From: Ferrimicrobium sp.
Lineage (GTDB): Bacteria > Actinomycetota > Acidimicrobiia > Acidimicrobiales > Acidimicrobiaceae
Assembly (NCBI RefSeq): GCF_027319265.1
Contig: NZ_DAHVNP010000030.1
Location: 1 to 64,000 of the forward strand
DNA length: 64,000 bases
Direction: 5' to 3'
The notes beneath the pieces were generated by a model. That model was not told the DNA's origin. It worked only from the letters and a program-made list of their open reading frames with translations, and did not search any database. The position numbers and the translations under genes are program-made. Within the stretch, counting starts at the first letter, position 1, and every line of letters starts with the position of its first letter. This document shows, piece after piece, positions 1 to 64,000 of this stretch.

Positions 1-551
1 AGACTCGATGGCAAATGCATGCGCCTGACAGCAAGTTCGACCATCTCGTAGAAGGCCTGGCCCTGGGGATCCGTATTGGGGTTGGTGCGACCGAGGAGAA
101 ACCCTTTCCCGTCAAGGAGACTAAAGAGCCGGGAGATCGGAAGCGTCCCTTGGCTAATCTTCGCAAGAGTCGGGGCATACGAGGTGTGGGGGTTATAAGC
201 CACCACGATTGGAGAAGCGGCGAAGGAGACATACCATGACGTCTTCGACGGCTCGAGTTCGGCGATCGGAGCGGCTCCGATGCTCTCGAAGACATTCGGA
301 GTAATCTCACCGGCAACGATCTCCTTAACCAGGCCAAATGACCCAGCACCCCTCCCAAGATAACCATATCCACTGGTCTTGGCAAAGGCAGGCCCAATAG
401 TCCCTTCATTCAATAGTTGCAACGATCCAGCGTAGGCGACATTCGCTGTCTGATGTGAGACAGACGAGGTCCCCGTCGACGCGCCGCAGGCACCAAGCGC
501 CAGGGCACTCATTCCCGTCGCTGCCACCATCCGAATTCGAGAATTGCTCAC
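1..551 (-). CDS. Molybdate/tungstate-type ABC transporter substrate-binding lipoprotein (3' end cut by window edge)
   Basis: This open frame runs leftward off the window, so only about 183 N-terminal residues are visible. A GTG at 549-551 gives a short positively charged N-terminus, a hydrophobic stretch and a lipobox-like LGAC, so it is probably a lipid-anchored secreted protein. The mature part has AGSLQLL, then GAGSFGLVKEI, then VAYNPHTSYAP, then GRTNPNTDPQGQ, in the order seen in WtpA/ModA-type oxyanion-binding proteins. In that family the protein captures molybdate or tungstate outside the membrane for an ABC importer; the ligand here is inferred, and sulfate is possible. An ATG at 528-530 is an alternative start but would shorten the charged signal region. 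The permease and ATPase are not in view and would lie beyond position 1. A structured leader lies just upstream. Confidence 0.75.
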   Translation of the reverse strand, partial: MSNSRIRMVAATGMSALALGACGASTGTSSVSHQTANVAYAGSLQLLNEGTIGPAFAKTSGYGYLGRGAGSFGLVKEIVAGEITPNVFESIGAAPIAELEPSKTSWYVSFAASPIVVAYNPHTSYAPTLAKISQGTLPISRLFSLLDGKGFLLGRTNPNTDPQGQAFYEMVELAVRRMHLPSS

Positions 552-582
552 GCAATCTACAATAGCAGATAGCAATTCTGAC

Positions 583-667
583 TTGCACCTGCCGGGAGTT
601 CGTCTCAGCGTCAGACAGGCGCAATACCTACCATCGTTGGGACTCTCCAGCTCCCAGACAGGGTGCA
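583..667 (-). promoter_or_regulatory. Structured leader (long-range stem) upstream of the molybdate-type binding protein
   Basis: Read on the minus strand, the segment ending about 32 nt before the GTG start can fold into a long stem. The arm at 651-667 (TGCACCCTGTCTGGGAG in RNA sense) pairs with the arm at 583-598 (CTCCCGGCAGGTGCAA) over about 15 pairs, with small bulges. It encloses about 52 nt that contains further short stems able to compete with it. Molybdenum-cofactor riboswitches occur upstream of molybdate transport and Moco genes in other bacteria, so a metabolite-sensing leader is one possibility. I could not match it to a known consensus by eye, and it may be an ordinary hairpin. 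Confidence 0.35.
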
Positions 668-759
668 CCTTCATGGCGACTGGGCTGAGAAGCGGTCGCG
701 AATGCCTCGGCGCCCCTATCGCAGCAACGAGCAATCTCGGCCCCCACTAGAGTAAACCC

Positions 760-2112
760 GTGACACGACCGCTCGACCTGCCGACCTCCTTCGCTGACAG
801 GGTCTGCGTGACCGACCCGGACATCATTGATCCGTACTGCAGCGACTGGACTGGTCGCGTCATCGGCACAACTGACCTACTCCTGCGCCCCGGTACCCAC
901 TATGAGGTCGCGCAATTGGTGCAGGCCGCACGTCAGCACCGTGCAACCCTTCTCGTACAGGGAGGCAATACCTCGCTTGCCGGTGGATCCGTTCCGCTAG
1001 CTCATGAGATTCTTCTCACCACCGAACGCCTCGACACGATCGCCGTCGATCCAGCGTCGATGACGGCGACGGTCGGAGCCGGCGTAACGCTCGCCCGGCT
1101 CCAGTCAGAGATCGCCCGTTACGGATTCACCTTCGGCGTCGACATCGCCTCCCGGGGCTCCGCGACGCTTGGTGGCATGACGGCAACCAACGCAGGAGGG
1201 ATCCACGTCCTACGCTACGGACCAATGGCCGATAATGTCGTCAACCTTTCCTGTGTTTTTGGCGATGGATCGACAATCGAGCGCCGCGACACCCTGCTTA
1301 AAGACGCGACGGGCCCATCGTTGCAACGTCTGCTTATCGGCTCCGAGGGCATCTTTGGCGTGATCACCTCGGTAACTCTGCGTTTGCGGACAACATCACA
1401 ACATCGCTCGGTCGCCATCACCCCTTTGGAGTCGATCGACGAGGGCGTGGCTATCAGCACGTTGCTCCGTGGCAAGCTAGCATCGGTAAACGCCATCGAA
1501 TACCTCGGACCTGAGGCGATTGCCCTCAGCCCGTCCAATCCACCCTGGGAGCGTGGGGCTGGCGGCGCACTCCTTATTGAGGTTCTCGAAACAACCTCCT
1601 CACTGGTCGATACCCTCGACAATCTCAGCCTTGATCGAGAGTGGGTGCTCGCCGACACGACACAAGCGATTCATGGCCTCTGGTCCTGGCGCGAAGACAT
1701 TGCAATGTGGGTGGCCAGGGTTGGCAAACCGCTCAAACTCGACCTCGCCGTGCCGATCAACCGCATCGGCGACCTCTACCGACAGGCGCAGATGGTAGCA
1801 CAGGATGCCCACATTCAGTGCGTCTGCTTCGGTCATCTCGGCGACGGCAACCTCCATATCAACCTCGTAGGTGATGATCATTCCCTCGAAACATCCTCTC
1901 GAGCGATCTATCAGGCGGCGGTTGACCTCGGTGGCACCATCAGTGCCGAACACGGTATTGGTACCCTCAAGAAGGGGGTTCTCCCCCTAATGCGATCGGC
2001 TAGCGAACGTCATCGTCTCTCTCAGCTGATTGAACTCTTCAACCCAGGAAGGGTTGTCAATCCAAATGTTATGCTGGACCCATCACAAGGAGGCGGATAT
2101 GAGCGAAGCTGA
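760..2112 (+). CDS. FAD-binding oxidase of the GlcD/D-lactate dehydrogenase family
   Basis: The 450-residue protein has the two-domain layout of FAD-linked 2-hydroxyacid oxidases. A PCMH-type FAD domain covers about residues 35-215, with QGGNTSLAGGSVP at about 67-79 as the pyrophosphate loop. The C-terminal FAD-oxidase cap carries CFGHLGDGNLHINL at about 355-368 and SAEHGIG near the end, both hallmarks of the GlcD family. Such enzymes oxidise D-lactate, glycolate or D-2-hydroxyglutarate and pass electrons to a carrier; the substrate cannot be told from sequence. The GTG start has only a weak ribosome site. Its stop lies 14 nt inside the following methyltransferase gene, so the two are probably translationally coupled. 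Confidence 0.85.
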   Translation: MTRPLDLPTSFADRVCVTDPDIIDPYCSDWTGRVIGTTDLLLRPGTHYEVAQLVQAARQHRATLLVQGGNTSLAGGSVPLAHEILLTTERLDTIAVDPASMTATVGAGVTLARLQSEIARYGFTFGVDIASRGSATLGGMTATNAGGIHVLRYGPMADNVVNLSCVFGDGSTIERRDTLLKDATGPSLQRLLIGSEGIFGVITSVTLRLRTTSQHRSVAITPLESIDEGVAISTLLRGKLASVNAIEYLGPEAIALSPSNPPWERGAGGALLIEVLETTSSLVDTLDNLSLDREWVLADTTQAIHGLWSWREDIAMWVARVGKPLKLDLAVPINRIGDLYRQAQMVAQDAHIQCVCFGHLGDGNLHINLVGDDHSLETSSRAIYQAAVDLGGTISAEHGIGTLKKGVLPLMRSASERHRLSQLIELFNPGRVVNPNVMLDPSQGGGYERS

Positions 2113-2701
2113 CCAATGGAACGAGCGTTACCGTGAAAGCGACCGGCTCTGGATTCCAGACGCCGACGCATCCCTCAAGGAGGCAATGGCTACAATCGCG
2201 CCAACGACTGCACTCGATCTTGGCTGTGGAGAGGGTCGCAATGCTCTCTACCTTGCTCGAGAGGGCTTCCAGGTAACCGCCGTAGACTTCGCTGACGTCG
2301 CCTTAGATCGACTTCGTACCGTTGCAGCGAATGAAGGTCTGACCATCGAGACCGTCTGCGAAGACATGTACTCGTACCTCGCCCACCCGCATCGCTTTGG
2401 CCTCGTGATCCTTGCAAATATCCACCCCCCACGTCCCGCGCGCCTCGATCTCTACGCCCATCTGCGTGAAATCGTGACACCTGGTGGCCATCTCTATATC
2501 ATCGGTCATCATGTCGACTCCTTCGGCGTGACCGGTCCACCCGACCGAGATCGTCTCATCGATGAGGACGAGATCCGGTCGGCCTTTGACGGGTTCACCA
2601 TCGAAACACTTACAAAGGTCTCTGACATCGCCGATCACGGCCACGCGGCACCTTCCCTTGTCGCACTCCTCCAGCGCCCAAGCGACCCTACTACGGCATA
2701 A
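2099..2701 (+). CDS. Class I SAM-dependent methyltransferase (TehB/UbiE-like)
   Basis: The start chosen is the ATG at 2099, which follows AAGGAGG at good spacing and overlaps the oxidase gene by 14 nt. Starting further upstream at 2030 would only read the oxidase C-terminus in another frame. The 200-residue protein opens with WNERYRESDRLW, then shows motif I ALDLGCGEGRNALYLA at about residues 38-53 and VTAVDFADVALDRL as the acidic loop of a Rossmann-fold methyltransferase. The opening is typical of TehB-like proteins, which methylate small thiol or chalcogen compounds, but the substrate is not established. Linkage to the FAD oxidase suggests one transcript. Confidence 0.82.
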   Translation: MSEADQWNERYRESDRLWIPDADASLKEAMATIAPTTALDLGCGEGRNALYLAREGFQVTAVDFADVALDRLRTVAANEGLTIETVCEDMYSYLAHPHRFGLVILANIHPPRPARLDLYAHLREIVTPGGHLYIIGHHVDSFGVTGPPDRDRLIDEDEIRSAFDGFTIETLTKVSDIADHGHAAPSLVALLQRPSDPTTA

Positions 2702-2866
2702 CCTTCCGAGCAGGTCTCGCAGAGACGCAAAGATAGCTCTCCGCCACTCCTCACCAAGGCCCTAAGTCCCACCCCTTCTATGTCCAAGGCCACTGGGTAT
2801 TGCCCCGTTCGATCCCTAGAACGAGTAGGTGAAGCCCGGGTGGGCCAGGGAGTGGAAGGAGTGATC

Positions 2867-3508
2867 ATGACCAAGTTCATGCATCATCAGACAACGACAC
2901 CAACCAAGACGGCCGATGTCACCAATATCGAGGAGCCACGAGCGGCTCGTTGGCTCTTTGCCGGCAAGGCCGCCTCATGGATCTGGTTGATCGTACGGCT
3001 CTGGTTGGGCTATGAGTGGATCGACGCAGGTGCCTCCAAGCTCTGGGGAGCAGAGTCGGCGGCGTTCTGGAGGAGTGGCCTTGGTGTCAAGGGCTTTACC
3101 CTTGGTGCTATCGCTGAGTCCAAGGGACCCCATGCACAGGTCTCCTATGGCTGGTGGGTCGCGATCCTGCGTCATGGGGTGCTCCCACACTATCTGTTGG
3201 TAGCACGCGTGGATGCGATCGCAGAGTTGGTGATCGGGATCGCCCTCGTCCTTGGTGCCTTTAGTGCAATCGCTGCCTTCTTTGGCCTTGCACTGAACTT
3301 CACCTATGTCTTTTCCGGCGCCGTCTCAACGAACCCCGTCTGTATCATCCTTGGCATCGGCATCGTACTGGCCTGGAGGAACGCTGGGTGGTTAGGACTT
3401 GACCGTTACCTGCTTCCACGGATGGGAACCCCATGGCAGCACCAACGTGCTCTCCCAACTCAAGACCCAATCAGCCGAGACTCAACCAGCCAAGACTCAA
3501 CCAACTGA
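2867..3508 (+). CDS. DoxX-family integral membrane protein
   Basis: The ATG at 2867 is preceded by GGAAGGAG and is a better start than the in-frame ATG at 2780. The 213-residue protein has a charged N-terminus, then four hydrophobic helices: about residues 38-55, a pair around 115-150, and one near 155-175. LWLGYEWIDAGASKLWG follows the first helix and is characteristic of DoxX/DoxD proteins. In thermoacidophiles DoxD/DoxA form thiosulfate:quinone oxidoreductase, while other members act in redox or thiol stress; the role here is open. The C-terminal tail is a low-complexity run of Asp-Ser-Thr-Gln repeats written in near-identical DNA units. A strong hairpin lies 36 nt downstream. Confidence 0.8.
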   Translation: MTKFMHHQTTTPTKTADVTNIEEPRAARWLFAGKAASWIWLIVRLWLGYEWIDAGASKLWGAESAAFWRSGLGVKGFTLGAIAESKGPHAQVSYGWWVAILRHGVLPHYLLVARVDAIAELVIGIALVLGAFSAIAAFFGLALNFTYVFSGAVSTNPVCIILGIGIVLAWRNAGWLGLDRYLLPRMGTPWQHQRALPTQDPISRDSTSQDSTN

Positions 3509-3543
3509 AGACTCACAGACCGTAATCCACATCCCCAAGGCAC

Positions 3544-3581
3544 ACACCAACTCCCCCTCATCTACGAGGGGGAGTTGGTGT
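3544..3581. terminator. Perfect 16-bp hairpin between convergent doxX and etfBA
   Basis: The arms at 3544-3559 and 3566-3581 are perfectly complementary (core CACCAACTCCCCCTC) around a 6-nt loop. The genes converge here, so the hairpin can serve both strands. No clear T-tract follows on either strand. The stop codon and last codons of the minus-strand etfBA gene lie inside the hairpin. Confidence 0.75.
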
Positions 3582-5339
3582 TGAGCGTTCTAATAAGAAC
3601 CGCAGCTGGGCAATGATTGGGGGAAGCGTTTGGTGCCAGTCCCCGACGATGGTGAGATCCACTCCTGGGTCACCGAGAGGAGGTGACTGTGTGAGGTTCA
3701 CCGTTGTCCCGGCCCCACTCACGCCACTCAGATGGTTGTGGCTTCCACGCGTTCCCACTCCGATGTAGAGCCGGGGTGAGATGGAGCGTCCAGTGATGCC
3801 GATCTGGCGTGAGCGTGGCAGCAGTCCGAGGTCGGCAATCTTTCTCGTACAGCCCACCTCTGCGTCGATGGTGGCTGCCAGTTGGTAAATGTCGGTGAGT
3901 GCATCGCTCGTGACGCCCGCGCCAACGGCCAAGACGAGCGGTGCATTCGCGAATTGAGCGACGTCCTGGGTTTCGGGAGTGCCAGCGAGAGAGACACGGC
4001 CTCGTTCGGGGACCGTGAGAACGGATCGCGTGGGTTCAGTAGGAACAAGCCCATCGATGGGAGGTGCACCTCGAGGGCGCAACAGTGCGATGCCTATCGC
4101 AGTGGTCGTAGAGACCTCGGCGACAGAGGCCACTGACCCAACAGATTTCCAGCCGGTAATGGTGGGAGGTTCGGTGATCGTCAATCGGTCGAGATCGGTG
4201 AGGACGCCGGCATCCAGGGTCACACCAAGGCGGCCACCGAGTTCTCGGCCATAGGAGGTCGCCGGTGCCACAACCAGTTGTTGTGGGTGGTTTTGCAGCC
4301 ACTCAGCGATGACTGGTGCGAGGTCGTCCTCCAGTCGGCTCCCGTTGAGGCAAACGAGGTGATGAGCACCGAGGAACGCGCGTGGTGTCGTCTGAGCAGT
4401 GGTGGGGAATGCGAGAACAGTGAGTTGAGCGTCGTTTGATGCGCAACCATTGAGCAGGTAGGTGACCAGCTGTTCATTGAGTGCTGGCTGATCTGGGTCA
4501 CAGAGGTAGGCCACGCGTGCGAGCGAAAACGTTGTAACTGGTTGGGAAGTCGGCGCTTGATCGGTCGTAAGGAGTCGGTCACTGAGCAACGCGAGTGCCT
4601 TATCGAGTTCGGTTGCCCCATCGATGACGATATTCAATCGCTGCAGGGATGCATGCCGGATATGATTCACTCGTGTGCGTGAGCTGGGGCTTCCGTGGGT
4701 GAATCCCAGGTCGTCGGCATCGAGCCGTTGGATGGTCGTAACGGCGACTGCTTCGATTGCGTCGGGGGACGCCTTGGCTGGTACACAGATGCGTTCGGCA
4801 ACGGCGACCACGGCAGGGAGGGCGACGCGTATCGACCGGACGCCATCATCGAGTTCGGTGTTCAGTAATAGGGAGTTGTCGTCGAGATCGAGCTGCTTGG
4901 CGGCTCCTGCATAGGGCAGGCCGAGGAACTCGGCCAATTGAACTCCTACGAGACCGGTGTTTGCGTCGATCGCAAAACGGCCCGTCAGAATGAGGTCCCA
5001 GGGATGTGACCGTGTTTGAATGAATCGGGCAAGTACCTCCGCTGTCGCTAGCGCGTCAGAACCGGCAAAACGTGGGTCACTGAGAAGATATGCGTGGTGT
5101 GCCCCGACGGCAAGTGCCTCTTGCAGAATCTGAGTCGCCGATGGTGGCCCCATGCTGACTACCGAGCAGGTACCTCCGTGTTGGTTGGCAAGTGTCACTC
5201 CAGTCGCGATAGCCCGCCGACAAAAAGGATTCAATCCCTGATCTTCGGGGGGTCGGACCATCCTGCCTGAGGCATCAAAGTCGGCAAAATCTGCCTGGGT
5301 CACCTGCTTGATCGCAACGAGGATACGCAGTCCATTCAT
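3558..5339 (-). CDS. Fused electron-transfer flavoprotein, beta-alpha single chain
   Basis: One 593-residue chain holds both ETF subunits. Residues 1 to about 250 match EtfB: RILVAIKQVTQADFADFD at the start, GLNPFCRRAI, and GRFAIDANTGLVGVQLAEFLGLPY. From about 265 an EtfA moiety follows, ending in the FAD domain with GITGRSISPRLYIGVGTRG and IVGDWHQTLPPI. ETF carries electrons from acyl-CoA and other dehydrogenases to the quinone pool. Single-chain ETFs are known from some archaea, but most bacteria encode two genes. The usual SGAIQH signature reads RGSHNH, so the FAD site is atypical. An AAGGAG precedes the ATG at good spacing. MaoC and glutaredoxin-like genes lie upstream on the same strand. 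Acyl-CoA dehydrogenase partners are plausible but unproved. Confidence 0.85.
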   Translation of the reverse strand: MNGLRILVAIKQVTQADFADFDASGRMVRPPEDQGLNPFCRRAIATGVTLANQHGGTCSVVSMGPPSATQILQEALAVGAHHAYLLSDPRFAGSDALATAEVLARFIQTRSHPWDLILTGRFAIDANTGLVGVQLAEFLGLPYAGAAKQLDLDDNSLLLNTELDDGVRSIRVALPAVVAVAERICVPAKASPDAIEAVAVTTIQRLDADDLGFTHGSPSSRTRVNHIRHASLQRLNIVIDGATELDKALALLSDRLLTTDQAPTSQPVTTFSLARVAYLCDPDQPALNEQLVTYLLNGCASNDAQLTVLAFPTTAQTTPRAFLGAHHLVCLNGSRLEDDLAPVIAEWLQNHPQQLVVAPATSYGRELGGRLGVTLDAGVLTDLDRLTITEPPTITGWKSVGSVASVAEVSTTTAIGIALLRPRGAPPIDGLVPTEPTRSVLTVPERGRVSLAGTPETQDVAQFANAPLVLAVGAGVTSDALTDIYQLAATIDAEVGCTRKIADLGLLPRSRQIGITGRSISPRLYIGVGTRGSHNHLSGVSGAGTTVNLTQSPPLGDPGVDLTIVGDWHQTLPPIIAQLRFLLERSTPTPPRR

Positions 5340-5403
5340 CGGTACAGCTCCTTCCCGCTGGGATGTAATGTGCTCAACGTCTTGTCAGTCGATGGTGGTG
5401 AAG

Positions 5404-5859
5404 TTATCGTGAATGGCCGCGTCGTAGTACGAAGTTGGTCGCTATCATCGAGAGAACCGGTGACTCGCCTTCCTGACTCATCTCGATTTTGGTCTTGATA
5501 ATGCCTCGATCAGACTTGGTACGCGATGGCCTGACGTCGACCACGCCACAGTGGAGCCAGAGTTGATCGCCAGCTCGTACTGGCGCAAGCCACTGCAGGC
5601 TGTCAAGACCTGGCGAACCGAGGCTTGATTCGGGTGACAGGTAGTTGGCGACGAGCTCTCTCATCGCCAGGACACAGGTGAACCAACCACTAGCGATGAT
5701 TCCTCCGTAGATGCTCTGGTGTGCCGCTTGTGCATCGATATGAAATGGCTGTGGATCCCACTGGCGCGCGAACGCGATCATCTCTTCTTCGTCGACCGCA
5801 ATGGGACCATAGCGAACTTCGTCACCAATGGTGTAGTCCTCAAAGAAGTATGTTGCCAT
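5404..5859 (-). CDS. MaoC-like (R)-specific enoyl-CoA hydratase domain protein
   Basis: The 151-residue protein is a single hot-dog domain. It begins FFEDYTIGDEVRYG and carries FARQWDPQPFHID followed by YGGIIASGWFT, the MaoC/hydratase-2 motif in which Asp and His hydrate the enoyl-CoA double bond. The length is normal for one-domain MaoC proteins. It lies 64 nt upstream of etfBA on the same strand, which fits a shared acyl-CoA function. The substrate chain length is unknown. A second, different MaoC protein is encoded at 43485. Confidence 0.85.
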   Translation of the reverse strand: MATYFFEDYTIGDEVRYGPIAVDEEEMIAFARQWDPQPFHIDAQAAHQSIYGGIIASGWFTCVLAMRELVANYLSPESSLGSPGLDSLQWLAPVRAGDQLWLHCGVVDVRPSRTKSDRGIIKTKIEMSQEGESPVLSMIATNFVLRRGHSR

Positions 5860-5910
5860 GTGCTTTAGTCTAACCAGCTTGAGAAGCGAGGGTTGGCCAT
5901 GGAGACGTCG

Positions 5911-6165
5911 CTACTCTTGCTGAGGGAGTATGACTCCAAGCTTTGCAGCGAGTTCCTGATCGGTGGGTTCAACGAGAAAACTACCATCCTCGAAGACGAT
6001 CGTGGGAATGTGGGGGTCACCACCCTGAAGTTCGCGGATGTGTGCTTTGCCATCCTCATCAGCATCGGTATCGATCCAGGTGAAGGCCGTTCCCGTTCGC
6101 AACAGGAGTTCCTTCGAACGCCTGCAATCTGGACACCAGTCGGCGCCATATACCATGATGGCCAT
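5911..6165 (-). CDS. Glutaredoxin-like (mycoredoxin-type) protein
   Basis: The 84-residue protein opens MVYGADWCPDCRRSKELL, a thioredoxin-fold strand-loop with a CPDC redox pair. It continues with FTWIDTDADEDGK and the cis-proline region PHIPTIVFEDGSFLVEPTD. Small glutaredoxin-like proteins of this shape in mycothiol-using actinobacteria act as mycoredoxins that reduce protein-mycothiol mixed disulfides. An Mca gene in this window supports mycothiol use. CPDC differs from the CGYC of characterised mycoredoxin-1, so the assignment is to the family only. The start is firm: AAGGAGGTAAT lies just before the ATG. Confidence 0.8.
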   Translation of the reverse strand: MAIMVYGADWCPDCRRSKELLLRTGTAFTWIDTDADEDGKAHIRELQGGDPHIPTIVFEDGSFLVEPTDQELAAKLGVILPQQE

Positions 6166-6243
6166 TGCTCATTACCTCCTTCGATCGGAGCGCTAGGGCT
6201 TCGTCGGTAGCTCATTGCTTACTGTCTTGGCTCGGTTGTTCGC

Positions 6244-8064
6244 TTAGGACGATTGCCCCGGTCGTCTCGCCTTTGCGCGTGCGGCACCCTCCAGGATGAC
6301 CTTTCGTACCCGCACTTGCGTAGGTGTCACCTCGACGCACTCGTCATCGGTGATGAGTTCGAGAGCTGATTCGAGCGTGAGGGGAATGGGTGGGACGAGG
6401 CGAACGAGTTCATCCGCCGTCGAGGAACGGACGTTGGTGAGCTTCTTCTCTTTGGTGGGGTTCACGTCCATGTCCCCGGGCCTTGCGTTGATCCCGATGA
6501 CCATACCCTCATAGACCTGATCCTGGGGAGAGACGAAGAGCTCTCCGCGTTCTTGCAGGTTCAAAAGGGCGTAGGTCATTGCTACGCCAGTGCGGTCTGA
6601 TACCAGACTTCCCTGGCTTCTTGGCTTTATCTCGCCGACTACTGGTCCCCACTTCTCAAAGGTGTGATGGATGATTGCGCTGCCCCGGGTTGCGGAGAGG
6701 AGTTCACTACGGATACCGAGGAGCCCTCGGGACGGAATCAGGTAACTTGCACGCATCCACCCAGATGCCATTTGGTGCATCGAGTCGAGTGTCGCTCGGC
6801 GCATCGAGACGATTTGAGTGAGTGAGCCAAAGTACTCATCGGGTACGTCGACCTCAAGCAACTCGAATGGTTCAAAGATGTGGCCATCGACCAGCATGGT
6901 GAGTGCTTTTGGTTTTGAAACAGTCAGTTCGAAGCCTTCTCGACGCATGAGCTCGATCAGGACTGCGAGTGCGAGTTCCCCTCTGCCCTGCACCTCGAAG
7001 GTATCGTTGCGCTCAGTCGGAACGACTTTGATCGCGACATTTCCGATGGTCTCCTGTGCGAGTCGTGAGCTGATCAAGCGAGCGGTGAGTTTTTTGCCTT
7101 CCTTGCCCGCCAAGGGTGAGGTGTTGACGCCAATCGTCATTGAGATGGCTGGCTCTTCGATGGTGAGTGGTGGCAGTGCACTGGGTGCCTCAGAATCAGC
7201 GATTGTCTCGCCAATATTGACGTCCTCAAGCCCTGCGACGATGGCGAGCTCACCTGCGGTGACTTCATCAACGGCGATGCGTTCCAGGTAATGAGTAATG
7301 AACAACTCACCCAGTCGTATCCGCGTCTGCGTCCCGTCGATATGGATGCGCGTGACACTAGCTCCGCGCTTCAACGAACCGGCAAAGACGCGGCAGATAG
7401 CGAGCCTACCGAGATATGGAGATGCGTCAAGGTTGGTGACCTGGGCCTGTAACGGAGCGTCTGGTAGGGCAAGGGGAGCGGGAATGGTCTCGATGATGGC
7501 CCGAAACAAGGGGGTCAAGTCCTGCTCTAGTTGATCTGCTGCGAGACCGGCGACTCCTTGCTTCGCCGATGCGTAGATGACCGGGAACTCGATCTGGTCC
7601 TCATCGGCACCGAGTTCGATAAAGAGCCCCAAGATCTCGTCCAACACCTCGCTTGGACGCGAGTCCGGACGATCAACCTTGTTGATGACCACGATGACAG
7701 GGAGCTTCCGCTCAAGGGCCTTGCGGAGGACGAAACGGGTCTGCGGTAGTGGGCCCTCGGCAGCGTCCACCAACATCAGCACTCCATCGACCATGAAGAG
7801 CGCTCGCTCCACTTCGCCGCCGAAGTCAGCGTGTCCTGGCGTGTCCACGAGATTGATCTTGTAGTCCTCGAAGAATACCGAGGTATTCTTGGCAAGAATT
7901 GTGATGCCCTTTTCTCGTTCTAGATCCATCGAGTCCATAATGCGATCCTCGATGGCTTGGTTCTCTCGGAACGCTCCAGATTGGCGAAGGAGTTTGTCGA
8001 CAAGGGTTGTCTTTCCGTGGTCGACGTGGGCGATGATGGCAACGTTACGTAACTCGTTGGGCAC
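6244..8064 (-). CDS. typA: Ribosome-associated GTPase TypA/BipA
   Basis: The GTG at 8062-8064 is chosen because it follows AAGAGGAG and gives a 606-residue protein beginning [22 protein letters not shown], the normal TypA N-terminus. The frame stays open upstream to 8208, but that extension is arginine- and serine-rich and unlike the family. G1 AHVDHGKT, the switch-[10 protein letters not shown] and NKVD are all intact, followed by EF-G-like domains and the TypA C-terminus ([11 protein letters not shown]). TypA is a translational GTPase that binds ribosomes and helps 50S assembly under stress and cold. CtaG lies 67 nt upstream on the same strand. Confidence 0.95.
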
Positions 8065-8131
8065 TGTGGTGAATACTCCTCTTAATCGGGCGTGTCTGTC
8101 TCGGGCATGGCGGGATGGTTCGGACGATGAT

Positions 8132-9025
8132 CTAGGCGCCGGTGTTCTTCTGAGTTCTCTTGAACTCACGCTCGACATCGAGCCAAGTGATCGGCTCCGG
8201 GTCTGCACCCAGATCCTCTTGCTTTTGCGCCCTAACCATTATAGCGACAGCGACGGTCCAGAGAATCCCGAAGTCGATGAGCTTCGGTATTGCTCCAGCC
8301 AACTGCTGGTCCCCGACCTCTGATGCGCCGAAGATGAGATGGAGGTTGGTGGCAAAAATTGGATAGAAGGAGTGATGGGAGAAGATGAGCACAAAGGCGG
8401 GGAATGTGGGGAGAAGGCTCTGTGCAAACAGATAGATCACTCGCCCGCCGGTCGAGAGCTTGCGTGTTCCTGGGTTGAGTCTGAGGGCAGGAATCCACAT
8501 GAGCGCTCCGATGACTACAAAGGCCACTTGCAGATAGACATAGACGACCAGCGAAGTGGCTTGCGCCTCGACGATGGCCGCAAGCATAGAGAGCACGAAG
8601 AGGGCGGCATAGAGAACCGTGGTAAGGATCGGCGAGGTGAGGAACTCAAGGAGGGCATCCACGAAGGGAGTCTCTGTCAGTCGGTGGAACAACCAGTGGG
8701 GAATGCCAAGGAGTAGGAGAGGAACGGCGACCAGTTCAATCAGCATGTTGTGCGTGAGGTAGGCGAGGCTCGAGACGTAGCGGGCAAGCTCGAGTGAGGG
8801 CCAACTCTCCATCAGTGCGAGTAGAACGAGGCCACTTAGGAACAGCGCGTGTTGTCGTGGAGTCACCGCGTCGCGAAGTCGAACATGGAGTGGCGAGTTG
8901 CTCAGCCGACTCGCTATTTTGGGGATCAGCCAATAGTAAAAGAGTCCTCCAAGCAAGAGGACAATAGCCCCTCCATATGGAGGGGTGATGCGAAGTACGG
9001 CTTCGCCCGTGACGGTGCCTAGCAC
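8132..9025 (-). CDS. ctaG: caa3-type cytochrome c oxidase assembly factor CtaG
   Basis: The protein is about 297 residues long and nearly all hydrophobic, with roughly seven membrane helices and an acidic, soluble C-terminal tail. [24 protein letters not shown] and the later FSHHSFYP are typical of the CtaG_Bacillus-type family, which helps mature the CuA/CuB centres of haem-copper oxidases. The frame opens at an ATG at 9049, but the GTG at 9023-9025 has GGGAGG six bases upstream and is preferred. No oxidase subunits are in this window. Confidence 0.85.
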
Positions 9026-9220
9026 CTCATTCCTCCCAGCGACACACATCCCTTTTGCAAGGGTCCCTTACCTAAGGGTTACCCCGTAAGTTTAGGCTGA
9101 TGTTTTGACGAACGAGAACTTCGACGTTTCATCGTTGCGCCGGAGTGACGGGTAGGGAGGAGGCGCCGATGCTAGATTCCAAACGGCGGCGGGAATGTTG
9201 ACGCAGAAAGGGTGGTGCCG

Positions 9221-11200
9221 ATGGCGTCCGACCCCTTGATCAGGCTGGTCAATCTCTTTGAACTCCTGAGCACGACGCACGAACCGCTGACTCAAGAGAT
9301 GATCACCGATCTCGTACCTGGGTTTCCCGAGTCGCCGAGTGCTCGTGCACGTGCTTTTGAACGAGCCAAGGCAAGCTTGCGTGAGATTGGCATCCCCCTT
9401 CGGACCATAACGTTGCCCGGTCGGTCCCAGGTTGGTTATCGGATCGACGCCGAGGATATTCAGTTTGACCTCGATCTCACTCGGGCTGAATGGGCGGCGC
9501 TTGAGGCGGCACTTGGTTGTGCCGTCTTCGTCGGCCAGCACGGTCGACACTTTGAAACCCGTCTTGGCTTGCTGTATCGGCAGGCAGCTCCAATCGTCTG
9601 GGGAATGGGAGAACTCGTTCATCTCAATCCTGATCTCGGTCGAGCTATCGCGGAGTCACGACGTGTGCGCTTCCTCTACCGTGGCCGTGAGCGTGATGTC
9701 TTTCCCTTTGGGGTGCTCATGCGTTGGGGACACGCCTATCTCGTCGCCGATGAAGGAGGACACCAAAAGAGTTTTCGCACTGACCGCATCGAACCTCCTT
9801 ACCACCTTGGCCCCCTTGACGAACATCCCAGGCCCGCCGATCTTCGGTCTGCATTGCCGGAACATCCGTGGCTGCTCGAGGTTGACCAGAGGGTTGCCGT
9901 CATGTTGGTTGGATCGCCGGCGCAACTTGCGTCGCTTGGTGCCACGCTCGTTGGCGATGCTCCGATCATGACCACCGAGGGTCTGGTTCCAGATGCCCAA
10001 GCGTTGGTGTATGGGCGTGTCGAGGTCTCGAATGTTAGTGCTCTCCTCTCCGACCTACTGATGGAGCCGTATCCGGTGATTCCGGTGGCCCCTGCCGAGA
10101 TTCGCGAGCGCTTTGTGCAGCAAGTGCAAGCCGTCTGGGCCTCGCTGGATGTGGGATTGGTCGCCGGTGAGGTGCAGGCCACGGCACCGCGGGCAAGCCT
10201 ACGACAGGCTAGTCGCACGAACCGCACCCTGGAGGATCGCTTTCTTGCGGTCCAGGGCTTACTCTCGTACCTGCGGGTCAATGGCGGAGCGGCGACGATC
10301 GTGAACTTGGCTGATGTCTCTGGCTTGGAGCCGAGTGAGGTGGTGGAGCTCTTGGAGACTGCTTCGCTCGCAGGATTGCCGCCCTACAGCCCCGACGTGC
10401 TCTTGGACGTGGTGGTCGACGAGGAGTTTGATCTTGTCGAGGTCTCTGTTGATACTGGTCTCGGCCGAAGTCAGCGGATCGATGTGGTCGAGGCGATGAC
10501 CGTCCTCGCGACACTTGAGGCGGTGACGAGCATCATGGATGGGGAGGTCCCCGAACTCCAGCGCGCTGCAGAGAAGCTCCGGTCGGCTATTCGAGGACAA
10601 CTCTTGCGATCAGGAGAGGTGGCGAACTCTGATGACCCACCGGAAGCGGTGGCACTTCTCCGACGGGCTATCGCTGAACCTGAATGTGTCGAGCTCGATT
10701 ACACCGATGCCGAGGGCCGTACGAGCCATCGACACCTACTTGCCATCAGTCTGTTTGTGGTAGCAGGTCGATGGTATCTCTACGGCCTCTCCGATGGTCA
10801 GCAGCGCCACTTTCGGCTGGATCGGATGCGCAATATTGTGTTGATGGAGTTTGACGGATGTCATGAGGTGGCCGCTGTTCGCCAGGCGCAACGCTCGCTC
10901 GATCGCCTCGATCCCTTGGGTCTGCGATCGTCGGGAACGCCGATTCGGCTGCATCTTGAACCAGATCAACTCGCCAAGCTTGAGGCGCTGACCCAGGGTA
11001 TCTTTGACCGTGAAGGGGATAGCTGCATCGTCTACCGCTTCCGTGACGAATGGTTGGTGCGTCTCTTGTTGGCAATCGGCCCCGGAACGAGTGGTGTTAT
11101 TCCGGCCTCCGTCCTGGCCAGCCTCCGTTACCGCGCATCAGCTATTCTGACGATGGTTGAGGAGTGGGTCTCTGCAACCACGGAGCGATCCGAGGTCTGA
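9221..11200 (+). CDS. pafBC: Fused PafB-PafC WYL-domain DNA-damage response activator
   Basis: The 659-residue protein is two tandem regulators. The first half (about 1-320) has an N-terminal winged-helix region (LIRLVNLFELLSTT) and a WYL domain with VRFLYRGRERDVFPFGVL. The second half (about 330-659) restarts with EDRFLAVQGLLSYLRVNGG and has a second WYL domain with GRWYLYGLSDGQ and HFRLDRMRNI. In mycobacteria PafB and PafC form a heterodimeric activator of the LexA-independent DNA-damage response, and naturally fused PafBC proteins are known in other actinobacteria. AGAAAGG precedes the ATG at 9221; an upstream GTG at 9212 is possible. The expected neighbours pafA and tatA are not adjacent. 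WYL domains are thought to sense a nucleic-acid ligand. Confidence 0.9.
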   Translation: MASDPLIRLVNLFELLSTTHEPLTQEMITDLVPGFPESPSARARAFERAKASLREIGIPLRTITLPGRSQVGYRIDAEDIQFDLDLTRAEWAALEAALGCAVFVGQHGRHFETRLGLLYRQAAPIVWGMGELVHLNPDLGRAIAESRRVRFLYRGRERDVFPFGVLMRWGHAYLVADEGGHQKSFRTDRIEPPYHLGPLDEHPRPADLRSALPEHPWLLEVDQRVAVMLVGSPAQLASLGATLVGDAPIMTTEGLVPDAQALVYGRVEVSNVSALLSDLLMEPYPVIPVAPAEIRERFVQQVQAVWASLDVGLVAGEVQATAPRASLRQASRTNRTLEDRFLAVQGLLSYLRVNGGAATIVNLADVSGLEPSEVVELLETASLAGLPPYSPDVLLDVVVDEEFDLVEVSVDTGLGRSQRIDVVEAMTVLATLEAVTSIMDGEVPELQRAAEKLRSAIRGQLLRSGEVANSDDPPEAVALLRRAIAEPECVELDYTDAEGRTSHRHLLAISLFVVAGRWYLYGLSDGQQRHFRLDRMRNIVLMEFDGCHEVAAVRQAQRSLDRLDPLGLRSSGTPIRLHLEPDQLAKLEALTQGIFDREGDSCIVYRFRDEWLVRLLLAIGPGTSGVIPASVLASLRYRASAILTMVEEWVSATTERSEV

Positions 11201-11251
11201 CGATGCAATTCCGCTGGTTTGGTGGTGGTTTAGGAAGGCTGAGGCAGGTCA

Positions 11252-11626
11252 TTGGAGAGAACTGAGATTGTGCAGGCGATCGCAAGCGCGCGACACGGGC
11301 TACTTGCGACGATCACTCCAAAGGGGGCAGTACATACGGTTCTTGTGAATCCCTTTTGGTCAGAAAGCCGAGAATGCATTGCGGTGTTTTCGCGACGAAG
11401 GAGCCAAAAGGTGGTCAATCTGGAGAATCGATCAACGGCGACCATCGCCTTGGTCGAGGGTGCGAAGTACTTTGCCATGCTTGGAGTCGCGACGGTCGTG
11501 GATGATGGAGATGAAGTGGAGCGCTGTTTGCCTGCGTTCTATCACAAATACCAGCGATTCCCTGTGGAGGCAGTCGATAGGGTCGTGATCTATCTGAACG
11601 TCGAACGTACACTTGGTGGTCTCTAG
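11252..11626 (+). CDS. PPOX-class split-barrel oxidoreductase, probably F420- or FMN-dependent
   Basis: The 124-residue protein is a single split-barrel domain starting from a TTG. HGLLATITPKGAVHTVLVNPFW and FSRRRSQKVVNLENRSTATIALVEG resemble the compact PPOX proteins of actinobacteria, many of which bind F420 and reduce small substrates or act as biliverdin or quinone reductases. Cofactor choice is inferred from the actinobacterial setting and the CofC gene in this window. It follows pafBC by 51 nt and may share its transcript. Confidence 0.75.
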   Translation: MERTEIVQAIASARHGLLATITPKGAVHTVLVNPFWSESRECIAVFSRRRSQKVVNLENRSTATIALVEGAKYFAMLGVATVVDDGDEVERCLPAFYHKYQRFPVEAVDRVVIYLNVERTLGGL

Positions 11627-11733
11627 GGGTCGGCGATCGAAGAGCGGGTAGCGCTTTTCTGGCTGATCGCGACCTAAGAATTGACTGGAGGCTGCGGGGT
11701 GGCTGGCGGCGAGTCATGGTTCTATGCTTACCA

Positions 11734-11752
11734 GGTGTAAATAGTTTACGCC
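11734..11752. promoter_or_regulatory. Near-perfect palindrome, candidate MarR operator
   Basis: GGTGTAAATAGTTTACGCC consists of two 8-bp arms around a 3-bp centre with one mismatch. It lies about 65 bp before the start of the marR gene. MarR dimers bind palindromes of this size and often repress their own promoter. The link is by position only. Confidence 0.5.
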
Positions 11753-11817
11753 GATTGCTTTTACCGTGATTGCGTTGTGATAGCGGGTGATACGGCGCGC
11801 GTGACCAGAGGGATACC

Positions 11818-12324
11818 ATGGAGCTAGTGAAGACAGGGGCAGCGGCTAGCCGCTCTTCGAGCCATGAGCAGTTGCGTGATGCGGTATCGCTTATCCTTGC
11901 CATGATGCCGGTGGTGAGGACGATCAAGGCGCGAGCTGGGAGCTGTCAGGTCCAAGGCGTGTCGATTACTCCTCGCCACATGCAAGTGTTGATGCAGATT
12001 CTGTTGGGGGGAGAGGTCACCGTTAGCGAACTGGCAGAACAGCTGAGAATGAGCCTTGCAAGCATCTCGTTGGTAGTCTCACAACTGGCCGCAATAGGTC
12101 TTTTGGAACGCCATGAGGACCCTCTTGATCACCGACGAACCGTGGTGCATGCAGGCCCTGAGTACGGCTGGTTCGTCACCGAGGTGCTAATCGACCGGTT
12201 CCAGCCGCTGATCAACGCGCTCGACACCCTTGCCCCCGAAGAGCGGGACAACCTCGAGCGCCTCGCACATCTTTTGTCGTCTCACCTTGTTGCAGCGCTC
12301 GATGGAATGACGCTCGATGGGTGA
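11818..12324 (+). CDS. MarR-family transcriptional regulator
   Basis: The 168-residue protein has the MarR winged-helix core at about residues 60-110: TVSELAEQLRMSLASISLVVSQLAAIGLL, followed by the wing RHEDPLDHRRT with the family's conserved DxRR-like turn. Helices on either side form the dimer interface. It is immediately followed by an MMPL exporter gene, a common arrangement in which the MarR protein represses the exporter and responds to exported or toxic compounds. A 19-bp palindrome upstream is a candidate operator. Confidence 0.88.
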   Translation: MELVKTGAAASRSSSHEQLRDAVSLILAMMPVVRTIKARAGSCQVQGVSITPRHMQVLMQILLGGEVTVSELAEQLRMSLASISLVVSQLAAIGLLERHEDPLDHRRTVVHAGPEYGWFVTEVLIDRFQPLINALDTLAPEERDNLERLAHLLSSHLVAALDGMTLDG

Positions 12325-12410
12325 GGCGCACCCACCATCAACCGGAATATGGTTTGGGCGCTTGCGGTTGGCAAGTATCGCAACATCGTCCACTATGACA
12401 GGAGCTTCTT

Positions 12411-14762
12411 TTGAGTCGGTTTTTTGAGCGCCTCGGTGTTTTTGCGGTCAGGTTCAAGTACGCCATCGTGGTGGTATGGATTGCGGGCCTGATAGCTGCG
12501 CTCGCGTTTTTGCCCTCGATTGGCTCGGTGGTGCAGAACAACTTCTCTAACTTCCTGCCAACCAACTCACCGTCGATCAAAGCAGCGCAGCTAGCCGATG
12601 TGTTTCAAAAGAGTACGGACTCGACGGTTGTGGTTGTCGCGGATAACCCTCACGCCGCACTCACGACTGCTGATACCACATATCTCAATAGCCTGTCACA
12701 GACATTGAAGTCCGTGCCGAGTGTGGTCAAGTCAAATGTGGCGGCGATCTCGGCTAATGGTAAGGCAGAACAGATCGAGGTCGTTTCCTCCATCTCGCAG
12801 TTCAACGATTTGGGCATCAAGTCTCTCGTCAACGACCTGCAGGCCAAGTTGCAGAGCAACCCAGCTCCGGCCGATCTTCATATTCACCTGGCCGGGACGG
12901 TAGCGACAGCGGTCGCTCAGGCCGATCAGAATAATTCAAGTGCCAGCGCCACCCAGGGCTTTTCGGTGCTGTTCATCCTCGTGCTTCTCTTCATTGTGTT
13001 CCGCTCGGTGCTGGCGCCCTTCCTGACCCTGTTGCCTGCGCTCATCGTCACATTGTTAGCCGGACCAGTGGTGGCCCGGTTGACCTCGGTCCTGCACTAT
13101 CAGGTCTCAAGCGTCACCCAGCTGCTCATGATCGTCCTCGTGTTGGGTGCAGGGACTGACTACGGACTCTTTCTTGTGTTTCGAACCCGTGAGGAGCTCA
13201 ACCGTGGGCGTTCTCCTCAGGAGGCAGTTGAGTTTGCCCTCTCTCGGGTTGGGGAGTCGATCACTTTCTCGGCCCTCACCGTGATCGCAGCGGTCCTTAT
13301 GCTCATTACCGCTACCTTTGGCTTCTACCGAGGGCTCGGCTATCCCCTCGCCATTGCCGTGTTCTTGATGCTCCTTGCTGGCCTGACCCTCCAGCCGGCA
13401 CTACTAGCTATTTTTGGGAAGGCTGCATTCTGGCCTCGGCGTAAGTCGGAGAAGCGACAGGAGGCCAAGTATGGGCTGTGGGGCAGGATAGCGGGCCGCC
13501 TGGTCATGCGTCCGGTGGTCACACTCTTGATTGGCGTCGCCTTCTTTGGTGTCCTTGCCTTCTTTGCGCCGCTGAATCGCTCCTCAGGGTTCGCAAGCAA
13601 CGCAGCAGCTCCCACTGGAACCAATGCCTACTATGGAAACCAGGATCTCACCCGTTACTTCCCGAAGGCCTCCTTTAACCCAACCGAATTGATCTTTCGT
13701 TTCTCCTCTCCGATCTGGAACCATATTGGCACGTTAGAGACCTTGGATACCGATATCTCGCACTCCTCGCTCTTTACGCAGGTCGATGGGGCACTCAACC
13801 CCGCCGGGGTTGCTCTACCGGTTGCGCAGCTCCAGCGTCTCCATGCCCTTCTTGGCTCCGCATCCACGCTTCCCCAAGTGAGCACCGGACATCTCGTTCC
13901 AGCTGGGGTGTATCAGCTATACCGTGCGACCGGTAACTACATCAGCAGCAATGGTGACGAGGTGTTGTTTGAGACGACCCTTACGGCGGGATCGCCGGGC
14001 CAAAATCCTGCGATCAATGCGGTGCCGGCGATTCGGTCTTTCACGAGTACGTTGGCCAAACAAGTCGGGGCAACGAAGTCGGGTGTTGCTGGCGAGGCAC
14101 CGGCTTCCTACGACGTCTCGGCGGCCTCGAATCACGATCTTGTCCATATCGTTCCGCTCGTGATCTTGATCATCGCTATTCTGTTGGCCCTCGTTCTCCG
14201 CTCCGTCGTAGCCCCTGTGTTTCTTGTCGTGAGTGTTGGACTCTCCTTCTTTGCCGCCCTGGGGGTCGCGGTCCTGATCTTTATGAAAATCGGTAGTCAC
14301 AGTGGCCTGATCTTCATTTTGCCGTTCATGCTCTTCCTCTTCCTGTTAGCACTCGGAGAGGACTACAACATATTGGTGATGACCCGAATACGGGAGGAGT
14401 CTCATCATCACACCATCCGTGAGGCAGTGGTTGCCGCAATCGGTGCGACCGGGCCGGCAGTGACCTCGGCCGGTATGGTGCTGGCGGGCACCTTCCTTGT
14501 CCTGGGTCTTGCCTCAGCAGGTCAGGCAGAGGTCGAGGAGATCGGGATTTCGCTGGCGCTGGGCATCTTGATGGATACGTTTTTGGTGAGGACGCTCTTG
14601 GTTCCGTCAGCGGTGGTGCTGCTCGGCCGTTGGAGCTGGTGGCCTTCAAAACTCAGCGACGTAGAGCCAGACCCGGATTCGTCACATCGGCACGGCCAAC
14701 AAACGCCGTCGGTCTCCGCGACAGGGGAGAGCAATCGAGAGCCTGAGGGGCAGCTTACCTAG
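12411..14762 (+). CDS. MMPL/RND-family membrane exporter
   Basis: The 783-residue protein has a TTG start preceded by AGGAG. It shows the duplicated RND plan: one membrane helix at about residues 15-33, a large outer loop, a five-helix bundle at about 170-330, then a second half with an outer loop at about 380-560 and a final helix bundle ending near 740. VLVLGAGTDYGLFLVFRTREE and LFLLALGEDYNILVMTRIREE are the paired MMPL signatures with Asp-Tyr in the proton-relay helix. MMPL proteins of actinobacteria export lipids or siderophores with proton-motive force. The cargo is unknown, but linkage to enoyl-CoA hydratase and acyl-CoA ligase genes points to lipid. The hydratase begins one base after this stop. 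Confidence 0.9.
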   Translation: MSRFFERLGVFAVRFKYAIVVVWIAGLIAALAFLPSIGSVVQNNFSNFLPTNSPSIKAAQLADVFQKSTDSTVVVVADNPHAALTTADTTYLNSLSQTLKSVPSVVKSNVAAISANGKAEQIEVVSSISQFNDLGIKSLVNDLQAKLQSNPAPADLHIHLAGTVATAVAQADQNNSSASATQGFSVLFILVLLFIVFRSVLAPFLTLLPALIVTLLAGPVVARLTSVLHYQVSSVTQLLMIVLVLGAGTDYGLFLVFRTREELNRGRSPQEAVEFALSRVGESITFSALTVIAAVLMLITATFGFYRGLGYPLAIAVFLMLLAGLTLQPALLAIFGKAAFWPRRKSEKRQEAKYGLWGRIAGRLVMRPVVTLLIGVAFFGVLAFFAPLNRSSGFASNAAAPTGTNAYYGNQDLTRYFPKASFNPTELIFRFSSPIWNHIGTLETLDTDISHSSLFTQVDGALNPAGVALPVAQLQRLHALLGSASTLPQVSTGHLVPAGVYQLYRATGNYISSNGDEVLFETTLTAGSPGQNPAINAVPAIRSFTSTLAKQVGATKSGVAGEAPASYDVSAASNHDLVHIVPLVILIIAILLALVLRSVVAPVFLVVSVGLSFFAALGVAVLIFMKIGSHSGLIFILPFMLFLFLLALGEDYNILVMTRIREESHHHTIREAVVAAIGATGPAVTSAGMVLAGTFLVLGLASAGQAEVEEIGISLALGILMDTFLVRTLLVPSAVVLLGRWSWWPSKLSDVEPDPDSSHRHGQQTPSVSATGESNREPEGQLT

Positions 14763-14763
14763 C

Positions 14764-15510
14764 GTGCAAGGGAACGTCTTCGCAGAGGTTGACGCCGGTA
14801 CTAAGGTAGCGACGGTTTGGATCGACAACCCTGAGCGCGTGAACGCGATGTCGATTCAGATGTGGGAACGTTTGTCGGAGGTGCTTGGTGCACTTGCGCA
14901 GGACCGGGACGTCTGGGTCGTAGCGATTCGGGGGGTGAACGGCAATTTTTGCGCCGGTGCTGATCTGAGTGAGTTTGGCGATTATCGACAAGGGGCTGAT
15001 ACGTTGGTCTATGACCAACGTACCGAGGCCGCGCTACTCATTCCTCGCCAGATGCCTATGCCAGTCGTGGCCGTTGTGGAGGGTTACTGTTTGGGTGGGG
15101 GTGTCAGCATCGCCGCGGCCTGCGACATTGTCTACGCCGTGGACGACGCCAAATTTCAAATTCCTGCCGCTAAGGTCGGTACGGCCTATCCCGATGGGGC
15201 CCTCCATCGATTGCGCGATCGGGTCGGCTATGCCAACGCTCTGGAGCTGATCGCGACCGCGAGGAGAGTTGCTGCCGGTGATGCCGTCGCGCTTGGCCTT
15301 GTGACCCAGGCTTTTGCTTCGAGCGACGAGGTGTTGGCGCAGCTGCTGCGAATTGCTACGCTGGCACCGCGGTCGATCGCCGCGGCGAAGGCGAGCATGA
15401 ATGGACGCATAACCGAGGATGAGCGGGTCGCGATCTTCTCGAGCCAGGACTATCAAGAAGGGCTTCGCGCATTCGCCGAGCGACGCAGTCCCCGATTCAC
15501 TGGTCTTTGA
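14764..15510 (+). CDS. Enoyl-CoA hydratase/isomerase family protein
   Basis: The 248-residue crotonase-fold protein starts at a GTG one base after the MMPL stop, so the two are almost certainly co-transcribed. The oxyanion-hole segments are present: FCAGADLSEFGDY and VEGYCLGGGVSIAAACDIVYA. The usual catalytic Glu pair is not obvious in the second segment, where KFQIPAAKVGTAYPDGALHRL occupies the position normally holding catalytic residues. It may therefore be an isomerase or hydrolase relative rather than a true hydratase. The substrate is unknown. A second crotonase lies at 59701. Confidence 0.85.
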   Translation: MQGNVFAEVDAGTKVATVWIDNPERVNAMSIQMWERLSEVLGALAQDRDVWVVAIRGVNGNFCAGADLSEFGDYRQGADTLVYDQRTEAALLIPRQMPMPVVAVVEGYCLGGGVSIAAACDIVYAVDDAKFQIPAAKVGTAYPDGALHRLRDRVGYANALELIATARRVAAGDAVALGLVTQAFASSDEVLAQLLRIATLAPRSIAAAKASMNGRITEDERVAIFSSQDYQEGLRAFAERRSPRFTGL

Positions 15511-15526
15511 ATTTCGCGATCGTAGG

Positions 15527-15567
15527 TGACGTGCTACAGTAGACGTAGACCATGGCTTAGCACGTCA
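15527..15567. promoter_or_regulatory. Perfect 10-bp inverted repeat ahead of the acyl-CoA ligase gene
   Basis: TGACGTGCTA at 15527-15536 and its exact complement TAGCACGTCA at 15558-15567 lie 31 bp apart, about three helical turns. The second copy ends four bases before the poly-G ribosome site of the ligase gene. It could be two same-face operator half-sites or an RNA hairpin with a 21-nt loop near the ribosome site. No T-tract follows, so it is not a standard terminator. Confidence 0.5.
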
Positions 15568-15580
15568 AAAGGGGGGGCAG

Positions 15581-17128
15581 ATGAAAGTTGAACTCAACGT
15601 CTTGGATTTCCTGTATCGCGCCGTCGAGGTATATCCCGATCGTTTAGCGCTGGTCGATGATCCTGGTGTTCCTGGTGCGCTGGGCCGGTTGACCTATGGT
15701 GAGATAGGCCAGCGCGTGAAGGGTATGGCTTCCACGCTCGAGGCGATGGGTTATGAGGTAGGGGACCGGATTGGTATCGTGTCTCCGAACGCCGGGAAGT
15801 TCTTGATCTCGTACTTTGGTGTCTCTGGCTATGGACGGATCCTGGTGCCCATCAACTATCGATTGAACGCCGATGAGGTGCAATACATCGTCAACCATTC
15901 GGGTACACGGCTTCTCCTGATCGACCCGGAGTATGCCGATGTCTTCGGTGGTGTCAAGGTCGAGAAGTCGATCATCCTTGACGGCGTAGAGGATGCCCAG
16001 CTCTTTGCACCCCTGGCCGAGGGTGCATCGGTTCCAGTCTGGGCGGGTGACGAGGATTTTGCCTGCTCGATCAACTACACCTCTGGCACCACGTCTCGTC
16101 CTAAAGGGGTCCAGATGACCCATAGAAACGCCTGGCTGAACGCATCGACACTTGGTTGGCACACGACGGTGACGGATCGAGATGTGCTTTTGCACACGCT
16201 GCCCATGTTTCACTGCAACGGTTGGGGTATGCCCTATGCAATAACTGGCATGGGCGGTACCCATGTGATCCAACGAAAGATCGATGGGGAGAGCATCCTT
16301 GCCAACGTCGAAAACGAGGGTGTGACCATCGCCTGTGGTGCACCGGCCGTCTGGGCTGCCGCGTTGCAGGGTGCGGAGCGTCGGGCCAGTGAGGGTCGCC
16401 AGATCCCAGGGCGTGATCTCATGCGTGTGGTTGCCGCAGGCGCGCCGCCACCGTCGCGGACGATCGAGAGCATCCAGGAGGTGCTCGGCTGGGAATTCAT
16501 CCAGATCTATGGCTTGACGGAGACCTCTCCGCTGCTGACGGTGAACCGTCGGCCACAGGAGTGGGATGCGTTGGAGCCGGCGGAGCTTGCGCGTCGTCTA
16601 TCGATGGCTGGGACTCCGAGTATTGGTGTTCGTATCGCTGAAGATGTCGATGGTGAGGTGCTCGCTCAAGGGAATCAGGTCTTCAAAGGCTATTGGGAGC
16701 AGCCTGAAGAGACTGCGAAGGCCCTTGCTGGCGGATGGTTCCATACGGGTGACGGTGGTGTCTACCGAGATGGATTCCTCCGGATTCTCGACCGGAAGAA
16801 GGATGTCATCATCACCGGCGGAGAAAACGTCTCTTCCATCGAGGTAGAGGATGCACTCTTTCAGCATCCAGCCGTTGCAGAGGTGGCGGTGATTGGCGTG
16901 CCTGATGTCAAGTGGGGCGAGACAGTAAAGGCGTTAGTTGTGCCGAAGCAGGGCACGAATCCAACGGAGAAGGAGCTGCAGGAGTTTTGCCGGGAGCGTA
17001 TGGCGCACTTCAAGTGCCCGACCTCGATCGAGTTTCGTGAGGAGCTAGCCCGAACCGCCACGGGCAAGTTGCAGAAGTTTAAATTGCGGGCACCGTATTG
17101 GGAGGGCAAGGAACGCCTCGTCAACTGA
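15581..17128 (+). CDS. AMP-forming fatty acyl-CoA ligase
   Basis: The 515-residue adenylate-forming enzyme has all core motifs: the phosphate loop YTSGTTSRPKGVQMTHR at about 166-182, the linker motif IYGLTETSPL, GWFHTGDGG, the hinge RKKDVIITGGENVSS and the C-terminal lysine in ATGKLQKFKLR. It activates a carboxylic acid as acyl-AMP and then acyl-CoA. The sequence looks closest to medium/long-chain and FadD3/DMSP-lyase-like CoA ligases, but the acid is not defined. The start is clear (run of G seven bases before ATG). It follows the MMPL-hydratase pair by 70 nt, separated by an inverted repeat that may allow independent control. Confidence 0.9.
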   Translation: MKVELNVLDFLYRAVEVYPDRLALVDDPGVPGALGRLTYGEIGQRVKGMASTLEAMGYEVGDRIGIVSPNAGKFLISYFGVSGYGRILVPINYRLNADEVQYIVNHSGTRLLLIDPEYADVFGGVKVEKSIILDGVEDAQLFAPLAEGASVPVWAGDEDFACSINYTSGTTSRPKGVQMTHRNAWLNASTLGWHTTVTDRDVLLHTLPMFHCNGWGMPYAITGMGGTHVIQRKIDGESILANVENEGVTIACGAPAVWAAALQGAERRASEGRQIPGRDLMRVVAAGAPPPSRTIESIQEVLGWEFIQIYGLTETSPLLTVNRRPQEWDALEPAELARRLSMAGTPSIGVRIAEDVDGEVLAQGNQVFKGYWEQPEETAKALAGGWFHTGDGGVYRDGFLRILDRKKDVIITGGENVSSIEVEDALFQHPAVAEVAVIGVPDVKWGETVKALVVPKQGTNPTEKELQEFCRERMAHFKCPTSIEFREELARTATGKLQKFKLRAPYWEGKERLVN

Positions 17129-17193
17129 GCCCAAGAGTCATCGTGCTGCGGGTGATGCGAAGGCCCCCGCAGTTGTGTGAGGGCCCGCCGCCA

Positions 17194-17961
17194 CTAGAGG
17201 TCGGTGATGAGCTTGAAGCGCTCGCTTAGGTGGGCGCTGTCGGGTTGAGAGGCTACCTCAATGAGATGAGGCAGGAGGTGGTCCGTTGCGTCCGCTGTCT
17301 CAGGTGCGAGGCCATAGCTCGAAGGGTACTGACTACGGTGACACGCGAGGGCTTGAGCCTTGGCCTCAAGGTGACGTTGTTCGACGGTCTCGCTATGGTC
17401 CTCGACGTCTGCCTCAAAGAGTAGAAGGGCGTCAGGCCGTGATGCTGGTAGCGATAGTTCTCGCCAGAAGCTCTGGTCGCGAGCCTGTACGAGCGCTTCG
17501 AGCACGATTTCACCGGTAACGCGGTGATCCGGGTGAAGACGATAGCGTTTCCATGGGTCATGAGTGATGACGACCGAGGGGCGGATCGATCGGAGGAGCG
17601 TTACGAGACGAAGAACGATATCAGAGGTGGCGCGGAGCTCTCCATCGATCTGTTGAAGAAAGAGGGGTGCCTGGGCACCTAATGCGAGGGCTGCCGACCG
17701 GGCCTCTGCTTGGCGCGAGACCGCTAGTGCGAGCAGGTCTTGTGTCGGATTCCAGGTACCGCGTCGCCCGTCGGTCAGAATGGCGATATGCGTGGCACAT
17801 GAGCGTTCCGCCCATTTAGCGAGGGTGGCGCCGCAGCCGAACTCGATGTCATCGGGGTGCGCACCGATGGCCAGGACCGTTGCGGGGACCTCAAGATCCT
17901 TGCTGATCCTCTGAGGAGAGGTGGTAAAGTAGGTCGCGAATCCATCACGTTGTGTGTTCAT
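17194..17961 (-). CDS. PIG-L/LmbE-family zinc deacetylase
   Basis: The 255-residue protein has the family's metal-binding AHPDDIEFGCGATLAKW at about residues 34-50 (His35, Asp37, Asp38) and the second zinc motif HPDH in RYRLHPDHRVTGE. Related enzymes remove N-acetyl groups from GlcNAc-containing small molecules, including MshB in mycothiol synthesis and BshB in bacillithiol synthesis. This one is not clearly MshB and its substrate is unknown. Its ATG overlaps the stop of the upstream cofC gene (ATGA), so they form a coupled pair. Confidence 0.85.
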   Translation of the reverse strand: MNTQRDGFATYFTTSPQRISKDLEVPATVLAIGAHPDDIEFGCGATLAKWAERSCATHIAILTDGRRGTWNPTQDLLALAVSRQAEARSAALALGAQAPLFLQQIDGELRATSDIVLRLVTLLRSIRPSVVITHDPWKRYRLHPDHRVTGEIVLEALVQARDQSFWRELSLPASRPDALLLFEADVEDHSETVEQRHLEAKAQALACHRSQYPSSYGLAPETADATDHLLPHLIEVASQPDSAHLSERFKLITDL

Positions 17962-18587
17962 AAGAGGTCCCAGAGTTCTGAATCAGGGAAGATCTCTCGA
18001 GCAAGAATGAGATCTTCTGGTGTATCGATATCGAAGGCGGAAGGGCAGGGCGTGACTTCAACAGCGAGTTCCCGAACTTTTGCACCTTGGATGTGATGGA
18101 AAAAGGAGTCTTGGCCATAGGCGAAGATGGGGTCTTGGACCGAGGTTGGGACGCGAAGAAGATTGGTCCCCGATAGGTGAGAGTCTGGGGTGACCAGAGA
18201 GATCCTCGCAGTTGGCCTCTGTCGGTACGCCTCCAGGCTTGCGAGAAACGGTAGATCATTGGGCAAGATAGTCACACAACGATAGGCCTTGAGCGCGGAG
18301 GAGGTGACGATTGCACGAATGGCAGCGTTGAGATCAACCCCCTGTTGGAGGATAGGGGTGATGGCGAGGCGAAGGCCTTCGTTCGCGGCCTGTTCGTTCT
18401 CGGCCAACAGGTAGAGGGTATCTAGCTCAGTGAGGTCGGTGATGCGTTGCAGACAGAAACGGGTGAGCACCATTCGTTGCTCTGGCGAAAGGACAGCGCT
18501 CAGCCGCGATTTCGATGTCGCAGGGTCGCCTTGAAGAACCACGAAGGCGACATCATTGGGTTCTGACACGGGCATCATCCTAGCCAT
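17958..18587 (-). CDS. cofC: CofC/FbiD-type guanylyltransferase of coenzyme F420 synthesis
   Basis: The 209-residue nucleotidyltransferase carries the CofC set of motifs in order: KSRLSAVLSPEQR, GVDLNAAIRAI, ILPNDLPFL, VTPDSHLSGTNLL, YGQDSFFHH and FDIDTPEDLILA. In actinobacteria this enzyme (FbiD) transfers GMP to phosphoenolpyruvate to make the dehydro-F420 precursor; in archaea it uses 2-phospholactate. No FbiA, FbiB or FbiC is in view. It is upstream of and overlaps a PIG-L deacetylase gene. The N-terminal start is uncertain by a few residues (Met at 1, 4 and 5). Confidence 0.87.
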   Translation of the reverse strand: MARMMPVSEPNDVAFVVLQGDPATSKSRLSAVLSPEQRMVLTRFCLQRITDLTELDTLYLLAENEQAANEGLRLAITPILQQGVDLNAAIRAIVTSSALKAYRCVTILPNDLPFLASLEAYRQRPTARISLVTPDSHLSGTNLLRVPTSVQDPIFAYGQDSFFHHIQGAKVRELAVEVTPCPSAFDIDTPEDLILAREIFPDSELWDLL

Positions 18588-18700
18588 GTGTCGCCACTCA
18601 TTACGACACCTCTGGGGAGCGCGGACCTACGAGCCGACCAGATCGCCTGGTATCGTCGGAGTCGCAGGGGGTTCGACCCTTAGGGCGGGCTAGCCTATCC

Positions 18701-19342
18701 ATGATGTCGGTGGGTATTGATGAGGTGGGACGGGGCGCCTGGGCTGGTCCACTGGCGGTCGGTGTCGCTGCCGGCGATGAGAGGATCGCAGGGCATATTC
18801 TTAGGCGCCGTCAGACGGAATCGTATTATGACTCGAAGGCACTGTCGCCACAACGGCGGCGCGCGCTACTTCAGCAGCTCCAACATGCAGGGCTGGATTT
18901 TGGTGTTGGGTACGCGACGGCATTGGAGATCGATACCCTCGGGTTGACAGCGGCGCTTGTCATGGCGGCCGAGCGAGGGTTGGTCGAGCTGGGAAGAAAG
19001 ACGACGGCGGCCATTGATGATCACTGTTTGTTGCTCGATGGAAAGCACAACTATCTTCAACGTTCCAACGTGCAGATGATCGTGGGTGGCGATCGTGCGC
19101 ATCCACTGATCGCGGCAGCCTCGATTGCAGCCAAGTTGGCCCGTGATGCGGTGATGGCGAGCCTTGACCAGGAGTTGCCTTATTGGGATTTTCTCGCGTC
19201 GAAGGGGTATGGCTCCAAACGGCACCGATTTGGTCTCCTTTGGCAAGGACCTTCAGTTGAGCACCGCCGTTCATTTCGGCCGGTGCAGGCGCTGAGTGCG
19301 CCCCTGCCCACTCGGTTTTTCTCTCCCCAAGAGGCAAAGTAG
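18701..19342 (+). CDS. rnhB: Ribonuclease HII
   Basis: The 213-residue protein begins with the RNase HII signature VGIDEVGRGAWAGPLAVG, whose Asp and Glu bind the catalytic metals. It continues with YDSKALSPQRR, DDHCLLLDGKHNYL (third acidic site) and GGDRAHPLIAAASIAAKLARD (fourth). The enzyme nicks RNA-DNA hybrids and removes misincorporated ribonucleotides from DNA. Length and motif spacing are normal. It diverges from cofC with a gap of about 110 bp. Confidence 0.93.
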   Translation: MMSVGIDEVGRGAWAGPLAVGVAAGDERIAGHILRRRQTESYYDSKALSPQRRRALLQQLQHAGLDFGVGYATALEIDTLGLTAALVMAAERGLVELGRKTTAAIDDHCLLLDGKHNYLQRSNVQMIVGGDRAHPLIAAASIAAKLARDAVMASLDQELPYWDFLASKGYGSKRHRFGLLWQGPSVEHRRSFRPVQALSAPLPTRFFSPQEAK

Positions 19343-19387
19343 ACTAAAAGATGTGGAGACTAGCAACAAGGGGGCCCGGCGTGTCGA

Positions 19388-20131
19388 TTGGGTGTGTGGT
19401 TGGTGATCGAGCCACAGTCGCATGCAGCCTCTGGTCTGCCGCTCTGGGCCCAGCTCGCTGAGGCCCTGCGCGAGGGGATCGAAGCTGGACGATACTATCG
19501 CCATTTCCCCTCCGAACCTGAACTGGTGGAACGTTACAAGGTGTCACGGTCAACGGTGCGTGAAGCGATACGCTATCTGCGCTCCGAGGGATACCTTGAA
19601 TCGAGACAGGGTAAAGGCACCTTCGTGGTTGCGCGAGAGAGTTTTGAGTCGCTACACAATCACCGATTTTCCTTAGCTGGTAAGATCGCAGAGTCTGGGC
19701 TTGAGGAGGTCGCAGAACTCCTCTGGAAGGGACTAATCTCCGAACCGGCACTGGCGCATCGACTCGGGCTAGAGTCCGGAGAGTTTTTCTTGATCGAGCG
19801 ATTGCGTGGATCCCAACATGAGCGCTTGGCCCTTGAGCGGGCCTACTTGCCGCGAGCGAACGCCGATAGTTTCGAGGATGTTGACCTGACTCAGGTGGGG
19901 TCACTCTACGCCGTGCTCCAGTCAGGAACTGGTATCACGGTCACGGCTGGCGTCGACGAGGTTTCCGCTGCGATGCCCTCAGCGAGCGAGGCTGGATTAC
20001 TTGGTATTGCCGAGACGGAACCGGTGTTGGTGGTCGAACGGACTGCCTACTCGCACCAGGAGCTGGTAGAGTTCCGACGAACTATCCTTGTCCCAGCCCG
20101 GGTCCGCTTCCGTAGTGAGTGGGGCCGATAG
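19388..20131 (+). CDS. GntR-family regulator with UTRA-like ligand domain (HutC subfamily)
   Basis: The 247-residue protein has an N-terminal GntR winged helix at about residues 18-80: GLPLWAQLAEALREGIEAG, then FPSEPELVERYKVSRSTVREAI, then GYLESRQGKGTFV. The C-terminal part, from about residue 90 to the end, has the strand-rich UTRA pattern ending in VLVVERTAYS and RTILVPARVRFRSEW. HutC-type regulators respond to sugars, amino acids or fatty acids. The TTG start is the first possible codon in frame and several GTG codons follow within 15 bases, so the exact start is unsure. It is followed at 36-66 nt by the pirin gene. Confidence 0.87.
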   Translation: MGVWLVIEPQSHAASGLPLWAQLAEALREGIEAGRYYRHFPSEPELVERYKVSRSTVREAIRYLRSEGYLESRQGKGTFVVARESFESLHNHRFSLAGKIAESGLEEVAELLWKGLISEPALAHRLGLESGEFFLIERLRGSQHERLALERAYLPRANADSFEDVDLTQVGSLYAVLQSGTGITVTAGVDEVSAAMPSASEAGLLGIAETEPVLVVERTAYSHQELVEFRRTILVPARVRFRSEWGR

Positions 20132-20196
20132 TGCCCACCGCGAAAAGCTGGCGACTAGCATAATAGTTGCAACTGCAACGGAAGATGAGGTGTACC

Positions 20197-21135
20197 GTGG
20201 TATCCAGTGGGCTCGAACAGGCGACCATCGTAACGAGTACCATAGGAGCGAGCGCTCGTGAGCGACTCCCGCGAAGGCTGATTAAGGCACCAAGCGGTCT
20301 GGAGGGTGAGGGCTTTCCGGTGAAGCGGGCCTTCGCTGGGGTGCCGATGTCAGAGCTTGATCCCTTTGTCCACATGGATGAGATGGGTGAGGTGGAGTAT
20401 GGACCAGGCGAGCCAAAAGGCACACCATGGCATCCTCACCGTGGGTTTGAGACGGTCACGTACCTCATGGAGGGTCAGTTCGTCCATCAGGACTCAATCG
20501 GGGGTGGTGGCAGCCTTGGTCAAGGTGACACGCAGTGGATGACGGCAGGTGCTGGCATTCTCCATATTGAGCGCCCCCCGGAGGAGCTGGTGGTACAAGG
20601 AGGCCTCTTTCACGGACTGCAACTGTGGGTCAATCTACCCTCTCGACAGAAGTGGGTGGAGCCTCGCTATCAGGACATCGGGCATCGGAACGTGGCGGTG
20701 GGAACGAGTCCGTACCGTGATGTTCGCCTGCGAGTGATCGCGGGTGGACTCGGCACTGATCTGCGGGGTCCCGGCGTTACCTACACCCCGATCAACATGG
20801 TGCATGCGACGCTGCATCCGGGTGCACGCCTTTCGCTTGATTGGCCCGCAGCCTTCAATCTTCTTGTCTATGTGATGGAGGGTACCGTCCAGTTTGGATC
20901 GACGCGCGTGGATGCACAGGCGTCGCAACTAGCGGTCTTTGGTGAGGGTGACTTCTTTGAACTGGTCAACCCTGGTGTCGGTGATGCGGAGGTGGTTCTC
21001 CTGGGTGGCCAACCTATCGGCGAGCCGGTCGCTCATTATGGACCATTTGTTATGAATACCCGTGCCGAGCTTGAACAGGCGATCGCCGACTTCCAGGCAG
21101 GGAGAATGGGTCAGATCCCTGTAACGCACCTGTGA
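20197..21135 (+). CDS. Pirin family protein
   Basis: This bicupin protein of about 312 residues has the metal-binding pirin motifs HPHRGFETVTYLMEG in the first cupin and AGILHIERPPEE further on, which keep the His/His/His/Glu ligands. Bacterial pirins have been described as quercetin dioxygenases or as redox-sensitive protein partners; the role here is unknown. The frame is open from a TTG at 20167. The GTG at 20197 has GAGGTG at sensible spacing and is preferred; ATG at 20185 is an alternative. It follows the GntR regulator on the same strand. Confidence 0.85.
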   Translation: MVSSGLEQATIVTSTIGASARERLPRRLIKAPSGLEGEGFPVKRAFAGVPMSELDPFVHMDEMGEVEYGPGEPKGTPWHPHRGFETVTYLMEGQFVHQDSIGGGGSLGQGDTQWMTAGAGILHIERPPEELVVQGGLFHGLQLWVNLPSRQKWVEPRYQDIGHRNVAVGTSPYRDVRLRVIAGGLGTDLRGPGVTYTPINMVHATLHPGARLSLDWPAAFNLLVYVMEGTVQFGSTRVDAQASQLAVFGEGDFFELVNPGVGDAEVVLLGGQPIGEPVAHYGPFVMNTRAELEQAIADFQAGRMGQIPVTHL

Positions 21136-21168
21136 TTCCTCGATAGGTTTGGCATCGAACTAGGCTGA

Positions 21169-24100
21169 ATGGGGCGTAACCAAGCGAACGATAGCAGAGG
21201 TGGTTGGAGATTGAAGAAAGGGTGGATGGCTCAACTCGTTGGAGTGGTGCTCACACAGCGGAAGGAGCTATTCATTGCTCTGACCACTGCCATCCTTGGA
21301 ACAGTAGCGACGCTCTTTGTGCCCATCTTCGAGGAGGCTTTTGTCGATTCGCTGCACGGCCATCACGAACAGGTTGGTTGGCTGGTGGGGCTGATCGTGC
21401 TGGCGGTGGCCGCCTTTGGTCTTGCCTTCTTGCGTCGTTTCTTTGGTGGACGCTTGGCCCTTGGTGTCCAACATTACCTGAGAACTCGGATCTTCAATCA
21501 CCTACAGCGCATCGACTTCGCGGCTCACGATACGTTGCAGACCGGTCAGTTGGTCTCCGAGGCGAACGCCGATGTCTCCTTGATCCAAGGGTTGCTTGCG
21601 TTTCTGCCTCGGCTGTTTGGTAATGCGCTGCTCGCGCTGCTCTCCATCGTCGTGATGGCTGTGGTGTACTGGCCGCTTGCACTCTTGGTGGCGTTGTCCC
21701 TTGTGCTGATCGGGACAGCCTCGATACGGTTGCGGAAGCAGATTTTTCCGGTGAGTCTGATCGCGCAGCAGGAGAAGGGGGCGGTCAACGAGGTTGTCGA
21801 GGAGACGGTACGAGGGATCGCCGTCGTCAAGGGATCTGCTCTTGAGGATGTGCTGCTGGATCGCCTCCATACAAGGGCGCGACGCCTCTATCGGGCAAGG
21901 GTGGCTACGATCTGGCGTCAGGCGAAGCTGCAGGCTTTTCTCCAACTCGTCCCGTTACTCACTGAGGCGCTGGTGATCGGCATTGGAGGGTATGCGGCCA
22001 TCAACGGCCATCTCGCGGTCGGCGCTTTTCTCCTCTTTACCACCTACATCGTTGAGTTGATTTTGCCAGTGCGTCAACTCTCGGTCTTGGTTGCCCTCTC
22101 CGAACAGGCGAGAGCCGGCGTGGAGCGCATTTTCGGACTGCTCGAGATCAACCCTGCGATCGTGCAGCCAGCGGATCCCTATCTTCCAGTGGCGGTCCAC
22201 GGCGCCATCGAGTTCAGCGATGTCCACTTCGCCTATAAGCCAGGGGCGCCGGTGCTCGATGGCTTGAACCTGACCATTACACCCGGCGAAACCGTCGCTG
22301 TTGTCGGTTCATCTGGCTCTGGAAAGTCGTCGCTCGCCCTTCTCATTCCCCGTTTCTATGAGCCCCAAACGGGGGTAATCGCCATCGATGGTGTGCCAGT
22401 GAACCAGTGGGATCTTGGATCCCTGCGCCAATCGATCGGCATCGTCTTTGAGGAGAGTTTTCTGTTCTCTGATACCGTGCGAGCCAACATCGCCCTGGGT
22501 CGATCAGATATCTGCGAAGATGAGTTGATGCAGGCAGCACGGGCAGCACGGGTCCATGAGTTTGTGATGGATCTTCCGCAAGGTTACGAGACCGTGGTTG
22601 GAGAGCGGGGGGTCCGTCTATCTGGTGGGCAACGACAACGTATTGCACTTGCTCGTGCCCTCCTTGGATCGCCACCCATACTCATCCTCGACGATGCGAC
22701 CTCTTCGGTTGATCCGGCAACCGAGGCGGAAATTCTTGACGCGGTTGCTTCAGCGGGTGCTGGGCGGACGATGATTCTTATTGCCCATCGGCGATCGACC
22801 TTACATCTGGCTGACCGTATCGTGCTGATGGATCACGGTCGCATCATCGCGATCGGTACCCACGAGGAACTGTTGGCAACGGAGCCGGCCTACGTCGAAC
22901 TCATGAGCGGTGAGTCCGAAGCGCTCGTCGAGACCCCAAGGATCGCTCTTGTGGAGAGTGATGCTGAACCTGTCGTCAAACAAGAGGTTCCGGTGGTGGT
23001 TCCACGGCTGATCGACCGTTGGGTTGATCTTGGTTGGGTTGATGAGCGTTTCCGATTTGGGAGTCTTTTTACGCTCATCCGGGTTGGCGTGATCGTTGGT
23101 GCGATATTGGTTGCACTCGATGCGCTGTTGAGCCTTGCCTCCCCACTCGTGCTGCGTTCGGGTATCGATGTCGGCGTGTTGCGTCACGCGCGGCCACTGG
23201 TCCTGGATGCGGCCCTCGCCCTCGGTATCATCTCCGTGGTCGATCTGATCGTCGTGATCCTCGAACAGGTGATTGCAGGACTTGCGGCAGAGAAGTTCTT
23301 GCTACTGTTGCGCTCGCGGATCTTCCAAAAAATCCTTCGCCTCGACATGGACTACTATGAGTCAGAGATGTCGGGTCGTATTATGACACGCATGATCAGC
23401 GATGTCGATGCCTTCTCTAATCTTGTCCAAAATGGCTTGATCACTGCACTCGTCTCGGTGATCTCCTTCGGCCTTGTGCTGGTGGTGGTGTTGATCATCG
23501 CACCAAGTATCGCGCTCGTCTTGATCGCTAGCCTGCCGCTGACCATTGCGGCGAGCATCATCTTCCAACGGTACGCCAATCGGGCCTATACCACGGCACG
23601 AGAACGCATCGCGGCGGTCAACGCCAACTTCCAGGAACAGGTCTCTGGGGTGCGAGCCTCTCGGGCAAAGAACCGTGGCCGCGAAGCGATCAATCGCTTT
23701 GATTCTTTGAGCAGTGGGTATCGCGATGCGCGTATGGATGCGCAGAAGGCGATCTCTATCTACTTCCCGTTTTTGTTGATGCTGGCGGATGTCACCACTG
23801 CACTGACACTGCTCTATGGTGGGAGTCAGGTGTTGAGCCACACGCTGGCGGTTGGGACGCTGTTGGCGGCTACCCTCTATGTCAGTCAGTTTTTCTCTCC
23901 GATCCAACAACTTTCGCAGACCTTTGACCAGTTCCAGCAGGCGCGGGTGGCTGCCCGTCAAATTCGGCGCTTAATGGCGCGCGATATCTCTATCCATCCC
24001 AGTGACCATCCTGTTCAGCTCGAACAAGTCCAGGGTGCAATCACGTTCCGGGATGTCACCTTCCAATATCCCCAAGCAGAACACCCGTCCCTCGATGCGG

Positions 24101-24756
24101 TCTCCTTTGATGTCGCTCCGGGGGCACGCGTCGCATTCGTTGGCGAGACCGGAGCGGGAAAATCGACGATCGCCAAGCTGTTGGTGCGATTCTACGACGC
24201 GACGGGAGGGATGGTGATGGTCGACGGAGTCCCGTTGGTCGATCTCGATCTGCATCAGTATCGCCGCCAAGTCGCCTATCTCCCACAGGAGCCTTTTCTC
24301 TTCACTGGCAGCATCTCCGAAAACGTCTCCTTTGTCCGTCCGGATGCCTCGGCTGCCGAGATCGAACGTGCCTGTCGGATGGTTGGGTTGGGCGGCTTTC
24401 TTGACCGAAACGATGAGGGGATTAACTATGACATCGGGGATCGGGGCGTTCGACTCTCAGCTGGGCAAAAGCAGTCAGTCGTCTTGGCCCGGCTCATCAT
24501 TCAGGACCCACGAATCGTCATCCTCGACGAGGTCTCTTCCTCGCTCGATCTCGTTGCAGAGGCGCAGATGCAGACGGCACTGGACGAGGTTCTGGCTGGC
24601 CGGACGACCTTGGTGATTGCGCATCGGCTCTCCACCCTGTTGAAGGCGGATCAGATCTACGTGCTATCGCATGGCGCGATCACCGAGCAGGGAACACACG
24701 CTGACCTCATTGGCCAGGGTGGCCACTACGCATCGCTCTGGGAACTCTCGGCCTAA
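21169..24756 (+). CDS. Single-chain asymmetric ABC exporter (TMD-NBD-TMD-NBD)
   Basis: The 1195-residue chain contains two full ABC exporter halves. NBD1 has Walker A GSSGSGKSS (380-388), signature LSGGQ (484-488), and Walker B ILILDD with Asp509 where the catalytic Glu normally sits. NBD2 has Walker A GETGAGKST (992-1000), a variant signature LSAGQ (1096-1100), and Walker B IVILDE with Glu1121. Both H-loops (IAHR) are intact. The two departures from consensus fall in the same composite ATP site (NBD1 Walker B against NBD2 signature), as in heterodimeric exporters with one degenerate site. Those usually come from two genes; here they are fused. Family members export drugs, lipids or peptides; the cargo is unknown. 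The gene ends 8 nt from the convergent transglutaminase gene. Confidence 0.92.
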   Translation: MGRNQANDSRGGWRLKKGWMAQLVGVVLTQRKELFIALTTAILGTVATLFVPIFEEAFVDSLHGHHEQVGWLVGLIVLAVAAFGLAFLRRFFGGRLALGVQHYLRTRIFNHLQRIDFAAHDTLQTGQLVSEANADVSLIQGLLAFLPRLFGNALLALLSIVVMAVVYWPLALLVALSLVLIGTASIRLRKQIFPVSLIAQQEKGAVNEVVEETVRGIAVVKGSALEDVLLDRLHTRARRLYRARVATIWRQAKLQAFLQLVPLLTEALVIGIGGYAAINGHLAVGAFLLFTTYIVELILPVRQLSVLVALSEQARAGVERIFGLLEINPAIVQPADPYLPVAVHGAIEFSDVHFAYKPGAPVLDGLNLTITPGETVAVVGSSGSGKSSLALLIPRFYEPQTGVIAIDGVPVNQWDLGSLRQSIGIVFEESFLFSDTVRANIALGRSDICEDELMQAARAARVHEFVMDLPQGYETVVGERGVRLSGGQRQRIALARALLGSPPILILDDATSSVDPATEAEILDAVASAGAGRTMILIAHRRSTLHLADRIVLMDHGRIIAIGTHEELLATEPAYVELMSGESEALVETPRIALVESDAEPVVKQEVPVVVPRLIDRWVDLGWVDERFRFGSLFTLIRVGVIVGAILVALDALLSLASPLVLRSGIDVGVLRHARPLVLDAALALGIISVVDLIVVILEQVIAGLAAEKFLLLLRSRIFQKILRLDMDYYESEMSGRIMTRMISDVDAFSNLVQNGLITALVSVISFGLVLVVVLIIAPSIALVLIASLPLTIAASIIFQRYANRAYTTARERIAAVNANFQEQVSGVRASRAKNRGREAINRFDSLSSGYRDARMDAQKAISIYFPFLLMLADVTTALTLLYGGSQVLSHTLAVGTLLAATLYVSQFFSPIQQLSQTFDQFQQARVAARQIRRLMARDISIHPSDHPVQLEQVQGAITFRDVTFQYPQAEHPSLDAVSFDVAPGARVAFVGETGAGKSTIAKLLVRFYDATGGMVMVDGVPLVDLDLHQYRRQVAYLPQEPFLFTGSISENVSFVRPDASAAEIERACRMVGLGGFLDRNDEGINYDIGDRGVRLSAGQKQSVVLARLIIQDPRIVILDEVSSSLDLVAEAQMQTALDEVLAGRTTLVIAHRLSTLLKADQIYVLSHGAITEQGTHADLIGQGGHYASLWELSA

Positions 24757-24764
24757 ACGATGGA

Positions 24765-25616
24765 TCAGGACTCTCTGATCACCCGCACATGGACCTCCAT
24801 CATGGAGGTGCCGCCACCACGGTAGATACCGATCAAGGGGGGGACGTCAGTGTAGTCACGACCACGACCGATCACGACGTACCGCTCGGGTTCGAAGACT
24901 TGATTGGTTGGATCGAGTGGCAGCCATGAACCGACCCATGCCTCAACCCATGCGTGGCTCTCAGCATCAATGACTTCGCCTATTGATTCCTCCTGGTCTG
25001 GGTAGTAGTAGCCAGAGACATAGCGAGCTGGTATGCCGAGACGTCTGAGAAAGGCGATGCATAGGTGGGCGAAGTCCTGACAGACGCCTTTGCGTATTGA
25101 CCAAGCCTCGCTTGCCGAAGTGGAGACCGCGGTAGATCCAGCCTCATAGGTGAGCCGTTCGTGGACCAGGTCTGAGGCCCACTGTGCTGCCTCAGATGGA
25201 TTCGGACGCGCGAGCAGGAGTTCGAGCGCGTTGACAACTTCATCGGAATCCTCGACCAGTGTGAGGGCGGTAGGATCCAGGAACTCCGCAAAGGTGTCAT
25301 CGAAGATGGGATCGCGATAGTGTTGCCAGGGTGGCGAGGGATCTCGTGGGAGTGCGGCTGTTCCTGTCTGCACACGGGAACGAGCGATGATCGAGAGCTC
25401 TCGGTGGGGTTGGTGGATCTCCAATATATGTGCGAGCGTCCCCCAGTAGTCTTGGTAACCCAGCACATGAGCCGACGGCGTCACGACCAGACTGCGTTCG
25501 AGAACAAACTGAGTTCGATCCGACTGGGGGAGCATTCTTGCTTCGTTCAGAGATCCATCTGACGCGAGAGAATAACGATAGTGTGACGAGTGTTCGATGG
25601 AGAGAATCCAACTCAT
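24765..25616 (-). CDS. Transglutaminase-like cysteine peptidase fold protein (ATP-grasp/alpha-E operon)
   Basis: The start chosen is the ATG at 25614-25616, which overlaps the alpha-E stop as ATGA and has GGAG upstream. The protein has 283 residues. An N-terminal beta domain (SIEHSSHYRYS to about residue 150) matches the bacterial transglutaminase N-terminal domain. The core carries the Cys-His-Asp triad in RKGVCQDFAHLCIAFLRRLG, ESHAWVEAW and PLDPTNQV. Such proteins cleave or form amide bonds. In this operon type it has been proposed to act on a peptide or tag made by the ATP-grasp partner (proposal from comparative genomics, not seen here). Confidence 0.88.
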   Translation of the reverse strand: MSWILSIEHSSHYRYSLASDGSLNEARMLPQSDRTQFVLERSLVVTPSAHVLGYQDYWGTLAHILEIHQPHRELSIIARSRVQTGTAALPRDPSPPWQHYRDPIFDDTFAEFLDPTALTLVEDSDEVVNALELLLARPNPSEAAQWASDLVHERLTYEAGSTAVSTSASEAWSIRKGVCQDFAHLCIAFLRRLGIPARYVSGYYYPDQEESIGEVIDAESHAWVEAWVGSWLPLDPTNQVFEPERYVVIGRGRDYTDVPPLIGIYRGGGTSMMEVHVRVIRES

Positions 25617-26569
25617 CGCCCACTCCGTGGCAGTGCGGTGGCTACTTCGCGTTGCCATGATTGTCCGCGGACGTCTCCGAAGTATTGCTGAGTGATGGCA
25701 TCTGAGGCGAGAGAGCAGGCAAGACTCAAGTCTTCAAGCAGTGTCTCGATTCGTGTGGTGAGGTCCTCCCTCGTCAAGAAGGATATCGTGGCTCTTGCCT
25801 GACCGAGGATTCGTTGGGCTGGAGCGGGCGGAGCGCTCCGATGGGTGTCGGGTGCGATGTGTTCCAGGCAACGCTCGGCCGTCAGTAGGCCGAACTGGAC
25901 GCTGCGCGGAAACAGACGATCGACGAGTAGAAATTCGAGCACATACTCGGGCTCTACTTGACCATGGTAGGTGCGAATATAGAACTCATACGCAGAACAG
26001 TACTTCAACGTCGTGACCCAATCTCGACTTTCTGGTGCGAAGACGAGGCGAAACTTGAGGAGGCGAAGCGTCATATCGACACGCTCGATAAAGGTCCCAA
26101 GTTGGAGGAATTGCCAACCATCATCGCGTGGGAAGCTCTCGTTGAGGAGGCCGACGGTGATGGCAACGCGCTCATGGGCAAGGCGGACGTAGCGGAAAAA
26201 TTCGGAGAGGGAAGTACTTCTGCGAGGCATTTTGACGAGGAGGCGATCAGCGATGTTGATGGCTTCGTAAACTTCGCTTGGCAACAGTTCCCTTAGCCCT
26301 CCAGCGTTTCTTCTGGCAGCGACAATTGAGGATGCGATCGAGTTTGGATGGTCGAGCGAGAAGCCCAGTGTGGCAAAGAGCGTCGCTGAGTCGGCTTCGT
26401 CGCCGTCAAGCTTGTCAAAACCGAGGGTAGAGAGGAAGGAACTCTGTGGGGCTGTTGATCCAGACTCGAGCTCATGATTGAGGTGTACCTCAAGGATGCG
26501 AGCGGTATCATCGGCGCGCTCCAGGTAACGACCTAGCCAGAAAAGTGATGCTGCGATACGAACCAACAT
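25613..26569 (-). CDS. Alpha-E domain protein
   Basis: The ATG at 26567-26569, with AGGAG upstream, gives 318 residues starting MLVRIAASLFWLGRYLERADD, the invariant opening of alpha-E proteins. The frame is open further upstream, but that extension reads the end of the ATP-grasp gene in another frame. The rest is all-helical with ARRNAGGLRELLPSEVYEAIN and FIERVDMTLRLLKFRL. The biochemical function of alpha-E domains is not established; they occur almost always beside the circularly permuted ATP-grasp. It begins one base after the ATP-grasp stop and overlaps the transglutaminase by 4 nt. Confidence 0.88.
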   Translation of the reverse strand: MLVRIAASLFWLGRYLERADDTARILEVHLNHELESGSTAPQSSFLSTLGFDKLDGDEADSATLFATLGFSLDHPNSIASSIVAARRNAGGLRELLPSEVYEAINIADRLLVKMPRRSTSLSEFFRYVRLAHERVAITVGLLNESFPRDDGWQFLQLGTFIERVDMTLRLLKFRLVFAPESRDWVTTLKYCSAYEFYIRTYHGQVEPEYVLEFLLVDRLFPRSVQFGLLTAERCLEHIAPDTHRSAPPAPAQRILGQARATISFLTREDLTTRIETLLEDLSLACSLASDAITQQYFGDVRGQSWQREVATALPRSGR

Positions 26570-26570
26570 C

Positions 26571-28127
26571 TCATTGCTCCTGTTGTTTCGTGCTTTGCAG
26601 CGGGTGATCTGGCTCAGGAGCAGTCGCTTGATGGACGAGATGTTCGCCAGCCGCGACGCCGTTGGTGGGATGGAGATCAACCTTGTCTGCGGTGGCATCG
26701 AGTACCCAGGTGTCCTTGGAACCGCCTCCCTGGGAGGAGTTGACGATCAGGGAGCCCTTCGGTAAGGCAACCCGTGTGAGCCCTCCAGGAAGTACCCAGA
26801 TGCGATCCCCTTGGTTGATGACAAACGGACGTAGGTCGATATGTCGGGGTTCGATGCCTTCAGGAACTCTGGTTGGACAGGTCGACAGCCGGACCACCTC
26901 TTGGGCGATCCAGCCACGAGGGTTCGCAAGCATCGCTGCTCTCGCCGCAAGGAGCGTTGCCTCGTCGGCATCAGGTCCGATCACAATTCCGGTACCACCC
27001 GAGGCATCGACTGGTTTGAGCACGAGTTGGTCGAGCCTCTTGACGACCCATGAACGGACCTCGGGGTCCTCAAGCCGATAGGTTGGAACGTTTGCGAGGA
27101 TCGGCTCCTCACCAAGATAATAGCGAATCATGTCGGGAACATAGGTGTAGGTGAGTTTGTCGTCGGCGACGCCATTCCCGATTGCATTTGCGACGGTGAG
27201 GTTGCCCGCACGGATGCAGGTGACGAGGCCAGGTACGCCAAGCAACGAAGAGGGTTCAAAGTAGAGCGGGTCGAGGTAATCGTCACTGATTCGTCGGTAG
27301 ATGACATCGACTCGCTGGTCGCCCTCGGTGGTATGGAGATAACAGATGCCGTCCCGACAGGCTAGGTCGCCTCCTTCAACGAGATCCACACCCATCTGCC
27401 GAGCAAGAAAGGTGTGTTCGAAGTAGGCAGCGTTGTGGATGCCAGGTGTGAGGAGGACCACTTTTGGATCCGAAGTCGCGCCCTGGGGGGCTGCCGCTAC
27501 GAGGGCGCGGAGGAGTTCTGTCGGGTAGTTTGCTACTGGTCGCACTCGGTTACCACGAAAGAACTCTGGAAAGATGCGCGTCATACTCCGCCGATTCTCG
27601 AGTACATAGGAGACTCCAGACGGGGTTCGCAGGTTGTCCTCAAGCACCATCAGTTTCCCATCATGGCCCCGCACGATGTCCATGCCCGAGATGTGGATGC
27701 GAACACCGTTGGCTGGTGCCAGTCCGTAGGCCTGTCGAATGAAGAGTGGAGAGGAGAGAACGAGCCGGTGGGGGATGATTCGATCTCGAAAGATCCGCTG
27801 TTGGGTGAAGACGTCGTCGAGAAAGGCTTCGAGTGCGCGGACTCGTTGGATGACACCGCTCTCGAGGTAGGCCCACTCCTGTGAGGAGATGATCCTCGGG
27901 ATCGGGTCGAGCGGGAAGGGTGCCTCCAATCCCGCGAAGGAGTAGGTGACACCACGGTCACGGAACGAGAGGTCTCGCTCCTGGCAGCGCTGCTCGAACT
28001 CGGTCTCGCTGAGCTCCTGGAGCGCGCTGTAGAGCTCCATGCAACCTGGGCGCGGAAGTCCCGGCGCAGTGAGCACCTCGTCGAAGGTGTCCGAGATCGC
28101 GTATGCGTCAAGGAGGGTATTCTCCAT
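26571..28127 (-). CDS. Circularly permuted ATP-grasp type 2 protein
   Basis: The 518-residue protein matches the permuted ATP-grasp family. It has FRDRGVTYSFAGLEAPFPLDPIPRII near residues 50-77, GVRIHISGMDIVRG and MVLEDNLRTPSGVSYVLENR, then VDVIYRRISDDYLDP, KPVDASGGTGIVIGP and LVNSSQGGGSKDTWVL. ATP-grasp enzymes join a carboxylate to an amine through an acyl phosphate. Comparative-genomics work predicted that this family builds a peptide-like tag or metabolite together with alpha-E and transglutaminase proteins, sometimes with a proteasome-like protease (Anbu). No Anbu gene is adjacent here. It is the first gene of a three-gene minus-strand operon and diverges from the mutasome cassette. Confidence 0.9.
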   Translation of the reverse strand: MENTLLDAYAISDTFDEVLTAPGLPRPGCMELYSALQELSETEFEQRCQERDLSFRDRGVTYSFAGLEAPFPLDPIPRIISSQEWAYLESGVIQRVRALEAFLDDVFTQQRIFRDRIIPHRLVLSSPLFIRQAYGLAPANGVRIHISGMDIVRGHDGKLMVLEDNLRTPSGVSYVLENRRSMTRIFPEFFRGNRVRPVANYPTELLRALVAAAPQGATSDPKVVLLTPGIHNAAYFEHTFLARQMGVDLVEGGDLACRDGICYLHTTEGDQRVDVIYRRISDDYLDPLYFEPSSLLGVPGLVTCIRAGNLTVANAIGNGVADDKLTYTYVPDMIRYYLGEEPILANVPTYRLEDPEVRSWVVKRLDQLVLKPVDASGGTGIVIGPDADEATLLAARAAMLANPRGWIAQEVVRLSTCPTRVPEGIEPRHIDLRPFVINQGDRIWVLPGGLTRVALPKGSLIVNSSQGGGSKDTWVLDATADKVDLHPTNGVAAGEHLVHQATAPEPDHPLQSTKQQEQ

Positions 28128-28224
28128 AGCGCAACCTTAGCAGATCTGGTTCGACGATTTTCCCAAGCAACATGTTGTTCATCATGGTTATGAGAGCATG
28201 TGCAGTCGAACCCACGCCAGAAAA

Positions 28225-28240
28225 GCGAACAAATGTACTA
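28225..28240. promoter_or_regulatory. LexA-box-like site before imuA'
   Basis: GCGAACAAATGTACTA differs by one core base from the actinobacterial SOS pattern GAAC-N4-GTTC (here GAAC-AAAT-GTAC). It lies 11 bp before the ATG chosen for imuA'. In mycobacteria the imuA'-imuB and dnaE2 genes are LexA-controlled. The match is imperfect, and so close to the start that it would overlap the 5' end of the transcript. Confidence 0.45.
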
Positions 28241-28250
28241 CTATGTCGAT

Positions 28251-28856
28251 ATGGAGCTGTTGCCTACCTCATCGTTGCTCGACGCGACCCCACATCAACC
28301 ACCGACAACGTTACCGCTCAAGGCCGAGTACGCGACGTTGCTCCCAAAGGGTGGATTGCTGGCAGGCGCCGTTACCAGCGTCTGTGGAGCAGGGTCTTAC
28401 ACCGCCATGATTGAGATGCTCAGTGTCACCTCTCAAGCGGGTTACAACATCGCCCTTGCTGGCCTCCACGATCTTGGTGTGGTGGCGTTAGCACGCGCCG
28501 GTTGGGATCTTTCTCGTGTCCTATTGGTCGATCATGAATCTGAGATGAACCAGGTCATTGCTCTGCTTGTTGCAGCCTTTGATGTTGTCGTGTTGGATGT
28601 GGCCGTTCTCGACCGTTCTTGGCACCGACTCGTCGCGCGGGCTAGGGAGCGCAGAAGCGCACTGGTCATGCTTGATCGTATGGTGACGATCGAGCATGAC
28701 CAGCTCCGACGATCTCTGCCTGGGGTGACGCTCGTCGTCGAGGAACTCGGTTGGGGTGTCCCAACGCCAGAGTGCCCCTTGGGGTCTCCCATCCTGCGTA
28801 TTGCGGCAGAAGAGCATGGGCTCACGGTCGGTATGGCAACAACGGTGGCACAATGA
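28251..28856 (+). CDS. imuA': ImuA'-like RecA-fold protein of the translesion cassette
   Basis: The start is taken as the ATG at 28251 (about 201 residues) because an upstream ATG at 28200 would place the LexA-like site inside the gene; neither has a clear ribosome site. The protein resembles the RecA core without a Walker A lysine. LPKGGLLAGAVTSVCGAGSY occupies the P-loop position, then GYNIALAGLHDLGVVALARAGWDLSRVLLVD and FDVVVLDVAVLD. In mycobacteria ImuA' has no catalytic role known and binds ImuB. The assignment rests largely on its position directly before imuB and dnaE2. Its stop overlaps the imuB start (ATGATG). Confidence 0.78.
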   Translation: MELLPTSSLLDATPHQPPTTLPLKAEYATLLPKGGLLAGAVTSVCGAGSYTAMIEMLSVTSQAGYNIALAGLHDLGVVALARAGWDLSRVLLVDHESEMNQVIALLVAAFDVVVLDVAVLDRSWHRLVARARERRSALVMLDRMVTIEHDQLRRSLPGVTLVVEELGWGVPTPECPLGSPILRIAAEEHGLTVGMATTVAQ

Positions 28857-30370
28857 TGCTGACCACTCCTCGACGTGTGGTTGCTCTCGATCTCACTGGA
28901 ATTTCGGCGCTGGCGCTCGACCTTACGGTAAGTGATTGCGCTGCAGTGGTGTACCGAGGTCAGATCGTGGAGGTAGCGGAGGCAGCCAAACACCATGGTG
29001 TTGTGGTCGGCATGCGTTCGTCGGAGGCGATGGCGCGCTGTCCCATGCTGGAGGTGCGAGAGCGTGATCAGTATCGGGAAGAGCAGTGGCTTGCACGATT
29101 GTTGCGGATGTTTGACGCCGTCTCTCCTCATTTTCGTCGCTACCGACATTCGTTCATAGCCCCATTGGGCTCGATGACTCGATACTTTGGGTCCGAACCA
29201 CAGGTATTTGCGGCTATCGAGTCGGTTATTGCGTCGCTGACCCAGACCTACCCCCAGGTGCGCGCCACGCTTGGGGCGGCTGATTCTGTTTTTGTTGCGT
29301 TGGTAGCAGCACGCCTTGGGTGTCGCATACGTCCGGGGGAGTCGGTGTCGTTTGTGGGCGAGCGCAGAGTCACTGAACTCCTTCCAACGCCGGTGGCAGC
29401 GGTGTTGCGCGAGGTTGGGATGGAGCGAATTGCTGATTTTCAACGACTCGACGGCGCTGTGGTGGCGGCACGTTTTGGTGGCACTGGGCTGCGCTGGCAT
29501 CGTCTCTGTCGCCTTGAAGCCGACCTTGTCGTCGGGGATGATGATCTCTCCGAGATCGTGATGTGCACCACGACTGTCTTCGATGGCGACACCACCGAAC
29601 GGATCTCGTTCCGCCTGATGCGACCGCTCGATCGACTTGTCCACGCCGCCGAACAGAGTGGACTGGTACTTGTGAAGGCGAATATGGTCCTCGTCACGAC
29701 GACGGGTGAGCTGACCAAGGTGGTGGAGGTACTTGATGGGGCAAGTACTACGGAACTGATCGCGCGACTTCGATGGTTCGAACAGGCGACGCGGTCGCGT
29801 CGTGATCCGTTGGTTGAGGTGCGTGTCGAACCATTGGGATGGTCTCCATTGCGTCGACGTCAGTTGACACTCGATCGCCAGGAGCTCAAGGAGTCGGCGA
29901 TTCTTGCAACATTGACTCGCTTGACGACACTCTATGGCGACGCTAGTGTGCGCGTGCCGGTGCTGCAGGGTGGTCGCTCCCTAGGCGAGCAGGGTGTTTG
30001 GGTTCCTTGGAATGGCCGATGGCCATCTCCGATGCCCTCAGATGATACTGGGGCTCCGTGGCCAGGTCGTCTGCGCGGTGCTGCCCCGAGCCTGGTCTAT
30101 CAACACCCCCGTGAGGTCGGCCTCTTTGATGTCGCTGGCGTTCCCGTGGGGGTGTACGGGGACGGAGTCATTCTTCCTCAACCCGCGGTGCTCGTTCGTG
30201 GCCGTGAGCAGCTCGTGATTTCGGCTTTTCATGGCCCTTGGGTCGTCGTTGAGCGCTGGTGGGAACACCGCCGTCGACGGTATGTGCGGCTGATGGTGAT
30301 CACCCCCAAAGGGGTCAGTCTCGTGATTCGAGAGGCACAACGTTGGTGGCTCGAGGGGGAGTTTGCCTGA
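28853..30370 (+). CDS. imuB: ImuB, Y-family polymerase-like mutasome adaptor lacking catalytic acids
   Basis: The ATG at 28853 overlaps the ImuA' stop and gives 505 residues; the frame is open upstream only as a shadow of imuA'. The fold follows Y-family polymerases: VVALDLTGISALALDL at the palm start, AAKHHGVVVGMRSSEAMARCP, and a helix-hairpin-helix region at VGMERIADFQRLDGAVVAARFGGTGLRWH. The acidic motif that holds metal ions (SIDE in true polymerases) is replaced by SFIAPLGSMTRYFG. It therefore should not polymerise, like mycobacterial ImuB, which tethers DnaE2 to the sliding clamp. A QLTLD segment in the C-terminal part is a candidate clamp-binding motif. Confidence 0.87.
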   Translation: MMLTTPRRVVALDLTGISALALDLTVSDCAAVVYRGQIVEVAEAAKHHGVVVGMRSSEAMARCPMLEVRERDQYREEQWLARLLRMFDAVSPHFRRYRHSFIAPLGSMTRYFGSEPQVFAAIESVIASLTQTYPQVRATLGAADSVFVALVAARLGCRIRPGESVSFVGERRVTELLPTPVAAVLREVGMERIADFQRLDGAVVAARFGGTGLRWHRLCRLEADLVVGDDDLSEIVMCTTTVFDGDTTERISFRLMRPLDRLVHAAEQSGLVLVKANMVLVTTTGELTKVVEVLDGASTTELIARLRWFEQATRSRRDPLVEVRVEPLGWSPLRRRQLTLDRQELKESAILATLTRLTTLYGDASVRVPVLQGGRSLGEQGVWVPWNGRWPSPMPSDDTGAPWPGRLRGAAPSLVYQHPREVGLFDVAGVPVGVYGDGVILPQPAVLVRGREQLVISAFHGPWVVVERWWEHRRRRYVRLMVITPKGVSLVIREAQRWWLEGEFA

Positions 30371-30373
30371 CGC

Positions 30374-33300
30374 ATGCCTCGCCACCGACAGCGACCGATC
30401 TGGCGCGTTCAAGACGTCGATAGTGTACGATCGGGGTATACGGCATCCGACCCTCCGGTGTCGGGTTACGCAGAACTCCATGCGCATAGCTACTTTAGCT
30501 TCCTCGACGGTGTCGTCTCACCCGAGGATCTTGTCGCCGCGGCGAGCCATGCAGGTCTCGCTGGGATTGCGCTGACCGACCACAACGGTCTCTACGGGGT
30601 CCCTCGCTTTTTGGCGGCTGCTCACTCCGTCGGGATTCAACCGATTATCGGGGCTGAAGTAACCCTCGGTAGAGCAGAGACGCGTACCGGCGCATTCGAT
30701 CCACCCGGAGAGCATCTCGTGGTCCTTGCAGCCTCGATTGAGGGGTATCAAGCACTCTCTCGAACGCTTGCTGAAGGACATCTTCGGGGAGGATCGAAGG
30801 GCGTCTTTTCGTTGTCTCTCGATCAGTTGGCCGCCAACCAACCACGGGATGGCTGGATTGTATTAACTGGATGTCGTAAAGGTCCCCTCTCGCGTGCCTT
30901 CATGGAGGAAGGTCCCAACGCGACTCGACGTCGATTGAGTGAATTGGAGGAGCGTTTCGGCCGTGATGCGTTGGTGATTGAGATCCACGATCATGGCGAT
31001 CCATTGGATGCGGTCCGAGCGGATTTCTTCGCCGCACTTGCGACTGAGCGGGCGTTACCGCTCGTCGGTACGCAAAATGTGCACGCTCTCGATGGCCATG
31101 GCCAGCGATTAGCGACGGTTGCGGCTGCGATCAGGTCAAACTCTCGGCTTGCGCAACTCGATGGATACCTGCCGAGTGCGGGGGTACCGCGACTGCGCAC
31201 CCCCAAGGAGCAGCGACAACATTTTGGACGTTATCCGGGTGTCGTAGCCCAGACGTTGGAGGTGATGGAACGCTGTCGTTTCCCGCTGCAGCTCATCGCT
31301 CCGGGTCTGCCTCGCTCGCTTGCTCCTGCGGGTGCGACGGATAGCTCCTGGCTCCGCAACCTCACTTTTGAGCGAGCGCCACAGCGTTATGGAGTCGCGG
31401 GTGCTGAACGGGTTCCAGGAGCCTATCGTCAGCTCGGCTACGAGCTTGATATCATCGAGGCATTGGGTTTTGCTGGCTACTTCCTTGTGGTGACCGATCT
31501 GGTCGATTTCTGCCGCAGAGAAGGGATCTACTGCCAGGGTCGGGGATCGGCAGCGAACTCCGCCGTCTGTTACGCCCTCGGGATTACCAACGCTGACCCG
31601 GTCGCCCTTGGTCTGCTCTTTGAACGTTTTCTCTCTCCTGAGCGCGATGGTCCTCCGGATATCGATATCGATATCGAGAGCGGGCGACGCGAGGAGGTGT
31701 TGCAGTATGTCTTTCGTCGCTATGGCAGGGAACACGCCGCTCAAGTCGCCAGCCTGATCACCTACCGGGCTCGTTCGGTGCTCCGCGATAGCGCACGCGT
31801 CTACGGTGTGCCTACCACGCAGATCGACCGATGGTCTCGCCAGATCGAACGGCGCGGTTCACTGCGTGCTTCACTGGAGGCGCGCGATCATCGTGGACAT
31901 CCGCTGCTGGAAGTTCCTACGGATATCGCTCAGATCGCACTCGGTCTCGAAGATGCACCCCGACACCTTGGTCTTCATGTGGGGGGGATGGTGATCTGTG
32001 ATCGACCGATCATTGAGGTTTGTCCCGTTGAGTGGGCGCGTAAGGCAGAACGAAGTGTGCTGCAATGGGACAAGGACGACTGCGCACGGATGGGACTCGT
32101 CAAGTTCGATCTCCTTGGCCTCGGGATGCTGGGCGCGATCCATGAGATGGTCGACCTGGTCAAGGAGGCCTGGGGTGTTACCGTCGACATTGCACTTTTG
32201 CCTCAGGAAGAGCAGGTCTACGAGATGTTGCAGCACGCTGACTCGATCGGTCTTTTTCAGGTGGAGTCGCGGGCGCAGATGGCGACATTGCCACGGTTGA
32301 AGCCGACCTGTTTTTATGATCTTGTCGTCGAGGTCGCACTCATTCGCCCGGGACCAATCCAGGGAGGGTCGGTCCATCCCTACCTCCGACGCCGGAGCGG
32401 GGAGGAGGCGGTGACGTACGCGCATCCACTGCTCGAACGATCGCTCGCCAAGACCCTCGGGGTGCCACTCTTTCAAGAACAACTCATGCAGATGGCGATG
32501 GATGTTGCTGGGTTCTCGCCAGCACAGGCTGACGAACTGCGACAGGCGATGAGTTCTCGACGGTCAACGGAGCGCATGGAGCGACTCAAAAGGCGTCTTT
32601 TTGCTGGTATGGAGGCCAACGGGGTCGATGACCGGGCAAAGGAGGAGATCTACCAGAAGCTCTCTGCCTTTGCAAACTTTGGGTTCCCGGAGAGTCATGC
32701 TGCCTCCTTTGCCTACCTTGTCTATGTCAGTGCGTGGTTTAAACTCCATTACCCGGCAGCGTTGTATGCAGGTATCTTGCGTTCGCAGCCGATGGGGTTC
32801 TGGTCTCCGCAGACCTTGCTGCGTGACGCCACTCGTCATGGGGTTGAGATTATGCCTCCTGATGTCAACCACGGGTCAGCTATCACCACCTTGGAGGCTC
32901 ATGACGGTGAGATCCGGCTTCGAGTGGGACTCAACACCATCCGTGGCATTGGAGACGAGAAGGCTCACGCCATCATCGGGGCCAGACCGTACGACGCTTG
33001 GCGGGCGCTTCTCGACCGCGTCGAACTCAACGAGTCTCAGCTGGTCAATCTCGCCAAAGCAGGGGCATTCGACAGCTTTGGTGAACATCGTCATACGGTG
33101 ATCTGGCAGAGTGGTGAGGTGGTGCGGGATCGGGGGGGACTCTCGGGCATTGTGGCGATGGGCACACAACCTCCTTTCCCGCCCCTCGATGAGAAGGAGC
33201 GACAGCGCATGGAGTCTCATGCTCTAGGATTCGTGACCGATGGGCATCCACTGGAGTTGCTCCGCACCTCACTAGAACGATCCGGCGTTGTGCGCTCCGA

Positions 33301-33595
33301 CCGACTAGGAGAGTTGGGCGATGGAACCAAGGTAACGGTGGCGGGCATCATTACCCATCGACAGCGTCCGGGTACGGCAAAGGGTGTCGTCTTCCTCAAT
33401 CTTGAGGATGAGGCTGGATTAGTGAATGTTCTCCTACGCCCTGGCGTCTGGGTCCGTTTTCGCGAAGCAGCTCTTGCATCTGCTGTGCTCGTGACAGGGA
33501 GGTTGCAGTGCAACGGGGAGGTGCGGTCGGTGATCGCCTCCAAAGTGACACCTCTTGACGGCACTCCCGTATATGGAGCGCGTAATTTTCAATAA
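30374..33595 (+). CDS. dnaE2: Error-prone DNA polymerase III alpha subunit DnaE2
   Basis: The 1073-residue protein starts three bases after imuB. It has an N-terminal PHP domain (YAELHAHSYFSFLDGVVSPEDL), the polymerase active-site motif PDIDIDIES (Asp429, Asp431), the palm/fingers region through GLFQVESRAQMATLPRLKP, and a C-terminal OB-fold (VTVAGIITHRQRPGTAKGVVFLNLED). Length and placement beside imuB identify DnaE2 rather than the replicative DnaE1, which is about 100 residues longer. It performs translesion, mutagenic synthesis after DNA damage. Confidence 0.93.
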   Translation: MPRHRQRPIWRVQDVDSVRSGYTASDPPVSGYAELHAHSYFSFLDGVVSPEDLVAAASHAGLAGIALTDHNGLYGVPRFLAAAHSVGIQPIIGAEVTLGRAETRTGAFDPPGEHLVVLAASIEGYQALSRTLAEGHLRGGSKGVFSLSLDQLAANQPRDGWIVLTGCRKGPLSRAFMEEGPNATRRRLSELEERFGRDALVIEIHDHGDPLDAVRADFFAALATERALPLVGTQNVHALDGHGQRLATVAAAIRSNSRLAQLDGYLPSAGVPRLRTPKEQRQHFGRYPGVVAQTLEVMERCRFPLQLIAPGLPRSLAPAGATDSSWLRNLTFERAPQRYGVAGAERVPGAYRQLGYELDIIEALGFAGYFLVVTDLVDFCRREGIYCQGRGSAANSAVCYALGITNADPVALGLLFERFLSPERDGPPDIDIDIESGRREEVLQYVFRRYGREHAAQVASLITYRARSVLRDSARVYGVPTTQIDRWSRQIERRGSLRASLEARDHRGHPLLEVPTDIAQIALGLEDAPRHLGLHVGGMVICDRPIIEVCPVEWARKAERSVLQWDKDDCARMGLVKFDLLGLGMLGAIHEMVDLVKEAWGVTVDIALLPQEEQVYEMLQHADSIGLFQVESRAQMATLPRLKPTCFYDLVVEVALIRPGPIQGGSVHPYLRRRSGEEAVTYAHPLLERSLAKTLGVPLFQEQLMQMAMDVAGFSPAQADELRQAMSSRRSTERMERLKRRLFAGMEANGVDDRAKEEIYQKLSAFANFGFPESHAASFAYLVYVSAWFKLHYPAALYAGILRSQPMGFWSPQTLLRDATRHGVEIMPPDVNHGSAITTLEAHDGEIRLRVGLNTIRGIGDEKAHAIIGARPYDAWRALLDRVELNESQLVNLAKAGAFDSFGEHRHTVIWQSGEVVRDRGGLSGIVAMGTQPPFPPLDEKERQRMESHALGFVTDGHPLELLRTSLERSGVVRSDRLGELGDGTKVTVAGIITHRQRPGTAKGVVFLNLEDEAGLVNVLLRPGVWVRFREAALASAVLVTGRLQCNGEVRSVIASKVTPLDGTPVYGARNFQ

Positions 33596-33690
33596 CGGTA
33601 GCTCCGATAGGGATCGTGGCGCAGATCACGGCTACGACCTTAAGTGAGGTGGAACCAAAGGCGGATGAAGACGTGCTAGGGTAGTGGCCG

Positions 33691-34869
33691 ATGCGATACC
33701 AGACGATCAGTATGTCATTAGTGGTCGCCTTGGGTGGTCTCGTACTGGCGAGTTGTGGAAGTCGGACGACAAGCCTGACGACACCGCTTGCCTCGGCCCC
33801 AGGGATTACCGCTTCGAGCGTGCTGTTTGCGAGCGAGGTCGACACCGATGGGGTATCTCATCAGTATGCCTCTGATGAGGTGGCTGGCATTCGTGCAGTC
33901 CTTCGACTTTTTGATGAACACCACGGTATTTATGGCCGCCAGTTGAGCGTTGTTGTGAAAGATGACGCGGGACAGACCGCGATTGCGGCTGACGAGACAC
34001 GGTATTTGAGCATGACGGTTGGCGCTTTTGCCCTGATAGGTGATAGTCCCTCTTCGGTGCTGAATCCTATCTCGGCCCAGGCCTCGAATTCGGGCATCCT
34101 TCAGCTCTATCCGATTGGACAGGCGACGGGGGCGAATACCGTCAATACCGTTCCTCCGATCACTACCTCCGCCTCGAATCTTGGGACGCTTTTGAACTAT
34201 CTCGATTTAGCTAATGGGGCTATCGCCGTCCTCTCGCCAACCGGTATCCCAACGATCGCTCGTGATCTTGGCGTCAAGACGGCACCGGAACAGCTCACCT
34301 ATACCACGAGTGGACAAGTGCAAGGGCTGACGCAGCTCACCAAAACGGTCCCGGACCTCGTGATAAGCTTTGCTCCAGCGCCGGTGACGATCAAACTGCT
34401 CGCAGAGCTCAGCAGCTTGAATGAGGCGCCGACGGTGATCGCCGTCGAGAACTCTACATCACGTCAACGGTTGCGTGCCGGAGCACCAACGTTTCATGGC
34501 GATCTCCTCCGCCTTGGAACTTGGGTGCCTCAAGGAGCCCTTGATGCGGCATGGAGTGGGTATCTGACCAGGGTCGATCATCTCCTCGGCCCAGAAGTCC
34601 CCCTAAACTCTGCGACTCTCAACGGTATCTACAGCGCCACGATGTCGGTAGAACTTCTCCGTTCAGTCGGACTCAATCCAAGTCGCCGTGCGATATTGAC
34701 GAGCTTGGCTCAACACCGCTTCAGCCCGGCCATACCAGCCTTGGGCCCGTGGAGCGCGACTTCGGGATTTCAAGGAGGCGTGTTGACGGGAACTGCGCAC
34801 CCCGTATACGTTGATGGCGCCCGAGTAACGCTGACACCGCCGAGCATGGCATCACCCCCGAGCTTCTAG
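33691..34869 (+). CDS. Branched-chain amino-acid-type periplasmic binding lipoprotein
   Basis: The 392-residue protein has a lipoprotein signal peptide with lipobox LASC at about residues 19-22, then a two-lobed binding fold of the Leu/Ile/Val receptor type. SSVLFASEVDTDG, AVLRLFDEHHGIYGRQLSVVVKDDAGQ and LIGDSPSSVLNPI correspond to lobe 1 and the ligand hinge. No permease or ATPase genes are adjacent, so it may be an orphan receptor or a sensor. The sequence is divergent and no ligand can be proposed. It begins 95 nt after dnaE2 and may be on the same transcript. Confidence 0.72.
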   Translation: MRYQTISMSLVVALGGLVLASCGSRTTSLTTPLASAPGITASSVLFASEVDTDGVSHQYASDEVAGIRAVLRLFDEHHGIYGRQLSVVVKDDAGQTAIAADETRYLSMTVGAFALIGDSPSSVLNPISAQASNSGILQLYPIGQATGANTVNTVPPITTSASNLGTLLNYLDLANGAIAVLSPTGIPTIARDLGVKTAPEQLTYTTSGQVQGLTQLTKTVPDLVISFAPAPVTIKLLAELSSLNEAPTVIAVENSTSRQRLRAGAPTFHGDLLRLGTWVPQGALDAAWSGYLTRVDHLLGPEVPLNSATLNGIYSATMSVELLRSVGLNPSRRAILTSLAQHRFSPAIPALGPWSATSGFQGGVLTGTAHPVYVDGARVTLTPPSMASPPSF

Positions 34870-34943
34870 GCCGGCGGTTTGCCTGATCCTCTGAGTCGAC
34901 CTGAGTGGTGCTAGAGTCGGTGCAGGCGTGAGAGAAGGAGGCG

Positions 34944-36245
34944 ATGATGGCGTGGGACTTTGCTACTGAACCCGCATTTGCAGCGCAACTGGCATGGATC
35001 GAGCAGTTGGTCCGAGACGAGATTTTCCCGCTCGAAACACTCGATCTTGCTACTCCAAGACTAAAGCAGATCATCAAACCTTTGCAGGAGCAGGTGAAGG
35101 AGCGTGGACTTTTTGCTGCTCATCTACCGCCAAGCCTTGGTGGTCAAGGTTTTGGTCAGGTCAAACTCGGACTGATGAATGAGATTCTGGGGATGTCACC
35201 AATTGCCCCGCTCGTCTTTGGCAACAACGCTCCCGACTCGGGAAATGCTGAACTTCTCGCTCTTGGTATCGAGGCAAACGGTGCCGAGTTCCAACGCGAG
35301 CGCTATCTTGAACCCCTCTTACGCGGTGAACTCGCGAGCGGGTTTTCGATGACTGAGCCCGATGCAGGTGCCGACCCGACGCGCATTAGCGCGACGGCGT
35401 TGAGGGACGGTGATGAGTGGGTCATCAACGGGCATAAGTGGTATACCACGAATGGATCGGTGGCAGATTTTCTCATTGTGATGGTCCGGACGATTCCTGA
35501 TGTACCTGCTCGCCAGGGCATGTCGATGTTACTCGTCCCGAAGGGGACGCCCGGGGTACGTGTGGTGCGCGATATACCCACGATGGAAGATCCTGTCGTG
35601 CGCCCAGGCTCCTACGGCAATCACGCGGAGATTATTTACGAGGATGTTCGTGTGCCCCTTGATCATCTCATTGGACATGAAGGGATGGGATTCGCCCTCG
35701 CTCAGAGTCGGCTCGGTCCTGGTCGGATCCACCACTGCATGCGATGGCTTGGGCAGTCACGCCGGGCCTTTGCGATGATGTGTGAGCGAGCTGTCTCCAG
35801 GGAGGTTTTTGGCGAGCCACTCGCTGCCAAACAGACGGTGCAAAACTGGATCGCCGATTCGGCTGCTGAGATGTCGGCTGCTCGTTTAATGACCCTGCAG
35901 GCGGCGTGGTTAATCGATCTGAAGGGACAGAAGGCAGCCCGCAAGGAGATCTCGATGATCAAGTACTTTGGGGCCCAGGTACTCTACAACGTGATCGATC
36001 GCGCGATCCAAGTCCACGGTGGTCTAGGGTTCTCCTCCGACCTTCCGCTGGAACAGATGTACCGTGCCGCACGGGCAGCCCGCATCTATGATGGTCCCGA
36101 TGAGGTGCACCGCATGACGGTCGCTCGCCAGATACTGCGTGATTACGAGCCTGTCGAAGAACCCACTGAACTCATCGCCACCCGGCGCGCGGCGGCCAAA
36201 GAACACTTTGCGGCCCAGCTTGAGCTGTTAAGCATCGACCGTTGA
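34944..36245 (+). CDS. Acyl-CoA dehydrogenase
   Basis: The 433-residue protein begins after a strong GAAGGAGG. It has the N-terminal helical domain, the FAD-contact segment SGFSMTEPDAGADPTRISATA, the beta domain WVINGHKWYTTNGSVADFLIV, and the C-terminal helical domain with QVHGGLGFSSDLPLEQMYRAARAARIYDGPDEVHR. It transfers electrons from acyl-CoA to ETF; the fused EtfBA in this window is a candidate acceptor. It resembles the longer acyl-CoA dehydrogenases of the FadE/ACAD10-11 type, and chain-length preference is unknown. Confidence 0.92.
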   Translation: MMAWDFATEPAFAAQLAWIEQLVRDEIFPLETLDLATPRLKQIIKPLQEQVKERGLFAAHLPPSLGGQGFGQVKLGLMNEILGMSPIAPLVFGNNAPDSGNAELLALGIEANGAEFQRERYLEPLLRGELASGFSMTEPDAGADPTRISATALRDGDEWVINGHKWYTTNGSVADFLIVMVRTIPDVPARQGMSMLLVPKGTPGVRVVRDIPTMEDPVVRPGSYGNHAEIIYEDVRVPLDHLIGHEGMGFALAQSRLGPGRIHHCMRWLGQSRRAFAMMCERAVSREVFGEPLAAKQTVQNWIADSAAEMSAARLMTLQAAWLIDLKGQKAARKEISMIKYFGAQVLYNVIDRAIQVHGGLGFSSDLPLEQMYRAARAARIYDGPDEVHRMTVARQILRDYEPVEEPTELIATRRAAAKEHFAAQLELLSIDR

Positions 36246-36333
36246 GCGAGTAGGGCGATCGCATTCGGTCCTGTCGTTTGCCTTTGGCAGTTAGCCTATT
36301 GAGAGCACAAGATGTGAGATCGATGGAGGAGAT

Positions 36334-37182
36334 GTGTCGAGAGACCCGCGGACGATTGTGAGCGTTCATGCCCACCCCGATGATGAAGCATCCAAGGGTG
36401 CTGCTACCATCGCGAAGTACGCCCAGCTGGGTGTTCGTGCGGTGCTGGTCACCGCCACTGGCGGCGAGGAGGGCGAGTACCTGAATCCAGCCTTTAAGGA
36501 GCGGGACCCAGGCGAGTTGCCAGAGCTGAGGATGAAGGAGCTGGCACGGTCTGCTGAGATCATCGGCTATGAGCAGGTTGAACTGCTCGGTTTTCGTGAC
36601 TCAGGCATGCCTGGTAGTGAGGCCAATGGCCATGTGAACTGCTTTGGTGCGGTCTCACTGGAGACGGCGGTGCGGCCTCTGGTCGCAATTCTTCGACGGG
36701 AGCGGCCTCAGGTGATGATCAGTTATGGAGAACGACAGGACGGGTATCCGCATCCCGATCACCTGCGTGTCTACGAGGTAGCAAAGGTCGCCCGTGATTG
36801 GGCGGGTGATCCAGACTTCGCCCCTGAACTCGGACCGGCACACCGGGTCGCAAAGTGGTATTGGTCGCTTTGGGTGCGTGCTCGTTTCGAGGCGCTGGGC
36901 AAGGCTATCGCTGCGAAGGGGATCGAGCTTCCTTTCCGTATGACAGAACGTGCGGGTGATGATGATCTTGTGACCACTCGTATCGACGTGAGAGAGACCA
37001 TCGGTGTGGGTCCTCGGGCCTTGCTGGCCCATGAGACCCAGGTGGATCCGAATTCGCCATTCTGGTTTGCGCTCTCCCCTGAGGAACTCGCTGATGTCTA
37101 TCCCTACGAGGAGTACCATCTTGTCGGCGCGCCGGAAGGCTATAGTGAGCAGGACCTCTTTGCTGGATTAGAGGGGGACTGA
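36334..37182 (+). CDS. mca: Mycothiol S-conjugate amidase
   Basis: The GTG start follows GGAGGAG. The 282-residue protein opens VHAHPDDEASKGAATIAKY, the zinc site of the MshB/Mca group, and continues with VTATGGEEGEYLNP and YPHPDHLRVYEV. Mca cleaves mycothiol conjugates of toxins and releases a mercapturic acid for export. Sequence after the first motif (GEYLNPAFKERDPGELPELR) fits Mca better than the deacetylase MshB. The adjacent SCP2-domain gene starts one base later, and an IMPase-family gene follows. The IMPase could in principle serve inositol supply for mycothiol, which is inference. Confidence 0.9.
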   Translation: MSRDPRTIVSVHAHPDDEASKGAATIAKYAQLGVRAVLVTATGGEEGEYLNPAFKERDPGELPELRMKELARSAEIIGYEQVELLGFRDSGMPGSEANGHVNCFGAVSLETAVRPLVAILRRERPQVMISYGERQDGYPHPDHLRVYEVAKVARDWAGDPDFAPELGPAHRVAKWYWSLWVRARFEALGKAIAAKGIELPFRMTERAGDDDLVTTRIDVRETIGVGPRALLAHETQVDPNSPFWFALSPEELADVYPYEEYHLVGAPEGYSEQDLFAGLEGD

Positions 37183-37183
37183 G

Positions 37184-37585
37184 ATGGCTGCATGGCTCTC
37201 AGAGGGATGGATTGCGGATACTCTCGAGCTTGGCGCAGTGATGCCGTATCAGGCAGGGGTATCGGCGACGCTTCAGTACTTCCTGACCGATACCCACGGC
37301 ACCGAGTACGCCTACTACTGGACGATTCGAGATGGCCAGCTCGCCGCCGCCGGACTCGGTGAACACGTCGCTCCTGATGTGGAACTCTCCGTCTCGCTCG
37401 AGGATGCACGTAGCATGCAGACGGGTTTGACGGATGCAACGAGCGCGTTTATGGAGGGCAAGTTACGGGTTGACGGAGATCTCGATCTGCTGATGACGTT
37501 ACTCCCGATCACCGGTTCGAACGAGTATCAGGAACTCGAGCGCGAACTTGCCCGCCGTACGGATTTCGACCGCATCGGATCCTAG
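37184..37585 (+). CDS. SCP2-type sterol/lipid carrier domain protein
   Basis: The 133-residue protein is a single SCP2 domain. TEYAYYWTIRDGQLAAAGLGEH, DVELSVSLEDARSMQTGLTDATSAFMEGKLRVDGDLDLLMTL and a helical end follow the normal fold, in which a hydrophobic tunnel binds acyl chains or other lipids. The ligand is unknown. It is wedged between mca and an IMPase-family gene with gaps of one and zero bases, so all three are translationally linked. Confidence 0.82.
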   Translation: MAAWLSEGWIADTLELGAVMPYQAGVSATLQYFLTDTHGTEYAYYWTIRDGQLAAAGLGEHVAPDVELSVSLEDARSMQTGLTDATSAFMEGKLRVDGDLDLLMTLLPITGSNEYQELERELARRTDFDRIGS

Positions 37586-38410
37586 TTGCTCGATCCTTGG
37601 CTGGTCCTTACACTTGTCGATGCGACGATCGAAGAGACTAGCGGGATCGACTCGTCACCGTGGGAAAAATCCTCTGGCGAGTGGGTGACTGAGCGGGATG
37701 TCGCCATCGAGTCCATGATGAAGGCGCGGCTTGAGCCTCTCATCCCTGGGTGTCGAATCCTTGGGGAGGAGTGGGCAACGCGCGATCGCATGTGGCCCAG
37801 TTGGATCGGGCATGGGCCGGTATGGGTGATCGACCCAATCGATGGTACCGCGAACTATGTGACTGGTGTGGGACCAATCGCTACCATGGTGGGCCTTGTG
37901 ATGGATGGGTCGCCATCTCTGAGCTGCATTCGGCTGCATAATGGCCCAGCACTCATCGCTGACTCGTCGAGCGTGATGGTTGTTGATCAACCGAGTCAAT
38001 CCGCAGCGCGACGGGCACGAAGTCGAGGAATGGTCTCCTCGCGATTTCTACCCAGCGCTGTCGCCGAACGGTTCGTGGGTGCGTTGAGCGACGACTTCGA
38101 TATCCTCGAGGGTTCTGGTTGTGCAGGGAGCGACTATCTCGAGCTGGTGAGCGGTACCGTCGACTTTCTCATCTATGAACGGGTTTTACCGTGGGATCAC
38201 GTCCCGGGAGCTTACGCCGCGACCGTCTGGGGCGCTTCGGCACGCATGGGGGACGGCTCCCTCTATCAGGCGCAGCCGGAAGGGGTTGGCCTGGTCGTCA
38301 GCCGGGAAGAGGCCCTCACGCAGCGCTTGTTGGGGCTCCGACGAGCGGCACTCCGGGCGGAGCCATACGGGCAAGGTTGCCCGAGTCACAATGTCGTCGA
38401 TGACTCCTGA
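37586..38410 (+). CDS. Inositol monophosphatase family phosphatase
   Basis: The 274-residue protein starts at a TTG directly after the SCP2 stop. It has the three metal motifs of the family: GEEW (residues about 55-58), WVIDPIDGTANYVTG and the C-terminal LPWDHVPGA. Substrates in the family include inositol phosphates, fructose bisphosphate, histidinol phosphate and PAP. The acidic residue of the first motif sits in a slightly divergent setting. Linkage to mca suggests inositol phosphate for mycothiol, but this is not shown by sequence. Confidence 0.87.
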   Translation: MLDPWLVLTLVDATIEETSGIDSSPWEKSSGEWVTERDVAIESMMKARLEPLIPGCRILGEEWATRDRMWPSWIGHGPVWVIDPIDGTANYVTGVGPIATMVGLVMDGSPSLSCIRLHNGPALIADSSSVMVVDQPSQSAARRARSRGMVSSRFLPSAVAERFVGALSDDFDILEGSGCAGSDYLELVSGTVDFLIYERVLPWDHVPGAYAATVWGASARMGDGSLYQAQPEGVGLVVSREEALTQRLLGLRRAALRAEPYGQGCPSHNVVDDS

Positions 38411-38537
38411 GGGCGTCCTATCGACGTCGGTATCGTCATCGATGGAGCGCTATGACCGTGCCGATCATCACTGGTGAAAGTTTTTGCTCCAGGGTTCGCT
38501 TGTGATGGGTGCTCCCAACCTCTGTCATGAGGCCAGC

Positions 38538-39356
38538 TCAGGTGGTGTGGTGTAGGTACGGTTCTGTCTTGCGATACCCGTCTTGGGTGATAGCGAACTT
38601 GGCGAGGAGCCGGGTGAGTTTGGTGGTCTCTTGCGGTAGCTCTTCTGGGTCAATGAGAAGGATCGTCCTCGTCCCGTAGGTTTGGAGCTCGGGGGTATCG
38701 GTACCAAAAGTCACTGATACTTCCGTGACGCCGACGGTCTGGGTGCCAAGTTCACCCTCCAAGAAGTTGAGAAGTCGTGTGAACGAGGTGATCTCGTCGC
38801 GGGGGGTCACAAGGATCCTGTCGATGGTCCTAATCCCGCGCTGACGAGCCAATGTATAGGCATCATAGCCGAGATGATTTTCGTCGCACGCCGGGGTCAG
38901 GCGGAGGGGAATGCAGAACTCTTCGGCCAGACCGAAGAGGACATCAGCAAGATCGGCTCTGGGCCAGATGGAGTCCTGAAGGACCGCCAGGTGCGAGACG
39001 CTGATGCCCCAGAGGATGGCGCGCTCAAGTTGGGCGCGCAACTCATGGTAAACCTCTACTGCGTCGGCATGTTCAAGCAGGTCTTCGACGGTCGTAGGGA
39101 ACGTTCCATCGCCTCCCATGAGTGTCGGTGCATAGGTGAGCGGACGATAGCCAAGGATCGGGTGAGGCGATGTCAGCACGAGCTCTACGCCAAGATCCTC
39201 ACCCCGGTAACGCTTGACCACTTCGCGAGCCCAGGCGCCGACGACGTTGAGCCGTCCGCTGGTGGCAAAACCACTCTTCATTGCGAGGAACCCGGCTGAG
39301 GTCGTCGCCTCAGTCACGCCGAGACTATCGGCAACCAGAATGAGTCGTTTGGCCAC
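38538..39356 (-). CDS. Degenerate ChbG/YdjC-type deacetylase, probably non-catalytic
   Basis: The 272-residue protein aligns with the ChbG/YdjC carbohydrate deacetylases along most of its length: AGFLAMKSGFATSGRLNV, LGVELVLTSPH, EVYHELRAQLERAILWGISVSHL. Every usual metal-binding site is altered. The start motif ADDFG is ADSLG, the LGVHLTLT histidine is Glu, and THLDSH reads SHLAVLQDS. It therefore probably lacks deacetylase chemistry and may be a binding or regulatory protein. It follows ftsH by 14 nt on the same strand and is likely in its operon, so a link to membrane protein quality control is conceivable but unsupported. Confidence 0.68.
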   Translation of the reverse strand: MAKRLILVADSLGVTEATTSAGFLAMKSGFATSGRLNVVGAWAREVVKRYRGEDLGVELVLTSPHPILGYRPLTYAPTLMGGDGTFPTTVEDLLEHADAVEVYHELRAQLERAILWGISVSHLAVLQDSIWPRADLADVLFGLAEEFCIPLRLTPACDENHLGYDAYTLARQRGIRTIDRILVTPRDEITSFTRLLNFLEGELGTQTVGVTEVSVTFGTDTPELQTYGTRTILLIDPEELPQETTKLTRLLAKFAITQDGYRKTEPYLHHTT

Positions 39357-39370
39357 CGAAGGGCTCTCCT

Positions 39371-41341
39371 TTAGTCGTTGGGAGTGACGGTGGAGTGGTT
39401 GGCGTTTTCAGCGATTGCAAGTCCAGCCGTTGGGCGAAAGTCCTCAAGTTTGGCGATTGAGGCGTTCTTTTTGCCCTCAGGGTGCACAGGCTTGCCAAAG
39501 GCCTTGTCAACCAATTCAGCGACGTCGGCACCGGAGATCGTTTCGCGTTCGAGGAGTGCATTTGCGACGTTGACGAGGCCCGGGAGATGGGTCTTGAGTA
39601 TCTTCGAAGCTCGCTCCTCTTGCTCACGGAGGATGCGCTCCACCTCCTCATCCACCAGCCTGGCGGTTCGATCGGAGTAGTCCGATGAGTGCAGCAGGTC
39701 TTCACCTAGGAAGACGACGTTTTGCGAGCCCCAAGCCATCGGGCCGATCCGTTCGCTCATGCCCCATTCGCGCACCATCCTTCGCGCGAGTTCGGTATTT
39801 CCTTGAAGATCATTGCTCGCACCCGTGGAGAGGTCCCCGTACACCAGGAGTTCTGCAACACGTCCACCCATACGAACAACCAGCGAGTCCTCAATGTACT
39901 CTTTCGGGTACAGATGGCGCTCCTCAAGCGGTAGCTGTTGAGTTACACCCAGTGCCATGCCGGTTGGGAGGATCGTCACCTTGTGTACAGGATCCGAGTA
40001 CTGGAGTACGTAGGCGAGCACTGCATGCCCACCTTCGTGAAAGGCGACACGTTCTTTCTCTTCGTCTGAGAGGATGGTCGACTCTCGCCGCTGTCCCATG
40101 AGGACGCGATCACGCGAATACTCGAAGTCTTCCATGTCGATCTCGGAAGAGCTGCGGCGGACCGCACTCAAAGCCGCCTCATTGACGAGATTGGCAAGAT
40201 CAGCACCGCTCATACCTGGGGTGCCGCGCGCGACGACGGTCAGGTCGACATCGTCGGCGAGCTTCTTGGATCGGGTATGTACCTCAAGAATTGCTGTCCG
40301 CTCGTCGAGGTCGGGGAGTGGCACCACCACCTGCCGGTCGAAGCGACCAGGGCGTAACAGTGCGGGATCGAGAATATCAGGACGGTTGGTTGCCGCCATC
40401 ACGACGATCCCCTCCGCTGGGTCGAAGCCGTCCATCTCGGAGAGCATCTGATTCAAGGTCTGTTCACGCTCGTCGTGCCCTCCCCCGAGGCCGGTGCCGC
40501 GCTTACGACCGATGGAGTCAATCTCATCGATGAAGATAATAGAGGGCGCTTGCTTGCGGGCGGTTTGGAAGAGGTCGCGAACGCGGCTAGCCCCGACACC
40601 TACGAACATCTCCATAAAATCTGAGCCACTGACGGACATAAACGGCACACCAGCCTCACCGGCCACGGCCCTTGCGAGCAGTGTCTTGCCAGTGCCAGGA
40701 GGTCCAACAAGCAGGATGCCCTTGGGGATACGTGCGCCGAGGTTGGTGAAACGAGTGGGGTCGCTGAGAAACTCGACGATCTCCTTCACCTCTCCCTTCA
40801 CTCCTTGATAGCCAGCGATGTCATCAAAGGTCGTGCGCGGGCGTTCAGGAGAGTAGACGCGCGCCTTTGACCGTCCGATCGACATAATCCCCGACATCGA
40901 ACCCTGGGTCCGGCGGCTGATGAATATCCACACGAGGGCGAAGCCGCCGATCAGGATCGCATACTCAATGATGGTGCCAAGAATGCTGGGAGTTGTTGTC
41001 TGGAAGTTGTAGCTGACACCAGCCTTCTTCAGCGCAGTGATCTCGCTCTGAAAGGCGGGGAGTGGCCCATAGAGGCTGTAACTCTTGCCGTTTGTCAAGG
41101 TACCCGTAATCTGCCCAGACGAGTTGTCAATCAGGGCAGTTTTGATGTGATGGGAACTCACATTCGAGAGAAACTGACTGTAGGTCAGTGTCTTGGCGGT
41201 CGGTCCATGATTGAAAAGAGACACGAGAAGAACGACGACCACGAGCCCGATCAGGAGCCCAAAGGTTATTCGCGCACGGCGATCGTTGCCTTGTTGTTGA
41301 CCGCTGTTACCGGGTCGCATATTTTGAGGAGTGCGGCTCAT
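39371..41341 (-). CDS. ftsH: ATP-dependent membrane zinc protease FtsH
   Basis: The 656-residue protein has two membrane helices (about 26-44 and 121-141) around an extracytoplasmic loop, then an AAA module with Walker A GPPGTGKT (213-220), Walker B IIFIDEID (about 268-275) and the second region of homology [20 protein letters not shown]. The zinc protease motif HEGGH is at 435-439. FtsH extracts and degrades unstable membrane proteins and some cytosolic regulators. All motifs are intact and the length is normal. Confidence 0.96.
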
Positions 41342-41488
41342 TGCTACTATGCTAGGCGGTTTGGCGCCAATTGAGAAACCTAGTGCGCCAAGTCTCGTAG
41401 TGCATGTCGGTGGCTATTCCTCAGGTTGAGACACCCGAGAGTCTTTGGCGTGGCAGCTTCGGTGGAATGCGTGAGGAAGGAGCGATGC

Positions 41489-42226
41489 GTGGAGGTGACA
41501 AAGGGTCGACCAGCTCCACTCTGGTTTCCTCCGGTCGTCCTCGGCTTGGCGTTGGTGTCGAGCACGATTTTTCTCTCAATTGGAATCTCGGTCTCCCACT
41601 TCTCAGGACCGGCTACTCTCTCTCGCCTGACCCCATTCTTGTTGCTCATGGACGAAGTTGGGCTGTGGGTCTTCTTTGTGGGTGGCGCGGCTTTCGCCGC
41701 GCATACCTACTGGCGTGAGCCCTTTTTGGCGTTGATTGGATGGCATTTTCGACCACTCATTGACCTGCCGGTTGGGGTGGTTGCTGGTGTCGTCTCCCAG
41801 TTGGTGATCGTCCCCCTGCTCTACTTGCCCTTTGAGGCGATCAATCCCTCACTCTCACGGTCCCTATCGAAGCCTGCACAGTCCATCGTTGGCATTGGTC
41901 ATGGCGATGGGCTCATCGTGATCGCCTTTGTGCTGGTGATTGGGGCACCCGTGTGTGAGGAGATTTTTTTTCGTGGACTCACCTTGGCGGTACTCCGTGA
42001 CCGGTTGGGGCGATTTGGACCAGTGCTTCGGGCAACGCTGGCCATCCTGGGTAGCGCCTTACTTTTTGCACTTGCGCACTTCGAACCATTGCAGTTCGCT
42101 GGCCTCTTTGCCGTCGGCTGTGTGTTCGGAGGCCTCATGTGGCGGACGAAGCGACTCGGTACGTCGATCATCGCCCATGCAACCTTCAACCTGGTGGCAC
42201 TGCTTGCGCTCGTGCACGTACATTGA
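41489..42226 (+). CDS. CPBP-family intramembrane metalloprotease
   Basis: The frame opens at a TTG at 41426, but the GTG at 41489 has AAGGAG six bases upstream and gives about 245 residues. The protein has about seven hydrophobic helices. The three CPBP motifs are present: EEIFFRG (zinc-binding Glu-Glu and Arg), FALAHF, and HATFN near the C-terminus. Bacterial members process prenylated or other membrane peptides, and some are linked to bacteriocin self-immunity. The substrate is unknown. It diverges from ftsH. Confidence 0.87.
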   Translation: MEVTKGRPAPLWFPPVVLGLALVSSTIFLSIGISVSHFSGPATLSRLTPFLLLMDEVGLWVFFVGGAAFAAHTYWREPFLALIGWHFRPLIDLPVGVVAGVVSQLVIVPLLYLPFEAINPSLSRSLSKPAQSIVGIGHGDGLIVIAFVLVIGAPVCEEIFFRGLTLAVLRDRLGRFGPVLRATLAILGSALLFALAHFEPLQFAGLFAVGCVFGGLMWRTKRLGTSIIAHATFNLVALLALVHVH

Positions 42227-42246
42227 TGCGCTCGTGCACGAGCGCA
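42227..42246. terminator. Perfect 20-bp palindrome between convergent genes
   Basis: TGCGCTCGTGCACGAGCGCA begins directly after the CPBP stop codon and lies 27 bp from the end of the convergent methyltransferase gene. As RNA it folds with an 8-bp stem and 4-base loop on either strand, which suits a bidirectional terminator, although no T-tract follows. The first 14 bases also occur 22 bp upstream, inside the CPBP gene end. Confidence 0.5.
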
Positions 42247-42272
42247 GATGTCATGCGTCAGGTTGATCACGG

Positions 42273-42932
42273 TCACTGAACCTGGCCCCACGCCAGCACG
42301 AGCGTGGGAAGCGAAACAAACGAAGTTGGGTCTGGGTCAACGCCGGTCATGGCTGCGAGATAGCGTCCCGCCAGCGATTCACCCAGACCCACTGGGGTGA
42401 AAGCGGCGATGCTGGGCTCGTTGACTCCCACATTCGTGAGCAGTTCGTACAGGCGCAGGCCGATGTCTGGGTTCGCTATCTCGTCGGTACCAACGCTGAG
42501 CGGGTGACCCTCGACTCTTCCGGTTGACGTAATCGGCTCCATCAAGACGAGATGGCCACCTGGTCGCACCCAGTGTCGCATCCTCTCTACGGCTGCGAGA
42601 GGTGCTGGGAGGTTGAGGAGTAGGAAGCGGCTAAATATCACATCAACCTCGGTCGGTAGTGTGAGCTCGTTCACCTCCTGGACGAGAGTCGTGACGGTGC
42701 AGTGCACCTTTGTGTGCTCGTTAAACGGTGGGTCGAAAACGGTTGGATCATGGTCAATGGCGTAGAGGATGGTGTCGGAGGGGAGCGCTTGGGCAACGTC
42801 GAAGGTGACACCTGCATCACCGCATCCCACATCGGCGACCAGGTGCGGGTTCAAGCTCACGAGGAGATCGAGCAGATGATCGGTGGCTTGCGCGTAGGGG
42901 TCGCTACTGTCATCACCGGTATTTGTCTCCAT
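42273..42932 (-). CDS. Class I SAM-dependent methyltransferase
   Basis: The protein is about 219 residues from the ATG at 42930-42932; an in-frame GTG at 42971 would add 13. The core shows ADVGCGDAGVTFDVA (motif I), ILYAIDHD (acidic strand) and VIFSRFLLLNLPAPLAAVERMRHWVRPGGHLVLMEP (motifs II-III). No substrate can be read from it. It diverges from the DUF6941-like gene and converges with the CPBP protease. Confidence 0.78.
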   Translation of the reverse strand: METNTGDDSSDPYAQATDHLLDLLVSLNPHLVADVGCGDAGVTFDVAQALPSDTILYAIDHDPTVFDPPFNEHTKVHCTVTTLVQEVNELTLPTEVDVIFSRFLLLNLPAPLAAVERMRHWVRPGGHLVLMEPITSTGRVEGHPLSVGTDEIANPDIGLRLYELLTNVGVNEPSIAAFTPVGLGESLAGRYLAAMTGVDPDPTSFVSLPTLVLAWGQVQ

Positions 42933-42995
42933 ACAATTGGATTTTGTCGGTATAAGGTGGCGATCTCCCACATTTCTACGCTAGCGTTATGGGTC

Positions 42996-43478
42996 GTGAA
43001 TGCAACGTTAATACTCTGCGATTCTGCGCAGGTCAGTGAAGGTAAGCTCTTTCTCCTCGGCGGCGGGTGGTCGGTGACCGGCCCAGGCATGTCGCCGATG
43101 GCGATTGCGATGAAGGTTGATGTTGGGTGGAGCGAGGCTCCTGAGGCACATCACTGGGAGTTGTTTCTACAGGATAATGATGGCGGTGCCATCACGGTGG
43201 AGACACCAGAGGGTCCACAGCCGGTTGAAGTGCGGGGTGATTTTCAGATCGGAACACCGCAAGGGGTACCTCTGGGCAGTGACATACCGGTCAATCTTGC
43301 CATCAACCTTGGTCCACTGCCGCTACCACCAGGTGGTCGCTATCGCTGGGTACTGACCATCGATGGTGAATCCCAGCCGGACTGGAACGCAACCTTCTCC
43401 ACGATGGCGCTTCCACAGGGCGACGTTGCTGAAGGCGGGGAGCCAAGTGAGGCCCCGCGTCCAATCTCTGAGGACTAA
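42996..43478 (+). CDS. DUF6941-like protein of unknown function
   Basis: The GTG at 42996 is chosen because it starts just before the conserved ATLILCDSAQVSEGKLFLLGGGW, which closely resembles the N-terminus of DUF6941 proteins; the open frame upstream to 42702 reads through the divergent methyltransferase gene and is not coding. The 160-residue protein is probably beta-rich, with HHWELFLQDNDGG and an acidic, proline-rich tail. DUF6941 proteins are common in actinobacteria and have no known function. The next gene, a MaoC protein, begins 6 nt later, so the two are co-transcribed and this protein may be tied to acyl-CoA metabolism. Confidence 0.7.
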   Translation: MNATLILCDSAQVSEGKLFLLGGGWSVTGPGMSPMAIAMKVDVGWSEAPEAHHWELFLQDNDGGAITVETPEGPQPVEVRGDFQIGTPQGVPLGSDIPVNLAINLGPLPLPPGGRYRWVLTIDGESQPDWNATFSTMALPQGDVAEGGEPSEAPRPISED

Positions 43479-43484
43479 CCCTCC

Positions 43485-43991
43485 ATGGGCGTGAGTGACC
43501 GACCCTTTGGTCGAGCGTTCGAAGATTTCGTCGTCGGTGATGTCTATCGGCATTGGCCTGGCAAGACCATCACCGAGGCGGACGACCATCTCTTTTGTAT
43601 GATCACCATGAATCATCACCCCCTGCATACCGATGCGTACTTTGCTGAGCACTCGACGGTGCACCGAAGGAATGTTGTCGTGGGGAACCTTGTCTACTCG
43701 ATTGTCTTGGGAATGAGCGTTCCGGATATCTCCGGTTCTGCTATCGCGAACCTCGAAGTTGAGTCGCTAATTCATCGTAAACCCACCTTCCACGGCGATA
43801 CGATCTATGCCCAGTCGCGGGTGCTCGCGGCTGAACCCTCAAAATCGAAGCCTGATCGCGGTATCGTGACGGTCGAGACCTTTGGCTATAACCAGGATGG
43901 AGACGAGGTGGTGTACTTCCGTCGCAAGGTGATGGTTTGGCGCAAGGATTCGGTGCCCGTGCGTAAATTCCCCTACTCTGAACCTCGTTAG
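43485..43991 (+). CDS. MaoC-family acyl-CoA hydratase
   Basis: The 168-residue hot-dog protein opens FEDFVVGDVYRHWPGKTITEADDHLFC and has the hydratase-type motif NHHPLHTDAYFAEHST, followed by VVVGNLVYSIVLGMS. The arrangement resembles the mesaconyl-CoA/2-methyl-enoyl-CoA hydratases more than the MaoC protein at 5404. It follows the DUF6941-like gene by 6 nt. Confidence 0.85.
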   Translation: MGVSDRPFGRAFEDFVVGDVYRHWPGKTITEADDHLFCMITMNHHPLHTDAYFAEHSTVHRRNVVVGNLVYSIVLGMSVPDISGSAIANLEVESLIHRKPTFHGDTIYAQSRVLAAEPSKSKPDRGIVTVETFGYNQDGDEVVYFRRKVMVWRKDSVPVRKFPYSEPR

Positions 43992-45047
43992 GGCGCTGGT
44001 CGTCTCGTCGGACGGTCTTGGCTAGTCGCCATCGCTTCCGGCATTGCGCCTCCTTGAGTATGGCAGAATTCCATTATTTTCTCAAGGTTTGAGGGCGCGA
44101 GACGATGTTGTTCTGAGAGGAGATGAGCCGCTGACCTAGACCTCCCCCTCTCTGTCACGTGGCCTCTCCTCTCTCACAACGCACCGGTATTGACGAACGT
44201 GATCTTGGCCGGCAATCGTAGGGTTGCGACACTCGGGTTTTGGGATGAGACGGCTGTTGGCATGTTCCCTGCAGTTGGACCGATGCTCGTGAAGCGCGTG
44301 TACTCATGCACCTTGCAGGTCTGTCCTGAGCTTGGTGGCGATGAAGAAATTCTCGCTTGCGTGCAGCAGGTCTTTGAGGCTTAGCAAGCTCGGAACATCG
44401 TGAGCTCTTTGTGGCTCATGATCTTTGTAACCCATTAGCAAGGCATCCCATACATCTGGTCGACGCCAGGGTCGCCATTGGAAGAGGAGTCCTTCGAATT
44501 GCTCTACCTTTCGGCCCTTTGCGAGAAGGGTCCTGACGGCAGTCCACCCTCCTCTGTCGTGTATCGATGCTGTTGTTGAGAAGGGGGCTCCTTTGAAGGA
44601 AATCTTTGTGTCATTGGCGAGATGAGGGGCGGTTGGACGCCCTACGAAGCAACTCCGCACCAAACACTTGCCATACTGAACAACTCCCGGTACAGTCTTT
44701 AGCGATGATCAACCGGCAATATTGGCCTGGTGTCCGAGTGTAACCGTGTCCTTCGATGCCAGCCAGTAGACCGATAGATGGCGGGTGTCATCTCTTTGCC
44801 CCCAGAACATGACGGGGGGTGCAATATCCATCGTGGGAACGGTGTCGTGGAATGAGTGTGCCATAACCTTGTCATGTCATGTCCATCGGGATTCTCCGCA
44901 GAAGGGTGCTCACTCGGATGCGATTGCGAACGAGAGGTGATGTCGATCGAGAGGGCGGGTCGACGAGATTGGTGAGTGGTGGCAGTAACACACGGCGCCA
45001 TCTGGACATAAGAGATAGAGAACCTAATGACCACGTAGGGGGTATCG
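43992..45047. other. 1.06-kb stretch with no recognisable gene
   Basis: Several short frames exist on both strands (the longest about 119 and 134 codons on the minus strand) but none has a clear ribosome site, a recognisable domain or tight packing with neighbours. An imperfect inverted repeat of GAGAGGAG/CTCCTCTC type lies at about 44113-44175 and may end the maoC transcript. The right end holds the promoter of the ECF sigma gene, with GGGGG six bases before its ATG. The stretch is unusual for this otherwise densely packed window and could hold a decayed gene or a small RNA. Confidence 0.5.
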
Positions 45048-45644
45048 ATGATAGAGGAGCGGAAGGAACGTTTTGACGCGTTGTACCGCTCAACACGAGC
45101 CAAAATACTTGCCTACGCGCTGCGACGCGTCCCTTCAACTGAAGACGCCGCGGATGTCTTGGCGGAGACATTCACCGTGGCTTGGCGAAGATTGGAGCAG
45201 GCCCCTGCTGGCGACGCGGCACTCCTGTGGCTCTATGGCATAGCTCACAATGTCGTTCGCAACAACGGTCGCAGTCGTAGGCGGCGTTCGCAGCTCGTGG
45301 GGCGGATTGCGCAGCAGGTGCCTGAAACCGCATGGTGGGACGTCGCACGTGACGAAGAGCGTCTGGTCGCCCTGATGTGCTTAGCGAGACTCCCTCAGGA
45401 TGACCGAGAAGTACTGATGTTGGTGGCCTGGGAAGGACTTGCACCGTCGGCGGTTGCTACGGTACTGGAGTGCTCTGCTGGGGCAGCGAGGGCGCGGATT
45501 CATCGTGCTCGTCGTCGTCTTGAACTGGCGATCCATGCGGCGGAGGCGGAGGATAACCATCGAGTCGATGTCAGTACAAATGGATTAGGAAAACCTGAAG
45601 CAGATCTATTCACCAATGATACCAGAGGAGACAAACCACAATGA
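45048..45644 (+). CDS. ECF-family RNA polymerase sigma factor
   Basis: The 198-residue protein has a sigma-2 region (FDALYRSTRAKILAYALRRV, then AADVLAETFTVAWRRL, about residues 9-48) and a sigma-4 helix-turn-helix (LPQDDREVLMLVAWEGLAPSAVATVLECSAGAARARIHRARRRLE, about 105-150), joined by a short linker, with a 40-residue acidic tail. It would direct transcription of a small regulon, usually including its own gene. The last bases overlap the next gene, whose product is a membrane protein that is the natural candidate for its inhibitor. Confidence 0.9.
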   Translation: MIEERKERFDALYRSTRAKILAYALRRVPSTEDAADVLAETFTVAWRRLEQAPAGDAALLWLYGIAHNVVRNNGRSRRRRSQLVGRIAQQVPETAWWDVARDEERLVALMCLARLPQDDREVLMLVAWEGLAPSAVATVLECSAGAARARIHRARRRLELAIHAAEAEDNHRVDVSTNGLGKPEADLFTNDTRGDKPQ

Positions 45645-47284
45645 AAGTGTTCTTGAGTCAGCTTGATCCGGTCGATGAATGGGCCGTCGAAGCAGCCGTT
45701 ACGCACCCCGTCTTTGCGGAATTATTCGGAGCCATTATCGGGGATGAAGAGATCGAGGCGGTGGCCGAACCTCTCCAAAGCAGCCCTTCCTCCTCTGGGC
45801 GGCCGTCGCGTCGGCGCACAGTCGTGTTCGTGGTGGTTCTGATACTCGTTGGTGGCTTTGTGGGTATTCGAGGTCTTGGTGGTGCTCGTGTACTCACCCA
45901 TCCCATTACCACTGGCTGGCACGAGGCCCAGGCACTCGACTCGGGGAGCTCCGGTCGTAATGGGAGTTGGCAACTTGTCGATGCGGTCATGAGTGGGACC
46001 TGGCAACAGAACGAGGATGGACCACCGCCGGGGTACCTCACCTGCGCGACTCCTGGGCGATGCTACGTGATGGCGGGTAACTACTCGTCCGCTGCTTTTG
46101 GATCGCCACTGCTCTCCGAGTCGCTTTACGTCACGATCGACCAGGGTGCGAACTGGGCAGTTCTTCCTATGCCCACAGGGTTTGCCGCTACGACGGCGCT
46201 GTCCTGTTCGGGAGCGGGCTGGTGCGCAGCCGGTGGAACCTATCACGGGCAACCGATCCTGCTCTCGACGACAGACGGAGGACATTCTTTTACGATGACA
46301 CCAGTGCCGAGCGGGCTGGGCACGATCGATGTCCTCGCGTGTCCATCGCTCGGAGCCTGTGACGCACTTGTTGCGACATCAACTGGACAAAATGATGGTC
46401 CAATAGGAGCTACATTTCTTGCTATGACCGGTGGGGGAGCGAAATTTGTGGATCACCCGATCCTGGCAGGGGATTCGATGGTCGCACTTGCCTGCGTCTC
46501 CTCCACACGCTGTACGGTGGTTGGAGCGACGAGCCGAACACGCGGCTCTCTGCTCCCCACTGGGGTGGCGGCGTTGACAAACAATGGTGGTAAGACGTGG
46601 ACGCCGGGGAGTATCCCTATTGGGTTTGGCATCCAAAGGATGTCTTCGCCTCTGGTCTGTACCGATGCGACCCACTGTGTTCTTGGTGGAGAGATTCCCA
46701 TTCGCGATGCGAATACCTGCGCCGGGATACCCACCGTTGGACCATCGCTTACTTCGTTTTCGCTCGCACCATCGGTACGAGCAATCTCTCGTACTGAGTC
46801 ACGGATCGCCGAAGACTGGGCGACCCAAAGCGGGAGCTTTCAGGGCGCAAGAACCTGTACGAATGCCAGAACCAGCGTAGTGAGCGCGTTTGCGACAAGT
46901 ACGGATGGTGGCTTGACCTGGAACCCGCAGTCCTTGCCCTCCGACGTACCTAGCCCGCAAATCGATGGGCTCGCCTGCTCCTCGACGACTGCGTGCTGGG
47001 CATCGGGATCGGAGTCGGTGCCCCAAAAGATCGCTAAGGTCACTGACTTTGGCTCCTCTGTCCTCTTAGGAACGGTCAATGGGGGTCAGAGTTGGTCAAA
47101 GGTGATCTTTCATGTACCCGCAAGCGCACCGAATCCACAGGGGCAGTCGTACCAGAGTATCGGAGCCGTCAGTTGCCCAACGAGTAGTCTCTGTCTGGCC
47201 GCAGGGGTGGCGGCCCAGGGCGCCAGCGTCAGTCCAATCTATCGTTTGGTTATTCCGCACTACCAACCTCTGGGGTTGGGATGA
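45641..47284 (+). CDS. Single-pass membrane protein with outer BNR/propeller-like repeats, candidate anti-sigma partner
   Basis: The 547-residue protein overlaps the sigma gene by 4 nt (ATGA). Residues 1-60 are probably cytoplasmic and end SGRPSRRR; residues about 61-80 (VVFVVVLILVGGFVG) form one membrane helix; the other 460 residues lie outside. The outer part repeats a unit of the form C-x4-7-C followed by TxDGGxxW (LSCSGAGWCAAGG, STTDGGHSF; LACVSSTRC; LTNNGGKTW; STDGGLTW; LACSSTTACWASG; GTVNGGQSW; VSCPTSSLCLAAG), as in sialidase-like or photosystem-assembly beta-propellers. Paired Cys in most repeats suggest disulfides. The inner domain lacks the HxxxCxxC motif of zinc anti-sigma factors. 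Function as a surface sensor of the sigma factor is inferred from coupling and topology. Confidence 0.72.
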   Translation: MKVFLSQLDPVDEWAVEAAVTHPVFAELFGAIIGDEEIEAVAEPLQSSPSSSGRPSRRRTVVFVVVLILVGGFVGIRGLGGARVLTHPITTGWHEAQALDSGSSGRNGSWQLVDAVMSGTWQQNEDGPPPGYLTCATPGRCYVMAGNYSSAAFGSPLLSESLYVTIDQGANWAVLPMPTGFAATTALSCSGAGWCAAGGTYHGQPILLSTTDGGHSFTMTPVPSGLGTIDVLACPSLGACDALVATSTGQNDGPIGATFLAMTGGGAKFVDHPILAGDSMVALACVSSTRCTVVGATSRTRGSLLPTGVAALTNNGGKTWTPGSIPIGFGIQRMSSPLVCTDATHCVLGGEIPIRDANTCAGIPTVGPSLTSFSLAPSVRAISRTESRIAEDWATQSGSFQGARTCTNARTSVVSAFATSTDGGLTWNPQSLPSDVPSPQIDGLACSSTTACWASGSESVPQKIAKVTDFGSSVLLGTVNGGQSWSKVIFHVPASAPNPQGQSYQSIGAVSCPTSSLCLAAGVAAQGASVSPIYRLVIPHYQPLGLG

Positions 47285-47772
47285 TCCGGGCGTTGCCGGC
47301 AATCGCCATGTGTACTCGATGTTTGGTCCCTAGAGCGCGGGCGGGGGAGACTGCTGGATCGGCGGAGGAGAGGAGTGCGTTGCACGACCGGATCCACAAC
47401 GGCGATTCCAAGCATTCCTCACCTGGGCCAGCTGGCGCACGGCAAGAGGCGTGAATGCTGACCCGAGGCAGAGAGACTGTGCCGATTGGCCTGCGTCACG
47501 GAGGGTCTTACACCCAGCGTCGATGCATCTCTCAGCACACGAAGAAGACTCAGCACACGAAGAAGACTCAGGACGCAGAACCGGATGAAACCCAGCGGGC
47601 ACCCGCTGGTGGCTAGCTCGAGGTGCCTTCCAGCGCGAACGTCGGAACGAGATGGGTAGGTACGACCCGGTGGGACCGTCCCTGACACACTTGCGGTCAC
47701 TCCACCGGTAGGCTCGGGCGAGACCCAGCGATGGAGCGTGCGTTCACACGCCTCTCGGAAGGGTGCCTATCG
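47285..47772. other. 488-bp stretch without a gene
   Basis: No convincing frame is present on either strand. It contains a perfect tandem 18-bp duplication (47531-47548 and 47549-47566, unit CTCAGCACACGAAGAAGA) and a palindrome, CCAGCGGGCACCCGCTGG, at 47592-47609. The region separates convergent genes, so at least part of it should hold terminators. Confidence 0.5.
47592..47609. repeat. 18-bp palindrome, possible terminator
   Basis: Two 8-bp arms, CCAGCGGG and CCCGCTGG, flank a 2-bp centre. The site is in the gap between the convergent sensor-protein and epimerase genes. There is no following T-tract, so a terminator or protein-binding role is only possible. Confidence 0.4.
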
Positions 47773-48324
47773 TTAGGTTCTTGGTGTCCCTTGCGGCCGA
47801 TGCTGGGGGGCGATCTCGGAGAGCCGAGGATTCGTCTGATCACGGGTTGAGACGACGGGGTCTGAGATGCGCCAAGCGTCTTGGAAGCGTGGGTCGTCCC
47901 AGCGGATGCCGAGTTCGTCGGAGGGGTTGTAGTAGCTGTCCACAAGGTACGTCAAGGTGATATCGGTGAGCGTCGCGAATCCGTGAGCAACTCCAGGAGG
48001 GATAAAGACCCCGATAGGGTTCGTCTCTCCCATCTCTAGATTCATCAGGCGGTCATAGGTTGTGGAGGAGGCACGCAGGTCGTAGAGGAGAACCTGTGCG
48101 ACACCGTCGACGATGTACCAGTAGTCGGCTTGGTGGAGGTGGTAATGAAACCCCACCAGTGATCCAGCAATCTTGTCCGAACGCGAACTCTGTACCATCT
48201 CGCGACCGAGTGGGAACCATGAGCGACGGTAGGTCTCCTGGAAAGTACCACGGGCATCTGAATGGGACTCAGGTTGGATGATGATGACGTCTTGAATCGC
48301 GTCGTTGGAATCTTGCTTTGTCAT
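47773..48324 (-). CDS. dTDP-4-dehydrorhamnose 3,5-epimerase-like protein (RmlC family)
   Basis: The 183-residue cupin has SDARGTFQETYRRSWFP, SSRSDKIAGSLVGFHYHLHQADYWYIVDGVAQVLLYDLR and IPPGVAHGFATLTDITLTYLVDSYYNP. These correspond to the sugar-nucleotide site and to the active-site His region of RmlC, where GFHYH replaces the more usual GLHYQ. The enzyme would act on a dTDP- or CDP-hexulose for surface polysaccharide. No other rml genes are adjacent, so the exact sugar is uncertain. Confidence 0.8.
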   Translation of the reverse strand: MTKQDSNDAIQDVIIIQPESHSDARGTFQETYRRSWFPLGREMVQSSRSDKIAGSLVGFHYHLHQADYWYIVDGVAQVLLYDLRASSTTYDRLMNLEMGETNPIGVFIPPGVAHGFATLTDITLTYLVDSYYNPSDELGIRWDDPRFQDAWRISDPVVSTRDQTNPRLSEIAPQHRPQGTPRT

Positions 48325-48425
48325 TTGCAACCGCCGTTTCTTTGCGCTCTGTTGACGGTCAGGCTATCAGCCGGCGATGGCCTGGCACGCATTTGCTGAG
48401 GCCGTCGTGTTTGTGTCGATCCGAC

Positions 48426-49517
48426 TCAGGTGGCAGTGAGACCGAGATCCTTGAGTATGAGACCGAGATCGTGACTATTGGATGCGTTGGCGAGTGCGGT
48501 CTCGGCAGTGATTTTCCCCTCGGTAACCAGCTGGGCGAGCGCCTGATCGAAGGTCATCATCCCGTAGAAGGCTCCCTCAGCAACGATGGTCTTTAGATCG
48601 GTCGCGCGGTCAGGCTCAAGGATGGCCTGCTTGACCCTCCCATTGGTGACAAGAATCTCGCAAGCAGCCACCAGCGTAGTGCCAGCGACTGCGTCGACAA
48701 GGCGTTGTGAGATGACGCCCGCCAGGATGTCCGCAAGGGAGACCCGAGCCTGTTGTTGCTGATAGGGCGGGAAGAAGTCGATGATACGAGAGATCGTCTC
48801 CGCAACACCGAGCGTATGGAGTGTTGACAGCACAAGATGCCCGGTCTCAGCCGCTTGCATGGCCGCCTCGACGGTCTCGAGATCCCGCATCTCTCCTACC
48901 AAGATCACGTCGGGATCCTGGCGCAGGGAAGCCCGCAATGCGGACGCGAAGGTGCGAGTATCAAAGCCGATCTCGCGTTGGTTGATAAAGGACAGCTGGT
49001 CGCGGTGGGTGAACTCGATTGGATCCTCAAGGGTGATGATGTGCTTGGCCTGCGTCACGTTGATAGCGTTCACGATGGCGGCGAGCGTGGATGATTTGCC
49101 CGACCCGGTCGGTCCTGTGACGAGGATGAGGCCGCGTTCGATAGCCGCAAGGTTGGCGATTGAGGCGGGGAGACCGAGATCGGTGTAGGAAGGAGCCTCT
49201 GGCTTGACGGAGCGAAAGGCAAACCCGACCGCCCGCCCGAAGACAAAGCAGTTCACACGGTAGCGACGGCCGTGGGTATCGACATAGGCAAAGTCTGTCT
49301 CACCAGTCTTCTTGAAGCTCGCTGCCGCCGTCTCGGGCAGGATCGTCTCCATCATCGCCGAGAGGTCACCTGCCGTCGGAACGGGCAGGCTAGTAAGCGT
49401 TTGGAGCCGACCACTGATACGAACGCGAACGTGGGCGTCGGCTTTGATATGCAGGTCCGATCCACCTTGTTCGCGGAGGGTGTCTAGATAGCGCTCCAAA
49501 AGAGGGTGATAGGTCAT
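48426..49517 (-). CDS. pilT: Type IV pilus retraction ATPase PilT
   Basis: The protein has 363 residues from the ATG at 49515-49517; a TTG at 49526 would add three. It has the N-terminal PAS-like domain (GGSDLHIKADAHVRVRISGRL), Walker A GPTGSGKSST, the Asp box ITLEDPIEFTH, Walker B ILVGEMRDLET and His box STLHTLGVAETISRII. AEGAFYGMMTFDQAL is the PilT C-terminal hallmark, involved in retraction, and distinguishes it from the extension ATPase PilB. No pilus structural genes are in view. A RodZ-tail-like membrane protein diverges from it. Confidence 0.92.
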   Translation of the reverse strand: MTYHPLLERYLDTLREQGGSDLHIKADAHVRVRISGRLQTLTSLPVPTAGDLSAMMETILPETAAASFKKTGETDFAYVDTHGRRYRVNCFVFGRAVGFAFRSVKPEAPSYTDLGLPASIANLAAIERGLILVTGPTGSGKSSTLAAIVNAINVTQAKHIITLEDPIEFTHRDQLSFINQREIGFDTRTFASALRASLRQDPDVILVGEMRDLETVEAAMQAAETGHLVLSTLHTLGVAETISRIIDFFPPYQQQQARVSLADILAGVISQRLVDAVAGTTLVAACEILVTNGRVKQAILEPDRATDLKTIVAEGAFYGMMTFDQALAQLVTEGKITAETALANASNSHDLGLILKDLGLTAT

Positions 49518-49640
49518 ACTGGACAATCTTCGACCTATTGGACCGATTGCTGAAGGTGTACCTAAATCCGCACAACTGCGGCTATTTTCGCGACGTCTAT
49601 ACTGGAGGAGAAGCGTCGTCTCTCACCGTCGAGGTGTCCC

Positions 49641-50927
49641 ATGGAAGTAGTAATCGTCTTTGTAGTTGCGTTTATCGGCTTGGCGGTTGTAGCGCGGATT
49701 GGGCTATCGAATGCGACCCGCGAGCGTCGTTCCATGTCTGGTCATCGCCAGACGCTTGCGACCATCTCAAAGGTGGCTGAAGCACCAGTTGCTGATCGAG
49801 ATGTTCGCACCTTCAAGGTCGAACCTCTTCGCCCGGTGCGCCTGGATCTCTCCAAACTCGATGATCTCACCGATCCCGACCTCATTCGCATCACCTCTCC
49901 GCTCGCGAGTGATGACGAACCACCGCTTGTAGAGGACCCTGCTGCAGATGAAGACTACGACACGGCTCGTTTGCGAACTCACTCATCAAGCGAGGGCGAT
50001 GCTACGGTTGTCCATGACGCCTCTCTTGAGCCCGACGATCGTGAAGACCTGACCTCCGCTCAAGAGCGTGAGACTATCGATTCAGGGCTCGTCTTTGGCG
50101 ATGAAGGCCTCATCGGTGCAGCCCCCGGGGAGTCGGAGCTGACGGCTGAGCTTATTGCTGCGGGAGAGGTGGATCCATCGCTGCTCACGCAGTCCATGGC
50201 AACGGTAGAGGCACCGATAGGCCGAGACGAAGTCGATGGCAAGGGTCCGGCAGATGAGCAGGACTCGACAGGGGAGTTTGGAGCTCGAGGTCAGCACCGT
50301 GTCTATTCCAGTGGGCGTAGGGGCGTTCCGTTGTCAGCGATGGCAGTAGGCGCCGGGGCGATTGCGGTGCTGCTCGGCGTAGGCTTCTTCGTGCTTGGTA
50401 GGAATACCTCGGCTACCGTCGTTCAACCCTCGAGTACGAACCGGACGCAGACCACTACACCCTCAAAGACCTCGTCCACCGGCTCTCATCCGGCATCATC
50501 GACCAAAAAGAAGACGGGTAGTGGCGGGTCATCCTCGACGACCAAACAAGCGAAATCAACGACGGGCGGCAACGGATCCTCAGGGAATTCCTCGTCGGCG
50601 ACGCCGACGAGCTACACACCGGTGAGCTCTAATGCAAGTTACGCTACCTACGACATACCTGGAGGCGCTAAGACGATCGTCGTCGGCGCAAGCCAACCGT
50701 GCTGGGTCGCGGACTCTGATTCTGCGAACGGTGCTCTCCTGTGGGACGAGACGTTGCCAGCGGGTGGATCATATACGATCTCCTCGACGGCCCCGTCGTT
50801 GTGGATTAAAGTTGGCAACGCACATGAATTCCAGATGCAGGTCAATGGTGTTCCGGTCTCATTCTCGGCACCGCCGGGGGTCTACGCTTTTAACTTAGTG
50901 GCGACCTCTGGCCAGTCGCCAGCGTAA
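49641..50927 (+). CDS. Membrane protein with acidic cytoplasmic region and RodZ-type C-terminal domain
   Basis: The 428-residue protein has a short N-terminal membrane helix (about 3-19), an acidic, disordered stretch to about 210, a second helix (about 226-250), a Ser/Thr/Lys/Gly-rich linker (about 255-325) and a C-terminal beta domain. That domain (PCWVADSDSANGALLWDETL, LWIKVGNAHEFQMQVNGVPV) resembles the DUF4115 tail of RodZ. There is no N-terminal helix-turn-helix as in RodZ. The outer domain may bind wall or envelope components. It diverges from pilT; a link to pilus or wall function is only positional. Confidence 0.6.
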   Translation: MEVVIVFVVAFIGLAVVARIGLSNATRERRSMSGHRQTLATISKVAEAPVADRDVRTFKVEPLRPVRLDLSKLDDLTDPDLIRITSPLASDDEPPLVEDPAADEDYDTARLRTHSSSEGDATVVHDASLEPDDREDLTSAQERETIDSGLVFGDEGLIGAAPGESELTAELIAAGEVDPSLLTQSMATVEAPIGRDEVDGKGPADEQDSTGEFGARGQHRVYSSGRRGVPLSAMAVGAGAIAVLLGVGFFVLGRNTSATVVQPSSTNRTQTTTPSKTSSTGSHPASSTKKKTGSGGSSSTTKQAKSTTGGNGSSGNSSSATPTSYTPVSSNASYATYDIPGGAKTIVVGASQPCWVADSDSANGALLWDETLPAGGSYTISSTAPSLWIKVGNAHEFQMQVNGVPVSFSAPPGVYAFNLVATSGQSPA

Positions 50928-51066
50928 TTGGTGCCAAGACCGGGGTTCCCTGGGCGTCATGCCTGCGAAGCCGTCTGCGCGGATGGAGAGAGCGCCGGGA
51001 GAGCCAGCATGCACCGGGAAAGCCCGTAGGTGTGTGACCCCAGCGCTGTTTCGGTCGATGCTCGGT

Positions 51067-53145
51067 TTACGTTAGCTCAACGTTCGTGCATGCGGCGATG
51101 AGGAAGGCTTGCACCAGCGCCTCATTCTCATAGACCTCCGTGCGTTTGGAGGCGCCCATATGCCCGGCCTCCTCCTCGACTTTAAGAGCGACATTGGTCA
51201 TCGGGGAGAGTTGACGGAGTTTGGCGACATATTTAGTCGGTTCCCAATAGGAGACCCGAGAGTCATTCAGGCCTGTAGTGACCAGAAGGTCCGGATACGG
51301 TTCGGCTCGCAGATTATCGTAGGGGCTATACGAGGCCATCAATGCCTCGATTGCCAGCGATTCGGTGGGGTTGCCCCACTCTTCCCATTCGGTGATGGTG
51401 AGTGGAAGATCGGGGTCTGATATGGTCGTCAAGCAGTCGACGAACGGGACTTCAAGGACCGCAGCGCGAAAGCGACGCGGATCGAGGTTGAGCACCGCCC
51501 CTACCATGAGCCCACCTGCACTGGCACCGCGAAGACAGAGCATGTTCGGGTCAGTGACTCCACGACTGATGAGCCAGTTGCTCGCAGCGAGTAGGTCATG
51601 AAAGCCTTGGGTTTTGCGCTCGAGGCGTCCCTCATCGTGCCATTTGCGACCGAGTTCACCGCCGCCTCGCACATGAGCAATCGCATAGGCAAATCCGCGA
51701 TCGAGAAGGGAGAGCCGCATGGTTGAAAAACTCGGATCGATGGGTTCGCCATAGGCGCCGTAACTGTACAGCAGCGTTGGGACCGGCAGCATGACATCTC
51801 GACGGTGGATAACCGTCACAGGGATCTGGGTTCCATCGTCGCTCGGCGCGTAGCCACGATACGTCAGATAGTTGGCAAGGTCGACGTCGCCAACTACTCG
51901 CTGTTGCCACAGGGTGGTCCGCTCGAGCGAAGCGAGGTCAATCTCGTGCAAGGTCGCTGGCAGTCCAAGCGAGGTCTCTTCGATCCTGATCGTGGTGGCA
52001 GTGGGGTCGGCATTGCCAAGCAGTATCGATGTAATGGCAGCGTCGTCTACTGACAGTTCGATACCAGCGCTCTCTGGTGCTCGATCAAAGGCGACATAGG
52101 TCAGCTTTGTTCGGTCTTGTGAGCGTAGTTGCAACACTAGTCCCAGCGAGGTCGCCTCAAAGCTCTCAAGGCGGTCTTCAACCGGTAGGTCGAAGAAGGG
52201 TTGCCATGGGGTCTGTGGGGTTTGTGCTGAGAAGAGACGGTACTCTTCGCCCTCGTGAGCGGCCATGAGGTAGAACGTCCCATTGATGTGGTCTAAGTGA
52301 TACTCAAGCCCCTGTTCACGAGGTCGAAAGCAGGTGGGCGCACCAAGATCGCCCGAGGCCGGCAAGAGCCAGTACTCGCTGGTGATTGCACTTGCTGATG
52401 AGATCACCAGCAGTTCTCTATCCTTAGTACGGCCGACATCGAGGTAGAAGCGTTGATCCTTTTCATGCATGAGCAGCTGATCGTTGGCCGGGCGAGAGCC
52501 AAGTGGGTGCAAGAGGACGGTGTCTGGTCGCATGGCTTCGTCAGGACGAGTGTAGAGCAACTGGGTCGCATCGTTGGTGAAGACAAAACCGTACGATGTG
52601 CCGGGAATCTCTTCATGGACGTTGATCACGCCATCGGTCAGTTGCCCAATACGCAGGGTGTAGCGCTCCTCTCCCGTGAAGTCGACACCATAGGCAATCG
52701 TGTGGTCGTCATCAGCGATGGCGATACCGCTGATGCCGAGAAAATCATGACCCTCGGCCACTGCGTTCTCGTCGAGCACCGTCTCGATATGGGTGTCGCC
52801 GATTCTGCGCCGGAGATGAATCGGGTAGTCGCGATCTGGTTCTATTCTGGTGAAGTACTCAAAGGCGCCGCGACGCATCGGGTAGCTCTCATCTGGTTCA
52901 GGGATACGGGTGCGAAACTCCCGTACCAGTTCATCTCGTGATGTGAGCAAGGTTCCGGTTAGCCGATCCATGAAGTCTCGCTCCTGCTCAAGATAGGCGG
53001 CCGTGGCTGGGTTGTCGAGGTTACGCAGTTCGTAGAACGGGTCCTCACGCAGGATGGAACGGCCTTGGAGGGTGCGTTGGAGGCCTCGCGGCGGAGTTGG
53101 AGTTGGTAAGGCGCGTGCAAAAAGCTGCTGAGACAGATATGGCAT
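51067..53145 (-). CDS. S9-family prolyl oligopeptidase / oligopeptidase B
   Basis: The ATG at 53143-53145 starts MPYLSQQLFARALPTPTPP; the open frame extends 20 residues further upstream with no support. The 692-residue protein has a beta-propeller N-terminus and an alpha/beta-hydrolase C-terminus. The catalytic triad is visible as Ser in RGASAGGLMVG, Asp in GLNDSRVSYWEP and His in EEAGHMGASKR. The YGAYGEPIDPSF and HVRGGGELGRKWHDEGRLERKTQGFHD segments are typical of the PtrB/POP group. It cleaves short peptides after basic or proline residues; no signal peptide is visible, so it is probably cytoplasmic. Confidence 0.9.
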   Translation of the reverse strand: MPYLSQQLFARALPTPTPPRGLQRTLQGRSILREDPFYELRNLDNPATAAYLEQERDFMDRLTGTLLTSRDELVREFRTRIPEPDESYPMRRGAFEYFTRIEPDRDYPIHLRRRIGDTHIETVLDENAVAEGHDFLGISGIAIADDDHTIAYGVDFTGEERYTLRIGQLTDGVINVHEEIPGTSYGFVFTNDATQLLYTRPDEAMRPDTVLLHPLGSRPANDQLLMHEKDQRFYLDVGRTKDRELLVISSASAITSEYWLLPASGDLGAPTCFRPREQGLEYHLDHINGTFYLMAAHEGEEYRLFSAQTPQTPWQPFFDLPVEDRLESFEATSLGLVLQLRSQDRTKLTYVAFDRAPESAGIELSVDDAAITSILLGNADPTATTIRIEETSLGLPATLHEIDLASLERTTLWQQRVVGDVDLANYLTYRGYAPSDDGTQIPVTVIHRRDVMLPVPTLLYSYGAYGEPIDPSFSTMRLSLLDRGFAYAIAHVRGGGELGRKWHDEGRLERKTQGFHDLLAASNWLISRGVTDPNMLCLRGASAGGLMVGAVLNLDPRRFRAAVLEVPFVDCLTTISDPDLPLTITEWEEWGNPTESLAIEALMASYSPYDNLRAEPYPDLLVTTGLNDSRVSYWEPTKYVAKLRQLSPMTNVALKVEEEAGHMGASKRTEVYENEALVQAFLIAACTNVELT

Positions 53146-53181
53146 GATGCTCAGTGTAGACCGGTAGTGGCGATGCGCAGA

Positions 53182-53206
53182 GTTGTTACTATGGAGGTAG
53201 TGCAAA
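53182..53206 (+). promoter_or_regulatory. Shared suf promoter motif, copy upstream of sufB
   Basis: The core ACTATGGAGGTAGTGCAAA at 53188-53206 ends 58 bp before the sufB ATG. It matches 15 of 19 bases in the copy before sufD (19 of 25 when the flanking GTTGTT is included). It overlaps a possible -10 element, TATGGA. Candidate operator for a SUF regulator, inferred from the repeat only. Confidence 0.5.
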
Positions 53207-53264
53207 TCACTCGTACGACTCGGTTGGGGGTGATGGTGCCAAACAGATGCGTGAAGGAGTAGCG

Positions 53265-54665
53265 ATGGCCTCGGTAGAACTTGATCTGGGACGATACAAA
53301 CTCGGTTGGTCTGACGTCGAGGATTATGTATTTAAGCCTAAGAAGGGACTCTCCAGAGAGATCGTGGAGGAGATGTCGAGAATCAAGGGCGAGCCTGATT
53401 GGATGCGAGCATTTCGATTGAAGGCCCTTGACCACTTCATGCGTAGGCCGATGGCTCCCTGGTTTGCGGTCAACATGCCTGATTTAGACTTTGATGACAT
53501 TTACTATTACGTGAAACCCACCGACCACCAGGTAGATAACTGGGATGCGCTTCCCGAAAATATGAAGAACACATGGGATAAACTGGGTATCCCTGAGGCC
53601 GAGCGGAAGTACCTCGGCGGCGTTACCGCACAGTATGAGTCGGAGGTCGTTTACCACCGCAACCGGGATGACCTAGCCAAGCTTGGTGTCCTCTTCACCG
53701 ATATGGATACCGCCTTGCGCGAGTACCCCGAGATCGTTAAGCAGTATTTCGGTACGGTGATTCCGCCCAATGACAACAAATTTGCCGCATTGAACTCTGC
53801 GGTCTGGTCAGGGGGATCCTTCATCTACGTGCCCAAGGGTGTGAAGCTTGACATGCCTCTGCAGGCGTACTTCCGGATCAACTCAGAGAATATGGGCCAG
53901 TTTGAGCGGACATTGATCATTGCCGATGAGGGCTCGCAGGTGCACTACATCGAGGGTTGTTCGGCACCGGTATATTCGACTGATTCATTGCACTCCGCGG
54001 TGGTTGAGTTGATTGCAAAGCCGGGTGCTCGTATCACCTATACGACGATCCAGAACTGGTCATCAAACGTCTATAACCTGGTGACGAAGAGAGCTCGTGC
54101 CGAAGCTGAGGCGCGAGTGGAATGGATCGATGGCAACATCGGCTCTCGCTTGACGATGAAGTATCCTTCGGTCTATCTCATGGGGCCAAAAGCATCCGGA
54201 GAGGTCCTCTCGGTGGCGTATGCCGGAGCGGGACAACACCAAGATGCAGGGGCCAAAATGATCCATGCTGCGCCGGAGACGACCTCGACGATCGTCTCTA
54301 AGTCCATCTCAAAAGATGGAGGGACTGCGACCTATCGCGGACTTGTACACATGGAAGAGGGGGCGAAGAACTCACGATCCTTTGTGCGCTGTGACGCATT
54401 GCTTCTGGATGATAACTCTATCTCCGAGACGAAGCCATATATGGAGATTGGTGAGCGTAACGCATGGATTGGTCACGAGGCGACGGTCTCGAAGGTGGGT
54501 GAGGATCAGCTCTTCTACTTGATGAGCCGAGGTCTGTCAGAGGCTCAAGCCATGAGCCTGATCGTGAACGGGTTCATCGAGCCGGTGACGCGCACACTGC
54601 CGATGGAGTATGCGGTTGAATGGTCAAGGCTGATCGAGCTGCAGATGGATGGTTCGATCGGCTGA
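53265..54665 (+). CDS. sufB: Fe-S cluster assembly scaffold SufB
   Basis: AAGGAG lies before the ATG at 53265; the result is 466 residues. The sequence is a textbook Suf[38 protein letters not shown], then the beta-helix core with [60 protein letters not shown], and [48 protein letters not shown]. SufB, with SufC and SufD, is the scaffold on which clusters are built in actinobacteria. It stands alone here, about 6 kb from sufD and sufC. Confidence 0.96.
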
Positions 54666-55008
54666 TATGCCGTTGCTCGGCCTTGGTTGAGATGACGTAA
54701 TGTGCGGTGATACGATCGCATGGAGCAGATCCTTCATAGCGATCGATCACCGATCGGTTGGCGTCGCTGTTAGTCAGCGACGCTTTCTCGTCTCCATGGC
54801 ACTCATGAAGGGTGGAGTGGCACACAAAAGCCTGGGTAGATTGTGCTGGGCGATGCATCAAGCGAGTTGAGGCGTGCTCGCTATTACCACAACCTGGGGT
54901 GCGTAGCGGCAGCATGACGAACTAGCCTTTGTCGACATCCCTCGAAAGAAGGATGTGTCTCCCTCGAAAGGATGGAGCTGGGCCACCTGTAACGATGGGG
55001 ACGTGCGT
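54666..55008. other. 343-bp spacer after sufB
   Basis: Apart from a hairpin at 54761-54783, nothing recognisable is present. Short frames on the minus strand (about 80-110 codons) have no ribosome site or known domain. Confidence 0.5.
54761..54783 (+). terminator. Terminator-like hairpin downstream of sufB
   Basis: GCGTCGCTG and CAGCGACGC form a perfect 9-bp stem around the loop TTAGT, followed by TTTCT. It lies 96 bp after the sufB stop and suggests sufB is transcribed alone. Confidence 0.65.
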
Positions 55009-55179
55009 CTAGCTCGTGCGATCTCTCGTCGAGTACTTATAGCCAAGCCAACCTCCCGCGGCAGCACCGACGACGAGGCCGATCGGTCCTGCGAGCATCG
55101 TTCCAAGAACAGCGACCACTGCCCCGGCGCCCACCGTCTTGCCTACCAAGGCTGGCCCACGATTCGAATAGCTGCTCAC
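55009..55179 (-). CDS. Small glycine-zipper membrane protein
   Basis: The GTG at 55177-55179 has GAAAGGTG upstream and gives 56 residues: YSNRGPALVGKTVGAGAVV, then a hydrophobic Gly-rich helix MLAGPIGLVVGAAAGGWLGY, then a short charged tail. Regular small-residue spacing is typical of glycine-zipper helices that pack or oligomerise in membranes. The function is unknown. It sits just downstream of the histidine kinase gene on the same strand, so it may be controlled with the envelope-stress system. Confidence 0.5.
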   Translation of the reverse strand: MSSYSNRGPALVGKTVGAGAVVAVLGTMLAGPIGLVVGAAAGGWLGYKYSTRDRTS

Positions 55180-55338
55180 GGCGTCACCTTTCAAGAACTC
55201 TGTTATCGGTTATGCTACTAGTGTTGCTGGAGCGAGACAACCTTGTGGTTGCGGGCTTCTTCAGCAAAGCCGCCTGGTTCGACCCCGCGCTGTGGTGGCA
55301 CCATGTGCCATGGTTCTGGCTCGATGGTTGGACGGGGT

Positions 55339-56976
55339 TCATTCCGCTTTAGAGTGCCGTTCTCTGCGAGAGGAGATCTTCCAGCGGGGCGTCAGTCTCG
55401 CGGTCGCCTCGTTGGTTGCCTGGCGATTCTTGAGGTCAGGGATGGTATCGGCGGCATCCATCTCGAGCATCGGAAGGTCAACTCCAAAACAACTGCCCCG
55501 ACCGAGACCAGGGCTGGCGACCCAGGCGGTACCTCCGTGGGCATGAGTGATGGCGGCAACGAGGGAGAGTCCAAGTCCAGCTCCACCGCGCGCGCGAGAG
55601 CGCGATTCGTCCGATCGGTAGAACCGTTCGAAGACGCGTTCTAGTTGTTGTCCGTCGAGTCCGGGTCCAGAGTCACAGACGGTGAGCCGTACCATGGCGT
55701 CCCACTCGAGGAGTGCGATGTTTTCGTCAACACTACCGAACAGATCTGATATACCCTTCGCTGTACGGGCACCGGGGGGCGGCAAGGCACCCTTTGGAAC
55801 CATCTCGACTCGCACCACAACGGTCGCTGTTGGAGGAGTGTGGGTGCGCACATTGGAGAGGAGGTTGGTGATCACCTGGGTAAGCCGATGTTGATCTCCG
55901 AGAACCAACGCTTCGTCTGGCGTTATCAGCTCGATGTTGCGACCGGGTTCGACGGCCTTCGCGTCCATGACCGCAGCCTTCGCGAGCGCTGATAGATCAA
56001 TAGGGGCCAGCGAGAGCGGTCGATTCTCGTCCATCCGGGCGAGCAGGAGCAAGTCTTCGATGAGCGCTGCCATGCGACTGGCCTCGGATTGAATGCGTTC
56101 CATGGCGACCGGTGTGTCGGTTGTTGGATCGAGGGCGCCGTCGAGGTAGAGTTCAGCGTAGCCCTTGATGCTGGTGAGCGGTGTGCGGAGCTCATGACTG
56201 ACGTCTGCGATGAATTGACGCAGGCGGGTCTGTGAACTTTGGGAGTCGTTGTAAGCCTCTTGGAGTCGTTCTAGCATCGTGTTGAGCGTGCCAGCAAGAC
56301 TAGCGATCTCCTGGGGACCATGATCATCGACGCGAGCCATCGAGTCGCCTGCAGTGATCTCGCGAGCCTGTGTTCGCATCCGCTCAAGTGGCTTGAGACC
56401 AATGCGAATGGAGAAGGCACCAGCGAGGCCAAGTGCCAGAACAACCCCGAGCGAGACGAAGAGTTCGGCCAACTCAAGCCGGCGAAGTGTGCTTTGAACC
56501 GAGGTAAGGGGGATTGAGAGAACCATCGTTGCGCCGAGTGATGGATCGCGAGCAGCGAGGACACGGTAGGCGTAGTCGGTTCCAGTGAGTTCGATCGTGA
56601 TGGGGTGTCCGACAGGTATGTCGACACGTTGGTCTCCTGCCTTGCCGGAAGCGACGTTTGGCGGGGGTTCAGAGACTGAGTTTGAGAATTGGCCAACTAC
56701 TGAGGTCCCATTTGAGAAGATCAGCTCACCATAACTCCCTTGTGGCAGAGAGACTAGACCGGTAAAGCTCGAATCGCCGTAGATGCTTGAGTGCAGGAGC
56801 TCACGGGCAGCGAGAGGGATATCGTTGGTCAACTGAGAGTCCACTCGTGCTACGAGGAATGACCTGAGTGCGGTTACCGTCGTGAAGTCGATTGCCAAAG
56901 TGCCGACGATCAGGGTGGTCAGCGCGATGAGCAGCAGTCGCGCCCTCAGGGAGAGAGTGGATCGCTTCGGTGACAC
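55339..56976 (-). CDS. HAMP-domain sensor histidine kinase (MprB/BaeS-like)
   Basis: The 545-residue protein has a first membrane helix (LLLIALTTLIVGTLAI), an outer domain of about 140 residues, a second helix (LFVSLGVVLALGLAGAFS), a HAMP linker (LERMRTQAREITAGDSMARV), a phospho-acceptor region FIADVSHELRTPLTSIKGYAEL with His, and the ATPase boxes QVITNLLSNVRTHT, DSGPGLDG and ERFYRSDESRSRARGGAGLGLSLV. The outer region would sense an envelope signal. The response regulator gene lies 17 nt upstream on the same strand. Placement beside an HtrA protease resembles the mycobacterial MprAB-PepD envelope stress module. Confidence 0.9.
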   Translation of the reverse strand: MSPKRSTLSLRARLLLIALTTLIVGTLAIDFTTVTALRSFLVARVDSQLTNDIPLAARELLHSSIYGDSSFTGLVSLPQGSYGELIFSNGTSVVGQFSNSVSEPPPNVASGKAGDQRVDIPVGHPITIELTGTDYAYRVLAARDPSLGATMVLSIPLTSVQSTLRRLELAELFVSLGVVLALGLAGAFSIRIGLKPLERMRTQAREITAGDSMARVDDHGPQEIASLAGTLNTMLERLQEAYNDSQSSQTRLRQFIADVSHELRTPLTSIKGYAELYLDGALDPTTDTPVAMERIQSEASRMAALIEDLLLLARMDENRPLSLAPIDLSALAKAAVMDAKAVEPGRNIELITPDEALVLGDQHRLTQVITNLLSNVRTHTPPTATVVVRVEMVPKGALPPPGARTAKGISDLFGSVDENIALLEWDAMVRLTVCDSGPGLDGQQLERVFERFYRSDESRSRARGGAGLGLSLVAAITHAHGGTAWVASPGLGRGSCFGVDLPMLEMDAADTIPDLKNRQATNEATARLTPRWKISSRRERHSKAE

Positions 56977-56993
56977 AGCCCCTATCTCGCGCT

Positions 56994-57716
56994 TCAGGAG
57001 TTTTTGATCTCTGGGGCCCGCAGACTGTAGCCGACTCCACGGATCGTTTTGATGATCGGTGGTCCAAACTGGTCCAGTTTCTTGCGAAGATAACTGATGT
57101 AGGTCTCGACAATGTTGGCGTCGCCTCCGAAGTCGTACTCCCAGACATGGTCGAGAATCTGTGTCTTTGAGACAACCTTGTTGGCATTGAGCATGAGAAA
57201 ACGCAGAAGTTTGAACTCGGTGGCGGTGAGTTCGACAAGTTCACCTGCCCGAAAAACTTCGTGTGTCTCATCGTCAAGCGTAAGGTCATGAAAAGTCTGC
57301 CGGGAGGATTCGGTTGTTGTCCCACCGCTGCGTCGTAGCACCGCCTCAATGCGAGCCGTCAATTCGGCGAGCGAAAATGGTTTCGTGAGATAGTCGTCCG
57401 ACCCCAAACGGAGTCCTTCAACACGATCCTCTACCGAGTCGCGAGCCGTTAAAAAGAGGATAGGTGTGTCATCACGTTCCTCGCGGAGTCGCTTGACGAC
57501 CTGAAAGCCATCAAGTCCTGGCATCATGACGTCGAGCACGATGACGTCAGGGCGAAAGGTCCTGGTAAGTTCTAGGGCTTCTCGACCAGAAGCTGCGACC
57601 CCAACATCGTAGCCCTCGAAGTTGAGCGCCATCTGGAGCAGTTCGGTGATTGGCAGCTCATCGTCTACCACCAATATCCGTTTGTCCTTGGATGGTCGGC
57701 CCTGTGGGGATGTCAT
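56994..57716 (-). CDS. OmpR/PhoB-family response regulator (MprA-like)
   Basis: The 240-residue protein begins KRILVVDDELPITELLQMAL, with the phospho-acceptor Asp in DVIVLDVMMPGLDGFQVVKRLREE and the Lys of the active site in KPFSLAELTARIEAVLRR. The C-terminal winged helix (VELTATEFKLLRFLMLNANKVVSKTQILDHVWEYDFGGDANIVETYISYLRKKL) binds DNA. It is cognate to the adjoining kinase gene. A perfect hairpin separates it from the HtrA protease gene upstream. Confidence 0.93.
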   Translation of the reverse strand: MTSPQGRPSKDKRILVVDDELPITELLQMALNFEGYDVGVAASGREALELTRTFRPDVIVLDVMMPGLDGFQVVKRLREERDDTPILFLTARDSVEDRVEGLRLGSDDYLTKPFSLAELTARIEAVLRRSGGTTTESSRQTFHDLTLDDETHEVFRAGELVELTATEFKLLRFLMLNANKVVSKTQILDHVWEYDFGGDANIVETYISYLRKKLDQFGPPIIKTIRGVGYSLRAPEIKNS

Positions 57717-57803
57717 GACTCCTCATTTCTGTTGATTGTGGCTCTGCCTCTCGTATGCAGCCCGGTGAACACCGCTCGAGAAGGCAGGGGGTGGACGCCT
57801 AAG

Positions 57804-57855
57804 GCATAGACGATACCGCTCGTGCCGTCGGTGACACGAGCGGTATCGTCTATGC
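57804..57855 (-). terminator. Perfect 21-bp hairpin after the HtrA-like gene
   Basis: The arms at 57804-57824 and 57835-57855 are fully complementary around a 10-base loop (GCATAGACGATACCG begins the first arm). It lies 29 bp after the stop of the protease gene and before the response regulator gene. It should stop transcripts from the protease gene, so the two-component genes probably have their own promoter. Confidence 0.8.
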
Positions 57856-57883
57856 GAGGTCTACCGAACCAAGAACCTCTCAT

Positions 57884-59470
57884 CTAGGCTGCCGGAGCGT
57901 TGCCAAGAGTAATCGTCATTGTCGAAGTCCCTGATTGTGAGAGCACCTTCAAGGTGACGGAGGTTCCAGGAGACTTTGACGTGACGTCGGTGACGAGTTC
58001 AGAGGCGTCCGTCACTGCCTTACCGTCGAATCCAATGATGACATCACCCGATGTAAGTCCAGCGTTCGATGCGGGCGACCCAGGATAGATGTAGTCGATG
58101 AGCGCCCCCTGTTGATTGGTTGGATAACCGAGTTGGGCCGCAGCTTGTGCATTCATCGTCTGTATGCCGACGCCGAGAAATGCCTTTGTCGTGGTTGCGG
58201 TGCTCGAGGAACCTGAAGAAGCTTTGGTGTAGTAGCTCGGATCCTTCAGGATATTCCTCACGACAGGAAGAACAGAATCTATCGATTCGGCAAAGCCTAG
58301 GTTTTGGGCGGGAGTCTGTGAGGTAGAGGAGATAATGGCGGTGTCCATTCCCACCACCTGTCCCGCTGCATTGACGAGCGGACCACCGGAGTTGCCTGGG
58401 TTGATTGGTGCATCCGTTTGAATCATCTGTGTAAGGTGTTCGCTCAAATTTTGATCCTGCGCAGTGATAGAACGGTTGAGCGCAGAGACGATGCCCTGCG
58501 TGACCGTAGGATCGCCCTGCAGCGCTAGCGCATTGCCGATTGCCACGACAGGATCACCTACCTGCAGTTGCCCAGAGTTGCCAAACTTGACGGTGGGTAA
58601 GCCTGACAGGCCCTCGATCTGAAGGACAGCAACGTCATGGGCAGGATCAGTTCCTACAATTTTGACCGGGTAGGACTTCGATTGGTTATAGAGCGTTGCC
58701 TGTATTGAGGTGGCCCCAGCGATAACATGGTTGTTGGTCAGCACAAGACCACTGGAGCTAAAGATCATCCCTGTTCCAGCGTCTTCAAACTGGCTCGTGC
58801 CTAGGAAGCCGTTGCTGGTTGAACCCTCTGCCGTGATATCAACGACCGCAGGCTCAACTTTTGCCAGGATCTGAGGCACATTAAGACTTCCGTTACCATT
58901 TAACCCGGAGCCTTGAATAGCGGTAGGGGAAGCCGATGACTCAGAGATGACGACAGGTTTTGAGTTCGAGGTGCCGCTCAAGTGAACGACGGTGATGCTG
59001 GTGCCGACGGCTACCACTGCTGCCACCACCGCTGCGGTAAGGACCGTCAAGCCGGAGAAGCGCCGCTTGCTGAGTGCGCCTCGACGCTTGGCAGATCCCT
59101 TCTTTGTTGCACCTGACGTCGGTGTCGACGGTGGGGGTGAGGCCCAACTGGATGCATATTCATAGCCTCGATAGCCGGTACCCTCAGCAGAGGTCTGTCC
59201 GTAGGGATCAGTGTGCTCATGTTGGGACAAGTGATCATCGCTCGACGCCTCGGGCGCCGCCTCACTCGACCAACTCTCACCGGAGGCGAGGGTATCGCCA
59301 GCAGACCAGCCGTCACCGGAGGACCAGCCATCGCCCTGCAAGGTTGCATCGGGATCCTGTCCGCTGGGGGTCGAAGACATCTCCTCATCCTGCGGAGATG
59401 GGTTCGCCGCTTCGTCGCCTTCCGGCTCCGCCCCGGTGCCATTCTCTGGGAAATCGCCGTCACTCATCAT
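57884..59470 (-). CDS. Membrane-anchored HtrA/PepD-type serine protease with PDZ domain
   Basis: The 528-residue protein has an acidic, Gly/Ser/Trp-rich cytoplasmic stretch (about 1-135) with repeated GDGWS units, one membrane helix (FSGLTVLTAAVVAAVVAVGTSITVV, about 138-162), a trypsin-fold protease with His in VLTNNHVIAG, Asp in DPAHDVAVLQIE and Ser in NPGNSGGPLVN, and a C-terminal PDZ domain (FLGVGIQTMNAQAA, GALIDYIYPGSPASNAGL). It would degrade misfolded proteins outside the membrane. In mycobacteria pepD lies beside mprAB and is controlled by it; the same neighbours occur here in a different order. Confidence 0.9.
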   Translation of the reverse strand: MMSDGDFPENGTGAEPEGDEAANPSPQDEEMSSTPSGQDPDATLQGDGWSSGDGWSAGDTLASGESWSSEAAPEASSDDHLSQHEHTDPYGQTSAEGTGYRGYEYASSWASPPPSTPTSGATKKGSAKRRGALSKRRFSGLTVLTAAVVAAVVAVGTSITVVHLSGTSNSKPVVISESSASPTAIQGSGLNGNGSLNVPQILAKVEPAVVDITAEGSTSNGFLGTSQFEDAGTGMIFSSSGLVLTNNHVIAGATSIQATLYNQSKSYPVKIVGTDPAHDVAVLQIEGLSGLPTVKFGNSGQLQVGDPVVAIGNALALQGDPTVTQGIVSALNRSITAQDQNLSEHLTQMIQTDAPINPGNSGGPLVNAAGQVVGMDTAIISSTSQTPAQNLGFAESIDSVLPVVRNILKDPSYYTKASSGSSSTATTTKAFLGVGIQTMNAQAAAQLGYPTNQQGALIDYIYPGSPASNAGLTSGDVIIGFDGKAVTDASELVTDVTSKSPGTSVTLKVLSQSGTSTMTITLGNAPAA

Positions 59471-59700
59471 GCGTGCCTTTCTCTACCAATCTTCTTCGAG
59501 CGCTACCAACCGTGAGACTCATCGGTGTCAGCAACCTTTCACCCGTCATTCTGGTGGCCTATGCTTTGAGAAACCTTAGGAACAGGTAGGAGCTTGGCTA
59601 AAGGCCAACAGCACTCCTGGATCCATGGTAGCGGTATGGGACCACAGCCCAGTCTTAGGACCTTGGCGTGTCGATCATCCGAAGCAGACGTAGCGGTGTC

Positions 59701-60480
59701 TTAGTTGGCATGATAGTTGGGGGGCCGTCGCTCCTTCATGGCGGTCAGCGCCTCTCGCATGTCGTTCGATTGCATCAGCGCGACGTTGTAACTGGCAGCG
59801 AGTTCCAGGTGTTGTGCGAGCCCTTGCGTTCGTCGTTGGGCGAGCAGGCGTTTGGTCGCCTGAACGGCTAGGGGTGGATTAGCCTGAATCTGCTGGCCGA
59901 GCTCCATGATAGCTCGGTCCAGATCTTCGGTGGTATCCCAGATCGAGTGCACGAGTCCGATTGTGTGTGCTTCGGCGGCGCCGACATCACGACCGGTGAA
60001 GGCCATCTCGGCGAGAACCGATTGAGGGAGTACCTCAGAGAGCAGGGTGAGAGATCCGAGATCGGCGACGATTCCAATGCGGACTTCGCGGAGCGAAAAG
60101 ATTGCCGAACGCGTGGCCAAACGAAGGTCGCAAGCGGCGATCAGATCGAGGCCGCCGCCGATACAGTAGCCGTTGACGGCAGCCAGCGTAGGTTTCTGGG
60201 CAGTCGCGAGGGCGACAAAGCCGAGTTGAAGTGGTCGTATGTCGTTGGTTGATTGGATGTTCTGCGACCCTGGCGCGAAGTCAGTGAGGTCAAGTCCTGC
60301 ACTGAAGTGAGGACCGTTGGCGCGAATGACGATGACTCGTACAGCGGTGTCCGCCTCAAGGATCTCGATCGCGCGTGGCAGTTCCGTGAAAAAGGCGGCG
60401 TTCATGGCGTTGAGTTTGGCGGGACGGTTGAGGACTAACGCCCCAATCCCATCGTTGATCTCGATCTCTAGGGTCTCCAT
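59701..60480 (-). CDS. Enoyl-CoA hydratase/isomerase
   Basis: The 259-residue crotonase has HFSAGLDLTDFAPG and NGYCIGGGLDLIAACDLRLATRSAIFSLREVRIGIVADLGSL. ATPGLDLT-like replacement by AGLDLT and the acidic residue in the FSLREVRIGIVADLGSL region fit dienoyl-CoA isomerases of the ECH1 type. The substrate is unknown. It diverges from sufD; the gap holds the promoters of both genes. Confidence 0.87.
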   Translation of the reverse strand: METLEIEINDGIGALVLNRPAKLNAMNAAFFTELPRAIEILEADTAVRVIVIRANGPHFSAGLDLTDFAPGSQNIQSTNDIRPLQLGFVALATAQKPTLAAVNGYCIGGGLDLIAACDLRLATRSAIFSLREVRIGIVADLGSLTLLSEVLPQSVLAEMAFTGRDVGAAEAHTIGLVHSIWDTTEDLDRAIMELGQQIQANPPLAVQATKRLLAQRRTQGLAQHLELAASYNVALMQSNDMREALTAMKERRPPNYHAN

Positions 60481-60518
60481 GGCTCTCCTTTTGGTGGTGC
60501 ATCGTGGACACTTCCTAG

Positions 60519-60543
60519 GTTATCACTATGATGGTAGGGTAAA
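60519..60543 (+). promoter_or_regulatory. Shared suf promoter motif, copy upstream of sufD
   Basis: The core ACTATGATGGTAGGGTAAA at 60525-60543 ends 49 bp before the sufD start. It sits on a good sigma-70 type promoter: TGGACA at 60505-60510, a 16-bp spacer, then TATGAT at 60527-60532. The part downstream of the -10 is also shared with the sufB copy, which a bare promoter would not require. Confidence 0.5.
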
Positions 60544-60592
60544 CTAGCACCTTGGCGGTGCGAAGGTGGCAAACAGTATCGAAGGAGATCGC

Positions 60593-61792
60593 GTGAAGTC
60601 CCTAGGGAAGGATATGTCCTGGGAGCTGCCAGCTCGCAGTATGACGAGGGCGGCTGAAGCTGAACGACTGGAGCAGCCGACGGAAGCCCTGGAGTGCTGG
60701 AGATACTCTCCAGTTGACGAGATCGAATGGGAGCGCTACCAGAAGACCTGTTCGGCGACGAACGATGATCTTTGGGCAAGAGGGGCGCAGATACTCTCGA
60801 CCTTTGGCGAGGTGGATGCGACCGTGCGTGTCGATGGTGGCCGGCTGGTGGTGGGTGGAACTGAGGTACCCGGGTTGACGGTGTCTCAGGCAGAGGCCGT
60901 CGGTGAGTTTCTTCGCGAGGAGGACGAAAGTCTGCTGACGCTTGGCAGCCTGCTGGCTCCTGGTCGCGTCGAGATCAAAGTTGAGGCTCCACTCCGACGG
61001 CTGGGCATTATCACCGCTGGAACGGGTGACGATGCTGGGCTGTGGAGTTGGCTTCGACTCTCGGTGGCCCCCGATGTCGAACTCGAAGTCATCCATGTCG
61101 ACCTCTTGACCGGGTCGGTCATGCACCTCCCGATTCTTGAGATCATTGGCCACGAGCGGTCATCGGTGGTCTATCGCCATCAGCTCGAACACGACCAAAA
61201 GGCTCTCAGTCTTGGGTACGTACGATTTCGACTCGGCCCCGAAGCCAGTCTCGAGCTGGATGCGGCCAGTGCCCATCAAGGGTACACCCGTGTTCGTACG
61301 GATGGCATCCTCGAAGGCACCAGGGCTCAGGCCGTGATTCGGGTTGGCTATGTCGTTGGTGCCCATGAACGTGTTGATTATCGGACATTCATCACCCATG
61401 ACGCGCCGAGTACGACCAGCAACCTGCTCTACAAGGGGGTGGTCAATGGTGATGGTACGTCAATTTACACCGGGATGATCACGATTACACCGCTAGGGAG
61501 GGGCTCTGAAGCCTTCCAGACCAACCGGAACGTGCTCTTATCGGAGGACGCACTTGCGTGGTCGGTGCCAAACCTCGATATTCAGATCAGTGATGTAAAG
61601 TGTTCGCATGCCTCCACCGTCGGTCCTATCGACGAGGAGGAGTTGTTTTACCTCGCCTCAAAGGGTTTCCCAGCCGAGGAGGCTCGACGTACCCTGGCGC
61701 GCGCTTTCTTCGCTGATATGGGCGATACCTTCGCGGTTGAACAGCAGCGATTGCGAGCGGCAGTTGATGAGAAATGGGAGGCAGGGGCGTAA
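60593..61792 (+). CDS. sufD: Fe-S cluster assembly protein SufD
   Basis: The GTG at 60593 follows AAGGAG and gives 399 residues; a GTG at 60566 is less well placed. The N-terminal region ends in the beta-helix core, with RLGIITAGTGDD, LELDAASAHQGYTRVRTDGILEGTRAQA and the C-terminal segment ALAWSVPNLDIQISDVKCSHASTVGPIDEEELFYLASKGFPAEEAR, which contains the Cys and His shared with SufB. It forms the SufBC2D complex. Its stop overlaps the start of the Rieske-type gene by one base. Confidence 0.93.
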   Translation: MKSLGKDMSWELPARSMTRAAEAERLEQPTEALECWRYSPVDEIEWERYQKTCSATNDDLWARGAQILSTFGEVDATVRVDGGRLVVGGTEVPGLTVSQAEAVGEFLREEDESLLTLGSLLAPGRVEIKVEAPLRRLGIITAGTGDDAGLWSWLRLSVAPDVELEVIHVDLLTGSVMHLPILEIIGHERSSVVYRHQLEHDQKALSLGYVRFRLGPEASLELDAASAHQGYTRVRTDGILEGTRAQAVIRVGYVVGAHERVDYRTFITHDAPSTTSNLLYKGVVNGDGTSIYTGMITITPLGRGSEAFQTNRNVLLSEDALAWSVPNLDIQISDVKCSHASTVGPIDEEELFYLASKGFPAEEARRTLARAFFADMGDTFAVEQQRLRAAVDEKWEAGA

Positions 61793-62130
61793 TGGACAGA
61801 ATTGGCGCAACGCGAGATTTTGAAGAGGGCAAGCCGGTGAAGGTCGATTTCAATGGCTTTCCGGTGGTTGTTGTTCGAATCGATGGTGAACTCTTTGCTA
61901 TTGGTGACACCTGTTCACATGCGAAATACAGCCTGTCGGAGGGCGAAGTGTACGCAGAGGAACGGGAGATTGAATGCTGGAAGCACGGCAGCACCTTTTC
62001 GCTCCGTGATGGGCACCCAACTTGCTTCCCGGCGACGAAGGCCGTTCCGGTCTTTGAGGTCGTCGAGCGGACTGGTGAGGTCTTCCTGGAGGCACCCGCA
62101 GACAGCAAAATCAACACGAAGAGAAGTTGA
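61792..62130 (+). CDS. Rieske-type [2Fe-2S] ferredoxin of the suf operon
   Basis: The ATG at 61792 overlaps the sufD stop. The 112-residue protein has the Rieske ligands CSH at about residue 41 and CWKH at about 62, enclosing EGEVYAEEREIE, with normal fold around them (FNGFPVVVVRIDGELFAIGD). It resembles the non-haem Rieske ferredoxins found between sufD and sufC in many actinobacteria and firmicutes. A role in supplying or accepting electrons during cluster assembly is likely but unproved. sufC starts 7 nt after its stop. Confidence 0.9.
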   Translation: MDRIGATRDFEEGKPVKVDFNGFPVVVVRIDGELFAIGDTCSHAKYSLSEGEVYAEEREIECWKHGSTFSLRDGHPTCFPATKAVPVFEVVERTGEVFLEAPADSKINTKRS

Positions 62131-62137
62131 GGAAAAC

Positions 62138-62893
62138 ATGGCGTTCTTAGCAGTCGATGACCTTCATGTCGCAATCGGTTCCAAGCAAGTACTCCAAGGC
62201 GTTGACTTGTCGGTCGATAAGGGTGAAGTCGTTGCGGTGATGGGTCCGAATGGATCGGGGAAAAGTACTCTCGTCTCGACGGTCATGGGTCGCCCCAACT
62301 ACCAAGTCGTTGGGGGTTCGGTCACCATCGATGGGGAGGAGATCGCCGGTTGGGCCACCGATGAGCGAGCTCGGCATGGCATCGCTTTGATCTCTCAGAG
62401 CCAGCCGGAGATCCCTGGTGTTCGTGTCGACGAATTGGTGACAGCCATGTACCGTTTCCGTGGCCTTGATCCACAAGGTGTCTCCGAACGTATCGTTGCT
62501 GAGGCTGTCGAGCTCTCACTTGATCAGGCACTGCTTAATCGTTGGGTGAACGTTGACCTCTCGGGTGGGGAGAAGAAAAAGCTCGAGACGTTGCTGGTGA
62601 GTGCGGTGCCGCAGTCACTCGTCATCGGTGACGAGATCGACTCTGGCCTCGATATCGATGCGCTGCGGGATGTGGCTCGTCGACTTCGACGGCTGAATGA
62701 GGAGAAGGGGACTTCGCTGCTTCTGATCACGCACTACCCTCGTCTCCTGCGTGAGATCAAAGCTGATCGAGTCGTGGTCCTCGTGCGCGGTAAGATTGTC
62801 GCCGAAGGCGGTATGGACTTGGCGGTCGAACTAGAACGCTCAGGCTATCAACAGTTTGGTGCTGAACCAGCAGAACACAGCGCGTTCGACTGA
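62138..62893 (+). CDS. sufC: Fe-S cluster assembly ATPase SufC
   Basis: TTGAGGAAAAC precedes the ATG, giving 251 residues; the open frame upstream to 61853 is a shadow of the Rieske gene. Walker A is GPNGSGKST, the Q-loop is SQSQPEIPG, the signature is LSGGEKKK and Walker B is SLVIGDEIDSGLD, all as in SufC. It drives conformational change in the SufBD scaffold. The operon sufD-Rieske-sufC ends here; no sufS or sufU follows. Confidence 0.95.
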   Translation: MAFLAVDDLHVAIGSKQVLQGVDLSVDKGEVVAVMGPNGSGKSTLVSTVMGRPNYQVVGGSVTIDGEEIAGWATDERARHGIALISQSQPEIPGVRVDELVTAMYRFRGLDPQGVSERIVAEAVELSLDQALLNRWVNVDLSGGEKKKLETLLVSAVPQSLVIGDEIDSGLDIDALRDVARRLRRLNEEKGTSLLLITHYPRLLREIKADRVVVLVRGKIVAEGGMDLAVELERSGYQQFGAEPAEHSAFD

Positions 62894-62940
62894 ACCAGCT
62901 GGTCTTGAGGTCCCTTCAAGCAGCCGTATCCTGGGAGCCA

Positions 62941-64000
62941 TCACTGGCTTTCCAATGAGGCGTTGATTCTATCTCGCAACTTAGTCAGCTCCTCGGGTGC
63001 GTTCACGAGTACGGCACCCTCGAGGCGCTCGTCACGCCGATAGAGGAAAATGGTGCCATCCTCGACCTCCTCGACCTCCTCGGTGAGATCGGGACCTGGT
63101 ACTCCAAGCACTTGGAGTAAGAGATCGCCTTGATCACTCCATCCAAAGGGGAGTTCCCTATAGGCAACGCGTGTGTTTGCCACAAGCGCCTGGGCCGTGT
63201 GTAGGGCTTGGTTGGTAGCGACTTCAAAGTGCTCAAAGCGGACCGAACGTCCATAGAGGGGGTGGTCCCAACTGGCGACGTCACCAGCGGCTCCCACCTG
63301 CTCAAAACCCTTGACAAGCCCCATTTCGTTCACATGGATTCCCTCGTCCTCGGCCAATGGGAGCGCTCCGCTGAGCCACGCAGTGCAGGGAGTGACTCCC
63401 ACTCCTACCACCACAAGGTCGGTCGGCCAGCTCTGTGTTCCGTTGCTGACGAGCCGATGGCCTCCTGTGGTCTCAAGGTGTGCCGTACTATCGAGTAACA
63501 GTTCGACGTTGTGTTCATGGAGATTGGATTCGACGATACTGCTGACACGCTGGCCTACGGCACGCGAGAGGAGGTGTGAACTCTGTTCGACGACGGTGAC
63601 ATTGACGCCCAGATTGCGTGCTGTGACCGCAACCTCGGCACCGATAAAACCACCACCGATGATAGTGAGATGACCGATGCGCGTCAGTGCCTCCTTGAGG
63701 CGCGTTGCGTCCGTCAAAGTTCTCAAGTAGATGATCGCTTCATCGGGGGCGAACCCTTTGAGGTGGCGGGGCTGTGCGCCGGTGGCCACCACAAGGAGAT
63801 CAAACGGATAGGCGTTCTCTTCCGTGAACACCAATGACTTCGCAAGATCAACCCCTACAGCGGGGCTGCCAGAGAGGAAACGATAACCCTCGCCACCTCC
63901 TCGAAGTCGTACTCGTTGGGCGGAGACGGTTCCGGCTAAGTAGCCCTTTGAAAGGGGTGGACGTTGATAGGGCAGTTCGTCTTCACTGGCGAGCACGGTG
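62941..64000 (-). CDS. Ferredoxin/rubredoxin-NAD(P) reductase-type flavoprotein (N-terminus beyond window)
   Basis: The frame is open through the right edge, so the FAD-binding GxGxxG at the N-terminus is not visible. What remains starts LASEDELPYQRPPLSKGYL, followed by FDLLVVATGAQPRHL, LTIIGGGFIGAEVAVTARNLG (NAD-binding), VVGVGVTPCTAWL and AAGDVASWDHPLYGRSVRFEHFEVATNQ (FAD-binding). The C-terminal part resembles rhodocoxin/putidaredoxin reductases. Such enzymes pass electrons from NAD(P)H to ferredoxins; the Rieske protein in the convergent suf operon is a possible partner, but only by proximity. About 353 residues are in view. Confidence 0.88.
   Translation of the reverse strand, partial: TVLASEDELPYQRPPLSKGYLAGTVSAQRVRLRGGGEGYRFLSGSPAVGVDLAKSLVFTEENAYPFDLLVVATGAQPRHLKGFAPDEAIIYLRTLTDATRLKEALTRIGHLTIIGGGFIGAEVAVTARNLGVNVTVVEQSSHLLSRAVGQRVSSIVESNLHEHNVELLLDSTAHLETTGGHRLVSNGTQSWPTDLVVVGVGVTPCTAWLSGALPLAEDEGIHVNEMGLVKGFEQVGAAGDVASWDHPLYGRSVRFEHFEVATNQALHTAQALVANTRVAYRELPFGWSDQGDLLLQVLGVPGPDLTEEVEEVEDGTIFLYRRDERLEGAVLVNAPEELTKLRDRINASLESQ

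Follow-up and report, generated by a model that had tools for sequence, protein, structure and literature searches.

Within the window analysed here, a stretch of 64,000 nucleotides from Ferrimicrobium sp. (contig NZ_DAHVNP010000030.1), two genes on the forward strand overlap by a shared ATGA, and their coordinates and 4-nt overlap are those already given in a preliminary description of this DNA (Table 1). The product of the first gene is an ECF σ factor (σ70 Group IV) that comprises only the σ2 and σ4 domains, located at approximately residues 12–80 and 109–158, respectively. Both domains exceed the Pfam cut-offs (Sigma70_r2, 1.7e-8; Sigma70_r4_2, 5e-12), the NCBIfam model TIGR02937 is matched with 59 bits against a cut-off of 42.9, and the matches in the PDB include SigH, RpoE, SigL and CnrH. 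The core-binding DAxD motif is intact (DAADVLAETF). Since the kinase-activated ECFs described in PMC8103513 are devoid of such an acidic core-binding motif, the retention of DAAD in this σ factor leads one to expect an inhibitor. The σ4 domain is followed by a tail of ~35 residues (window positions 45536–45644), whose FTND..GDK-like end is kept in three species; its overlap with the ribosome-binding site of the partner gene is a possible reason.

The second gene encodes a putative anti-σ/sensor protein with 60 residues inside, one hydrophobic segment and ~460 residues outside. A single-sequence structure model places a helix at residues 57–79 and predicts helices in the inner segment at a pLDDT of ~60. 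The single-pass topology and the inner 60 residues free of the zinc motif, both claimed beforehand, are thus borne out: only one membrane segment was found, and the inner ~60 residues contain no HxxxCxxC and match no Pfam or NCBIfam family. Residues 1–33 show less change than any other stretch of the protein: relative to the 71% orthologue, amino-acid change is 12% there, compared with 51% in the linker and transmembrane segment and 27% in the outer part as well as in the σ factor.

Recurrence of the pair in relatives, for which a search had been suggested, was surveyed in seven genomes of the genus, namely the window's own and six others. Two of the six, representing two other species, have the pair at the 85% and 71% level, its genes arranged as in the window with overlaps of 4 and 1 nt. 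Three of the seven genomes searched lack the pair, and a fourth (G017) holds a decaying copy, with a σ factor cut after ~83 residues and, behind it, only weak remnants of the partner. Being missing or decayed in these genomes, the pair is not essential, a point that weighs against the switch proposed below. In the orthologues, third codon positions diverge two to three times more than first and second positions, which indicates purifying selection on both genes. No relatives were found in viral contigs and plasmids.

Table 1. Features of the σ/partner locus in the window, and the decaying copy in a related genome
Feature	Position	Strand	Evidence
Candidate ECF promoter of the operon, GTAAC-N15-GACATAA, 27 bases	44985..45011	+	Conserved in three species
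ECF σ factor, 198 aa	45048..45644	+	Pfam, NCBIfam, PDB matches
Shine-Dalgarno-like AGAGGAG for the partner gene, within the σ reading frame	45624..45630	+	Read from sequence
ATGA overlap, partner start and σ stop, 4 nt	45641..45644	+	Sequence
Putative anti-σ/sensor protein, 547 aa	45641..47284	+	ORF, orthologues, hydropathy
Inner, putatively σ-facing domain, residues 1–33, contains FLSQLDPVDEWAVEAAVTHPVFAELFGAII	45641..45739	+	Profile match, hhalign, constraint
Single transmembrane segment, residues 61–79	45821..45877	+	Hydropathy
Outer repeat region, residues 135–518, seven CX5C units, Asp-boxes, plus C360/C406	46043..47194	+	Pfam, motif counts
Decaying copy of the pair (L054)	G017:C98, match at 42464-42670; locus coordinates 1498-2226		

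The cysteine-paired outer repeats

With one Pfam BNR repeat above the cut-off (3.7e-7) and five Asp-box-like motifs, the outer part of the partner is built of repeated Asp-box blades. BNR-like repeats with cysteine pairs had been recognized before, and the pairs can now be specified as seven CX5C units, starting at residues 135, 189, 234, 285, 340, 446 and 512 with a spacing of 45–106 residues, plus C360 and C406. Seven units are not reached in any of 20,000 shuffles of the outer part, and all 16 of its cysteines are invariant across the orthologues of the three species. The fold is probably a seven-bladed propeller; matches to sialidases in the PDB are marginal (0.003), and a structure model of the full partner, based on a two-row alignment, was discarded (pLDDT 27). 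Two homologues, L184 and L214 (BLAST 8e-17 and 3e-8), which come from two other families within the order, repeat the entire architecture of the window pair, including seven CX5C units.

The CX5C/Asp-box repeats also occur in further proteins of the genus (L018 at G015:C5; L010 and L011 at G000:C48 and C67; L020, L021 and L026), which appear to be secreted or C-terminally anchored and for which no σ partner was seen. The use of this outer module is wider than signalling.

Redox sensing had been put forward as one role of the outer part. In a redox sensor of this kind, the cysteine repeats would switch the σ factor by making or breaking disulphides. The invariance of the 16 cysteines in three species, together with the presence of 14–16 cysteines in the distant homologues L184 and L214, would be in keeping with such a sensor. 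However, the same repeats in secreted proteins of the genus that have no σ partner are what is expected of structural disulphides, and this is what the CX5C pairs are suggested to be; moreover, among the members of the family described below that carry other outer domains, most are free of CX5C repeats. Redox sensing is thus possible in principle but not favoured, and we regard it as improbable.

A family of zinc-less inner ends behind one σ clade

Of 397 genomes of the order, 113 contain matches (E≤1e-25) to a profile made from the window σ factor and 12 relatives, as do 57 of 396 genomes of the phylum at E≤1e-32. For the pairs with a σ score of at least 120 and a located downstream gene (n = 115), the downstream protein has a predicted membrane segment in 106 cases, mostly as a single-pass protein, and the two genes overlap by 1, 4, 8 or 11 nt in 91 (by 4 or 1 nt in 74). 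HxxxCxxC is found in none of these 115 clade partners; it appears only with more distant σ factors, such as those with scores of 60–80, where 28 of 40 partners carry it. When a tree of 184 σ factors is labelled according to whether the partner has the present or the zinc domain, a single change suffices to split the labels.

The inner ends behind this clade have a median length of 60 residues and, in 98 of 106 cases, no cysteine at all. They share the motif L..xx[DN]PV....P...LL..I, in which a helix, [DN]PV, a variable stretch and P...LL..I follow in this order, and [DN]P is present within the first 40 residues of 100 of the 115 clade partners versus 6 of 33 zinc partners. Using an inner profile built from the order with the window's genus left out, the window partner ranks first among the 713 reading frames of the window (E 0.0066), its inner segment scoring 16.4 bits, a value that none of 5000 shuffles of its own sequence attains. 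Comparison of the window set with the family by hhalign yields a probability of 85% (E 6e-6), and outside the order the profile recovers 18 of 24 partners (E<0.02), against 0 of 480 shuffled sequences. In the reverse direction, a search of 296 genomes by the inner alignment alone returned 24 matches, and the eight best, and 12 overall, lie directly behind a σ factor of the clade; the remaining 12, at E 8e-4 or higher, are weak and probably due to chance. The shortness of the motif and the weakness of individual matches, as illustrated by the E value of the window protein, count against an anti-σ reading. Judging from these profile comparisons, the inner end of the window protein is a member of a family that accompanies one σ clade throughout the phylum.

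The outer parts attached to family members include BNR, Ycf48-like and NHL propellers, sortase, Germane/Gmad2, neocarzinostatin-like and LppX-like domains, as well as collagen repeats. For instance, the [DN]P-type partner at L047:1980-2684, encoded directly after an ECF σ factor, has a sortase domain (Pfam 3e-31) on the outside and so joins an enzyme to an apparent anti-σ end.

Such an extreme diversity of outer domains (sortase, NHL, neocarzinostatin-like, Germane/Gmad2) is also what would be seen if the partners were mixed effectors, that is, co-transcribed target genes of an orphan σ factor that make no contact with it. Against this, the inner end is the part that all of them share, and similarity among the σ factors is mirrored there and not in the outer part. 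Across 103 pairs, σ similarity correlates with inner-domain similarity with r 0.258, whereas the maximum among 300 permutations was 0.121 (0/300 as high) and the first 100 outer residues of the same chain give r 0.083. The target-gene reading is very improbable, the least probable of those considered. The covariation is what a σ-binding end would show, and it fits such a role rather than proving it, because co-inheritance within the operon contributes and the permutations ignore relatedness; the comparison with the outer part reduces this concern but does not remove it. When the σ domains are taken separately, σ4 covaries most strongly with the inner domain (0.29), which hints at a contact between σ4 and the first inner helix, and the second inner helix follows both σ2 and σ4 beyond all permutations. 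Covariation with both σ domains fits the fact that the three known classes of ECF anti-σ domains all contact σ2 and σ4 (PMC7406223).

The proposal that the inner end might be a new kind of σ-binding element can accordingly be kept in part. Its low amino-acid change (12%) and its tracking of the σ factor over 103 pairs are those of a σ-facing domain, but it is not peculiar to the window protein; since it belongs to a family behind a σ clade, any novelty is a matter of the family as a whole.

Relation to known anti-σ classes and proposed mode of action

Short anti-σ domains without zinc are already known from CnrY (class II) and RsbN (class III) (PMC7406223, PMC8103513). Like CnrY, which acts on CnrH in Cupriavidus metallidurans, the window partner combines a short zinc-less inner domain, of predicted helices, on a membrane protein with an ECF σ factor, and its 60 residues before the membrane helix are compatible in length with class II domains (<~60 aa), which wrap two helices around σ2 and σ4 from outside; however, the inner family has no sequence match to any solved anti-σ chain, CnrY included, and the Cnr system senses through a separate protein, CnrX (PMC4598750), whereas the putative sensor of the window pair lies on the same chain. 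RsbN, the partner of BldN in Streptomyces, is likewise membrane-anchored, zinc-less and paired with an actinobacterial ECF, but it too has no sequence match with the inner family. A search of the PDB with the inner profile at E≤10 retrieved neither CnrY nor RsbN nor any other such chain. The class I zinc proteins (RsrA, RskA-like, ChrR) are similar in being encoded by an overlapping gene directly after that of the ECF, often with a single membrane helix, and differ in the HxxxCxxC motif, which many of them carry but which is missing from the window protein and from all 115 pairs, and in a negative profile comparison. Membership in class I was rejected on the missing zinc motif and hhalign probabilities of 0.1–0.8%.

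A derivation from class I is nevertheless worth considering, in which the inner domain would be a shrunken zinc or RskA-type domain with only the last, σ2-binding helix left. A weak resemblance leaves room for such an origin, since 19 of 106 family members weakly match NCBIfam NF052375 (4.8e-6 at best) in a region that comprises the last ASD helix and the membrane segment. This match, however, partly covers an Ala-rich membrane region, and the hhalign probability against zinc class I domains is only 0.1% with the family and 0.8% with the window set, compared with the 85% between window set and family. We therefore hold a reduced class I domain to be unlikely. The inner family most likely resembles CnrY and RsbN in its way of working while matching no known class by sequence.

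Two NCBIfam models without assigned function touch upon the family, CU044_5270 (NF038083), matched by 26 of its 106 members, and SCO4651 (NF053532), matched by 22. Both describe chiefly the segment that follows the motif, together with the outer part. The window protein has no match to either; two members from 9-Mb genomes exceed the curated cut-off of CU044_5270 and have the same inner motif. No mention of the CU044_5270 family was found in the literature searched. The family of inner ends thus appears to be widespread and undescribed, with an earlier description of the σ group or of its partners being possible. As a tentative proposal, somewhat less probable than its opposite, the [DN]P inner domain would constitute a separate, fourth structural class of ECF anti-σ domain, distributed throughout the phylum and providing the same plug to outer sensors of widely differing kinds, from a cysteine-braced propeller of seven repeats to sortases and NHL propellers. 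A class I anti-σ gene is present near about a third of ECF σ factors (PMC7406223), and a motif that marks σ-facing ends phylum-wide would offer a handle on many of the ECFs that lack a known regulator; it shows how a single inner plug can be joined to numerous outer sensors. The motif also makes direct tests possible, namely whether a peptide of ~35 residues inhibits its own σ factor, and where it binds.

Taken as a whole, the pair is likely to be a σ/anti-σ switch composed of a zinc-less membrane anti-σ factor and a surface sensor, in which the small inner end very probably holds the σ factor off and the outer part probably senses something outside. The inner ~35 residues, as short helices with DP and HP turns for caps, would hold the σ factor at the membrane and thereby keep it from RNA polymerase, while the disulphide-braced outer domain of seven repeats, probably a propeller, would sense a surface ligand or the state of the envelope. 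Upon a signal, proteolysis of the partner or a change in its inner domain would free the σ factor, which may then transcribe at least the operon that encodes it, from the promoter GTAAC-N15-GACATAA.

The partner might instead be a positive factor that activates the σ factor or acts as its chaperone, in the manner of some FecR-type systems, given that some membrane partners of σ factors, as in FecI/FecR, are needed for σ activity. Yet such dual factors are a minority, the architecture and the gene overlap are typical of anti-σ pairs, and the core-binding motif of the σ factor is intact. An activating role is hence quite improbable, and inhibition by the inner end is preferred.

As for the promoter, GTAAC-N15-GACATAA is kept in three species within an upstream region that has otherwise diverged, and it occurs as a single copy per genome, before the σ/partner operon, in the window's own genome (G000) as well as in G019 and G015. 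AAC-type -35 boxes, GTAAC among them, are also present in Streptomyces σE promoters (PMC6767563). This precedent and the conserved single-copy element make it likely that the σ factor autoregulates its operon from this candidate promoter; as the element is found only once per genome, any further targets must carry looser sites.

Other σ loci were noted in the window's genome. A second zinc-less pair of σ factor and membrane protein (L032, G000:C56) has a different inner end (MDELDLLRGF...) and an SCO4651-like outer part. Two near-identical loci (L033 and L034, at G000:C68 and G000:C5) each encode an ECF σ factor and a zinc-type anti-σ factor of 97 aa, followed by the same two downstream genes.
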